NCBI GenBank assembly: GCA_021818335.1
Contig: JAKAEJ010000014.1
Span: forward strand, 1 to 38,529
Direction: 5' to 3'
DNA length: 38,529 nt
From: Pseudomonadota bacterium
Lineage (GTDB): Bacteria > Pseudomonadota > Gammaproteobacteria > Xanthomonadales > Rhodanobacteraceae
The stretch's first letter is position 1. The number at the start of each line of letters is the position of its first letter. Position numbers and translations under genes: made by a program. This document shows positions 1 to 38,529 of this stretch, in pieces. The notes below the pieces were generated by a model that searched no databases, was not told the origin of the DNA, and was given only the letters and a program-made list of their open reading frames with translations.

Positions 1-541
1 GCATCAGGGAAAGCAGGCCTTCCTGCATACGGGCGCCGCCCGTGGCTGAAAAGCACACCAACCCGCAATGCGACTCCAGCGCGTGCTCGGCGGCACGCGT
101 GAATTTCTCGCCGACCACGGATCCCATCGATCCACCCATGAAGGCAAATTCAAATGCGACCGCCACAAGCGTCCTCCCGCACAACGCACCGCGCATGACC
201 ACCAGTGCATCTTTTTCACCGGTGGACTGCTGCGCCACGCTGATGCGGTCACGGTACTTCTTGGAGTCACGGAAACCCAACGCGTCGATGGGAGTCACGC
301 CGGCGTCGAGCTCCAATAGCTCCCCGGGGTCGAGGAATGTCGCGAGCCTCGCACGCGCCGAAATCGGCATGTGATGCGCACACTTGGGGCAGACCATCAG
401 GTTGCGCTCGAGCTCCGGCCGATACAACGCAGCACCGCACCCTGCGCAACGCTCCCAGACGCCCTCGGGCACCTTGCCACGCGCGGTGGTGCGGCGCTCA
501 CGGCGAGCGCTGCCCGGGACCAGTTTCTGCAACCAGCTCAT
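1..541 (-). CDS. accD: Acetyl-CoA carboxylase carboxyltransferase beta subunit, 3' end cut by window edge
   Basis: AccD pairs with AccA to transfer the carboxyl group from biotin on AccB to acetyl-CoA, giving malonyl-CoA for fatty acid synthesis in the cytosol. About 180 codons are visible, starting [10 protein letters not shown]. The family's N-terminal four-cysteine zinc ribbon is present at Cys32, Cys35, Cys51 and Cys54 (WERCAGCG ... VCPKCAHHM), followed by the start of the crotonase-like carboxyltransferase core with the [13 protein letters not shown] segment. The ATG at 541-539 has a GGAG Shine-Dalgarno six bases upstream and lies 19 bases after trpA, so it is the last visible gene of the truA-trpFBA-accD run. 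This linkage of accD to trp genes is common in gammaproteobacteria. The stop codon lies outside the window. Identification is secure. Confidence 0.97.
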
Positions 542-560
542 CGGATGCTCCAACAGGGAA

Positions 561-1385
561 TCAGGGGTGCTCGCCGGCGTCCAGCGCCTTGCGAATGGGA
601 CAGAGGAAGCGGGTTGCGCGTGAACACGCCTCATCGGCATCGCGCGATCCATGCAGCGTCTCCACCAAGGCGCTGCCGATGACCACGGCATCGGCGCACC
701 CCGCCATGGCCAGCGCACCCGCCGCGTCACGGATGCCAAAACCCACGGCGACCGGCGCTGCCGAGTGCTGGCGAAGTGATCCCACCTGGGCCGCGATCGC
801 ACCCGCGTCGGCCGCCGCAGCGCCCGTGGTCCCGGTAATCGAGACAAAATAGAGGAACCCCTGGGCCTGCCGCGCCAGCGCGTCCATCCGCGCGGGGTCG
901 GTGGTCGGTGCCACCAGGCGGATGAGGTGCAGGCCATGTGCCGCCAACGTCGCCGCAAGTCGCTCGTCGTCCTGGGGTGCATCGACCAACAGCAGCCCGT
1001 CCACACCCGCAGACGACGCCTCGGCGGCAAAGTGCTCGACGCCCCGGATCTCGATGGGATTGAGGTAGCCCATCAGCACCAGGGGTGTCTGTCCGTCGCG
1101 CGTGCGGAAACCCCGGACCACGGCAAGCACATGCGCCAATCCGACGTGCCTCGCCAGCGCGCGTTCGTTGGCTCGCTGGATCACCGGGCCATCCGCCATC
1201 GGATCGGAGAAAGGCATGCCCAGCTCGATCACGTCGGCACCCGCCGCGACGAGCGCGTGCAGGAGCCCGACACCGGCCTCCACCGACGCCAGGGGATCGC
1301 CGGCCGTGACGAACGGAATCAGTGCGGAACGATGGCTTCGCCGAAGTCCGGCGAAGCGTTGGTCGATGCGGTTCACGACAGGCAT
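561..1385 (-). CDS. trpA: Tryptophan synthase alpha chain
   Basis: TrpA cleaves indole-3-glycerol phosphate to indole and glyceraldehyde 3-phosphate and channels indole to TrpB in the alpha2-beta2 complex. The 274-residue protein starts [11 protein letters not shown] and has the usual TIM-barrel landmarks: [10 protein letters not shown] (residues 22-31), [15 protein letters not shown] with the catalytic Glu54 and Asp65 (offset by five from Salmonella Glu49 and Asp60), [24 protein letters not shown] and the phosphate-binding GFGIRDA and VVIGSALV segments. The open frame runs further upstream to 1946, but that part overlaps trpB and is a shadow. The ATG at 1385 lies 25 bases after the trpB stop; its Shine-Dalgarno is weak, so translation may lean on trpB. 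Confidence 0.97.
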
Positions 1386-1410
1386 CCGGCAAGCATGCTG
1401 GGCATGCGCG

Positions 1411-2640
1411 TCAAAGCGCAATACCTTCGCGCGCGGCAATGGTGTGGACGTCCTTGTCGCCACGGCCGGAGAGATTACACAGCACCAACCCCTCGCGTGG
1501 TAGTTCGCGAGCGAGCTTGACGGACTGCGCCACGGCGTGAGCCGATTCCAGCGCCGCAAGGATGCCTTCGGTGCGCGCCAGCATATGGAACGCTTCCATG
1601 GCCTCGGCATCGGTGATGCCGACATAGTCGGCGCGACCCGTGTCCTTGAGGAACGCATGTTCGGGCCCGACGCCCGGATAGTCCAGGCCGGCCGAAATCG
1701 AATGCGTTTCGGTGATCTGGCCATCGTCATCGCACAGCACATACGTCCGGTTGCCGTGCAGGACCCCGGGCCGGCCCGCGGCCAGCGACGCCGCGTGGTG
1801 GCCCGTGGCGAGACCCTCCCCTGCAGCCTCCGCGCCGACAATGCGCACGCCCGGGTCGTTGAGGAAAGCGTGGAACAGCCCGATGGCATTGGAGCCGCCG
1901 CCGACGCACGCCGTGATGGCGTCGGGCAGGCGCCCATACTCTTCAAGCATCTGCGCGCGCGCCTCCCGGCCCACCACCGCGTTGAAATCTCGCACCATCA
2001 GCGGGTAGGGGTGCGGGCCCGCTACGGTTCCAATGATGTAGAACGTGTCGCGGACGTTGGTCACCCAATCGCGCAGCGCTTCGTTGAGGGCGTCCTTCAA
2101 CGTCTTCGAGCCCGAGCTGACGGGCACGACCGTGGCACCCAGCAACTTCATCCGGTAGACGTTGATCGCCTGGCGGGCAATGTCGGTCTCGCCCATGTAG
2201 ACAACGCACTCGAGGCCCAGGCGGGCCGCCACGGTCGCGCTGGCAACACCGTGCTGGCCGGCACCCGTCTCGGCAATGATGCGCGTCTTGCCCATTCGCC
2301 GCGCAACCATGGCTTGGCCGACCGTGTTGTTGATCTTGTGCGCGCCCGTATGGTTGAGGTCCTCGCGCTTGAGCAGGATGCGCGCGCCACCGACCTCGCG
2401 AGTGAGCCGCTCGGCCAAGTAGATCGGACTGGGCCGACCCACGTAGTGCTTGAGGTCGTACGCCAATTCGGCCTGAAAGGAGGCATCGTCGCGCAGCGCG
2501 AGATAGGTCTTCGTCAGCTCCTGCAGCGGCGCCACGAGCGTTTCCGCCACGTACACACCGCCGTAGTCGCCAAAGCGCCCCTGCGCGTCCGGATAGTCGT
2601 CGTAGTTGATGAAGGTTTCAGTTTTGCGCTGCGGTTTCAC
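1411..2640 (-). CDS. trpB: Tryptophan synthase beta chain
   Basis: TrpB is the PLP enzyme that condenses indole with serine to make tryptophan, in complex with TrpA. The protein is 409 residues, close to the usual 395-410. It shows [13 protein letters not shown] near the N-terminus, the PLP-binding Lys102 in [21 protein letters not shown], and the PLP phosphate loop GGGSNAIG. The likely start is GTG at 2640-2638 ([14 protein letters not shown]), which lies inside the 3' end of trpF and gives a 23-base overlap, implying translational coupling. The frame is open further upstream to 2931, but that segment is trpF sequence in another frame. TrpA follows 25 bases later. The family assignment is certain; the exact start is inferred. 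Confidence 0.97.
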
Positions 2641-3247
2641 GATGGATTTCCCGAAAAAAGGCCTGCAATTTTCGCGCGTCCTTGATGCCGGGACGCGCTT
2701 CGACGCCACTGGACACGTCGACGCCCCAGGGCCGGGCCCGGCGCAGCGCATCCGCCACGTTAGCGGCATCGAGCCCGCCCGCCAACAACCAGGGGCGGTC
2801 GATGCGCGGCAACCCCGACCAGTCGAACCCCCGACCTTGCCCGCCGGGCTCGCCGCTCGCGTGGCCATCGAGGACGAATCCTGCCGCGCGCGGGAAGGCA
2901 GCCAGCCCAGTCGCCGCGTCGCCGCCATCACCCATGGCGAGTGCCTTCAAGTACGGGTACCCGAATTGAGCGCACCAGGCATCCTCCTCCTCGCCGTGGA
3001 ACTGCAGCAGCATCGGACCCAGCCCGCTGGCGACGAAGCGCACGAACTCCGGCTCCGCGTCCATGAATAACGCCACCGTGGCAACCAGCGGCGGCAATGC
3101 ATCGCGGATCTGCCGCGCCTGATCCAATGCGATGCAGCGTGGACTTCGTGGCGTGAAGATCATGCCAATGGCGTCGGCGCCCAGCGCTGCCGCAACGCAG
3201 GCGTCCTCGGCCCGCGTGATGCCGCAAATCTTGACCCGCGGTCTCAC
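2618..3247 (-). CDS. trpF: Phosphoribosylanthranilate isomerase
   Basis: TrpF converts N-(5-phosphoribosyl)anthranilate to 1-(o-carboxyphenylamino)-1-deoxyribulose 5-phosphate in tryptophan synthesis. The 209-residue protein begins [22 protein letters not shown] carries the family's catalytic Cys. [34 protein letters not shown] and [16 protein letters not shown] match the conserved TIM-barrel strands. The start is GTG at 3247-3245. It overlaps the truA TGA, and a GGAGG sits seven bases upstream. Its 3' end overlaps trpB by 23 bases. The open frame continues upstream to 3373 only because it crosses truA. The trpF-trpB-trpA order without trpC/trpD is typical where the early trp genes sit elsewhere. 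Confidence 0.96.
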
Positions 3248-4011
3248 GCCGTCACCTCCGCAGGCAGGCCGCAGCTCGCAGGATAGCGAGGCCCCAGGAA
3301 CAAGAGTCCCTGCGGTGGTGCCGTAGGGCCGGCGACCGCACGGGCTCGCCCATCGAGCAATTGCCGGAGCCACTCGATGGGCTGCTCACCCCGGCCAACG
3401 GGCAACAGCGAACCGACGATATTGCGCACCATGTGGTGGAGGAAGGCATTCGCCTCGATCTCGACCTGGACTTCTTCGCCAACACGCGTGACCCGCACGG
3501 CAAGGACCGTGCGGCGCGGATGCCTCGCCTGGCACGCCTGCGCGCGAAACGCCGAGAAATCGTGTTCGCCAAGCAGCGGCTGGGCTGCCTCCTGCATGCG
3601 CTTCGCGTCGAGAGGCACCCGTTCCCACGCCATGCATGCGTGCTCCAGCGCCGGTCGCACCGGACGATTGAGTATCCGGTACTGGTACCGACGCGACTGC
3701 GCGCTGAAGCGCGCATGGAATTCATCCGCCACGGGCTGTGCCCAGCGCACGGCGATGTCGTTCGGCAGGGCGCTGGTCGTTCCCAGCGTCCACGCCCGCG
3801 CCGAGCGATCGGCCGCGGAGTCGAAATGAACGACCTGGCAACGCGCATGCACGCCTGCATCGGTTCGGCCGGCGCAGACGACGCCGACTGGGTGAGCGGC
3901 CACGCGCCCCAAGGCTTGCTCCACCGCCGCCTGCACGGATGGGCCGTGCCCAAGGCGCTGCCAGCCGAGATAAGCGCCCCCGGCGTACTCGACCCCTACC
4001 GCCCAGCGCAT
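3244..4011 (-). CDS. truA: tRNA pseudouridine(38-40) synthase
   Basis: TruA isomerises uridines 38-40 in the anticodon arm of many tRNAs. The 255-residue protein has the normal family length. The catalytic aspartate is Asp51 in [11 protein letters not shown], and the conserved [22 protein letters not shown] and [17 protein letters not shown] segments are all present. It begins [19 protein letters not shown]. Its TGA overlaps the GTG start of trpF, so the two are coupled. It lies 45 bases downstream of fimV, the same fimV-truA-trpF-accD neighbourhood known from Pseudomonas and Xanthomonas relatives. Identification is secure. Confidence 0.97.
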
Positions 4012-4056
4012 GTCAGCATGCGCATCCGCATCGCCGCGAAGGGTGCGACGACCGCG

Positions 4057-6156
4057 TCAATGGGTCGAATCCAGCAATCGGCGTGCCTCGTCCTGCTGCA
4101 CCTGGCTCCCTTCCGCCAGCACCTCCTCGAGCATGGACCGCGCCCCCTCGTGGTCGCCCATGTCCAGATAGGCACGCGCCAGATCAAGCTTGGTATCGAT
4201 GGGGTCCACGGCCTGCACATGGGGGTCGCCCAGCATGGGCGCGTACGGATCCTCGAACGGCTGCGCCGGGATCTCATCCAGCGTGTGCACGGCCGGGGCG
4301 ATGGGCTCCATCCCCAGCTCGGCCAAATCGGGCGCGGCCTCGGCATGCTCGAGCCCGGCCTCCAGTGCATCGTGCCCGCTTGACTCCGGCTCACCCGCAT
4401 CGGCGAAGAGCGGGTGCTGCGGCGCCAATTCGCGTCCCATGGCGCGCACGGCGTCCCATTCGGCACTGGCTTCGTCGACGTGCGCGTGCATGGCCTCGGC
4501 GGTGGCGATGAAACCCTCGGAGTCCATGCGGCCATACTGCTGCGACGCCAGTTCCAGATACAGGCCGGCATCGTCCGGGTGGCTGGCCAGTTCGGCGTGC
4601 AGGGCTGCGTCGTCGTCCTCGGCCGCCGTGGCGGCCGGATCCGCGGGGGCGCCGGTGAAAGGGCCGGCGAGCGAAGCCGCCGCGCCCGGAGCGACCTTGC
4701 GCTTGCGGCGGGACAGGAGGATCCCGACAAGGCCGAGCATGACCACGAGGGCGGCGCCGCCCAGCACCAGCGGCTGTTCGTAATACGGCGTGCCGGACTT
4801 GCCGGCGCGCGCCGGTGGCCGCGACGCGGGCCTTGCGACCGGCGCCGGATGGGGTGCCGCGCTGGATGCAGCGACCGGTGCCACGGCAGCCGTGCTGGCC
4901 GCCGCGCCAGGCGTCACGCTTCGGGCTGCTGCGGGTGCCACTGCCGCAGAGCCGACTGCGACGCTGGTGGCATGCGCCGGGCTGCTGGCGGCGACCGGCG
5001 GTCGTGCCTGCGCATGGGCCTCGACTTGCGCCAGCTTGGCCTGAAGTTGGGCGATTTCATTGTTCTTGAGCGTCAGCAGCCTGCCATTGTTCGTATTGAT
5101 CTTTTGCAGTTGCTCGATTCGGGCCTTCAGATCGGCGCTGTGCAGTTTTTCGCTGGCAAGGCCTTCCTGTGCACGCGTCAGCTCGCGCTGGAGTCCGGCA
5201 ATCGCTTCGCTGCCGGTCCCACCCTTGACGCCGGCGCGCGTCGCAGCGCCACCACCGTGCGCCGGTGGCACAAGTTCCAGATGACCTTCGGAGGGCCCAG
5301 CAACCGCGGGAGATGCCGCACCCGCCGCCGACGAGGCATTCAGCAGCGGCTGCGGAGCATGCGCCTGCCAGGCCTGCATCTGCTCGCGCACGGCAGCGCG
5401 AGCCTCGGCAGGCGGAATCGCGCGCGCCGCGGCCGCCGATGGAATCCGCAGGATCGCGCCACGCTCGATCTCGTTGATGTTGCCATGGATGAACGCATGC
5501 GGGTTCGCCTGGCGGAGGGCATCGAGCATCTGGTCGATGCCGACGCCGGCGGGCAGGTTGCGTTGCGCGATGGCGTAGGCAGTGTCGCCAGCGCGAACGG
5601 TATACGAAGCACTCCCGGCTCCCGCCGATGGTGGCGCCGCGATGGCAGCGGCAACCGGAGACTGCGCACTCGCCGGCGCGGCCGGCATCGGTGCCGGCGG
5701 GGGCGACGCGCTCCCGGCCGCGTGTGTCACCATGGGTTCGGTCGTGGTGCCGGAAGCAGCGAATCCCGGCGGGTCGAGCAGGATCGTGTACTCGCGGATC
5801 AGCGAACCGTTCGCCGACTCGGCGTCCAGCAGGAACTCGACATAGGGATCCCGTACCGGGTCGGCGGTCGTGACCCGGATGACGTGCCCGCCATCGGCCG
5901 TCCCCACCACGGTGAACTGCAGGGGGATGCCCATCTGGCCCGAGCTGATGCCCGCGCGCCGGTAGGCATCGGGCGAGGCGATGCCGACGTGGAGGCTCTT
6001 GGCCTCGCTGGCCGTATCGAATCGAATGGGGATCTCGGCGAGCAGGGGCTGGCCCAGCGCGGACTTCACCCGGATCGTTCCCAACCCGAGCGCCAGAGCG
6101 GACTGCGTACCCAGTGCGAGGGCCACAGCAACTGCAACGGATGCCATTCGCTTCAT
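4057..6156 (-). CDS. fimV: FimV-family inner-membrane hub protein (type IV pilus/polarity)
   Basis: FimV proteins are inner-membrane, peptidoglycan-binding polar hubs needed for type IV pilus assembly and cAMP-dependent twitching in Pseudomonas. The start is MKRMASVAVAVALALG at 6156, with GGGGG seven bases upstream. The 699-residue protein contains a signal peptide (1-23), the FimV N-terminal domain opening GLGTIRVKSALGQPLLAEI, a LysM domain near 182-238 (YTVRAGDTAYAIAQ), a coiled coil near 318-378, an Ala/Pro-rich linker, one membrane segment near 460-480 followed by RRKRK, and a cytoplasmic acidic tail. The tail ends in a TPR-like FimV C-terminal motif (LDLARAYLDMGDHEGARSML). It is shorter than the ~900-residue Pseudomonas protein mainly in the acidic tail. 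A frame extension to 6216 is unlikely to be translated. Confidence 0.93.
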   Translation of the reverse strand: MKRMASVAVAVALALGTQSALALGLGTIRVKSALGQPLLAEIPIRFDTASEAKSLHVGIASPDAYRRAGISSGQMGIPLQFTVVGTADGGHVIRVTTADPVRDPYVEFLLDAESANGSLIREYTILLDPPGFAASGTTTEPMVTHAAGSASPPPAPMPAAPASAQSPVAAAIAAPPSAGAGSASYTVRAGDTAYAIAQRNLPAGVGIDQMLDALRQANPHAFIHGNINEIERGAILRIPSAAAARAIPPAEARAAVREQMQAWQAHAPQPLLNASSAAGAASPAVAGPSEGHLELVPPAHGGGAATRAGVKGGTGSEAIAGLQRELTRAQEGLASEKLHSADLKARIEQLQKINTNNGRLLTLKNNEIAQLQAKLAQVEAHAQARPPVAASSPAHATSVAVGSAAVAPAAARSVTPGAAASTAAVAPVAASSAAPHPAPVARPASRPPARAGKSGTPYYEQPLVLGGAALVVMLGLVGILLSRRKRKVAPGAAASLAGPFTGAPADPAATAAEDDDAALHAELASHPDDAGLYLELASQQYGRMDSEGFIATAEAMHAHVDEASAEWDAVRAMGRELAPQHPLFADAGEPESSGHDALEAGLEHAEAAPDLAELGMEPIAPAVHTLDEIPAQPFEDPYAPMLGDPHVQAVDPIDTKLDLARAYLDMGDHEGARSMLEEVLAEGSQVQQDEARRLLDSTH

Positions 6157-6223
6157 CGTGATGCCCCCATCGAATCCACCCCACGCCTTCGAAGGTGCGT
6201 GAGCAAAGTGCCGCAACTGTAGT

Positions 6224-7252
6224 TCAGATTGGACTTTTCACCAATATTTCCGCGATCTGCACGGCATTGAGCGCCGCGCCTTTGCGGATGTTGTCCGCCA
6301 CGACCCAAAGGTCCAGGCCACGCGGATGCGAGATATCTTCGCGGATTCGGCCGACATACACCGGATCCGTCCCCTGGGCATGCACGGCGGGTGTCGGGTA
6401 GCCGCCGTCGCGGCGTTCGTCGATCACGACCACGCCGGGCGCGTGCTGCAGCAGGCTCCGCGCCGCGTCGGCGCCGATCCGCTCCCGCGTCTCGATATGC
6501 ACGGCCTCGGCATGCCCGAAGAATACGGGCACGCGGACCGCCGTCGGGTTCACCTGGATGGCATCATCCTCGAGGATCTTCCGCGTCTCCCAAACCATCT
6601 TCATCTCTTCCTTCGTGTAACCGTTGTCCAGGAAGACGTCGATGTGGGGAATCAGGTTGAACGCAATGCGCTGCGAGAACCGGTCGGGCTCGACTTCCTG
6701 GAAATTGAGCAGCGCCGCCGTCTCGCGGCCCAGGGCATCGAGACCGGACCGCCCGGCGCCCGACACCGACTGGTACGTCGCGACGTTGATGCGCTCGATG
6801 CCGACCGCCCGGTGGATGGGAGCCAGCGCAACCAGCATCTGCATCGTCGAGCAGTTGGGATTGGCGATGATCCCGCGCTCGGCGTGCCGGGCGATGGCAT
6901 GCGGATTGACCTCGCTGACCACGAGTGGCACGTCGTCCTGGTAGCGAAACTCCGATGTGTTGTCGATCACCACGGCCCCTGCTGCTGCGGCACGCGGCGC
7001 ATGCTCCCTGCTGATTGCGCCACCCGCGGAAAAAAAGGCGATGTCGACACCCTCGAAATCGAAGTCTTCGAGATTTCGCACCGTCAGTGATCGCCCGGCG
7101 AAATCGACCGTGCTGCCCGCCGACCGCTCGCTTGCCAGCGGCACGAGTTCGGCGACGGGAAAGCCCCGCTCGGCAAGGATCTGCAGCAGGGTCTCGCCGA
7201 CGGCGCCGGTGGCGCCGACCAGGGCGATGCGTTGCGGTCGTGGCTGGGACAT
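6224..7252 (-). CDS. asd: Aspartate-semialdehyde dehydrogenase
   Basis: Asd reduces L-aspartyl phosphate to aspartate semialdehyde with NADPH, feeding lysine/diaminopimelate, threonine and methionine synthesis. The 342-residue protein starts MSQPRPQRIALVGATGAVGE, a classic nucleotide-binding Rossmann start. It has the catalytic Cys134 in NPNCSTMQM, then YQSVSGAGRSG, RVPVFFGHAEAVHIE and a C-terminal VVADNIRKGAALNAVQIAE. The start at 7252 is chosen because conserved sequence begins there; 36 upstream codons are non-conserved and the Shine-Dalgarno is weak. It lies 76 bases after aroC. asd next to fimV also occurs in other gammaproteobacteria. The paralogue Usg is an alternative name, but the active-site cysteine is intact. 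Confidence 0.95.
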   Translation of the reverse strand: MSQPRPQRIALVGATGAVGETLLQILAERGFPVAELVPLASERSAGSTVDFAGRSLTVRNLEDFDFEGVDIAFFSAGGAISREHAPRAAAAGAVVIDNTSEFRYQDDVPLVVSEVNPHAIARHAERGIIANPNCSTMQMLVALAPIHRAVGIERINVATYQSVSGAGRSGLDALGRETAALLNFQEVEPDRFSQRIAFNLIPHIDVFLDNGYTKEEMKMVWETRKILEDDAIQVNPTAVRVPVFFGHAEAVHIETRERIGADAARSLLQHAPGVVVIDERRDGGYPTPAVHAQGTDPVYVGRIREDISHPRGLDLWVVADNIRKGAALNAVQIAEILVKSPI

Positions 7253-7328
7253 GGGGCTCGCTAGCTCGGGATCTTGGTTGGAGGAATGGGTGTATCGAGG
7301 AATGAAGGGATCAGGCCTGAATGCGGAT

Positions 7329-8417
7329 TCACGCGATGCGCGGGACTTGCGGCGCCACATCGGCGCATTGCGCCCGGTGCCGGAGCGCGTGGTCCATCAG
7401 GACGAGCGCCACCATCGCCTCGGCGATCGGCACGGCACGGATGCCTACGCAAGGATCGTGGCGTCCTGTGGTCACGACGTCGACCGGCTGGCCGTGGAGA
7501 TCGACGCTGCGGCCGGGGATGCGAATGCTCGAGGTGGGCTTCAGCGCCACCGAACACACCACGGGCTGCCCGCTGCTGATCCCGCCCAGGATGCCACCCG
7601 CATGGTTGCTGGCGAATCCATCGGGCAGCAGCTCATCGCGGTGCACGCTGCCATGCTGTGCGACCGCCGCGAATCCATCGCCGATCTCCACGCCCTTGAC
7701 CGCATTGATCGACATCAGGGCGGCCGCAAGGTCGGCATCCAGCTTGCCATAGATCGGCTCACCCCAACCCGGCGGAACGCCATCCGCGACTACGTTGACG
7801 CGCGCTCCGGCGGAGTCGCCTGCCTTGCGCAGGGCATCCATCGCCGCCTCGAGCGCACCGACCTGCGCCGCGTGCGGCCAGAAGAACGGATTGGTCTCGA
7901 CCGCGTCCCAATCGAAACCGTCGGGCGTCATGGCGCCCAATTGCGCCAGGTAGCCCCGCACGCGCACGCCGTGCCGACCGGCAAGCCACTTCTTGGCGAT
8001 GACCCCCGCGGCCACGCGCATGGTCGTCTCCCGCGCCGAACTGCGGCCCCCTCCCCTCGGGTCGCGGATGCCGTACTTGTGCCAGTAGGTGTAATCCGCG
8101 TGCGCGGGGCGAAAAGTCCCTTCCAAGTCCGCGTAGTCGCGCGGGCGCGCGTCGGTATTGCGAATCAGCAGCGCAATGGGCGTTCCCGTCGTGCGCCCCT
8201 CGTAGAGGCCCGAAAGGATCTCCACCGAGTCCGCTTCGCGCCGCTGCGAGGTGTGTCGGCTCCGCCCCGTGGCGCGGCGGGCCAGATCGGCCACGAAATC
8301 CTCCGGCGCGAGCGCGAGGCCGGGGGGGCACCCATCGACGACACAGCCGATGGCCGGTCCATGGCTCTCGCCGAACGTGGTCACCGCGAGCAATTTGCCG
8401 AAGGTGTTACTGGACAC
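7329..8417 (-). CDS. aroC: Chorismate synthase
   Basis: AroC makes chorismate from 5-enolpyruvylshikimate 3-phosphate using reduced FMN, the last shikimate step and the source of tryptophan made by the trp genes downstream. The 362-residue protein has the full family length and signatures: [19 protein letters not shown] at the N-terminus, [12 protein letters not shown], the [20 protein letters not shown]/substrate motif, and [12 protein letters not shown] near the C-terminus. The start is GTG at 8417 with GGAGG about ten bases upstream. It sits 33 bases after prmB, so prmB-aroC-asd are probably cotranscribed. Confidence 0.97.
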
Positions 8418-8450
8418 GACGATGCAGCCTCCGCCTCGGATGGGGCAAGG

Positions 8451-9377
8451 CTAACGCGATTCGGTACGCGCCGCGGCTTCGGCGATCACGCCGGCGTGCG
8501 CGAGGAGTGATCGGCGGTCGATGGCGAAGACGCCCATGGCTCCCACCTTGAATTCGAGCCACACGAGCGGCAACGCGGGCAGCAACGCGGAGAGTGCGTG
8601 CTCCGCCTCGCCAACCTCGACGATCAACAGGCCCTCGTTCGTGAGGTGCGCCGGCGCATCGCGGAGGATCCGGAGAACGACATCGAGCCCGTCGACGCCC
8701 GCGGCCAGGCCCAGCCGAGGTTCGTGCGCATACTCGCCCGGCATCGCCGCATATTCGGCTTCCGTCACGTAGGGCGGATTCGAGACGATCAGGTCGTAAC
8801 GCTGATCCGCCAGGGCCGAAAACAGATCCGACTCGACCACGCGCACGCGGTCGCCCACGTGCTGGAATGCGATGTTCTCCCGCGCCAGATCGAGCGCTGC
8901 GGGACTGAGATCGGCGAGGTCTACCTGCCAGTCCGGGTTGTGGGCGGCCATGGCGATGCCAATGCATCCGGAACCCGTGCACAGGTCCAGCGCGCGCTCC
9001 ACCGCGCGGTCCTCGAGCCAGGGCGCGAAACCGTTCTCGATGAGTTCGGCGATGGGGGATCGCGGAACCAGCGCGCGCGCATCGCACTTGAACTTCATGC
9101 CCGCGAACCACGCCTCGCCGACGAGGTACGCCGTCGGCATCCGGGTGCCGATGCGGCGTTCGATCAGGTCCAGCACGCGCAGTCGCTCCGCGACGGTGAG
9201 CCGCGCCTGGCCATAGGCTGGCGGCAGGTCCGGCGGCAGGTGCAAGCCAGCCAGCACCAAGTGCGATGCCTCATCCAACGCATTGTCGTGGCTGTGCCCG
9301 AAGGTCAGCTCCGCGGCGGCGAAACGGCTCGCGGCGTAGCGTATGAAGTCGATGATGCTGGCAAGGGCGTCGGTCAC
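8451..9377 (-). CDS. prmB: 50S ribosomal protein L3 N5-glutamine methyltransferase
   Basis: PrmB methylates a glutamine of ribosomal protein L3 using S-adenosylmethionine. The 308-residue protein has an N-terminal helical domain and a Rossmann methyltransferase with DLCTGSGCIGIAMA (SAM loop) and the NPPYVT motif that binds the glutamine side chain. Next to aroC, as here, PrmB rather than PrmC is the usual member in gammaproteobacteria; PrmC normally lies beside prfA. TAYLVGEAWFAGMKFKC is the PrmB/PrmC substrate-loop region. The start is GTG at 9377, with no clear Shine-Dalgarno but a TATACT box on the same strand at 9408-9403, consistent with a short leader. It is the first gene of the minus-strand block. 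Confidence 0.92.
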   Translation of the reverse strand: MTDALASIIDFIRYAASRFAAAELTFGHSHDNALDEASHLVLAGLHLPPDLPPAYGQARLTVAERLRVLDLIERRIGTRMPTAYLVGEAWFAGMKFKCDARALVPRSPIAELIENGFAPWLEDRAVERALDLCTGSGCIGIAMAAHNPDWQVDLADLSPAALDLARENIAFQHVGDRVRVVESDLFSALADQRYDLIVSNPPYVTEAEYAAMPGEYAHEPRLGLAAGVDGLDVVLRILRDAPAHLTNEGLLIVEVGEAEHALSALLPALPLVWLEFKVGAMGVFAIDRRSLLAHAGVIAEAAARTESR

Positions 9378-9444
9378 GGCGTCGGCAGGTTCCGGGCGCG
9401 CCAGTATAAGTGGGCCGCGACCATGCGGCCGCTATACTCCGGGG
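9378..9444. promoter_or_regulatory. Divergent promoter region between prmB and the psd operon
   Basis: Only 67 bases separate the divergent prmB and the small gene before psd. A TATACT -10-like hexamer lies on each strand: minus strand 9408-9403, about 26 bases before the prmB GTG, and plus strand 9433-9438, six bases before the ATG at 9445. Neither has a recognisable -35 hexamer at 16-18 bases, as is common in GC-rich genomes. The plus-strand box would start transcription at or next to the ATG. This is a motif reading only. Confidence 0.4.
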
Positions 9445-9948
9445 ATGCCACGCAACCCCGTGATCCTCGCCGCCTGCCTCGCGCCTGCGGTGGGCGTCCT
9501 GCCCGCCGTGCCCCGTGCGGACGCGAAGGGGCCGGCCTTCGGCGTCGAGCCTCGCTTGCCAACGCCGCGGCCGGTCCGGAGCTTCAGCCTGATGCGCACC
9601 CTGCTGGGGACACTCCCGGCCACCCAGCCGATGCATCGCGTCGTGTCGGACTTCAGGTTCAGTGGCCGGGATCCGGATGCGCCATTCCAGCTCGCCACCC
9701 ATGACCGGGTTTTCGGTCCCGCCTTGGGTACGGCCACGGGCCCCGGGGCCCCATCCCACGCTCCTTCCGCTGCACGGATGCTGTCGTTGGCCCATGTTCC
9801 TCGACCGGCGGACCGCAATGACGCCGGCCTCGGTGCGACGGTAGCGATCACCGGACCGGACGGACGCGAGGCCGGTGTGTCCATCCTGCCTCTCCATGTC
9901 TCGCCGATGGCCACGGAACCCCAGCCCCCGGAGACCTGGAAAGCCTGA
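9445..9948 (+). CDS. Hypothetical exported protein coupled to psd
   Basis: I do not recognise this 167-residue protein. It starts MPRNPVILAACLAPAVGVLP and shows a probable signal peptide ending near ADA (about residue 27). The rest is rich in proline, alanine and glycine, with the segment HRVVSDFRFSGRDPDAPFQLATHD in the middle, and no further membrane helix. Third codon positions are strongly G/C, like neighbouring real genes, and its TGA overlaps the psd ATG (TGATG), which supports translation. A long open frame on the opposite strand covers the same bases but has no family features. There is no Shine-Dalgarno at a useful distance; a TATACT box six bases upstream suggests a leaderless message. 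Function unknown. Confidence 0.55.
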   Translation: MPRNPVILAACLAPAVGVLPAVPRADAKGPAFGVEPRLPTPRPVRSFSLMRTLLGTLPATQPMHRVVSDFRFSGRDPDAPFQLATHDRVFGPALGTATGPGAPSHAPSAARMLSLAHVPRPADRNDAGLGATVAITGPDGREAGVSILPLHVSPMATEPQPPETWKA

Positions 9949-10796
9949 TGCGCCTCGCCACCGTATTCGCTTATCTGCTGCCCCAGCGCATGCTGTGCGT
10001 CCTCGTGCGCGGTGCCACGCGCTGGCGCTGGCGACCGTGGAAAGACCTGCTGATTCGATCGGTCGTCAGCCGGTACGGCGTTGATCTCTCCGAAGCCGAG
10101 ACGCCGGATACCGGCGCCTTCCCTCATTTCGATGCCTTCTTCACCCGCGCGCTGCGGCCCGGCGCGCGCCCGCTCGACGCGGCGGAGGATGCCATCGTCT
10201 GCCCCGCCGATGGCCGCATCAGCCAGGCGGGCCCAGTGTCCGCCGGGCACATCGTGCAAGCCAAGGGCCGCCGCTATACCGTGGCCGAACTGCTGGGCGA
10301 CGCGGCCGCCGCGCAGCGCTTTGCCGCCGGGACCGCCATCAACGTCTACCTGTCGCCACGCGATTACCACCGCGTCCACATGCCCTTTACGGGGCGACTG
10401 GTCGAGACGTTGCACGTCCCGGGCCGCCTGTTCAGTGTCGCGCCGGCCATGGTGGAGGACATCGACCGGCTGTTCGCTCGCAACGAGCGGCTCGTCTGCC
10501 ATTTCGCCGGGTCCCATGGACCCTTCGTGGTGGTGATGGTGGGTGCGCTGCTGGTCTCGGGCATCTCGACCGCCTGGGATGGCACGGTCGTGCCACCGTA
10601 TGCGCGGCAGATCACCCGACGGCGCCATGACGGTCCCGTCCTCCAACGCGGGGCGGAAATGGCGCGCTTCCACATGGGCTCGACGGTGATCGTGTTGTTG
10701 CCATCCGGGCAGGCTGATCTCGATGGACCGGCTACGCCCGGGCAGGCCATGCGCATGGGGCAACGCATCGCGCGATGGCAGCCGCACGGAACATGA
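9948..10796 (+). CDS. psd: Phosphatidylserine decarboxylase proenzyme
   Basis: Psd is a membrane-bound, pyruvoyl-dependent enzyme that decarboxylates phosphatidylserine to phosphatidylethanolamine. The 282-residue protein has normal length. The charge-relay Asp is in CPADGRIS, the His in SPRDYHRVHMP, and the self-cleavage site is Gly244-Ser245 in FHMGSTVIVLL, where cleavage would make the beta chain and the pyruvoyl group on the new alpha-chain N-terminus. The start ATG overlaps the TGA of the upstream small gene, so translation is probably coupled. There are 96 bases before the next gene, which has its own promoter. Confidence 0.96.
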   Translation: MRLATVFAYLLPQRMLCVLVRGATRWRWRPWKDLLIRSVVSRYGVDLSEAETPDTGAFPHFDAFFTRALRPGARPLDAAEDAIVCPADGRISQAGPVSAGHIVQAKGRRYTVAELLGDAAAAQRFAAGTAINVYLSPRDYHRVHMPFTGRLVETLHVPGRLFSVAPAMVEDIDRLFARNERLVCHFAGSHGPFVVVMVGALLVSGISTAWDGTVVPPYARQITRRRHDGPVLQRGAEMARFHMGSTVIVLLPSGQADLDGPATPGQAMRMGQRIARWQPHGT

Positions 10797-10801
10797 CCCT
10801 G

Positions 10802-10833
10802 CACGTCACTTTGTGACGTGAAGCGCATATAAT
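10802..10833 (+). promoter_or_regulatory. Perfect palindrome next to a TATAAT -10 box
   Basis: Bases 10802-10809 (CACGTCAC) and 10813-10820 (GTGACGTG) are exact inverted complements around a TTT centre. A perfect TATAAT -10 hexamer follows at 10828-10833, so the right arm ends 7 bases before it and the site covers the expected -35 position, where no TTGACA-like hexamer is seen. The next gene starts at 10893. The layout fits a dimeric regulator site over a promoter. The hairpin has no T-run, so it is a poor intrinsic terminator for psd. Confidence 0.5.
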
Positions 10834-10892
10834 CCCCACTGCGCAGGCTACGCTGGACAGCGACCGTTCAGTGCAGCGCCAGGGGAGAGGAC

Positions 10893-11336
10893 ATGCAACT
10901 CGTATCACGAATCCTTGCCGTCAGCCGCACCCTCCGTCTCGGGCGACAGGCACGCCATCTGGAAGAGGTGGTCGAGGCGTTACCGATGCCGTTGCGCGAG
11001 GTGCTGGCGCAGTTGACGAGCCGGGAACTCGCCCAGGCCGCCCGTTGTGGCTGCCCCCGCCTCTACGGGTCCGCGCCGGACAAGGCATTTCCAGCCTGGG
11101 GCGAAGGCGCGGACATCGGCTTCGAGCGCGCCTGTTCGGACAATCCGCAGGTTCGCGTTCGCGGCGTCGCGCTCTGGATCGCCGTCGTCTACCACGAAAC
11201 CCTGAATGCCGAACGCGACGCCGCCTCGGCGGTGCACAAGCAGGTACTGCGCCTGATGCGCGTCATCAAGGAAAGCGCAGCCGCTCGTTCCGAGGTGCAG
11301 GCGCAGTGGGCAAGCAGCCGCGGCGAGGCGGCCTGA
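10893..11336 (+). CDS. Hypothetical cytosolic helical protein
   Basis: Unrecognised 147-residue protein beginning MQLVSRILAVSRTLRLGRQARHLEE. It is mostly predicted helix by composition, with long Arg/Glu/Ala-rich stretches at both ends, a central Cys-Gly-Cys (ARCGCPRLYG) and no membrane segment or signal peptide. The start is supported by a GGGAGAGGA Shine-Dalgarno, a TATAAT box at 10828-10833 and GC-rich third positions. It stands alone between psd and the convergent mltD-like gene, whose stop lies 27 bases away. A role under its own regulated promoter is suggested by the palindrome at 10802-10820. No function can be given. Confidence 0.75.
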   Translation: MQLVSRILAVSRTLRLGRQARHLEEVVEALPMPLREVLAQLTSRELAQAARCGCPRLYGSAPDKAFPAWGEGADIGFERACSDNPQVRVRGVALWIAVVYHETLNAERDAASAVHKQVLRLMRVIKESAAARSEVQAQWASSRGEAA

Positions 11337-11363
11337 GCACGCCGTCACCGGCCTGCAGGTCCT

Positions 11364-13229
11364 TCAGCCCCGACGGCACTGCGGTACGCGCAGTTCCATG
11401 CCAGCCGTGATCACGTAGGGCGCGCTCAACCCGTTGATCGCGGCGATGCTGGCGGGATCCTGGCATCCGAATCGTTGTGCGATCGCGCCCAGCGTGTCGC
11501 CCGGCTGCACCCGGTAGCTGTGGGCATCGGCGAGTTTCGCACCCGCCCGTCCGGCGCCGCATGCGGCCAGCTGCAGCCGCATGCCCGGTCGAATCAGATC
11601 CGAATCGCCGAGGCCATTGGCGCGCGCCAATGCCGCCGGGTCCGGGCAACCGAAGCGGGTCGCAATCGCGCCCAGCGTGTCGCCGGGTCTGACCACGTAG
11701 TCACCTCCCGGACCCGCCGCATCCGCCACCGGGCCGGCGCCATTCCCGCAGCCAGGAATCCGCAGCGCCAGACCCGGCCGGATCAGCGCGCCACCGTGCG
11801 CGAGGCCATTGGCCCGCGCAATTGCCCGCGGATCATCACAGCCGAAGTGGCGCGCGATGCCGGCCAACGTGTCGCCGGGACGCACGCGGTAGTGCCGGAC
11901 CGACGCCCACTCCCGGTGATGCGGCACGGCTGCGACGGGCGGGGGGACGGCGGCGTGCAGGTTGTCGGCCAGGGCCGTCCAGCGACTGTTGGGTGCGCAC
12001 TGGCTTTCGAATGCCGCCTTGACCTGCCGCGGGATGCGGATCGTCGTCCCGGATGGCTGCACCGCCTGCGGATCCAGCCTGGGATTGAGGTTGCGCAAGG
12101 TGCGGAACCAGCCATCCTGCATGCCACCCGCCTGACCCAGGCAAATGGTCAGTTCCGCCAACGAAGCCGGCGCCGCCAGAGCAACCTTCCCGGGCGCGCC
12201 GTCAATGGCGGGGAACCGCAGGTTGTAGCGGTTCGGGTGCAGGAACAGCCAGGCCGCGGCCAGCACCATCGGCACGTAATCCCGCGTCTCGGTGCTGAGC
12301 TGGTCATAGACCTGCGGCGACCAGAAGCTGGCGTCATGCCCGCCACGCTCGGCGAGCCGCGAAACGATCCCCGGCCCGGCGTTGTACGCGGCCAGCGTCA
12401 ACTCGAGGTTGTCATTGAATGCGCCGAGCTGCTGGTTGATGAACGCCGCATTGGCCAGCGCCTCCAGGCGCGGGTCGAAGCGCTGGTCGAAGCCGTCAAC
12501 GACGTGCAGGCCGTACTCCGCCGCGGTGCCCGGCATGAATTGTAGTGGCCCCGCGGCGCCTGCCCGCGAGACCGCATGCACCTTGCCGGCCGACTCCTTG
12601 GCCATGATGCCGAACAGGAGCGCCTCGGGCAGTCCAGCCTTGTGGTATGCGGGGGCCATTTCGGCCCGAAGGAACTGATAGTTGACATAGCTGGACATCA
12701 ACTGGCTGCGCATCTCGGTCAGCCACTCGCCGATGGCGGCCTTGACTGCATCGTTGTTGGCGACAAGATCGGAGAGGCCGCCGTTCTTCAGGAGCGCCAC
12801 GGCGCGCTGCGTTTGCGGGACGATGGTCAGGACCGGCGACGACTCGCCGGCCAGGGACTGTGCTTCCGTGCCCTGCAAATCCGCATGGTCGCTTCCTGCG
12901 TCCTGACGCATCTGCAGCAGTTGGTCATAGGTTGCGCTGACCCGATGCATGTCGCATGCCGACGTATCCGCGCATTGCCGCGCCGCCCGGGATATCCGGT
13001 CCAGCGCGTCGAGGATCGCGGCGCCGGCGCCCGCCTGATTCTGCTGCTGCGCCTGCAGTGCCGCCTGATACGCCTGCACGCCCTCGTCGAGTTGCGCGTA
13101 GAGGGCGGACGGCGTCGTCGCAGCCTGGGCCGCGCCACCCGGCGCGGTGTTGCCGGTCGTCGCGCATCCCGCCAAAGCGACGCAACCGACACCCAGAGCC
13201 AGCATCCAGGCCGAGAGTTGGCGGGTCAT
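11364..13229 (-). CDS. mltD: MltD-like lytic murein transglycosylase lipoprotein with three LysM repeats
   Basis: Membrane-bound lytic transglycosylases cleave the MurNAc-GlcNAc bond of peptidoglycan to give 1,6-anhydro ends. The 621-residue protein starts MTRQLSAWMLALGVGC and has a lipoprotein signal with lipobox LAGC. A helical, Gln-rich segment follows, then an SLT domain with catalytic Glu near 212 (MAKESAGKVHAVSRAGAAGPLQFMPGTA) and AYNAGPGIVSRL. Three C-terminal LysM repeats each open Y-R/V-V-x-PGDTL. MltD of E. coli has two LysM domains; the long spacer after the signal (about residues 30-180) is unlike it, so orthology is less sure than family. Upstream in-frame codons to 13292 lack a lipoprotein start. 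It diverges from greB. Confidence 0.9.
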   Translation of the reverse strand: MTRQLSAWMLALGVGCVALAGCATTGNTAPGGAAQAATTPSALYAQLDEGVQAYQAALQAQQQNQAGAGAAILDALDRISRAARQCADTSACDMHRVSATYDQLLQMRQDAGSDHADLQGTEAQSLAGESSPVLTIVPQTQRAVALLKNGGLSDLVANNDAVKAAIGEWLTEMRSQLMSSYVNYQFLRAEMAPAYHKAGLPEALLFGIMAKESAGKVHAVSRAGAAGPLQFMPGTAAEYGLHVVDGFDQRFDPRLEALANAAFINQQLGAFNDNLELTLAAYNAGPGIVSRLAERGGHDASFWSPQVYDQLSTETRDYVPMVLAAAWLFLHPNRYNLRFPAIDGAPGKVALAAPASLAELTICLGQAGGMQDGWFRTLRNLNPRLDPQAVQPSGTTIRIPRQVKAAFESQCAPNSRWTALADNLHAAVPPPVAAVPHHREWASVRHYRVRPGDTLAGIARHFGCDDPRAIARANGLAHGGALIRPGLALRIPGCGNGAGPVADAAGPGGDYVVRPGDTLGAIATRFGCPDPAALARANGLGDSDLIRPGMRLQLAACGAGRAGAKLADAHSYRVQPGDTLGAIAQRFGCQDPASIAAINGLSAPYVITAGMELRVPQCRRG

Positions 13230-13430
13230 AGTCACAGAAAGCTCCAGCGTCGGCATTGCGCGCACGTTAGCCGTGGTGGGCTCACGGCTCAAGGGGTGCC
13301 GCGACGGGCCTAGCCGCGCCTAGAATCGCCGCATCGGAAAGAGCGCGATGAGGACGATGATCCAGGAGCAGCGATTGAAACCGGCGGACCCGACCGCAGC
13401 GGCGCGGCGTCCTTCGCGGCGCTGATCGCG

Positions 13431-13955
13431 ATGGGGCGCTGGCGGCCACCGCAACCAGGCTCGACACCGGTCATCACGCGTGCCGGATTCGAGTGCTTGC
13501 GTCGCGAATTGGAAGAACTCTGGCGGGAACGCCGACCGGACGTCGTCAGGGCGCTGGCCGCGGCGGCGGCCGAGGGCGACCGCTCGGAGAACGCGGAGTA
13601 CACCTACCGGAAGAAACAACTGGCCGAGATCGACCGCCGCGTACGCTACCTGGGCAAGCGATTGCCCGCGTTACGCGTCGTGGAGCAGGCGCCGGCGCGC
13701 CAGGACATCGTCTACTTCGGCGCATGGGTTGAACTCGAGGACGAGGCGGGTGCGATCCGTCGATACCGCATCGTGGGACCGGACGAAACCGACGCGCGTC
13801 GCGGGTGGATCAGCATCGATGCCCCTCTCGCACGCGCACTCCTCGGCCGGAAGGTCGACGACGAGTGCGAGGCGCAGTTGCCTGAGGGCCGTCTTCGCTT
13901 TGCCGTGGTGGCGGTCCGCTACGAAGTCGAGAACGGAACCATTGCCGGGCCCTGA
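13431..13955 (+). CDS. greB: Transcription elongation factor GreB
   Basis: GreB enters the RNA polymerase secondary channel and stimulates cleavage of backtracked RNA. The 174-residue protein has the N-terminal coiled coil whose tip carries the two acidic residues Asp50 and Glu53 in [23 protein letters not shown]. The YTYRKKQL and YLGKRL sequences are typical of GreB rather than GreA. The C-terminal FKBP-like domain follows ([20 protein letters not shown] ... [19 protein letters not shown]). The start is ATG at 13431, preceded by about 200 bases shared with the divergent mltD-like gene. Its 3' end overlaps the next gene by 14 bases, making it the apparent first gene of the chain that includes ccm. 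Confidence 0.95.
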
Positions 13956-14433
13956 GCGTTCCCTTCGCGAGGTCTTCCTGCGGGCACGCTACGAGGTCGA
14001 ACTCGGAGCGTCGCGCAACGTGACACTGCGCCCCGGGTTGCCATTGCCGGCATCCCTGCGAATGTGGCTTCGCGACGACCGGCACTGGGCGATGCTGACC
14101 GCCTGGAACCCCCGGGCAACGCCGCGTGGCGATGCCGCCAACCGGCGCGCGCAGGCACGGCTTGAACGCTTGCTGACCGAGGGCCATCCGCATCGCCGTT
14201 GGCTACCGGCGCGCAGCTGTGACGGGCGCGGCGGCTGGGTCGAGCCCCAGTGCTTCGTCGCCGGCCTCGCCCCGGCTGCTGCACGGCGACTGGCAGGTCT
14301 GTTCGACCAGCGTGCGTACCTCCATGGCCAGGTCGACAGTCTCGTCAAGCTGCGCCTGCGTCGCCAGCCCGCATGGACAGGGGGGCACGAGCCTGTGCAG
14401 AATCCGCGCGCCCATGATGAATGCATTCCCTGA
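13942..14433 (+). CDS. DUF3293 domain protein
   Basis: This 163-residue frame matches the DUF3293 pattern: an N-terminal YEVEL strand, [30 protein letters not shown], a later [13 protein letters not shown] segment, and [13 protein letters not shown] near the end. The function of the family is not known; it is a small soluble domain. The only plausible start after the last conserved upstream boundary is TTG at 13942, inside the 3' end of greB; the Shine-Dalgarno is weak. Its stop lies about 20 bases inside ccmA. Because it is sandwiched with overlaps on both sides it is probably cotranslated with greB and ccm. Start position is the least certain part. Confidence 0.75.
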
Positions 14434-15055
14434 CCCCCAGCCCGCACCGATCGACGTTCGCGGACTGGTCTACGAGCGGCGCGACGAGCGCGTCTTCGGC
14501 CCGCTGGACTTCACCGTCGAGGCGGGAACGATCGCATTGGTGGAAGGCGACAACGGCAGCGGCAAGACCACACTGCTGCGCGTGATCGCTGGACTGCTGC
14601 GCGCCAGTGCCGGCGAAGCACGGGTCTTTGGATCGGCGCCCGGCAGCGATGAAGCGCGTGCCGGCACGGCCAGCCTGGGCCACCTGCTGGGTCTCAAGGG
14701 TGATCTGACGCCACGCGAGAACCTGCACCTGGGTATGGGGCTTTATGGCTGCAAGTCCGGCGAGGATCCCGACGCCATGCTGTGCCGGGTGGGCCTCGAG
14801 GGATTTGGCGACGAACCGGTGCGCACGCTTTCCGCTGGCCAGAAGAAGCGCACGGCACTCGCGCGACTGGCGCTGCTGCCGGCACGGCTTTGGTTGCTCG
14901 ATGAGCCTTATGCCAATCTCGATCGCCACGGCATCGCCCTGGTCAACCACCTGCTGGCCCTGCATGCCGCGGCCGGGGGCAGCGCGCTGGTGACCAGCCA
15001 CGGCGCGGTCAGTTTCCACCAGGGCGTTGCCTGCACCATCCGGTTGACGCCATGA
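14414..15055 (+). CDS. ccmA: Cytochrome c biogenesis ATP-binding export protein CcmA
   Basis: CcmA is the ATPase of the CcmABCD complex, which releases heme-loaded CcmE. The roughly 213-residue ABC protein shows Walker A near 44-52 (GDNGSGKTT), the signature LSAGQKKRTALARLALL, Walker B LWLLDEPYANLD, and the switch histidine region VTSHGAVSF. Two ATGs are adjacent (14414 and 14417); either could serve. The open frame extends upstream to 14219 through the DUF3293 gene but is not conserved. Its TGA overlaps the ccmB ATG. Confidence 0.96.
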   Translation: MMNAFPDPQPAPIDVRGLVYERRDERVFGPLDFTVEAGTIALVEGDNGSGKTTLLRVIAGLLRASAGEARVFGSAPGSDEARAGTASLGHLLGLKGDLTPRENLHLGMGLYGCKSGEDPDAMLCRVGLEGFGDEPVRTLSAGQKKRTALARLALLPARLWLLDEPYANLDRHGIALVNHLLALHAAAGGSALVTSHGAVSFHQGVACTIRLTP

Positions 15056-15738
15056 GCGAACCCTCGATGGCCGCCGCGTTCCGCGCGATGCTGCAACGCG
15101 ACCTGTTGCTCGCCTGGCGTCGCCGCGGCGACGCGCTGCTGCCGGTCCTGTATGCCGTGATGGTCGCCACCCTCTTCCCGTTCGCATTGGGACCCGAGCA
15201 CACGCTGCTGGCGCGCATCAGCGGCGGGGTGGTCCTCGTGACGGTCCTGCTGTCCATGTTGCTGTCGCTCGACGCGGTATTCCGCGGCGACCTGGAGGAC
15301 GGTGCCCTCGAGTACCTGGTGCTCGCGCCGCAGCCATTGGCGTTGCTGGTCGCCGCGCGCATGCTGGCTTACTGGCTGGTGACGGCGCTGCCCCTGATCG
15401 CGGTCGCGCCGCTGCTGGCGTACATGCTCGGGCTCGAGGGACCCGCGCAGCCCGTGTTGCTGCTCGCCCTGCTCCTGGCGACACCCTTACTGGCACTGAT
15501 CGGATCCGTATTGACCGCGCTCACGGTGGGAACCCGCCGGTCTGGTATGCTGCTTGCCCTGATGCTGCTGCCTCTGGCGGTGCCCATCGTGATTTTCGCC
15601 GCCGGTGCCGTCGGGGCTGCCCAGCAGGGGCTGCCTTGGGTCGCACCGGTGGCCTGGTTGGCGGCGGCGCTGGCCCTCGCCGTCGTCCTCGCGCCGCTGG
15701 CCTGTGCCACGGCCTTGCGCATCGCCCTGGATTCATGA
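15052..15738 (+). CDS. ccmB: Heme exporter/CcmE-release subunit CcmB
   Basis: CcmB is the membrane partner of CcmA in the ABC-type complex that, with CcmC and CcmD, frees holo-CcmE. The 228-residue protein has about six hydrophobic helices, a cytoplasmic N-terminal RDLLLAWRRRGD segment and the conserved SLDAVFRGDLEDGALEYLVLAPQPL, typical of the family. ATGA overlap with ccmA before it and with ccmC after it. Confidence 0.95.
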   Translation: MSEPSMAAAFRAMLQRDLLLAWRRRGDALLPVLYAVMVATLFPFALGPEHTLLARISGGVVLVTVLLSMLLSLDAVFRGDLEDGALEYLVLAPQPLALLVAARMLAYWLVTALPLIAVAPLLAYMLGLEGPAQPVLLLALLLATPLLALIGSVLTALTVGTRRSGMLLALMLLPLAVPIVIFAAGAVGAAQQGLPWVAPVAWLAAALALAVVLAPLACATALRIALDS

Positions 15739-16493
15739 ACGCGATCAAGCTCTGGTATCACAAGCTCGGCTCGCCGCCCTACTTCTACGTCTTTGCCGGC
15801 TACATCCAGCCCTGGCTCTGGACGATCGCGGCGATGCTGGCCGTCGCGGGCCTGTATGGCGGCCTGGTCCTCGCGCCCGCCGACTATCAGCAGGGCGACG
15901 CCTTCCGCATCATCTTCGTGCACGTGCCCGCGGCGTGGATGAGCCTGTTCATCTACGGCGTGATGGCCGTTTCGGCGTTCATCGCGGTGATCTGGCGCCC
16001 GAAGATGGCGGAGGTCCTGGCGATGGAATCCGCACCCATCGGTGCCGCGTTCACCTTGATCGCCCTGGTGACCGGGTCGCTGTGGGGTCGGCCGACTTGG
16101 GGGACCTACTGGACCTGGGACGCGCGTCTGACTTCCGAACTCGTGCTGTTGTTCATCTACCTCGGCGTCATCGGCCTCTACCATGCCTTCGAGGATCCGC
16201 GGCAGGGCGCGCGCGCCGCGTCCTTCCTCGCCATGGTCGGCGCCGTCAACCTGCCGATCGTGCATTACTCCGTCGTCTGGTGGAATACGCTGCACCAAGG
16301 CACGACGGTGCGCTATTTCGGTCCCTCGTCCATCGCGCCCAGCATGCTGTGGCCCCTTCTGGCCATGACCTTCGCCGCCAAGTTCTACTACGGTGCCAGT
16401 CTCATGCAGCGCTCGCGGGTGTCCCTGCTTAGCCTCGAACGTGGCAAGGACTGGGTCGCCGACATCGTGCGCCGGGAGCCGACCCATGGCTAG
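15735..16493 (+). CDS. ccmC: Heme transporter/CcmE heme-lyase subunit CcmC
   Basis: CcmC presents heme to CcmE in the periplasm. The 252-residue, six-helix protein contains the tryptophan-rich heme-handling motif WGTYWTWDARLTSEL, the flanking histidines in FVHVPAAWMS and NLPIVHYSVVWWNTLHQ, and a cytosolic C-terminus. The start ATG at 15735 overlaps the ccmB TGA; an earlier in-frame start at 15636 lies inside ccmB and is not conserved. It ends eight bases inside ccmD. Confidence 0.97.
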   Translation: MNAIKLWYHKLGSPPYFYVFAGYIQPWLWTIAAMLAVAGLYGGLVLAPADYQQGDAFRIIFVHVPAAWMSLFIYGVMAVSAFIAVIWRPKMAEVLAMESAPIGAAFTLIALVTGSLWGRPTWGTYWTWDARLTSELVLLFIYLGVIGLYHAFEDPRQGARAASFLAMVGAVNLPIVHYSVVWWNTLHQGTTVRYFGPSSIAPSMLWPLLAMTFAAKFYYGASLMQRSRVSLLSLERGKDWVADIVRREPTHG

Positions 16494-16665
16494 GTTCCTC
16501 GCGATGGGCGGCTACGCCGTATTCGTATGGCCGGCCTACGCCGTGTTCCTCCTGGTCCTGGCGGCAGATGTCATTGCCACCGTGCTGCGCCGTCGCCGCG
16601 TGCTGCGGGAGTTGCGTAGTCGCATCGCCCGCCAGGGTCGCCGCCGCGGGAGTGTGTCCCCATGA
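16486..16665 (+). CDS. ccmD: Heme exporter protein CcmD
   Basis: CcmD is a small one-helix membrane protein that holds CcmC and CcmE to CcmAB. The 59-residue product starts [19 protein letters not shown], has a single membrane helix (about residues 8-30) and an Arg-rich cytosolic tail ([20 protein letters not shown]), matching the family's size and layout. A second ATG at 16504 ([10 protein letters not shown]) is a possible start and would give the more usual N-terminus. It overlaps ccmC by eight bases and ccmE by four. Confidence 0.92.
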
Positions 16666-17126
16666 AACCCAAACGCCGTCGCCGCATCGTGCTCGTCTCG
16701 CTGATCCTTGTCGCCGTGGCCGTGGCCAGTGGCGCCATGGTGTACGGCCTGTCGAAGAACATGAGCTACCTCTTCACGCCCAGCCAGATCCTCGCCGGCA
16801 AGGCCAGCGACTACCGGAGCTTCCGCCTCGGCGGCATGGTGGCGCCCGGCTCGATCCAGCGGGACCCGCACTCGCTGCGCGTCGACTTCACCGTCACCGA
16901 CGGCGACCATACGATGCCCGTGCGCTACACCGGCATCCTTCCCGACTTGTTCCGTGCCAATCAGGCCGTGATTGCCACCGGCCACATGCAAAATGGCACC
17001 TTCGTCGCCAGTGAAGTGCTGGCCAAGCATGACGCGACCTACATGCCGCGCGAGCTGCAGCAGGCGATGGCGCAGGCGCATGCGAAATTCCACGTGCGCC
17101 TGCCGGCGCAGGAGGCACGGCCATGA
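16662..17126 (+). CDS. ccmE: Heme chaperone CcmE
   Basis: CcmE binds heme covalently in the periplasm and delivers it to the CcmF/H lyase. The 154-residue protein has a basic N-terminus ([10 protein letters not shown]), one membrane anchor, an OB-fold domain ([36 protein letters not shown]) and the heme-binding histidine near position 123 in [10 protein letters not shown], with the conserved tyrosine four residues later. ATGA overlap with ccmD and with ccmF. Confidence 0.97.
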
Positions 17127-19117
17127 TGCCCGAACTGGGCCAGATGGCGCTGATCCTGGCGCTGATCCTCGCGGCCGTGCAAGCGGTCTTTCCCTTGCTG
17201 GGTGCTTGGCGCGGCTCATCCGCCCTGATGCGCATGGCGCGGCCGGCGGTGGCCGGGCAGTTCGTGTTCATGGTGCTTGCCTACGCGGTGCTCACGCATG
17301 CGTTCATGGTCAACGACTTTTCGGTGCGCTACGTCGCCGAAAACTCCAACCTCACCCTGCCCTGGTACTACCGATTCTCCGCCGTCTGGGGCGCCCATGC
17401 GGGGTCCCTGCTGCTGTGGGTCCTGATCCTCAATGTCTGGACGCTGGCCGTGGCCGTCTTCTCGCGGCGCCTGCCCGAGGCGTTCGTGGCCCGCGTGCTG
17501 GGCATCATGGGATTGGTCAGCGTCGGCTTCCTGTCGTTTTCGGTACTCACCTCCAACCCCTTCCTGCGGGTGTTGCCGGCGCCAGCCAACGGCATGGACT
17601 TGAACCCGGTGCTTCAGGACCCCGGTCTCGTCATGCATCCGCCGATGCTTTACATGGGTTACGTGGGCTTCTCGGTCGCCTTTGCCTTCGCCATCGCCGC
17701 GCTGCTGGGCGGAGCCTTCGACGACGTCTGGGTGCGCTGGGCGCGGCCCTGGACGAACGCCGCCTTCGGCTTCCTGTCGGCAGGCATCGTGCTGGGCAGT
17801 TGGTGGTCCTATGCCGAACTCGGCTGGGGCGGCTGGTGGTTCTGGGATCCGGTTGAGAATGCCTCGTTCATGCCCTGGCTGGTCGGCGCCGCACTGATCC
17901 ATGCTCAGGCCGTGACGGAGAAGCGGGGTGGCCTGCGCGCGTGGACGCTGCTGCTGTCGATCTTCGCGTTCTCGCTGTCGCTGCTGGGTACCTTCCTGGT
18001 CCGCTCGGGCCTGTTGACCAGTGTCCACGCGTTCGCCTCGGACCCCCGCCGCGGCTTGTACATCCTGATGCTGCTGGGCCTCGCGGTTGGCGCTTCGTTG
18101 CTGCTGTACGCGCTTCGCGCACCCAAGGTCGCCGGCGGCAAGCCGTTCGCGCTGGCCTCGCGCGAAACCCTCATCGTCATCGGCAACCTGATGCTGGTGG
18201 TGGCCTCGGCCATGGTGCTGATCGGCACCTTGTATCCGATCATCGGCGACGCCCTGCATCTGGGCCGCGTCTCGATTGGTCCACCCTATTTCGGCCCGCT
18301 GTTCATCGCGATGATGGCGCCCGTCGTCCTGTTGCTTCCCTTCGGCCCGTTCGCACGCTGGGGCCACGCCGACCTGCGCGAATGGAAGCGCGTTGCGCTC
18401 ATCGGCGCGGTGGCGGCCCTCGTCGGCGGCACCCTGTTCGCCTGGGCAGCCAGTGGGGGCATGCCCGGATGGCAGGCCTGGCTGGGCGGACTTTCGTCGG
18501 CGTGGGTGGTCGCCGGCGTGATCCTTTACGCGCGCAAGCGCTGGGTTTCGGTGCCCGCCGGGCGACGTTATCCGGCGGAGATGGCCGGGATGCTGTTGGG
18601 GCATCTGGGCGTGGGCATTTTCCTCGCGGGCGCGCTGCTGACCAACAACCTCAGCGTCGAGCGCGACGTGCGCCTTGCGCCGGGGCAGACGGCCCAGGTG
18701 GGCGGCTACACGTTCCGCTTCGAAGGCGTCACCGACGTCCGTGGGCCCAATTGGGTCGCGCACCAGGGAACGCTGGTGGTGACCCGTGGCGACCAACAGA
18801 TCGCCGTGCTGCACCCGCAGAAGCGCGAGTATTCAGGCGACATCGTGCAGACCGAGGCGGCCGTCGACGCGGGGCTCTTCCGGGACCTCTACGTTGCGTT
18901 GGGTGAAGGGCTCGGCAACCACGGCGCGTGGGCGCTGCGCTTGTACGACAAGCCATTCGTGCGCTGGGTCTGGCTGGGCGGCCTGTTCATGGCGCTGGGC
19001 GGTTTCGTCACCCTGCTGGACCGACGCTTCCGCGTCCGCGTGACGCAGGATGCCGGGGACTCAACGCCGGCGCCGGCAAGCCCTCGTCCGGTGCGGGCTC
19101 AAGAGGCCGGCGCATGA
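17123..19117 (+). CDS. ccmF: Cytochrome c heme lyase subunit CcmF
   Basis: CcmF is the large membrane component of the System I heme lyase that joins heme vinyl groups to the CXXCH cysteines of apocytochrome c. The 664-residue protein has the normal length and multiple membrane helices. It carries the periplasmic WWD motif [19 protein letters not shown] (around residues 233-251), the early [22 protein letters not shown] and GSLLLWVL segments, and a periplasmic domain before the last helix. GGAGG lies seven bases before the ATG at 17123; a second ATG at 17126 is also possible. Four-base overlaps occur at both ends. Confidence 0.97.
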
Positions 19118-19665
19118 AGCTGTACCTGCCGCTGGCCATCTTCCTGGCCCTGGTCGGGCTGTTCGGGTTCGGCCTGTGGTGGAACAGTGCGCACAACCCG
19201 ACGTTGGTGCCATCGCCGCTGATCGGCAAGCCGGCGCCCGCCTGGAACCTGCCACTGCTCTATCAGCCGGCCAAGACGCTCGACAAGGCCGACATGCTGG
19301 GCAAGCCCTATATCGTCAACGTCTTCGCCAGTTGGTGTTTTGCCTGCGCCGACGAGCACCCGGTGCTGATGGCCTACAGTCACGACCTCGGCGTGCCCCT
19401 GATCGGATACGACTACAAGGACAAGGCCACCGATGCGCTGGCGTGGCTGCAGCAGCATGGCGATCCCTACACGCAGGTCGTGGCGGACGAGAGCGGGCGG
19501 ACCGCCATCAACTTCGGCGTGTATGGCGCGCCGGAGACGTACCTGATCAACGCCCGGGGCATCATCCTGTGGAAGCACATCGGTCCCCTGACGCCCGGCG
19601 TCATCCGCGATGAGTTGGCGCCGCGTTTGCGCAAGCTGGGGATCCAACCGAGGATTGGCGCATGA
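19114..19665 (+). CDS. ccmG: Thiol:disulfide interchange protein CcmG/DsbE
   Basis: CcmG is a membrane-tethered periplasmic thioredoxin that keeps apocytochrome c cysteines, or CcmH, reduced. The 183-residue protein has an N-terminal membrane anchor and a thioredoxin fold with the redox pair Cys75 and Cys78 (ASWCFACADEHP), FGVYGAPETYLI with the cis-proline, and a C-terminal GPLTPGVIRDEL. The intervening Phe-Ala differs from the Pro/Val/Thr pairs more often seen, but the cysteines are intact. ATG at 19114 overlaps the ccmF TGA. Confidence 0.95.
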   Translation: MKLYLPLAIFLALVGLFGFGLWWNSAHNPTLVPSPLIGKPAPAWNLPLLYQPAKTLDKADMLGKPYIVNVFASWCFACADEHPVLMAYSHDLGVPLIGYDYKDKATDALAWLQQHGDPYTQVVADESGRTAINFGVYGAPETYLINARGIILWKHIGPLTPGVIRDELAPRLRKLGIQPRIGA

Positions 19666-20096
19666 AGGGCATGCTGCGCACCGCGACGCTCGTGCTCTTG
19701 CTGGGCACCGCGCTTGCATCGTCTGCCGTCGATGCGCTGCCCTTCAAGAATGCCGCACAGGAGGTGCGCTTCCAGGACCTGACGCGCCAGTTGCGCTGCC
19801 TCGTATGCCAGAACGAGGACCTCGCGGACTCCGATGCCAAGCTCGCCAAGGACCTGCGCTACGAGATCTTCCAGCAGATGCAGGCAGGCCGCAGCAACGC
19901 GCAGATCAAGCAGTGGCTGGTCGACCGCTATGGTGACTACGTCCTGTACAAGCCGCCGCTGAAGCCGTCCAACTATCCACTGTGGTTCAGCCCGTTCGTG
20001 CTGCTGCTGCTGGGCGCGCTGGGCGTGGGCATCTACCTGCGCCGCCGTGCGCAGCCGCCGGCTGCGGCCGGCTCCGACGAGGATCAGGACTGGTGA
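19662..20096 (+). CDS. ccmH: Cytochrome c-type biogenesis protein CcmH (CycL)
   Basis: CcmH is a membrane-anchored periplasmic thiol protein working with CcmG and CcmF at the apocytochrome haem-binding site. The 144-residue protein has a signal peptide (about 1-25), the family motif with Cys46 and Cys49 in LRCLVCQN, a three-helix domain ending WLVDRYGDYVLYKPPLKPSN, and one C-terminal membrane helix. After CQN the residues are Glu-Asp where Gln-Ser is usual (CQNEDLADSDAKLAKDLR), a small local change. It overlaps ccmG and ccmI by four bases each. Confidence 0.95.
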   Translation: MKGMLRTATLVLLLGTALASSAVDALPFKNAAQEVRFQDLTRQLRCLVCQNEDLADSDAKLAKDLRYEIFQQMQAGRSNAQIKQWLVDRYGDYVLYKPPLKPSNYPLWFSPFVLLLLGALGVGIYLRRRAQPPAAAGSDEDQDW

Positions 20097-21168
20097 ACAC
20101 GACGTTTCTGCTGGCCAGCGGCCTGTTGCTGGCGCTGGCGCTTGCCTTCGTGCTCTGGCCCCTGCTCAGCCAGGCCGCGCGACAGCCCAATCGCCGCGGC
20201 CTCTACGCGCTGGGGGCCCTGTTGGCGATCGGCATCCCGCTGGCCAGCGCGGGCTTGTACCGCCAGGTCGGCGATCCGGCCGCGCTCAACCCCGCCGCTG
20301 CGCGCCAACCCCTGACGATCGATGAAGCCATCGCCAAGATCCGGGCATCGCTGGACCGCAACGGCGCAGATCCCGACCTCTGGACGTTGCTGGGACAGGC
20401 CTACAGCGCGAAGCACGAGCCCGCCAAGGCCGCCGACGCGTTTGAACATGCGCTGAAGTACAAGCCGGACAACGCTGACCTGCTGGTCGCCTGGGCGCAG
20501 GCCGATTCGCTGACCCAGCCGCAGCATCTCATCAACGGACTCGCGCGGGCGCGTCTGCAACGCGCCGTGGCCGTCGATCCGACCCACCAGCGCGGGTTGT
20601 GGCTGCTCGGCATCAGCGACTTCCAGCTGGGCCACTATGCCGGAGCCATCGCCACCTGGACGCGACTGCTGAAGCTGCTGCCTCCGGGCTCGGGCGTGGC
20701 CCAAGGCGTGGCTGACCAGGTGCATCTGGCTGCCCAGCGCGGCGGCGTGGCCCTCGATCCGGAGCAGGACCGCGTCCTGGCGGCGGCTACGGCGGCGCCG
20801 GCGGCGGCAGACAGCGCGGGAGGACCCCGGATCACCGTTCACGTGAGCCTCGCGCCGGCACTGGCGCCGCGCCTCGGCAACGAGACGTTGCTCTACGTCT
20901 TCGCGCGCAACCCTGACGGACCCCCGATGCCCCTGGCGGTCGCGCGACTGCCGGCCAGCAGCCTGCCCGCCACAGTCACCCTCACCAACGCCATGAGCAT
21001 GTCGCCCGCCATGAACCTCTCGTCGGCCAAGACGGTGATCATCGGTGCGCGGCTGAGCGCCAGTGGCCAGCCGTTGGCGCAACCCGGCGACCTCGAAGGG
21101 CAAAGCAAGCCAGTCCCGGTGGCGGGTGGCAAGCCCGTGGATGTCCTCATCGACCGGGTGGTCCACTG

Positions 21169-21169
<1 letters not shown>
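20093..21169 (+). CDS. ccmI: Cytochrome c biogenesis factor CcmI (CycH)
   Basis: CcmI is a TPR chaperone that binds the C-terminus of apocytochromes c and brings them to CcmF/H. The start is GTG at 20093, overlapping the ccmH TGA. The 358-residue protein has two N-terminal membrane helices around a short loop, TPR-like repeats (IRASLDRNGADPDLWTLLGQAY, AADAFEHALKYKPDNADLLVAWAQ, AVDPTHQRGLWLLGI), and a C-terminal periplasmic beta domain (ITVHVSLAPALAPRLGNETLLYVFARNPDGPPMPLAVAR) as in the fused CcmH/CcmI proteins of enterobacteria. Its TGA overlaps the next gene's ATG by one base. Confidence 0.93.
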
Positions 21170-24110
<2,941 letters not shown>

Positions 24111-24153
24111 CCGCGCGGGGCGGGTACACCGGTTGCGGCACGACGCCCGGCGA

Positions 24154-24588
24154 TCAATCCAGTGGCAAGCCAAGCCGCGCGCGCACGGCCGGGTCCAGCG
24201 ATGCCAACCCGGCGGCCTGACCAAGCGCCAGTGCGTCCTCCGCCGGTACGCCTTGCTCCCAGGCCGCGGCCAGGGCGATCAAGGCGCCCACGCGGTTCGA
24301 TGTGCCGCAATGGAGCAGCACCGCATCCTCCCCGGCCCTTGCCAGCGCGTCATGCAGCGCCCGCGCATTGGCGCGGTTGAGGTCGGCCGGCGTAGCCACC
24401 GGGATATTCACATAATGCATGCCGAGGCGGCGGACGCAATCCGCCTCGTCGAACGCGAGCTCGCTTGGCGGCCGCAGGTTGACCACCCAGCGCACGCCAT
24501 CGGCGGCGAGCCGTTCAAGGTCCTGTGCATCGGGTTGCCCCGCGCAATACAGACGGCCTTCAAGTACGCGGGGCTGGCAGGGACTCAT
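24154..24588 (-). CDS. DUF442/protein-tyrosine-phosphatase-like protein
   Basis: The 144-residue protein resembles the DUF442 (TIGR01244-type) phosphatase-fold family, often fused or linked to ETHE1-like metallo-beta-lactamases in Blh proteins. Visible features: LYCAGQPDAQDLERLAADGVRWVVNLRP, FDEADCVRRLGMHYVNIPV, and a P-loop HCGTSNRVGALIAL with Cys94 and Arg99. The loop is C-x4-R, not the C-x5-R of classical tyrosine phosphatases, as in this family. The start at 24588 has GGAG six bases upstream; an ATG at 24615 is less likely. It diverges from the persulfide dioxygenase gene, which supports a sulfur-related role, though activity is unproven. Confidence 0.8.
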   Translation of the reverse strand: MSPCQPRVLEGRLYCAGQPDAQDLERLAADGVRWVVNLRPPSELAFDEADCVRRLGMHYVNIPVATPADLNRANARALHDALARAGEDAVLLHCGTSNRVGALIALAAAWEQGVPAEDALALGQAAGLASLDPAVRARLGLPLD

Positions 24589-24788
24589 GTCGATCTCCGT
24601 TGCGGTGGGTGCCATCGCTGGCAGCTCGGGGCCTCGGGGGAGCGCGTTGCGCCGGACAGAGAGTACCCGCATCTCGGCACGCGACCGAACGGGACCAGCC
24701 CGGCTTCGCCCTTCCGTGTTCGAACGTTCAGTCACGGTCCGGGCAAGTCAATTATTTTAGTGTTTGCTAATTTGTTAACGGCACCCCC
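24589..24788. promoter_or_regulatory. Divergent control region of the sulfur module
   Basis: This 200-base region lies between the divergent DUF442 and persulfide dioxygenase genes. It has an AT-rich block (24750-24778) far below the local GC level, holding the inverted repeat TTAG-N6-CTAA at 24757-24770, just upstream of the dioxygenase ATG. A second dyad, CCGTG ... CACGG at 24714-24737, flanks the palindrome GTTCGAAC. ArsR-type persulfide sensors such as BigR/SqrR bind AT-rich dyads in similar places, but no regulator gene is present and the match is only by kind. The dioxygenase has no clear Shine-Dalgarno. Confidence 0.45.
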
Positions 24789-25664
24789 ATGCAGCCCATC
24801 GTGGACAGCATCCTCCATTCGCCGAGCGCGACCTGGACCCATCTTCTCATCGACCCGGCTACCCGGACCGCGGCCGTCATCGATCCGGTCCTGGACCTCG
24901 ACTTTCCTTCGGGCGCATCGAGCCCAGCGCACGTCCGTGGCCTGGTGAACCGGATCGAGACGCACGGCGCCCACCTTGCGTGGATCCTCGAGACGCACGC
25001 GCACGCCGATCATTTCTCTGCAGCCGCCTGGCTCCGTGAGGAAACCGGAGCCCGCATTGCCATCGGGGCGGGCATCCAGGACGTCCAGGAGCATTTCAGC
25101 CATGCACTCAACCTGGAGCCCGGTTTCCGAACGGATGGTTCGCAATTCGATCGTCTCCTGCATGACGGCGATACCATCGAGGTCGGCATGCTGCACGTGC
25201 AGGTCATCGCCTCGCCCGGCCATACCCGCGACTCGGTCAGCTACCTCGCGGGTGACGCGCTTTTCGTAGGCGATACCTTGTTCCCTCCGGACTGTGGCAC
25301 TGCGCGCTGCGACTTCCCTGGAGGGGACGCGGGCATCCTCTACGACTCGATCCAGCGGATCTATCGATTGCCCGATGCGACCCGCATGTTCGTATGCCAT
25401 GACTACCCGCCGCACGGCCGTGCACCCCGCGCCCATTGCACCGTGGGCGAGCAACGCCGAGCCAACGCCCACGTGCGGGCGGATACGGCACGAGAAGCGT
25501 TCATGGCCTTGCGCACCACGCGCGACCGAAGCCTGTCGCCACCCGCATTGCTTTATCCCGCCGTGCAGGTCAACGTGCGCGCCGGAGCGCTGCCTCCCCC
25601 CGAAGCCAATGGCGCGATCTATCTCAAGGTACCGGTGGGCGGGATGTCCGGGCGCGCGGCATGA
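24789..25664 (+). CDS. ETHE1/Blh-like persulfide dioxygenase, metallo-beta-lactamase fold
   Basis: Persulfide dioxygenases oxidise glutathione persulfide to sulfite and glutathione using one iron and oxygen. The 291-residue protein begins MQPIVDSILHSPSATWTHLL, the characteristic opening of the Blh/ETHE1 group. Metal ligands: THAHADH (His70, His72, Asp74, His75), SPGHTRDS (His145), Asp162 in VGDTLFPPDCGTARCDFPGGDA, and His204 in VCHDYPP. The DCGTARCDFPGGD segment is diagnostic for this family against glyoxalase II. Its ATGA overlap with the truncated hemoglobin gene shows one operon. Unlike Blh it lacks a fused DUF442 domain, which sits on the opposite strand instead. Confidence 0.9.
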   Translation: MQPIVDSILHSPSATWTHLLIDPATRTAAVIDPVLDLDFPSGASSPAHVRGLVNRIETHGAHLAWILETHAHADHFSAAAWLREETGARIAIGAGIQDVQEHFSHALNLEPGFRTDGSQFDRLLHDGDTIEVGMLHVQVIASPGHTRDSVSYLAGDALFVGDTLFPPDCGTARCDFPGGDAGILYDSIQRIYRLPDATRMFVCHDYPPHGRAPRAHCTVGEQRRANAHVRADTAREAFMALRTTRDRSLSPPALLYPAVQVNVRAGALPPPEANGAIYLKVPVGGMSGRAA

Positions 25665-26089
25665 ATCCGGAACCTTCCCTGTACGCGCGCATTGGCGGCC
25701 AACCGACGATCGATATGATCGCCCGCTGCTTCTATGCACGGATGGAGACCATGCCGGAGGCAGCCGCAGTGCGCGCCATGCACCGGATGGGCCTTGATCA
25801 AGCGGAGGAGCGACTGCGTGCGTTCCTGAGTGGTTTCCTCGGCGGGCCCGATCTCTACCGGTCACGCTACGGCGAACCGATGATGCGGCGGCGTCATATG
25901 CCTTTTCCCATTGGAGCCGCCGAACGCGACGCGTGGCTGGCCTGCATGGCGGGAGCACTTGATGAAGCGCTCGAACATCCAGCCTTGCGACAGGAGGCTT
26001 TTGCGTCCATCGCCCAATTTGCCGATCACATGCGCAATCGCGATGGCAACGCCCCGCCGATGCCGCGCGCGGGAACGACGCCATCCTGA
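25661..26089 (+). CDS. Group II truncated hemoglobin
   Basis: Group II truncated globins (trHbO) bind heme and oxygen, nitric oxide, peroxide or sulfide. The 142-residue protein shows LYARIGGQPTIDMIARCFYARM (A/B helices, B10 Tyr), FLSGFLGGPDLYRSRYGEPMMRRRHMPFPIG with the proximal F8 His79, and DAWLACMAGALDEA with the G8 tryptophan typical of group II. Its ATG overlaps the dioxygenase TGA, so both are made from one message. An oxygen- or sulfide-binding globin coupled to a persulfide dioxygenase suggests gas supply or protection, which is inference. The C-terminal Pro-rich tail is not conserved. Confidence 0.92.
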   Translation: MNPEPSLYARIGGQPTIDMIARCFYARMETMPEAAAVRAMHRMGLDQAEERLRAFLSGFLGGPDLYRSRYGEPMMRRRHMPFPIGAAERDAWLACMAGALDEALEHPALRQEAFASIAQFADHMRNRDGNAPPMPRAGTTPS

Positions 26090-26166
26090 ACATCCATCGC
26101 CTGCCCCTACGCACGTTTATATCGTCATGATCTAATCAAGCATCCGTTTTCCTGACAGGAGCTTCC
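26090..26166 (+). promoter_or_regulatory. Spacer before the rhodanese gene with a TGAT-CTA-ATCA dyad
   Basis: The 77-base spacer between the globin and rhodanese genes is AT-rich around 26115-26140 and holds the short dyad TGAT-N3-ATCA at 26128-26138. It looks like an FNR half-site pair, but the spacing is three, not the FNR-type arrangement TTGAT-N4-ATCAA. It may carry a separate promoter. A clear GACAGGAG Shine-Dalgarno precedes the ATG at 26167. Confidence 0.3.
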
Positions 26167-26523
26167 ATGTTTGGTTTCAACAGCGGCGCCCATCCTCTCG
26201 ACATCGATGCCAAGACCGCGCGCCAACGCCTGGAGCAAGGTGCGCGCCTCGTCGACGTCCGCGAAGCCCATGAAGTCGCGCATGGCATGGTGCCCGGCAG
26301 CGTGCATATTCCGCTGGGTGTTTTCGGCGGGGATCTGGCCGGCGTGCTCACGCGCCATGGCCTCGATCCAACCCAGCACGACATCCTTTGCATCTGCGCC
26401 AGTGGCGGACGGTCGCGGCATGCCGCCATGGCGCTTCGCCAGCTCGGCTGTCCCGCGGCGGCATCGGTGATGGGTGGTGTCATGGCCTGGGCAGCCGGCG
26501 GTGGCGCCCTGCAGAAGGCCTGA
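26167..26523 (+). CDS. Rhodanese-like single-domain sulfurtransferase
   Basis: Single-domain rhodaneses carry a persulfide on a loop cysteine and pass sulfane sulfur to acceptors such as cyanide, glutathione or sulfite. The 118-residue protein has LVDVREAHEVAHGMVPGSVHIPLG, the active loop Cys77-Ala-Ser-Gly-Gly-Arg-Ser (ICASGGRSRHAAMALRQLG) and a C-terminal GGVMAWAAGG, all standard. No signal peptide is seen, so it is cytosolic. It lies 77 bases after the globin and completes a module with the persulfide dioxygenase. The substrate in this module is inferred to be glutathione persulfide. Confidence 0.93.
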   Translation: MFGFNSGAHPLDIDAKTARQRLEQGARLVDVREAHEVAHGMVPGSVHIPLGVFGGDLAGVLTRHGLDPTQHDILCICASGGRSRHAAMALRQLGCPAAASVMGGVMAWAAGGGALQKA

Positions 26524-26713
26524 GGGCCCGCGGGGGTGCAGATGGCCTGCATGGCCGCTCAACCATGCAGAATCCAGGTGATGGCGCGCGGACGACGGCA
26601 CCGCGACCAGCCGCGAATCGGCCGGAGCCGAACGGCGGCTGTCCGTGGTCGACGCGGGGGAGTCGCCATGCCGAGTCAGGCGATGTACCGTGGCGTGAAC
26701 TCGGAGCGAAATG

Positions 26714-27235
26714 ATGAACCGATTGCCCGCGCTTCTGATCGCCAGCGCGCTCCTGTCCGCGGGGCGCACCGACGCCGCTCCGGTGCTGGATTTGACGCTG
26801 CCGCAAAATTACCTGCAATCGCTGGCCCCCACCAAGCCGGCATCCAGCGCGACATCCATCGCCACGACCGGCGCGCCAGTGCGTCGCAGCGCCCGCAACG
26901 GCACCGCCTCGGGTTCGCATCCGCAAGTCTGGGGAAGCGCAACGACCGCCGCGGGATACGGAAGTGGCATCGGCAGCAGCTTCTGGCAAAGTGCCAATGT
27001 CAATGCTGCTCAGGCGCTCGACAATTCGCGAAATCCGCTGGTCATCACCGGCGGGGTTGCCGGCGCCCTCGGGTACAGCCATGCCTTTGGCACGACGCAG
27101 TGGGAAGGCGCCCACGTCGAGATGAGCAAGCTTTTCGGCGGTCGCCATCCCTTCGCATTCACGCTGGGCATCGCCGTCAGCCGCGAGCGAAGCCTCGGCA
27201 ACGGCAGCTGGTTCCAGCAAGCCCAGGCACCCTGA
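26714..27235 (+). CDS. Hypothetical secreted protein
   Basis: Unrecognised protein of about 173 residues. It begins MNRLPALLIASALLSAGRTDA, a clear signal peptide with likely cleavage after DAA. The mature part is rich in Ser, Gly, Ala and Thr, with a low-complexity GSHPQVWGSATTAAGYGSGIGSS stretch, then HAFGTTQWEGAHVEMSKLFGGRHPFAFTLGIAVSRE, which may form beta structure. A periplasmic or outer-membrane location is likely. Two adjacent ATGs exist (26711 and 26714); GGAG places the second at a better distance. The 190 bases before it contain no recognised gene. No function can be assigned. Confidence 0.7.
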   Translation: MNRLPALLIASALLSAGRTDAAPVLDLTLPQNYLQSLAPTKPASSATSIATTGAPVRRSARNGTASGSHPQVWGSATTAAGYGSGIGSSFWQSANVNAAQALDNSRNPLVITGGVAGALGYSHAFGTTQWEGAHVEMSKLFGGRHPFAFTLGIAVSRERSLGNGSWFQQAQAP

Positions 27236-27362
27236 GCGCTGAAGGATCACGCCGTGGCGGTCTTCCCTGCCGGCATCCGCCGTCTCGTGGCCTGACCGGC
27301 TGACGCGCCGATGCCCGCACAATCGGCGTCCGTTCCAGGGAAAGGCATCCACCACGCAACCA

Positions 27363-28387
27363 GTGGTCCTGATCACGGGCGGTGCCGGGGCGGTGCCGGG
27401 TATGTCGGATCGCATGCCTGTGTCGCACTCATCGAGTCGGGCTATTTGCCTCTCGTGCTGGACAACTTCAGCAACAGCAGCATCGAATCGTTGCGTCGCG
27501 TCGGCCGCATCACCGGCGTGCAACCGCGACTCGTCGAAGCAGACGTGCGTGATGCCAGCGCGCTAGACTCCGTTTTCCGCGGTGGCACGATCGATGCGGT
27601 GATGCACTTTGCCGGCCTGAAAGCCGTAGGAGAATCCACGGCCCAGCCGCTTCGCTATTACGCGCACAACCTGGCCGGCACGGTTGCGCTGGCCGAGGCC
27701 ATGCAACGCACCGGCGTGCGCAACCTGGTGTTCTCGTCCTCGGCCACGGTGTATGGGGAACCCGGCATCGAGCAACTCCAAGAGGACATGCGCTGCGACC
27801 CGGTCAATCCCTTTGGAAGAACCAAATGAATGATCGAGCAGATGCTCGCGGACCTCGCCGCCAGCGAGCCGGGCTGGCGCATCACGCGACTGCGCTACTT
27901 CAGTCCGGTGGGGGCGCACGCCAGCGGACTGATCGGCTAGGATCCGGGTGGCGTGCCCAACAATCTCATGCCCTATGTCAGCCAGGTCGCCGTCGGGCGC
28001 CTCGATCGCCTGGGCGTCTACGGTGGCGATTGGCCCACGCCCGATGGGACCGGGGTGCGTGACTACATCCACGTCATGGACCTTGCCGATGGTCACGTCG
28101 CGACCCTTCGCCACCTGCTGGCCGCGCCGCCGCAATTGCTGACGCTGACTCTCGGAACCCGTCGTGGCACGTCGGTGCTGGAGATGATCCGTGCCTTCGA
28201 GCGCGCGAGCGGCCGCCCCGTGCCGTACGACATCTTCGATCGCCGCGCCGGCGACATCGCCGCCTGCTGGGCGGATGCCACGCGCACGGCGCAGGTGCTC
28301 GGCTGGCGCACGCATCGGGGGCTCGATGATCTGTGCGATGACGCATGGCGCTGGCAGCAGGCCAATCCCCGAGGCTATGGCGGCTGA
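27363..28387 (+). pseudogene. galE: UDP-glucose 4-epimerase pseudogene
   Basis: The translation follows GalE from VVLITGGAG to GYGG but is broken. An 11-base tandem duplication (27379-27400) shifts the frame inside the GGAGYVGSH NAD-binding loop. TGA at 27827-27829 replaces the Leu codon in the GRTK-L-MIEQML segment, and TAG at 27938-27940 stands where LIG-E-DP is expected. The catalytic YxxxK tyrosine is also changed: NPFGRTK with TTT at 27812. After these points the frame is clean through PNNLMPYVSQVAVG, GVRDYIHVMDLADGH, LGTRRGTSVLEM and the end. Removing one duplicate copy restores the frame. No start codon with a Shine-Dalgarno is visible; GTG at 27363 is the nearest. GalE would have interconverted UDP-glucose and UDP-galactose. 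Confidence 0.93.
27379..27400 (+). repeat. 11-base perfect tandem duplication inside galE
   Basis: The unit GCGGTGCCGGG occurs twice in a row at 27379-27389 and 27390-27400. One copy encodes part of the GGAG dinucleotide loop; the second shifts the frame by +11. Deleting either copy gives the expected ITGGAGYVGSHAC. Confidence 0.95.
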
Positions 28388-28446
28388 GCGTTGCCGCCCC
28401 CCGGCCCTGCGGGCACGATGCGGGCTGGTCGCGAGGATGTCGCCTG

Positions 28447-29025
28447 CTAGTCCACCGCCCCGATCACGCGCTGGACAAACAGGTCAAGCAGATCCGGGTC
28501 ATGCTTCGTGCCCCGCTCCGGCAGCAGGATGGCCATGGCCTCGGCGTGCGTCCGTGGCCTGTGGTACGGCCGATCGGAAGTCAGCGCGTCGTAGCTGTCG
28601 ACGACGGAGAGAATGCGCGCCGAGATCGGGATGGTGTCGCCCCGCAACCCATCCGGATAGCCGTCTCCATCCCAGTGTTCGTGGTGATGGCGCACCAGCA
28701 GCGCCACTTCCTCGCGAAAGGGGATGTCGCGCTGCGCCAGGATGATGCGCGACCCGGTTTCGCTGTGCTGCTGCATGAGCGACCATTCACGCGCAGTCAG
28801 TCGGCCCGATTTCTGCACGATCGCGGCCGGCACGTGCAACTTGCCGATGTCGTGGATGCGACCAGCCATGCCGAGGACGCCCAGGTCGTGACCGTCGAAG
28901 CCCAGCAAGGCGCCCAACTGGACCGCATGCCGCGCCACCCGCTCGCAATGGCTGGCAACACCCGGATCAAGCCCGCAAAGCGCGCGCTCCAGGATGGGGT
29001 CACTGATGTAGGCCCAGCAATCCAC
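28447..29025 (-). CDS. Stand-alone HD-GYP domain phosphodiesterase
   Basis: HD-GYP domains are metal-dependent phosphohydrolases that usually degrade cyclic di-GMP. The 192-residue protein is almost only this domain: GRIHDIGKLHVP (HD at 58-59), HSETGSRIILAQ, HHHEHWDGDGYPDGL (GYP at 122-124), ARILSVVDSYDALTSDRPYH, and no receiver or sensory domain. The start is GTG at 29025 with GGAGG five bases upstream, so the short form is probably genuine. Product and specificity are inferred from the motif set. It is separated from the galE pseudogene by 59 bases and from the M61 gene by a 187-base gap. Confidence 0.9.
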   Translation of the reverse strand: MDCWAYISDPILERALCGLDPGVASHCERVARHAVQLGALLGFDGHDLGVLGMAGRIHDIGKLHVPAAIVQKSGRLTAREWSLMQQHSETGSRIILAQRDIPFREEVALLVRHHHEHWDGDGYPDGLRGDTIPISARILSVVDSYDALTSDRPYHRPRTHAEAMAILLPERGTKHDPDLLDLFVQRVIGAVD

Positions 29026-29175
29026 GTCGTCCTCCGGTCAGTGCCTCGCGCGCGAGGATGACACTCTGTTGGTTCGGTCGCCGAGCCAAGGGCTGGCAAG
29101 GCAATAACCCGGAACCCCATGCAATTTACGCGCCAAATAGGGCCGAAACCCGCAGGCAAGCGACACCGCCGCGGG

Positions 29176-29197
29176 GCGCCGGCCAGGCGGCCGGCGC
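29176..29197. repeat. 9-bp GC-only hairpin between HD-GYP and M61 genes
   Basis: GCGCCGGCC (29176-29184), loop AGGC, then GGCCGGCGC (29189-29197) form a perfect nine-pair stem 16 bases past the M61 stop. It is placed like a terminator for that gene, but no T-run follows on the minus strand, so it may act as an RNA 3' stabiliser or a factor-dependent stop. Confidence 0.5.
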
Positions 29198-29212
29198 TTG
29201 TCGCCGCCGGCC

Positions 29213-31132
29213 TCACCGTGCGTGCGGCGCCATGATCCGGGCCAGCATGTTCGGCACGCCGGCAATGCGTACCAGATGCGGATAGCGGGGTCCGCCGTGA
29301 TAGTCCACCGCGTACCCCCGGTACCACCCATCGTTTTCGATCTCGAATCGCGTCGGCGCGGTGGTCTTCTCCCCTTGCTTGAGCGCATACGCGAGAACCT
29401 CCGGCGAGTACGCTTGCCCGTCCACGGCCTTGATGACCATGTCCGGCGCGAGCCCGGCCTTCCACGCAGGGGAGCCTTCGCGGACGTCGAAGACCTTGCC
29501 ATCCTTGCCGATGCGCATGCCGTAGGTCAGCCATTGGTCGTTGACGTGGCGCAACTGCTCCTGCGCGGTCATGAACGGGTTGGGTTGGCTCGTGTAGACG
29601 AGTTTCCAACCGGCTCGGCGGAGCTCGCCCGTGGGTGGCAAGGGCGCGACGTCATAGACGTGCTTCTGGAAGAACGCATGCCAGTTGTAGGGAGCCACCT
29701 CGTTGAGCATCCGCTCAATGTCCGCGCGCGTGTAGGTCTTCGTGATCGGTCCGGTCAACGAGGGCTCGGAATACAGGTGCAGGAAGTCGTCCAGTGATTT
29801 GCGGCCATGGGTCTGTGTCCGGATGATGGTATCGACGTCAAGCCACAGCAGCTCCCCCTCCGTGTAGAAGTCGCCGGCCGTGCGCCGTAGCGAGGGATAG
29901 GACCCCCTGGCTTCGTACAGGTAGGGCGCAGCCGTCGTAAGGTCGATGAGCGGCTCGGTCATGCGCCCGGGTTCATTGGCCATCTGGCTGTAAAGCGTGG
30001 CGAGATACTGCGGATATTCGGCCGGCTGGCGGATCCCGGCACGGAAGGAAAGCAGGTCACCGAGATACTGGTTCATGCCCTCGTAAACCCACAGCAGGTC
30101 GGTACGTTGCGGGATCTGGAAATTGAGCGTCGTCAGGTCCCAGGGCCGGCGATATTTGCCATTCCAGGAATGCGAGAACTCGTGGGTGAGCAGGTCGCCG
30201 GCAACCAGCTGCCACTTGGCGTTCGTCATGAATGTATCCGGCGCGCGATCGTCGCTGGATTGGTGATGCTCGATGCCCTCGAAGCCGATGCGGTTGGAGA
30301 GCACCAGCAACGAATGGTAGTTGGCCCAATGCCGCGAGCCATACAGCGCCAGCGCCTCCGGAGTCATCCGCCGGTAGCTTGCAATCAGGGGCGCCGGTAT
30401 ATCGAGATCCTGCGGCCGATCCGCAAAGACATCGAGCTGCTGGTAAGCCGAACCGTGCTTCCAGAGCGTGTACTTCTTGAAGTAGCGGCCGCAATCCAGC
30501 GGCGAGTCGACCAGCATGTTAAGCGGCACCTCGGCGAAATCCACGCGATCGCCGTGCTGCGAGGCGATGGGCAACGCAGTGCCGAAACCCCAGCCCTGGG
30601 GCAGGATGATGCTGGCCTTGAAATAGTCGTCGTGGGAATTGGTGTTGTCCTGGTAGAAGAGCACGCGATTCCAGTTCAGCACCGCGAGGTTCGGCGTCGA
30701 CATCGGCGTCGGTGAATTGAGCAATACCGTGAACCGGACCTGCAGGGACGTGACGCCTGCCGGCACGTCGACGTGGAACGCATACATGTCGACCTTGTCC
30801 CGTCGCCATGGAAGCAGCTTGCCTGCCGCCGAGACCTGTAGCTGGGAAATGTCGGCCAACGGCCCGGTTGGACCATGCTCGCCCGGGATCCACTTGGGAT
30901 AGACGAAGGTGAAAGGGCCGGACTGGACCGGAATGTCCATCGTCGCCGTCATCAGGCCACGACCTGCGTCCCTCGCGTCCAGCGTCAGGCGTTCGGGATT
31001 CGCTTGGGTGGCGAGCGGCGTCGCGTCGGCATTGGGCTCGGGAATGATTCCGGACGCCCGCACCACCATCGGGGCGACCAGAAGCAACGAGGCCATAAGG
31101 GCCTGGCGAAGGGAATGACGCATCATTGCCAT
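29213..31132 (-). CDS. Secreted M61-family (glycyl aminopeptidase-like) metallopeptidase with PDZ domain
   Basis: M61 peptidases are zinc enzymes related to Sphingomonas glycyl aminopeptidase. The 639-residue protein has a signal peptide (MAMMRHSLRQALMASLLLVAP), an N-terminal beta domain (FTFVYPKWIPGEHGPTGP), the zinc motif HEFSHSWNGKYRRP with His317, Glu318 and His321, LLWVYEGMNQYLGDLL with the third ligand Glu region, and a C-terminal PDZ domain (about 520-620; YGMRIGKDGKVFDVREGSPAWKAGLAPDMVIKAVDG). The length is typical for the family. Start ATG at 31132 has GGAG seven bases upstream. It probably works in the periplasm or outside the cell; substrates are unknown. Xanthomonadales often encode many such exported peptidases. 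Confidence 0.93.
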   Translation of the reverse strand: MAMMRHSLRQALMASLLLVAPMVVRASGIIPEPNADATPLATQANPERLTLDARDAGRGLMTATMDIPVQSGPFTFVYPKWIPGEHGPTGPLADISQLQVSAAGKLLPWRRDKVDMYAFHVDVPAGVTSLQVRFTVLLNSPTPMSTPNLAVLNWNRVLFYQDNTNSHDDYFKASIILPQGWGFGTALPIASQHGDRVDFAEVPLNMLVDSPLDCGRYFKKYTLWKHGSAYQQLDVFADRPQDLDIPAPLIASYRRMTPEALALYGSRHWANYHSLLVLSNRIGFEGIEHHQSSDDRAPDTFMTNAKWQLVAGDLLTHEFSHSWNGKYRRPWDLTTLNFQIPQRTDLLWVYEGMNQYLGDLLSFRAGIRQPAEYPQYLATLYSQMANEPGRMTEPLIDLTTAAPYLYEARGSYPSLRRTAGDFYTEGELLWLDVDTIIRTQTHGRKSLDDFLHLYSEPSLTGPITKTYTRADIERMLNEVAPYNWHAFFQKHVYDVAPLPPTGELRRAGWKLVYTSQPNPFMTAQEQLRHVNDQWLTYGMRIGKDGKVFDVREGSPAWKAGLAPDMVIKAVDGQAYSPEVLAYALKQGEKTTAPTRFEIENDGWYRGYAVDYHGGPRYPHLVRIAGVPNMLARIMAPHAR

Positions 31133-31441
31133 GGGGTTTCTCCGGGTTCAATCCGCCGATTCTGCGGGACGGCAAGCTCTGTCCCGCGTCCTGCGCGGCT
31201 AAATTTACATCACGATTTCGACAGGAATGGCCCTCCTCCCTTCCCGGCCCGAAGCCATCGCTCCCCGGGGGCCACGGCGGCAAGCCGAAGGGGTCAAGTG
31301 ACCCAGCCCGCGCGTCCTCAGGCACAGCCTGCCCTCCGTTTGCACCCTGGCGCGCGCGATGCGAATGCATTGCCGGCGGGATCTTCCCTATTCGAGACGC
31401 ATGCGATATGAAGTCCAGCGACATCTCCAGCAGAGTCGCGA
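31133..31441. other. 309-base gene-free divergent spacer
   Basis: Between the divergent M61 and GNAT genes. It holds an AT-rich patch near 31200-31217 (TAAATTTACATC) that could be a minus-strand promoter for the M61 gene. No convincing gene, -35 element or terminator was found. Confidence 0.4.
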
Positions 31442-31930
31442 ATGATCGAGTATCGCCAGTTGGCAACACCCGCCGAAGCCGAGGAAGCCGCCCGGTGGAT
31501 CTACCAGGAATGGGCACGCTTCGAGCCGACGCAGACGTGGGCAACCTGCCTGGGGGATGTCGTCAAAAGCCTTGCGCCGGAAGTCCAGGTGCCTCGCTAC
31601 TTCGGAGCGTTCGAGCAGGGCACATTGATCGGAATCGCCAGCCTGGTCGCGTCGGACCTTCCAACCCGCCGCCAACTCGGCCCCTGGCTGGCCAACGTCC
31701 TGGTGCAGCCAGCCTTCCGCGGCCGGGGCATCGGCAGCGCCCTGGTGACCTGTGTGACGGATTACGCCGCGGGCTTTCTCGACCGCATCTATCTCTACAC
31801 CTTCGACCAGACGCGGCTCTACGAGCACCTCGGATGGTCGGTGCTCGAGACCTCGCGCTACGTCGATCGATCGATCACCATCATGACGCGTGACTTCAAG
31901 CCAATGTTGGCCCGAGTCGCCATGGCCTAG
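31442..31930 (+). CDS. GNAT family N-acetyltransferase
   Basis: The 162-residue protein has a complete GNAT fold: N-terminal MIEYRQLATPAEAEEAARWIYQEWARFEP, a GIASLV strand, ANVLVQPAFRGRGIGSALV with the Q/RxxGxG acetyl-CoA loop near residues 88-102, and RIYLYTFDQTRLYEHLGWSVLE with the usual C-terminal lobe. GNAT enzymes acetylate amines of proteins or small molecules; the substrate here cannot be told. The start lacks a strong Shine-Dalgarno. It converges on the small membrane protein gene, with five bases between the stops. Confidence 0.9.
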   Translation: MIEYRQLATPAEAEEAARWIYQEWARFEPTQTWATCLGDVVKSLAPEVQVPRYFGAFEQGTLIGIASLVASDLPTRRQLGPWLANVLVQPAFRGRGIGSALVTCVTDYAAGFLDRIYLYTFDQTRLYEHLGWSVLETSRYVDRSITIMTRDFKPMLARVAMA

Positions 31931-31935
31931 GCAGC

Positions 31936-32400
31936 TCAACCGCCCGGTAAGCGCGGCTGCGTGACCAGTGCCAGGAATTCCTCCGCATAACGGTAGCCTT
32001 CCCGCTCGACCTTGAGGAAATCCTGCATGACGGGACTTCGCCGATAGAGTCCCTGCATGTAATCGGCCCAGACCTTGAACGTCGACGCATCCATTGCCCG
32101 ACGATGGAGCACGATGTTTTCCATGTGATCACAGATCAGTTCGGCCATCGCGAGCACCCGGCTGCGCAGTGGCTCCTCGGTCGGCATGGGCATGCCGTCA
32201 TAGAAATAGGGCCTGCATTCCGGCTGGGAAACCAGCGTCTGGAGAATCCCTGTGCTGACCGTGTAGATCTGCCAGCTTGTCTGGGTCTCGAGTGACATCC
32301 GGTCGCTGCGCATCTGCTCGCGAATGAAAAGGAAGCCGGCAACCGTGACGATAGGCATCGTCCACAATGCAGCCAGGGTCCAGGCGTCATAGGCCGTCAA
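31936..32400 (-). CDS. Small membrane protein, unknown function
   Basis: Unrecognised 154-residue protein with one N-terminal membrane helix (WTLAALWTMPIVTVAGFLFIR) and a soluble helical domain (QIYTVSTGILQTLVSQPECRPYFYDGMPMPTEEPLRSRVLAMAELICDHMENIVLHRR). The start is TTG at 32400: GGAG lies seven bases upstream and a perfect TATAAT lies further upstream on the same strand at 32437-32432. No ATG in frame would keep the helix. The PYFYDG pattern resembles some uncharacterised one-helix families but no name can be given. It converges on the GNAT gene. Confidence 0.8.
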   Translation of the reverse strand: MTAYDAWTLAALWTMPIVTVAGFLFIREQMRSDRMSLETQTSWQIYTVSTGILQTLVSQPECRPYFYDGMPMPTEEPLRSRVLAMAELICDHMENIVLHRRAMDASTFKVWADYMQGLYRRSPVMQDFLKVEREGYRYAEEFLALVTQPRLPGG

Positions 32401-32431
32401 CGGACATCTCCGGGGTCTTGATCGTCCGCCG

Positions 32432-32437
32432 ATTATA
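32432..32437 (-). promoter_or_regulatory. TATAAT -10 box for the small membrane protein gene
   Basis: The minus strand reads TATAAT at 32437-32432, about 32 bases before the TTG start, giving a leader of about 25 bases. No good -35 hexamer at 17 bases. Confidence 0.4.
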
Positions 32438-32621
32438 GGAAAGCTACCAGCCTCGTTGCATGGCGCACTCAGTCAATTGCAGTCGCTTCATGGCCGTTTC
32501 CGATGGCGTATGGCCCGTTCGCGATGCTCAACGAGCCTTACCCGATGGTGCGCCGCAGTCGCCATGGAAGAACCCCCGCCCCGTGTCGTAGGCTGCACGC
32601 CTGCCCTCGGGAGTTGTTTGC

Positions 32622-33521
32622 ATGTCCGATCACCCTGCAACGGCCGGGACGGCGGACCTTCTGACGAATTTGCTCCGCCAACTCCACCTCTCCACCCGGC
32701 TATTTCACCGTGAGCTCCACTGCGGCGCATGGACGCTCTCGGGAGGCCTCGAGACGAAGGCCATGTTCCACTTGGTTGCCAAGGGCCAATGCGACCTGTT
32801 CCTGGAAGACGAATCGCAGCCGTTGCGCATCAATCATGGCGACGTGGTCCTGTTCCCCCGACCGCTTGGACATTCGTTGCGCTCCGCGTCGTCGCCACGC
32901 GGCGCAGTCGATACGCTGCTGCTCTGCGGCTATCTGGAATTCGCATCTCCGTTGGCGGGAATCGTGCTCGACTCGCTGCCAACAACGCTCGTCCTCCAAG
33001 GCCGGGCCCGAAACGCGGGTGGGGCCGGTGCATTGCTGAGGCTGATCATGGCCGAAAGCGAGCACGAGGTGCCGGGACGGGATGCATTGATCGACAAGCT
33101 GGCCGATGCGCTCTTCATCTACGTGCTGAGGCACGCTTTCGAGGAAGGTCGGGATCGCGCGGGCCTTCTCCGCGGATTGCACGATGATCGGCTGAGGCCC
33201 CTTCTCCTCGCGCTTCACGAGCAACCAAACCGTCCCTGGACACTTGCGGCAATGGCGTCCACCGTCCATCTCTCGCGCGCCGCATTGATGCGGCGGTTTC
33301 GGGCACAGGTCGGCATGGCGCCTGCACAGTATCTTGCAACCTGGCGTATGCACCGCGCGTACATCGATCTGACCGAGCAACGAATCTCGGTCGCGGCCGC
33401 GGCCCACCGCGCGGGTTACGTCACGGAGGCCGCGTTCAGCCGCGCGTTCAAGCGGCGTTTCGGCTATCCACCGATTGCAGCGAGCCGCGCGCGAGGCGCC
33501 AAACCGGGATCCCGCGGCTGA
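32622..33521 (+). CDS. AraC-family transcriptional regulator with cupin N-terminus
   Basis: The 299-residue protein has an N-terminal AraC-binding-6-like cupin (about 20-170: FHRELHCGAWTLSGGLETKAMFHLVAKGQ, INHGDVVLFPRPLGHSLRS) and a C-terminal double helix-turn-helix (about 195-292: PNRPWTLAAMASTVHLSRAALMRRFRAQVGMAPAQYLATWRMHRA and AAHRAGYVTEAAFSRAFKRRFGYPP). It is a DNA-binding activator or repressor responding to a small ligand. Targets are unknown; the convergent peroxiredoxin and upstream small membrane protein are neighbours only. The ATG at 32622 has GGGAG upstream. Confidence 0.94.
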   Translation: MSDHPATAGTADLLTNLLRQLHLSTRLFHRELHCGAWTLSGGLETKAMFHLVAKGQCDLFLEDESQPLRINHGDVVLFPRPLGHSLRSASSPRGAVDTLLLCGYLEFASPLAGIVLDSLPTTLVLQGRARNAGGAGALLRLIMAESEHEVPGRDALIDKLADALFIYVLRHAFEEGRDRAGLLRGLHDDRLRPLLLALHEQPNRPWTLAAMASTVHLSRAALMRRFRAQVGMAPAQYLATWRMHRAYIDLTEQRISVAAAAHRAGYVTEAAFSRAFKRRFGYPPIAASRARGAKPGSRG

Positions 33522-33696
33522 TGCCTCGTTACCATCGGCTGATCCCGCGGCTGGATGGCGGAGTGCTCATATTCGAAAAGTCGCGACGGGATCCAGCCGA
33601 TCGCCGTGGCCGGGACAAGGCACCCCTGGACGCAAAGCCCGGCCGAGCGCCCTGCGCCCGACATGTCGAGCCCGGCCCTTTGGATATCCGCATCGC

Positions 33697-34347
33697 TCAA
33701 CGCAGCTGATCGAGTGCCGCCAAAAGTTCCAGTGGGTCGGCACGCTTGGTGTAGTCGGCCTCGGCAAAGGCATAGGCAATTTCGCCCTTGCGGTCGATCA
33801 CGTAAGTTGCCGGAATGGGCAGCTCAAACGTGGTGTCGCCATTGGAACCCGGTATGTCAATGCCGAACTGGCTGTAGATCGGGCGCAGGGCATCCGGCAC
33901 GGTGAAGACGAGGCCGAACTGCCTTGCAACGCGGTGGCCCACGTCCGAGAGGACGGGGAACGAAAGTGCATTTTTCTCGGCCGTAGAAAGCGACGCATCG
34001 GGCGTCTGCGGGGAAACGGCAACCAGCTGCGCACCGCGCGCCTCGAATGCACCGCGATGAGCCTGCAACTCGCGCAGTTCCAGGTTGCAGTACGGGCACC
34101 AGCCACCGCGATAAAAAGCCAACACCACGGGACCCCGCGTGCGCAGTTCCGCGAGGGTATGCAGCTTGCCGGTTGCGTCGGGAAGGCCGAAGTCGGGTGC
34201 CTTCTCGCCTACCTTCAGGGTCCGTCCAAGGATGCCTGAATGTTGCAGGTCCGAGGTCGCCTGATTCATGACTTTGCCGATCTCGGGCGGAATGCGGGAG
34301 GCGTTCGTTGCCGCCATTTCGCGTAACTGTTCGGTGAGCGTTGCCAT
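33697..34347 (-). CDS. Peroxiredoxin-like (AhpC/TSA) protein
   Basis: Thioredoxin-fold peroxidase-like protein of 216 residues from MATLTEQLREMAATNAS. After a helical N-terminal extension it has KVGEKAPDFGLPDATGK, then VLAFYRGGWCPYCNLELRELQ with Cys84 and Cys87, ISPQTPDASLSTAEKN-like text (VAVSPQTPDASL), FPVLSDVGHRVARQFG and PIPATYVIDRKGEIAYAFAEADY. The CxxC in a PRX-like2 context fits alkyl-hydroperoxide or peroxide reduction with thioredoxin. Frame extension to 34434 is not conserved. It converges on the AraC gene, leaving 175 bases without a convincing gene at 33522-33696. Confidence 0.9.
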   Translation of the reverse strand: MATLTEQLREMAATNASRIPPEIGKVMNQATSDLQHSGILGRTLKVGEKAPDFGLPDATGKLHTLAELRTRGPVVLAFYRGGWCPYCNLELRELQAHRGAFEARGAQLVAVSPQTPDASLSTAEKNALSFPVLSDVGHRVARQFGLVFTVPDALRPIYSQFGIDIPGSNGDTTFELPIPATYVIDRKGEIAYAFAEADYTKRADPLELLAALDQLR

Positions 34348-34807
34348 AGGGTGTTCCCGTGAAGTGGTCCGGCCTCCAGCTTTCCATCGTTGCCGGTAAG
34401 GTGCCATGACCGAAGGGACCGCAGTCATGTCCAATCGTCTCGCCTCGCACGTGGCCGGCGAATATCCGCAACACGCCAGGGGTCACCGCAACCCTGACGT
34501 CCGGCGAACGGATGCGCCCGTCCGAGGCGCCAGGCCCGCCCCTGATTGCGGATTCCGGTGACGCTGACCGAGTGTGCTGGTATTCGCTGGCCACTTCCCC
34601 GTGTCACGGCTGGTGGTGACCGCTTTGAACAGCTCTGCGGTCATCCACATACAGTGTCTGGAGCGGCGCGAACCGGCCAAGAGCGGTCGCTGCCGCGCGG
34701 GATTGCGTTGCTCAATAGCAGCCATTGGGGATCGAATGCCTCCCGGCTACAGAATCGCCTGGAACCGGTGACGTCTCCCCGGTTGCCGGCATCCGCTGGG
34801 TCCGTCT
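34348..34807. other. 460-base gene-free, repeat-like stretch
   Basis: Several short frames occur on both strands (34483-34725 minus, 34574-34771 plus), but none has a family motif or good start. An inverted repeat TGACCGC ... GCGGTCA lies at 34617-34643 with a 13-base loop. The stretch is somewhat lower in GC than its flanks and reads like decayed or mobile-element-associated DNA next to the integron cassette. Confidence 0.4.
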
Positions 34808-34854
34808 ATACAGCGCATGCATAACCGGACCGCCGCTAAATTCATGCGTTAGCC
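34808..34854 (+). repeat. Degenerate attC-like recombination site, upstream cassette boundary
   Basis: The 3' part CGCCGCTAAATTCATGCGTT (15 of 20 identical to the attC at 35258-35314) ends in a core GTTAGCC at 34848-34854. CGCATG (34814) can pair with CATGCG (34843). The left half lacks a good RYYYAAC core, so the site is partial, or could be an attI remnant. Confidence 0.5.
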
Positions 34855-35308
34855 TATATGCGCACACTGCTCACTCTTCTATTGCTCGCAGCTTATAGCC
34901 AAGCATCGGCAACCTCTTGCGATGCGGTGAGTCGTACGCTCACCAATGCCCAACGAGTTGCCTGGGCACCTGCATTGGCCAAGCAACTAAGTGTCAGCTC
35001 GGTTTCGGTGAGCCAATCCTTCGCTCTCGCAGGCTGGCACATCGTCTATGTCGAAACTCCCAGCACAGATTCGCCATTTCTCTTCTTCCACGGTGACCCG
35101 CTCAGGACTCATTTCGTCACCTTGTGGGCTGGCGCCGCTCCTACGCAGGAAGAGGGTTCTATCAAGGCTTGGGTCATCAAAAATGCATCAGGTATCCCTA
35201 CGCCGCTCGCAACTTGTTTTGCGTGGTACGTCACCAAGGTGCGTAACCAGTAGACTCGGCTAACAGTTCCAAGCAGGCGCGCGTACCGCGCGCCGCTTAA
35301 CTCCAGCG
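34849..35308 (+). mobile_element. Integron gene cassette (no integrase in window)
   Basis: A cassette of about 460 bases runs from the recombination point in GTTAGCC (34848) to that in the downstream attC (35308). One gene starts four bases after the left core and its stop sits five bases before the attC, the usual cassette packing. GC content of the gene is about 55%, clearly below the neighbours. No integron integrase, attI promoter or second cassette is recognisable, so this is a lone or immobilised cassette (a CALIN-like site). Confidence 0.75.
34858..35253 (+). CDS. Integron cassette-encoded secreted protein, unknown function
   Basis: Unrecognised 131-residue protein. It begins MRTLLTLLLLAAYSQASATS, a clear signal peptide with likely cleavage at SAT-S or nearby. 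The mature part has two cysteines (Cys21 and one near the C-terminus, LATCFAWYVTKVRNQ) that could form a disulfide, and an IVYVETPSTDSPFLFFHGDP segment. GC content is about 55%. The start codon lies just after the left recombination core and the TAG just before the attC, so the message has almost no leader; it may rely on a promoter outside the cassette. Small exported proteins of unknown function are common in Xanthomonadales integrons. It is probably acquired. Confidence 0.7.
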   Translation: MRTLLTLLLLAAYSQASATSCDAVSRTLTNAQRVAWAPALAKQLSVSSVSVSQSFALAGWHIVYVETPSTDSPFLFFHGDPLRTHFVTLWAGAAPTQEEGSIKAWVIKNASGIPTPLATCFAWYVTKVRNQ

Positions 35309-35314
35309 TTGAGG
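35258..35314 (+). repeat. attC recombination site
   Basis: A 57-base imperfect palindrome: left core GGCTAAC (35258-35264), AGTTCCAAGC, a GC stem (GGCGCGCG / CGCGCGCC around TAC), CGCTTAACTCCAGC and right core GTTGAGG (35308-35314). It aligns along its whole length with the classical aadA-type attC, e.g. the shared CTTAACTC and AGCGTT. The right core departs from GTTRRRY at its last base. Confidence 0.85.
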
Positions 35315-35694
35315 ATCAGCCGTCCCGCAAGCGGACGCTCGCGAGCGTCGCCTCAGGGTCGCACTTTGCCTCTCTGCGCCTCGAGCTGCAACGTCGGCTG
35401 CCTTCAGATCTGCGGTCCTTGGCGAAGCGGCGATGCTGGGCAGGCACTGCGGTCACGGCAGCAAGTACGAAGGGTCCCCAATTGCCAGCTTGTCGGTCAG
35501 TCGCTGCAAGAATCCGCACCTGATGCCGACGGCAGGCAAACGCAAGCGTTCCAAACGCAGGCCATTGCGACCGCCCCCCCGGACAACATCGGGCAGTGTC
35601 AAATTAGCATTGCTGCGCCAAACCATCGCCCATCCGTCGAACCCAATCCTTATGGGCCGGGCCGGCTCCCGTCCTTGATAAGCTGCCAAGAACC
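35315..35694. other. 380-base gene-free stretch after attC
   Basis: No supported gene. It contains a perfect 16-base palindrome GACGCTCGCGAGCGTC at 35334-35349 and a smaller one, AACGC-AA-GCGTT, at 35539-35550. Reverse-strand reading gives a short protein-like stretch without recognised motif. It may be a gene-less cassette remnant or decayed DNA. Confidence 0.4.
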
Positions 35695-36651
35695 TTGCGA
35701 CCCACCGCACGCCAATTCGAATTTGCCAGCATTCCATTCCTCGGCCTGATCGCGGTGCTCGCGCGCGCCAGCGGCGCGCCCTTGGTGCTGTTCCCCGAGC
35801 TTGGCGCGCTCGCCCACGATGTGCTGAAGCGGCCATCGGGAGCCTGGGCCCGTGCACCGATGCAACTGGTTCTCACGCCACTCGCGACGGCGATCATCGG
35901 CATCGTGATCTCGCGCGCCATGGATTTCGGGGTTGCCGCCGTCCTCCTTGATGTACTGGCCAGCGTCATGATCATCGGATGGATGCGGTCGCCGATTGCG
36001 CCCGCGATCTCGGCGGGACTCCTGCCACTGGTTCTCGGCGTCACCAGTCCGTTGTATCCACTCGCCATTTCGGTCGGGACCACATTGCTCGCTGCGGTCG
36101 TCCTCGTCGTGGCGAAATACCGCATGCCCTCCAGCACGGCGGCCGCGTATCCGGGCCGCGATCATGTCGACAACGTGATGGAGGCCGCGCCATCGACACT
36201 CGGCTGGGTACCGGCATTCTTCGGCGTTGTCGCACTGCTGGCCTCGTTGGCCGAGGCGACGCATCTGCGCTTCATCCTGTTTCCGCCACTGGTGGTCATC
36301 GGCTTCGAGATGTTCGCGCACTCGGCCGTCTGCCCATGGATCGAGCGGCCATGGCGGCTCCCGCTCGCCTGCGGCCTGTCGAGCGCGGGCGGGCTGGGAC
36401 TGGCCCTCCTGTTTGGCCCGGGCATGGTTTCGGTGATGCTTGCGATGGCCGTTGGCATCGCAATTCTGCGGCTACTCGATCTGCATGCGCCGCCCGTCAT
36501 GGCCGTCGGACTTCTGCCCATGATCATGAAAGCCCCCGGCCCTTCCCTGATCTTGTCCGTCGTTCTGGGCAGCAGCCTCATGATGATCGCTTTTGCAGCA
36601 TGGCGACGCATCGAAATCACCATCAAGGCCGATCCTGGCCCCGGGTGCTGA
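35695..36651 (+). CDS. Multi-pass membrane protein, HPP-like
   Basis: A 318-residue, highly hydrophobic protein with about eight to ten membrane segments arranged as two similar halves. Each half holds an HPP-like motif: RSPIAPAISAGLLPLVLG in the first and DLHAPPVMAVGLLPMIM in the second, resembling the HPP family's HPPAG-LL pattern. HPP proteins include nitrite transporters of chloroplasts and cyanobacteria, but this identity is distant and the substrate unknown. The only start after the in-frame stop at 35605 is TTG at 35695, without clear Shine-Dalgarno, so the N-terminus may be truncated or misplaced. It starts 380 bases after the integron attC. Confidence 0.7.
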   Translation: MRPTARQFEFASIPFLGLIAVLARASGAPLVLFPELGALAHDVLKRPSGAWARAPMQLVLTPLATAIIGIVISRAMDFGVAAVLLDVLASVMIIGWMRSPIAPAISAGLLPLVLGVTSPLYPLAISVGTTLLAAVVLVVAKYRMPSSTAAAYPGRDHVDNVMEAAPSTLGWVPAFFGVVALLASLAEATHLRFILFPPLVVIGFEMFAHSAVCPWIERPWRLPLACGLSSAGGLGLALLFGPGMVSVMLAMAVGIAILRLLDLHAPPVMAVGLLPMIMKAPGPSLILSVVLGSSLMMIAFAAWRRIEITIKADPGPGC

Positions 36652-36843
36652 CCCGACCGGGCACGAGTAGGCCGCGTGAACGCCCACTAGCGCGACGCGC
36701 AACGCGTCCACCCTGCGCGAGGGCCGCTGACACGGATCGGTGCGCTCCATGGCACGATGCGTTCGTCAGCCATCAACGGTTCGACTGCGTGCATCCCCTG
36801 CCTTGCGATCCTACACTTGGCGCGTTGCCAAGGCTCGGGGCAT

Positions 36844-37596
36844 ATGCCACAGGACCAACAGTTGCGCACGCTACCGTCGTGGCAATCCGACGACGGGGAT
36901 CCCCTGCATTTCTGCACCACTTGCGCATTTTCGCAGGCAAGCAAGAGCGCGGGGTATGACAAGGCCGCGCTGCGCGACCTCCACGTCCTTGTCGAACACG
37001 TAGGCCCATTTCGCAGGGGCGACTACGTCTTTCGGGCCGGCAATTCCTTCCGCGCCATTTTCGCCGTGCGAGCGGGCGCGGTGAAAACCGTGGCCATGGA
37101 CCCCGATGGCAACGAACACATCCTTGGCTTCTACATCCCCGGCGAGGTCATCGGCCTCAACGCCATCTATCCGGAGCACTATCCGTGCGACGCGATCGCG
37201 CTCGAAGCGAGCCTTTTTTGCCGCTTCTCATTCCCCGCCATCAGCGCACTGGCTACGCGGATGCCCGGTCTTCAACAGCAGTTGTTCAAGCTGATCTCGA
37301 AGGAACTGGGAGAAGCCAATCGCCTGCTGGGCAGCCAAGGCGCCGACGAGCGGGTCGCCGCATTCCTCCTCAATCTCGCTGCACGCTATGCCGCACAGGG
37401 ATCGCCACCCAGGCAACTGCGACTGGCGATGTCGAGAAATGACGTGGCGGCGCACCTGCACCTCGCATCGGAGACGGTCAGCCGGACGCTGACCCGATTC
37501 AAGGACGCCTCCCTGATCGATGTCTCCGGCCGAACCATCACCGTGCTCGACCCGAACCGCCTTTCTCAACTCGCACAATGCATCTTGGAACGGTGA
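36844..37596 (+). CDS. FNR-type Crp/Fnr regulator lacking the third cluster cysteine
   Basis: A 250-residue FNR homologue. It has an effector cAMP-binding-like domain (FRRGDYVFRAGNSFRAIFAVRAGAVKTVAMDPDGNEHILGFYIPGEVIGLNAI), a dimer helix (LFKLISKELGEANRLLGSQGADERVAAFLLNL) and a helix-turn-helix with the FNR recognition residues E..SR (ASETVSRTLTRF). E. coli FNR holds its 4Fe-4S cluster with Cys20, 23, 29 and 122. Offset by four, this protein has Cys24, Cys27 and Cys126, but position 33 is Ser (AGC at 36940-36942). An extra Cys115 is near the fourth ligand. The start at 36844 is preferred for conservation; ATG 36757 is also open. It probably binds TTGAT-N4-ATCAA-like sites. Confidence 0.92.
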   Translation: MPQDQQLRTLPSWQSDDGDPLHFCTTCAFSQASKSAGYDKAALRDLHVLVEHVGPFRRGDYVFRAGNSFRAIFAVRAGAVKTVAMDPDGNEHILGFYIPGEVIGLNAIYPEHYPCDAIALEASLFCRFSFPAISALATRMPGLQQQLFKLISKELGEANRLLGSQGADERVAAFLLNLAARYAAQGSPPRQLRLAMSRNDVAAHLHLASETVSRTLTRFKDASLIDVSGRTITVLDPNRLSQLAQCILER

Positions 37597-37841
37597 CCCA
37601 AATGCTCGGGTGCGCCCATCACGCATGACGAACGCAGGCCGTGTGCATCGCCACGTGCGGACATGCCACGACACGGCACCCTCGTGGAGGGGCAAGCGAA
37701 GTCGCAGCGAGCCCGTGATGCGTCGCAACTTGGCGCAAACGATGCCGGCCACTCAATATGAAGACGGCGTTCCACCGTCGCAACCTCGGCGCCCGCAACC
37801 CACCACGTGGCAACCAGCGCCAATCTCCTCCGGAGGCTTGA
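37597..37841. other. 245-base spacer between the FNR and S9 peptidase genes
   Basis: No supported gene. A possible promoter for the peptidase is TTGGCG at 37732-37737 and CAATAT about 18 bases later, weak by sequence. No terminator hairpin with a T-run was seen. Confidence 0.3.
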
Positions 37842-38529
37842 ATGAAGAGCCGTTCTGCCCTTGCTTCACTCGCCGCCATCGCCATGGCGTTCGCGCTGCC
37901 GGTCGCGTTGGCCGCCACACCGATCCGGCTCAAGGACTACCGCGACCTGGTGCGCATCGTGTCGCCACAGTTCTCTCCCGATGGGCACCGGCTCGCCCTG
38001 GTCACCATTCGACCCGATTTCGTGCACGACCGTTACCTTGCCACGCTCCGCACGATTGATCTCGATGGCAACTCGCAGCACGTGCTCGTGCGGGGCATGC
38101 GGGATCTGCGCATGCCCCGCTGGTCACCCGACGGACGATCGTTGGCCTTTATCGCCCGGGTGGGCAAACGCCAACCACAGGTCTACACCGTGCCTGCTGT
38201 CGGTGGCACGCCGGAGGAGCTGAGTGACGCGCCGCGGGGCGTCCAACAATTCGCCTGGAGCCCTGGCGGACGCCGAATCGCCTATGTCACCCCGGATGCA
38301 TCGCCCATCAGCGACAAGGACCGTCGCATGCACCACGACCTCTTCACGATCCACGACGACGACTATCAGGTCCGTACACCGGCGGTGGCTTCCCATATCT
38401 GGATCCTCTCCCTTCGCGGCGGCAAGACGCGACAGTTGACCTTCGGCACGACCAGCGTTCTTGAACATGCCCCTCCGTTTGCCGGTAGTGTGTCCGCGCC
38501 GGCCTGGTGGACGGATGGACGCTGGATCG
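37842..38529 (+). CDS. S9-family prolyl oligopeptidase-like peptidase, 3' end cut by window edge
   Basis: The first 229 codons of an exported S9 (dipeptidyl/prolyl oligopeptidase-like) peptidase. It starts MKSRSALASLAAIAMAFALP with a signal peptide ending near ALA-A. The visible part is the beta-propeller domain with repeated WSPDG-type blades: SPQFSPDGHRLALV, PRWSPDGRSLAFIARVG and FAWSPGGRRIAYVTPD. The catalytic alpha/beta-hydrolase domain (Ser-Asp-His) lies beyond the window. GGAGG sits six bases before the ATG at 37842. Frame is open to the end without a break. Assignment to S9 rests on the start and blade pattern. Confidence 0.88.
   Translation, partial: MKSRSALASLAAIAMAFALPVALAATPIRLKDYRDLVRIVSPQFSPDGHRLALVTIRPDFVHDRYLATLRTIDLDGNSQHVLVRGMRDLRMPRWSPDGRSLAFIARVGKRQPQVYTVPAVGGTPEELSDAPRGVQQFAWSPGGRRIAYVTPDASPISDKDRRMHHDLFTIHDDDYQVRTPAVASHIWILSLRGGKTRQLTFGTTSVLEHAPPFAGSVSAPAWWTDGRWI

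Follow-up and report, generated by a model that had tools for sequence, protein, structure and literature searches.

Persulfide dioxygenases of the PDO2 type, SqrR/BigR-type repressors and group II truncated haemoglobins (trHbs) have each been described in other bacteria. For example, a stand-alone PDO2 separate from DUF442 is already known from the yeeE-yedE-pdo2 genes of A. baumannii (PMC7315123) as well as among solved structures (PDB 4ysk), and in E. coli the SqrR/BigR homologue YgaV has been footprinted at the ygaV promoter (PMC9774250). Group II trHbs have been known since 2010 to bind sulfide in vitro, with those of T. fusca and B. subtilis doing so via the distal pocket, according to PMC3391200 and PMC9536834, which cite Nicoletti 2010.

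The locus described here belongs to a type of system already on record, the persulfide dioxygenase locus under SqrR/BigR control, and is a lineage-specific form of it whose new part is a recruited group II globin. As in the Blh/BigR operon, DUF442 N-terminal and dioxygenase C-terminal halves are matched and a predicted BigR/SqrR-type operator lies between them, but here the halves are two divergent genes, the repressor is not local and a globin is added. The locus shares with the BigR-controlled A. baumannii genes a stand-alone PDO2 under what would be a BigR-type persulfide sensor, whereas it carries a globin and a rhodanese in place of the transporters found there. Similarly, it resembles E. 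coli YgaV/YgaP through a two-cysteine ArsR repressor, found here in congeners, an operator of the same form and rhodanese/YgaP-TM partner genes, but the dioxygenase and globin are absent beside ygaVP. An earlier note on this DNA had singled the locus out as the window's best candidate for an under-described system; the note was right about the module, but the underlying dioxygenase and regulator system was already known, and it is the globin-bearing variant that had no literature match. Specifically, neither an operon of the dioxygenase (SDO) with the globin, nor SDO together with any trHb, nor a group II trHb in a sulfide operon or sulfide-linked gene neighbourhood was found in the literature searched, which took in a minority of subscription-journal papers. 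On balance, the locus is best read as the part of a sulfide/persulfide detoxification regulon that supplies the dioxygenase, with a group II globin added within a single genus of Rhodanobacteraceae, most likely as a sulfide/reactive-sulfur haem buffer.

Gene content of the locus

The window, meaning the whole stretch of 38,529 nucleotides that was analysed, is contig C25 in a 2.19 Mb genome that is 77% complete (G000). The features of the cluster are as follows.

21918..24110, plus strand: katG, catalase-peroxidase, flanking the cluster (NCBIfam PRK15061, 1256.9 bits)
24154..24588, minus strand: predicted DUF442/BLH_phosphatase-type sulfurtransferase-like protein, divergent from SDO (PF04273, 27.9 bits; P-loop HCGTSNR, Cys94)
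24751..24776, no strand: candidate SqrR/BigR-type operator (core TTAG-N6-CTAA at 24757-24770; 28.5 bits)
24789-25664, plus strand: predicted PDO2/Blh-type persulfide dioxygenase SDO, 291 aa, MBL fold (HAHADH 70-75, H145, D162, H204)
25661-25664, plus strand: ATGA start/stop overlap of the SDO stop and globin start (translational coupling)
25661-26089, plus strand: group II truncated haemoglobin, 142 aa (Pfam Bac_globin, 1.7e-35; Tyr25, His41, Ala48, His79 and Trp92 at presumed positions B10, CD1, E7, F8 and G8)
26116..26141, no strand: weak second operator-like site, 25 bp 5' of the rhodanese, suggestive only (7.0 bits)
26167-26523, plus strand: single-domain rhodanese, active loop CASGGRS (Cys77) (PF00581, 1.5e-13)

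The earlier note had described a compact persulfide module in which a dioxygenase and a group II globin share an ATGA overlap, with a rhodanese next in line and a DUF442 gene pointing the other way. All of these placements agree with the gene calls, and the persulfide/sulfide reading of the module is upheld, with the globin translationally coupled to the dioxygenase; the adjoining katG, however, had been left out. The ATGA overlap recurs in L163 (6881-6884) and L164 (5355-5358), the rhodanese starts 77 bp 3' of the globin and holds the same position in most loci of the genus, and katG borders the cluster wherever a genus locus reaches far enough, G010 excepted. On the upstream side, a cytochrome c maturation (ccm) operon (14414-21169) reaches up to the cluster and is followed by a methyltransferase gene and katG. 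On the downstream side, galE is in two pieces (27455-27829 and 27953-28387; span 27455-28387), reflecting a frame break or assembly error, and is a single intact 340-aa gene in G002 (L163 8573-9595). Genes for an AhpC/TSA peroxiredoxin (33697-34347) and a CRP/FNR-type regulator (36844-37596) lie further downstream.

SDO is assigned from its sequence to the PDO2/Blh-type persulfide dioxygenases, having the MBL fold and the HxHxDH motif with its additional ligands, and matching the solved structures 4ysk (1e-85) and 9g8t (2e-90). It aligns with Blh residues 148-420, the dioxygenase half (339 bits), and the DUF442 protein aligns with residues 5-126, the sulfurtransferase half (42 bits), against a cut-off of 625 bits for the fusion family NF040641. 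The note's statement that the two are split and divergent here, unlike in the single Blh polypeptide, was correct. The DUF442 assignment is the weakest at the locus. Its gene is best started at 24588 on the minus strand, where its homologues begin, and the protein exceeds the Pfam cut-off of 26.1 bits, with all seven homologues also matching and the HCxxxxR loop present as HCGTSNR. Its score against the TIGR01244 sulfur transferase family (44.9 bits) was below the NCBIfam cut-off of 85.85, and a single-sequence structure model resembled the DUF442 structures 3gxh/3gxg with a TM of about 0.5.

The globin has the 2-on-2 fold, Tyr B10, His CD1, His F8 and Trp G8 of group II trHbs such as those of A. 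tumefaciens (2xyk), B. subtilis (YjbI) and T. fusca, but differs from these in having Ala at E7 and from the T. fusca globin in having His rather than Tyr at CD1. Its best solved relative was the A. tumefaciens group II haemoglobin 2xyk (1e-33, 45% identity), with a TM of 0.80-0.88 to a globin model built with 18 relatives (mean pLDDT 85). Tyr25, His41, His79 and Trp92, which are taken here to be B10, CD1, F8 and G8 after the published At-trHbO assignment, were invariant across 22 aligned relatives, and the haem pocket is intact.

Distribution and origin of the globin linkage

An SDO-like protein was identified in nearly all of 148 relatives and a globin match in only 20, with the pair adjacent in five, all of them members of the genus. 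The intact order SDO-globin-rhodanese was present in four species of this one Rhodanobacteraceae genus (G000, G002, G011 and G012), which argues against chance, and the linkage in G011 lies on a 2.1 Mb contig and is therefore not an assembly artefact. In G008 only a broken piece of the globin is left, interrupted by an in-frame TAG and missing its second half, and in G004 and G005, which belong to the same clade as the window, SDO leads directly to the rhodanese, leaving the module without a globin. As some species keep the module while lacking the globin or losing it, the globin can be regarded as an optional accessory. Outside the genus, no SDO was found near a related globin at any of 108 loci (covered to 5 kb on either side as far as the contig reached, or to 1.5 kb at class loci), and among the matches listed for 369 gammaproteobacterial class genomes, the two were adjacent in none of the 17 holding both (window's genome excluded) and never less than 59 kb apart, ruling out a general linkage within these limits. 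The linkage that the earlier note wanted looked for in other genomes, and whose absence from related ones would have undone the module idea, is thus real within one genus, in four species and as a remnant in a fifth, but does not extend to the outside globin loci or to other genomes of the class. The divergent DUF442 and SDO pair is also present in another genus (G038).

Other group II globins occur in different surroundings. One in G007 (L036 1516-3338) lies two genes after a cydB-like gene in an apparent cytochrome bd operon, and those of another family in L139 and L141 are convergent to a hemerythrin-domain-like protein (by eye). Along the operon, synonymous divergence from the sister species (window 24789-26523 versus L163) climbs from 0.09 in SDO to 0.21 in the globin and 0.37 in the rhodanese, possibly marking a recombination edge.

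In the sister species G007 and G009, the genes form a single locus, KatG-TauE<>SDO-rhodanese-RND-MFP-YgaP-TM-SQR<>ArsR, in which SQR and MFP were named by eye from sequence (Pfam giving only Pyr_redox_2 for SQR) and the remaining genes by Pfam. DUF442 takes the place of TauE in the window's clade (support 91/95), where SQR and the repressor lie side by side on other contigs or far off in G012, G011, G008 and G005. In G002, the closest relative of the window (SDO 98% identical), the SQR end followed by YgaP-TM, MFP and RND was found at a contig edge; the repressor was not found in this genome, its SQR contig stopping short of the expected repressor position. The note's report that no sulfide:quinone reductase (SQR) or BigR/SqrR regulator is local was corroborated, neither gene being found at the locus, and this absence is best accounted for by a cluster that has come apart into two pieces, which a common operator probably still ties together. 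The G000 genome (77% complete) likewise yielded no close SQR or repressor, although congeners have both elsewhere. The search for SQR among its Pyr_redox_2 proteins turned up only a 31% relative, and L199, the sole ArsR match, was rejected as the SqrR-type repressor orthologue (39% identity, E 1e-9, first sensor-position cysteine absent). In G004 (99% complete), SQR is only a fragment (L229 5645-6279), with the repressor, two operator-like sites, YgaP-TM and the RND pump kept.

The globins of the genus grouped with those of Thermomonas flagellata and a Lysobacterales MAG (SH-aLRT 98), which sit between ftsH and folP (named by eye) with no sulfide genes and no operator, suggesting that recruitment of the globin to SDO is likely the derived state. 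One gain with losses and two gains would fit this tree equally.

Predicted operator and sulfide regulon

Most of these species have an AT-rich palindrome, TTAG-N6-CTAA, upstream of SDO. A weight matrix was trained on eight repressor-adjacent sites (those between SQR and the repressor where SQR is present), with the SDO sites not used, and the training sites scored 16-27 bits when left out one at a time. Across the 38.5 kb window, the matrix gave 28.5 bits between DUF442 and SDO, compared to 7.0 for the runner-up and 10.2 for the best of 60 simulated windows, and the exact core occurred once in the window and in none of 100 shuffles. Every DUF442-type species had a site upstream of SDO (12.8-25.0 bits, equal base background), and in the 15 kb of E. 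coli scanned, the top two matches fell within 45 bp before ygaV. The site core ATT-N10-AAT is equal in spacing to the R. capsulatus SqrR site ATTC-N8-GAAT, and the ArsR repressors of the genus align with E. coli YgaV and carry its two sensor cysteines. The predicted operator is common to the window locus and the repressor's own promoter region, as in a SqrR/BigR regulon, and this match most likely places the SDO-globin operon in a sulfide-responsive regulon; induction of SDO and the globin by sulfide, as predicted from the operator, is very probable.

A sigma-70-like promoter for DUF442 overlaps the operator site (consensus match only). The site upstream of the rhodanese is within noise in the window, but its counterparts in L164, L167, L169 and L170 score 14-18 bits, and the matrix scan of the window found no operator-like site at katG. 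Weak candidates (12-13 bits) preceded just two of the other globins, those at L141 and L162; L139, the relative of L141, had none that strong, and no operator is proposed for these globins.

Possible roles of the globin

As an arm of such a regulon, the locus would depend on an SQR encoded elsewhere to convert H2S to persulfide, the DUF442 protein and rhodanese would transfer sulfane sulfur, and the PDO2-type dioxygenase would convert glutathione persulfide and O2 to sulfite. The operator between DUF442 and SDO would be occupied by a persulfide-sensing SqrR/BigR-type repressor, likewise encoded away from the locus, and freed as sulfide rises, so that the dioxygenase and globin would be produced together. 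For the globin, the earlier note had suggested O2 supply, binding of sulfide or persulfide, or protection of the iron site from NO. It could act as a haem buffer whose ferric haem binds H2S, with Trp G8, Tyr B10 and His CD1 to hold it, and slowly oxidises it, and would be useful but not essential. A role for the globin in sulfide stress is likely, although sulfide binding or oxidation as its actual chemistry is proposed more tentatively, being favoured because the operator implies production of the globin at high sulfide and because group II globins are reported to bind sulfide. Weighing against the haem-buffer reading are the lack of an SQR or repressor among the genes found in the 77%-complete G000, the absence of the globin in G004 and G005, its decay in G008, the surroundings of the nearest globins outside the genus, where sulfide genes are lacking, and the His at CD1 where the T. 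fusca globin has Tyr. A stronger version, in which the globin serves as a haem enzyme dedicated to sulfide whose ferric haem oxidises H2S to persulfide or polysulfide that feeds the dioxygenase, partly replacing SQR, seems unlikely.

It is also possible, and nearly as likely as sulfide binding, that the globin, though produced in response to sulfide stress, acts against NO or peroxide, shielding the dioxygenase Fe(II) site and the respiratory chain, with katG as a companion peroxide defence. Consistent with this, katG flanks the cluster across the genus, YgaV also controls katG in E. coli (PMC9774250), peroxidase-like activity has been reported in group II globins (YjbI, PMC9536834), and related globins lie near cydB in G007 and beside the hemerythrin-like gene in L139/L141. 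However, the globin overlaps SDO rather than katG, which lacks an operator-like site in the window and is there with or without the globin.

That the globin is instead a passenger that landed 3' of SDO and shares a transcript but no function with it would fit its linkage in one genus only, its pseudogene in G008 and its absence in G004 and G005. This is doubtful, as the ATGA overlap is kept in both linked lineages, the haem pocket is intact and the gene is under purifying selection in both: dN/dS between G000 and G002 was 0.17 for the globin (SDO 0.10, DUF442 0.15, rhodanese 0.09) and about 0.10-0.11 for the globin between G011 and G012, low values indicating that it is constrained wherever it is intact. 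Supply of O2 by the globin to the dioxygenase in micro-oxic sulfidic settings would suit the ATGA coupling to an O2-consuming enzyme and the presence in the genus of a species from an assembly labelled SulCav (by name probably a sulfidic cave), but is less likely than sulfide binding or NO/peroxide defence and on the whole improbable, given that oxygenated YjbI is reported to be very stable, arguing against O2 delivery by such globins (PMC9536834), and that SDO is retained without the globin in G004, G005 and most relatives.

In this small group of Rhodanobacter-like bacteria, the placement of the globin behind a sulfide-detoxifying enzyme and a probable sulfide-sensing switch suggests that it acts against sulfide stress. 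The coupling of a globin to a persulfide dioxygenase, downstream of what is probably a persulfide-sensor operator, opens the physiological role of such globins to direct testing, for which relatives that have kept, lack or are losing the gene offer ready-made natural comparisons.
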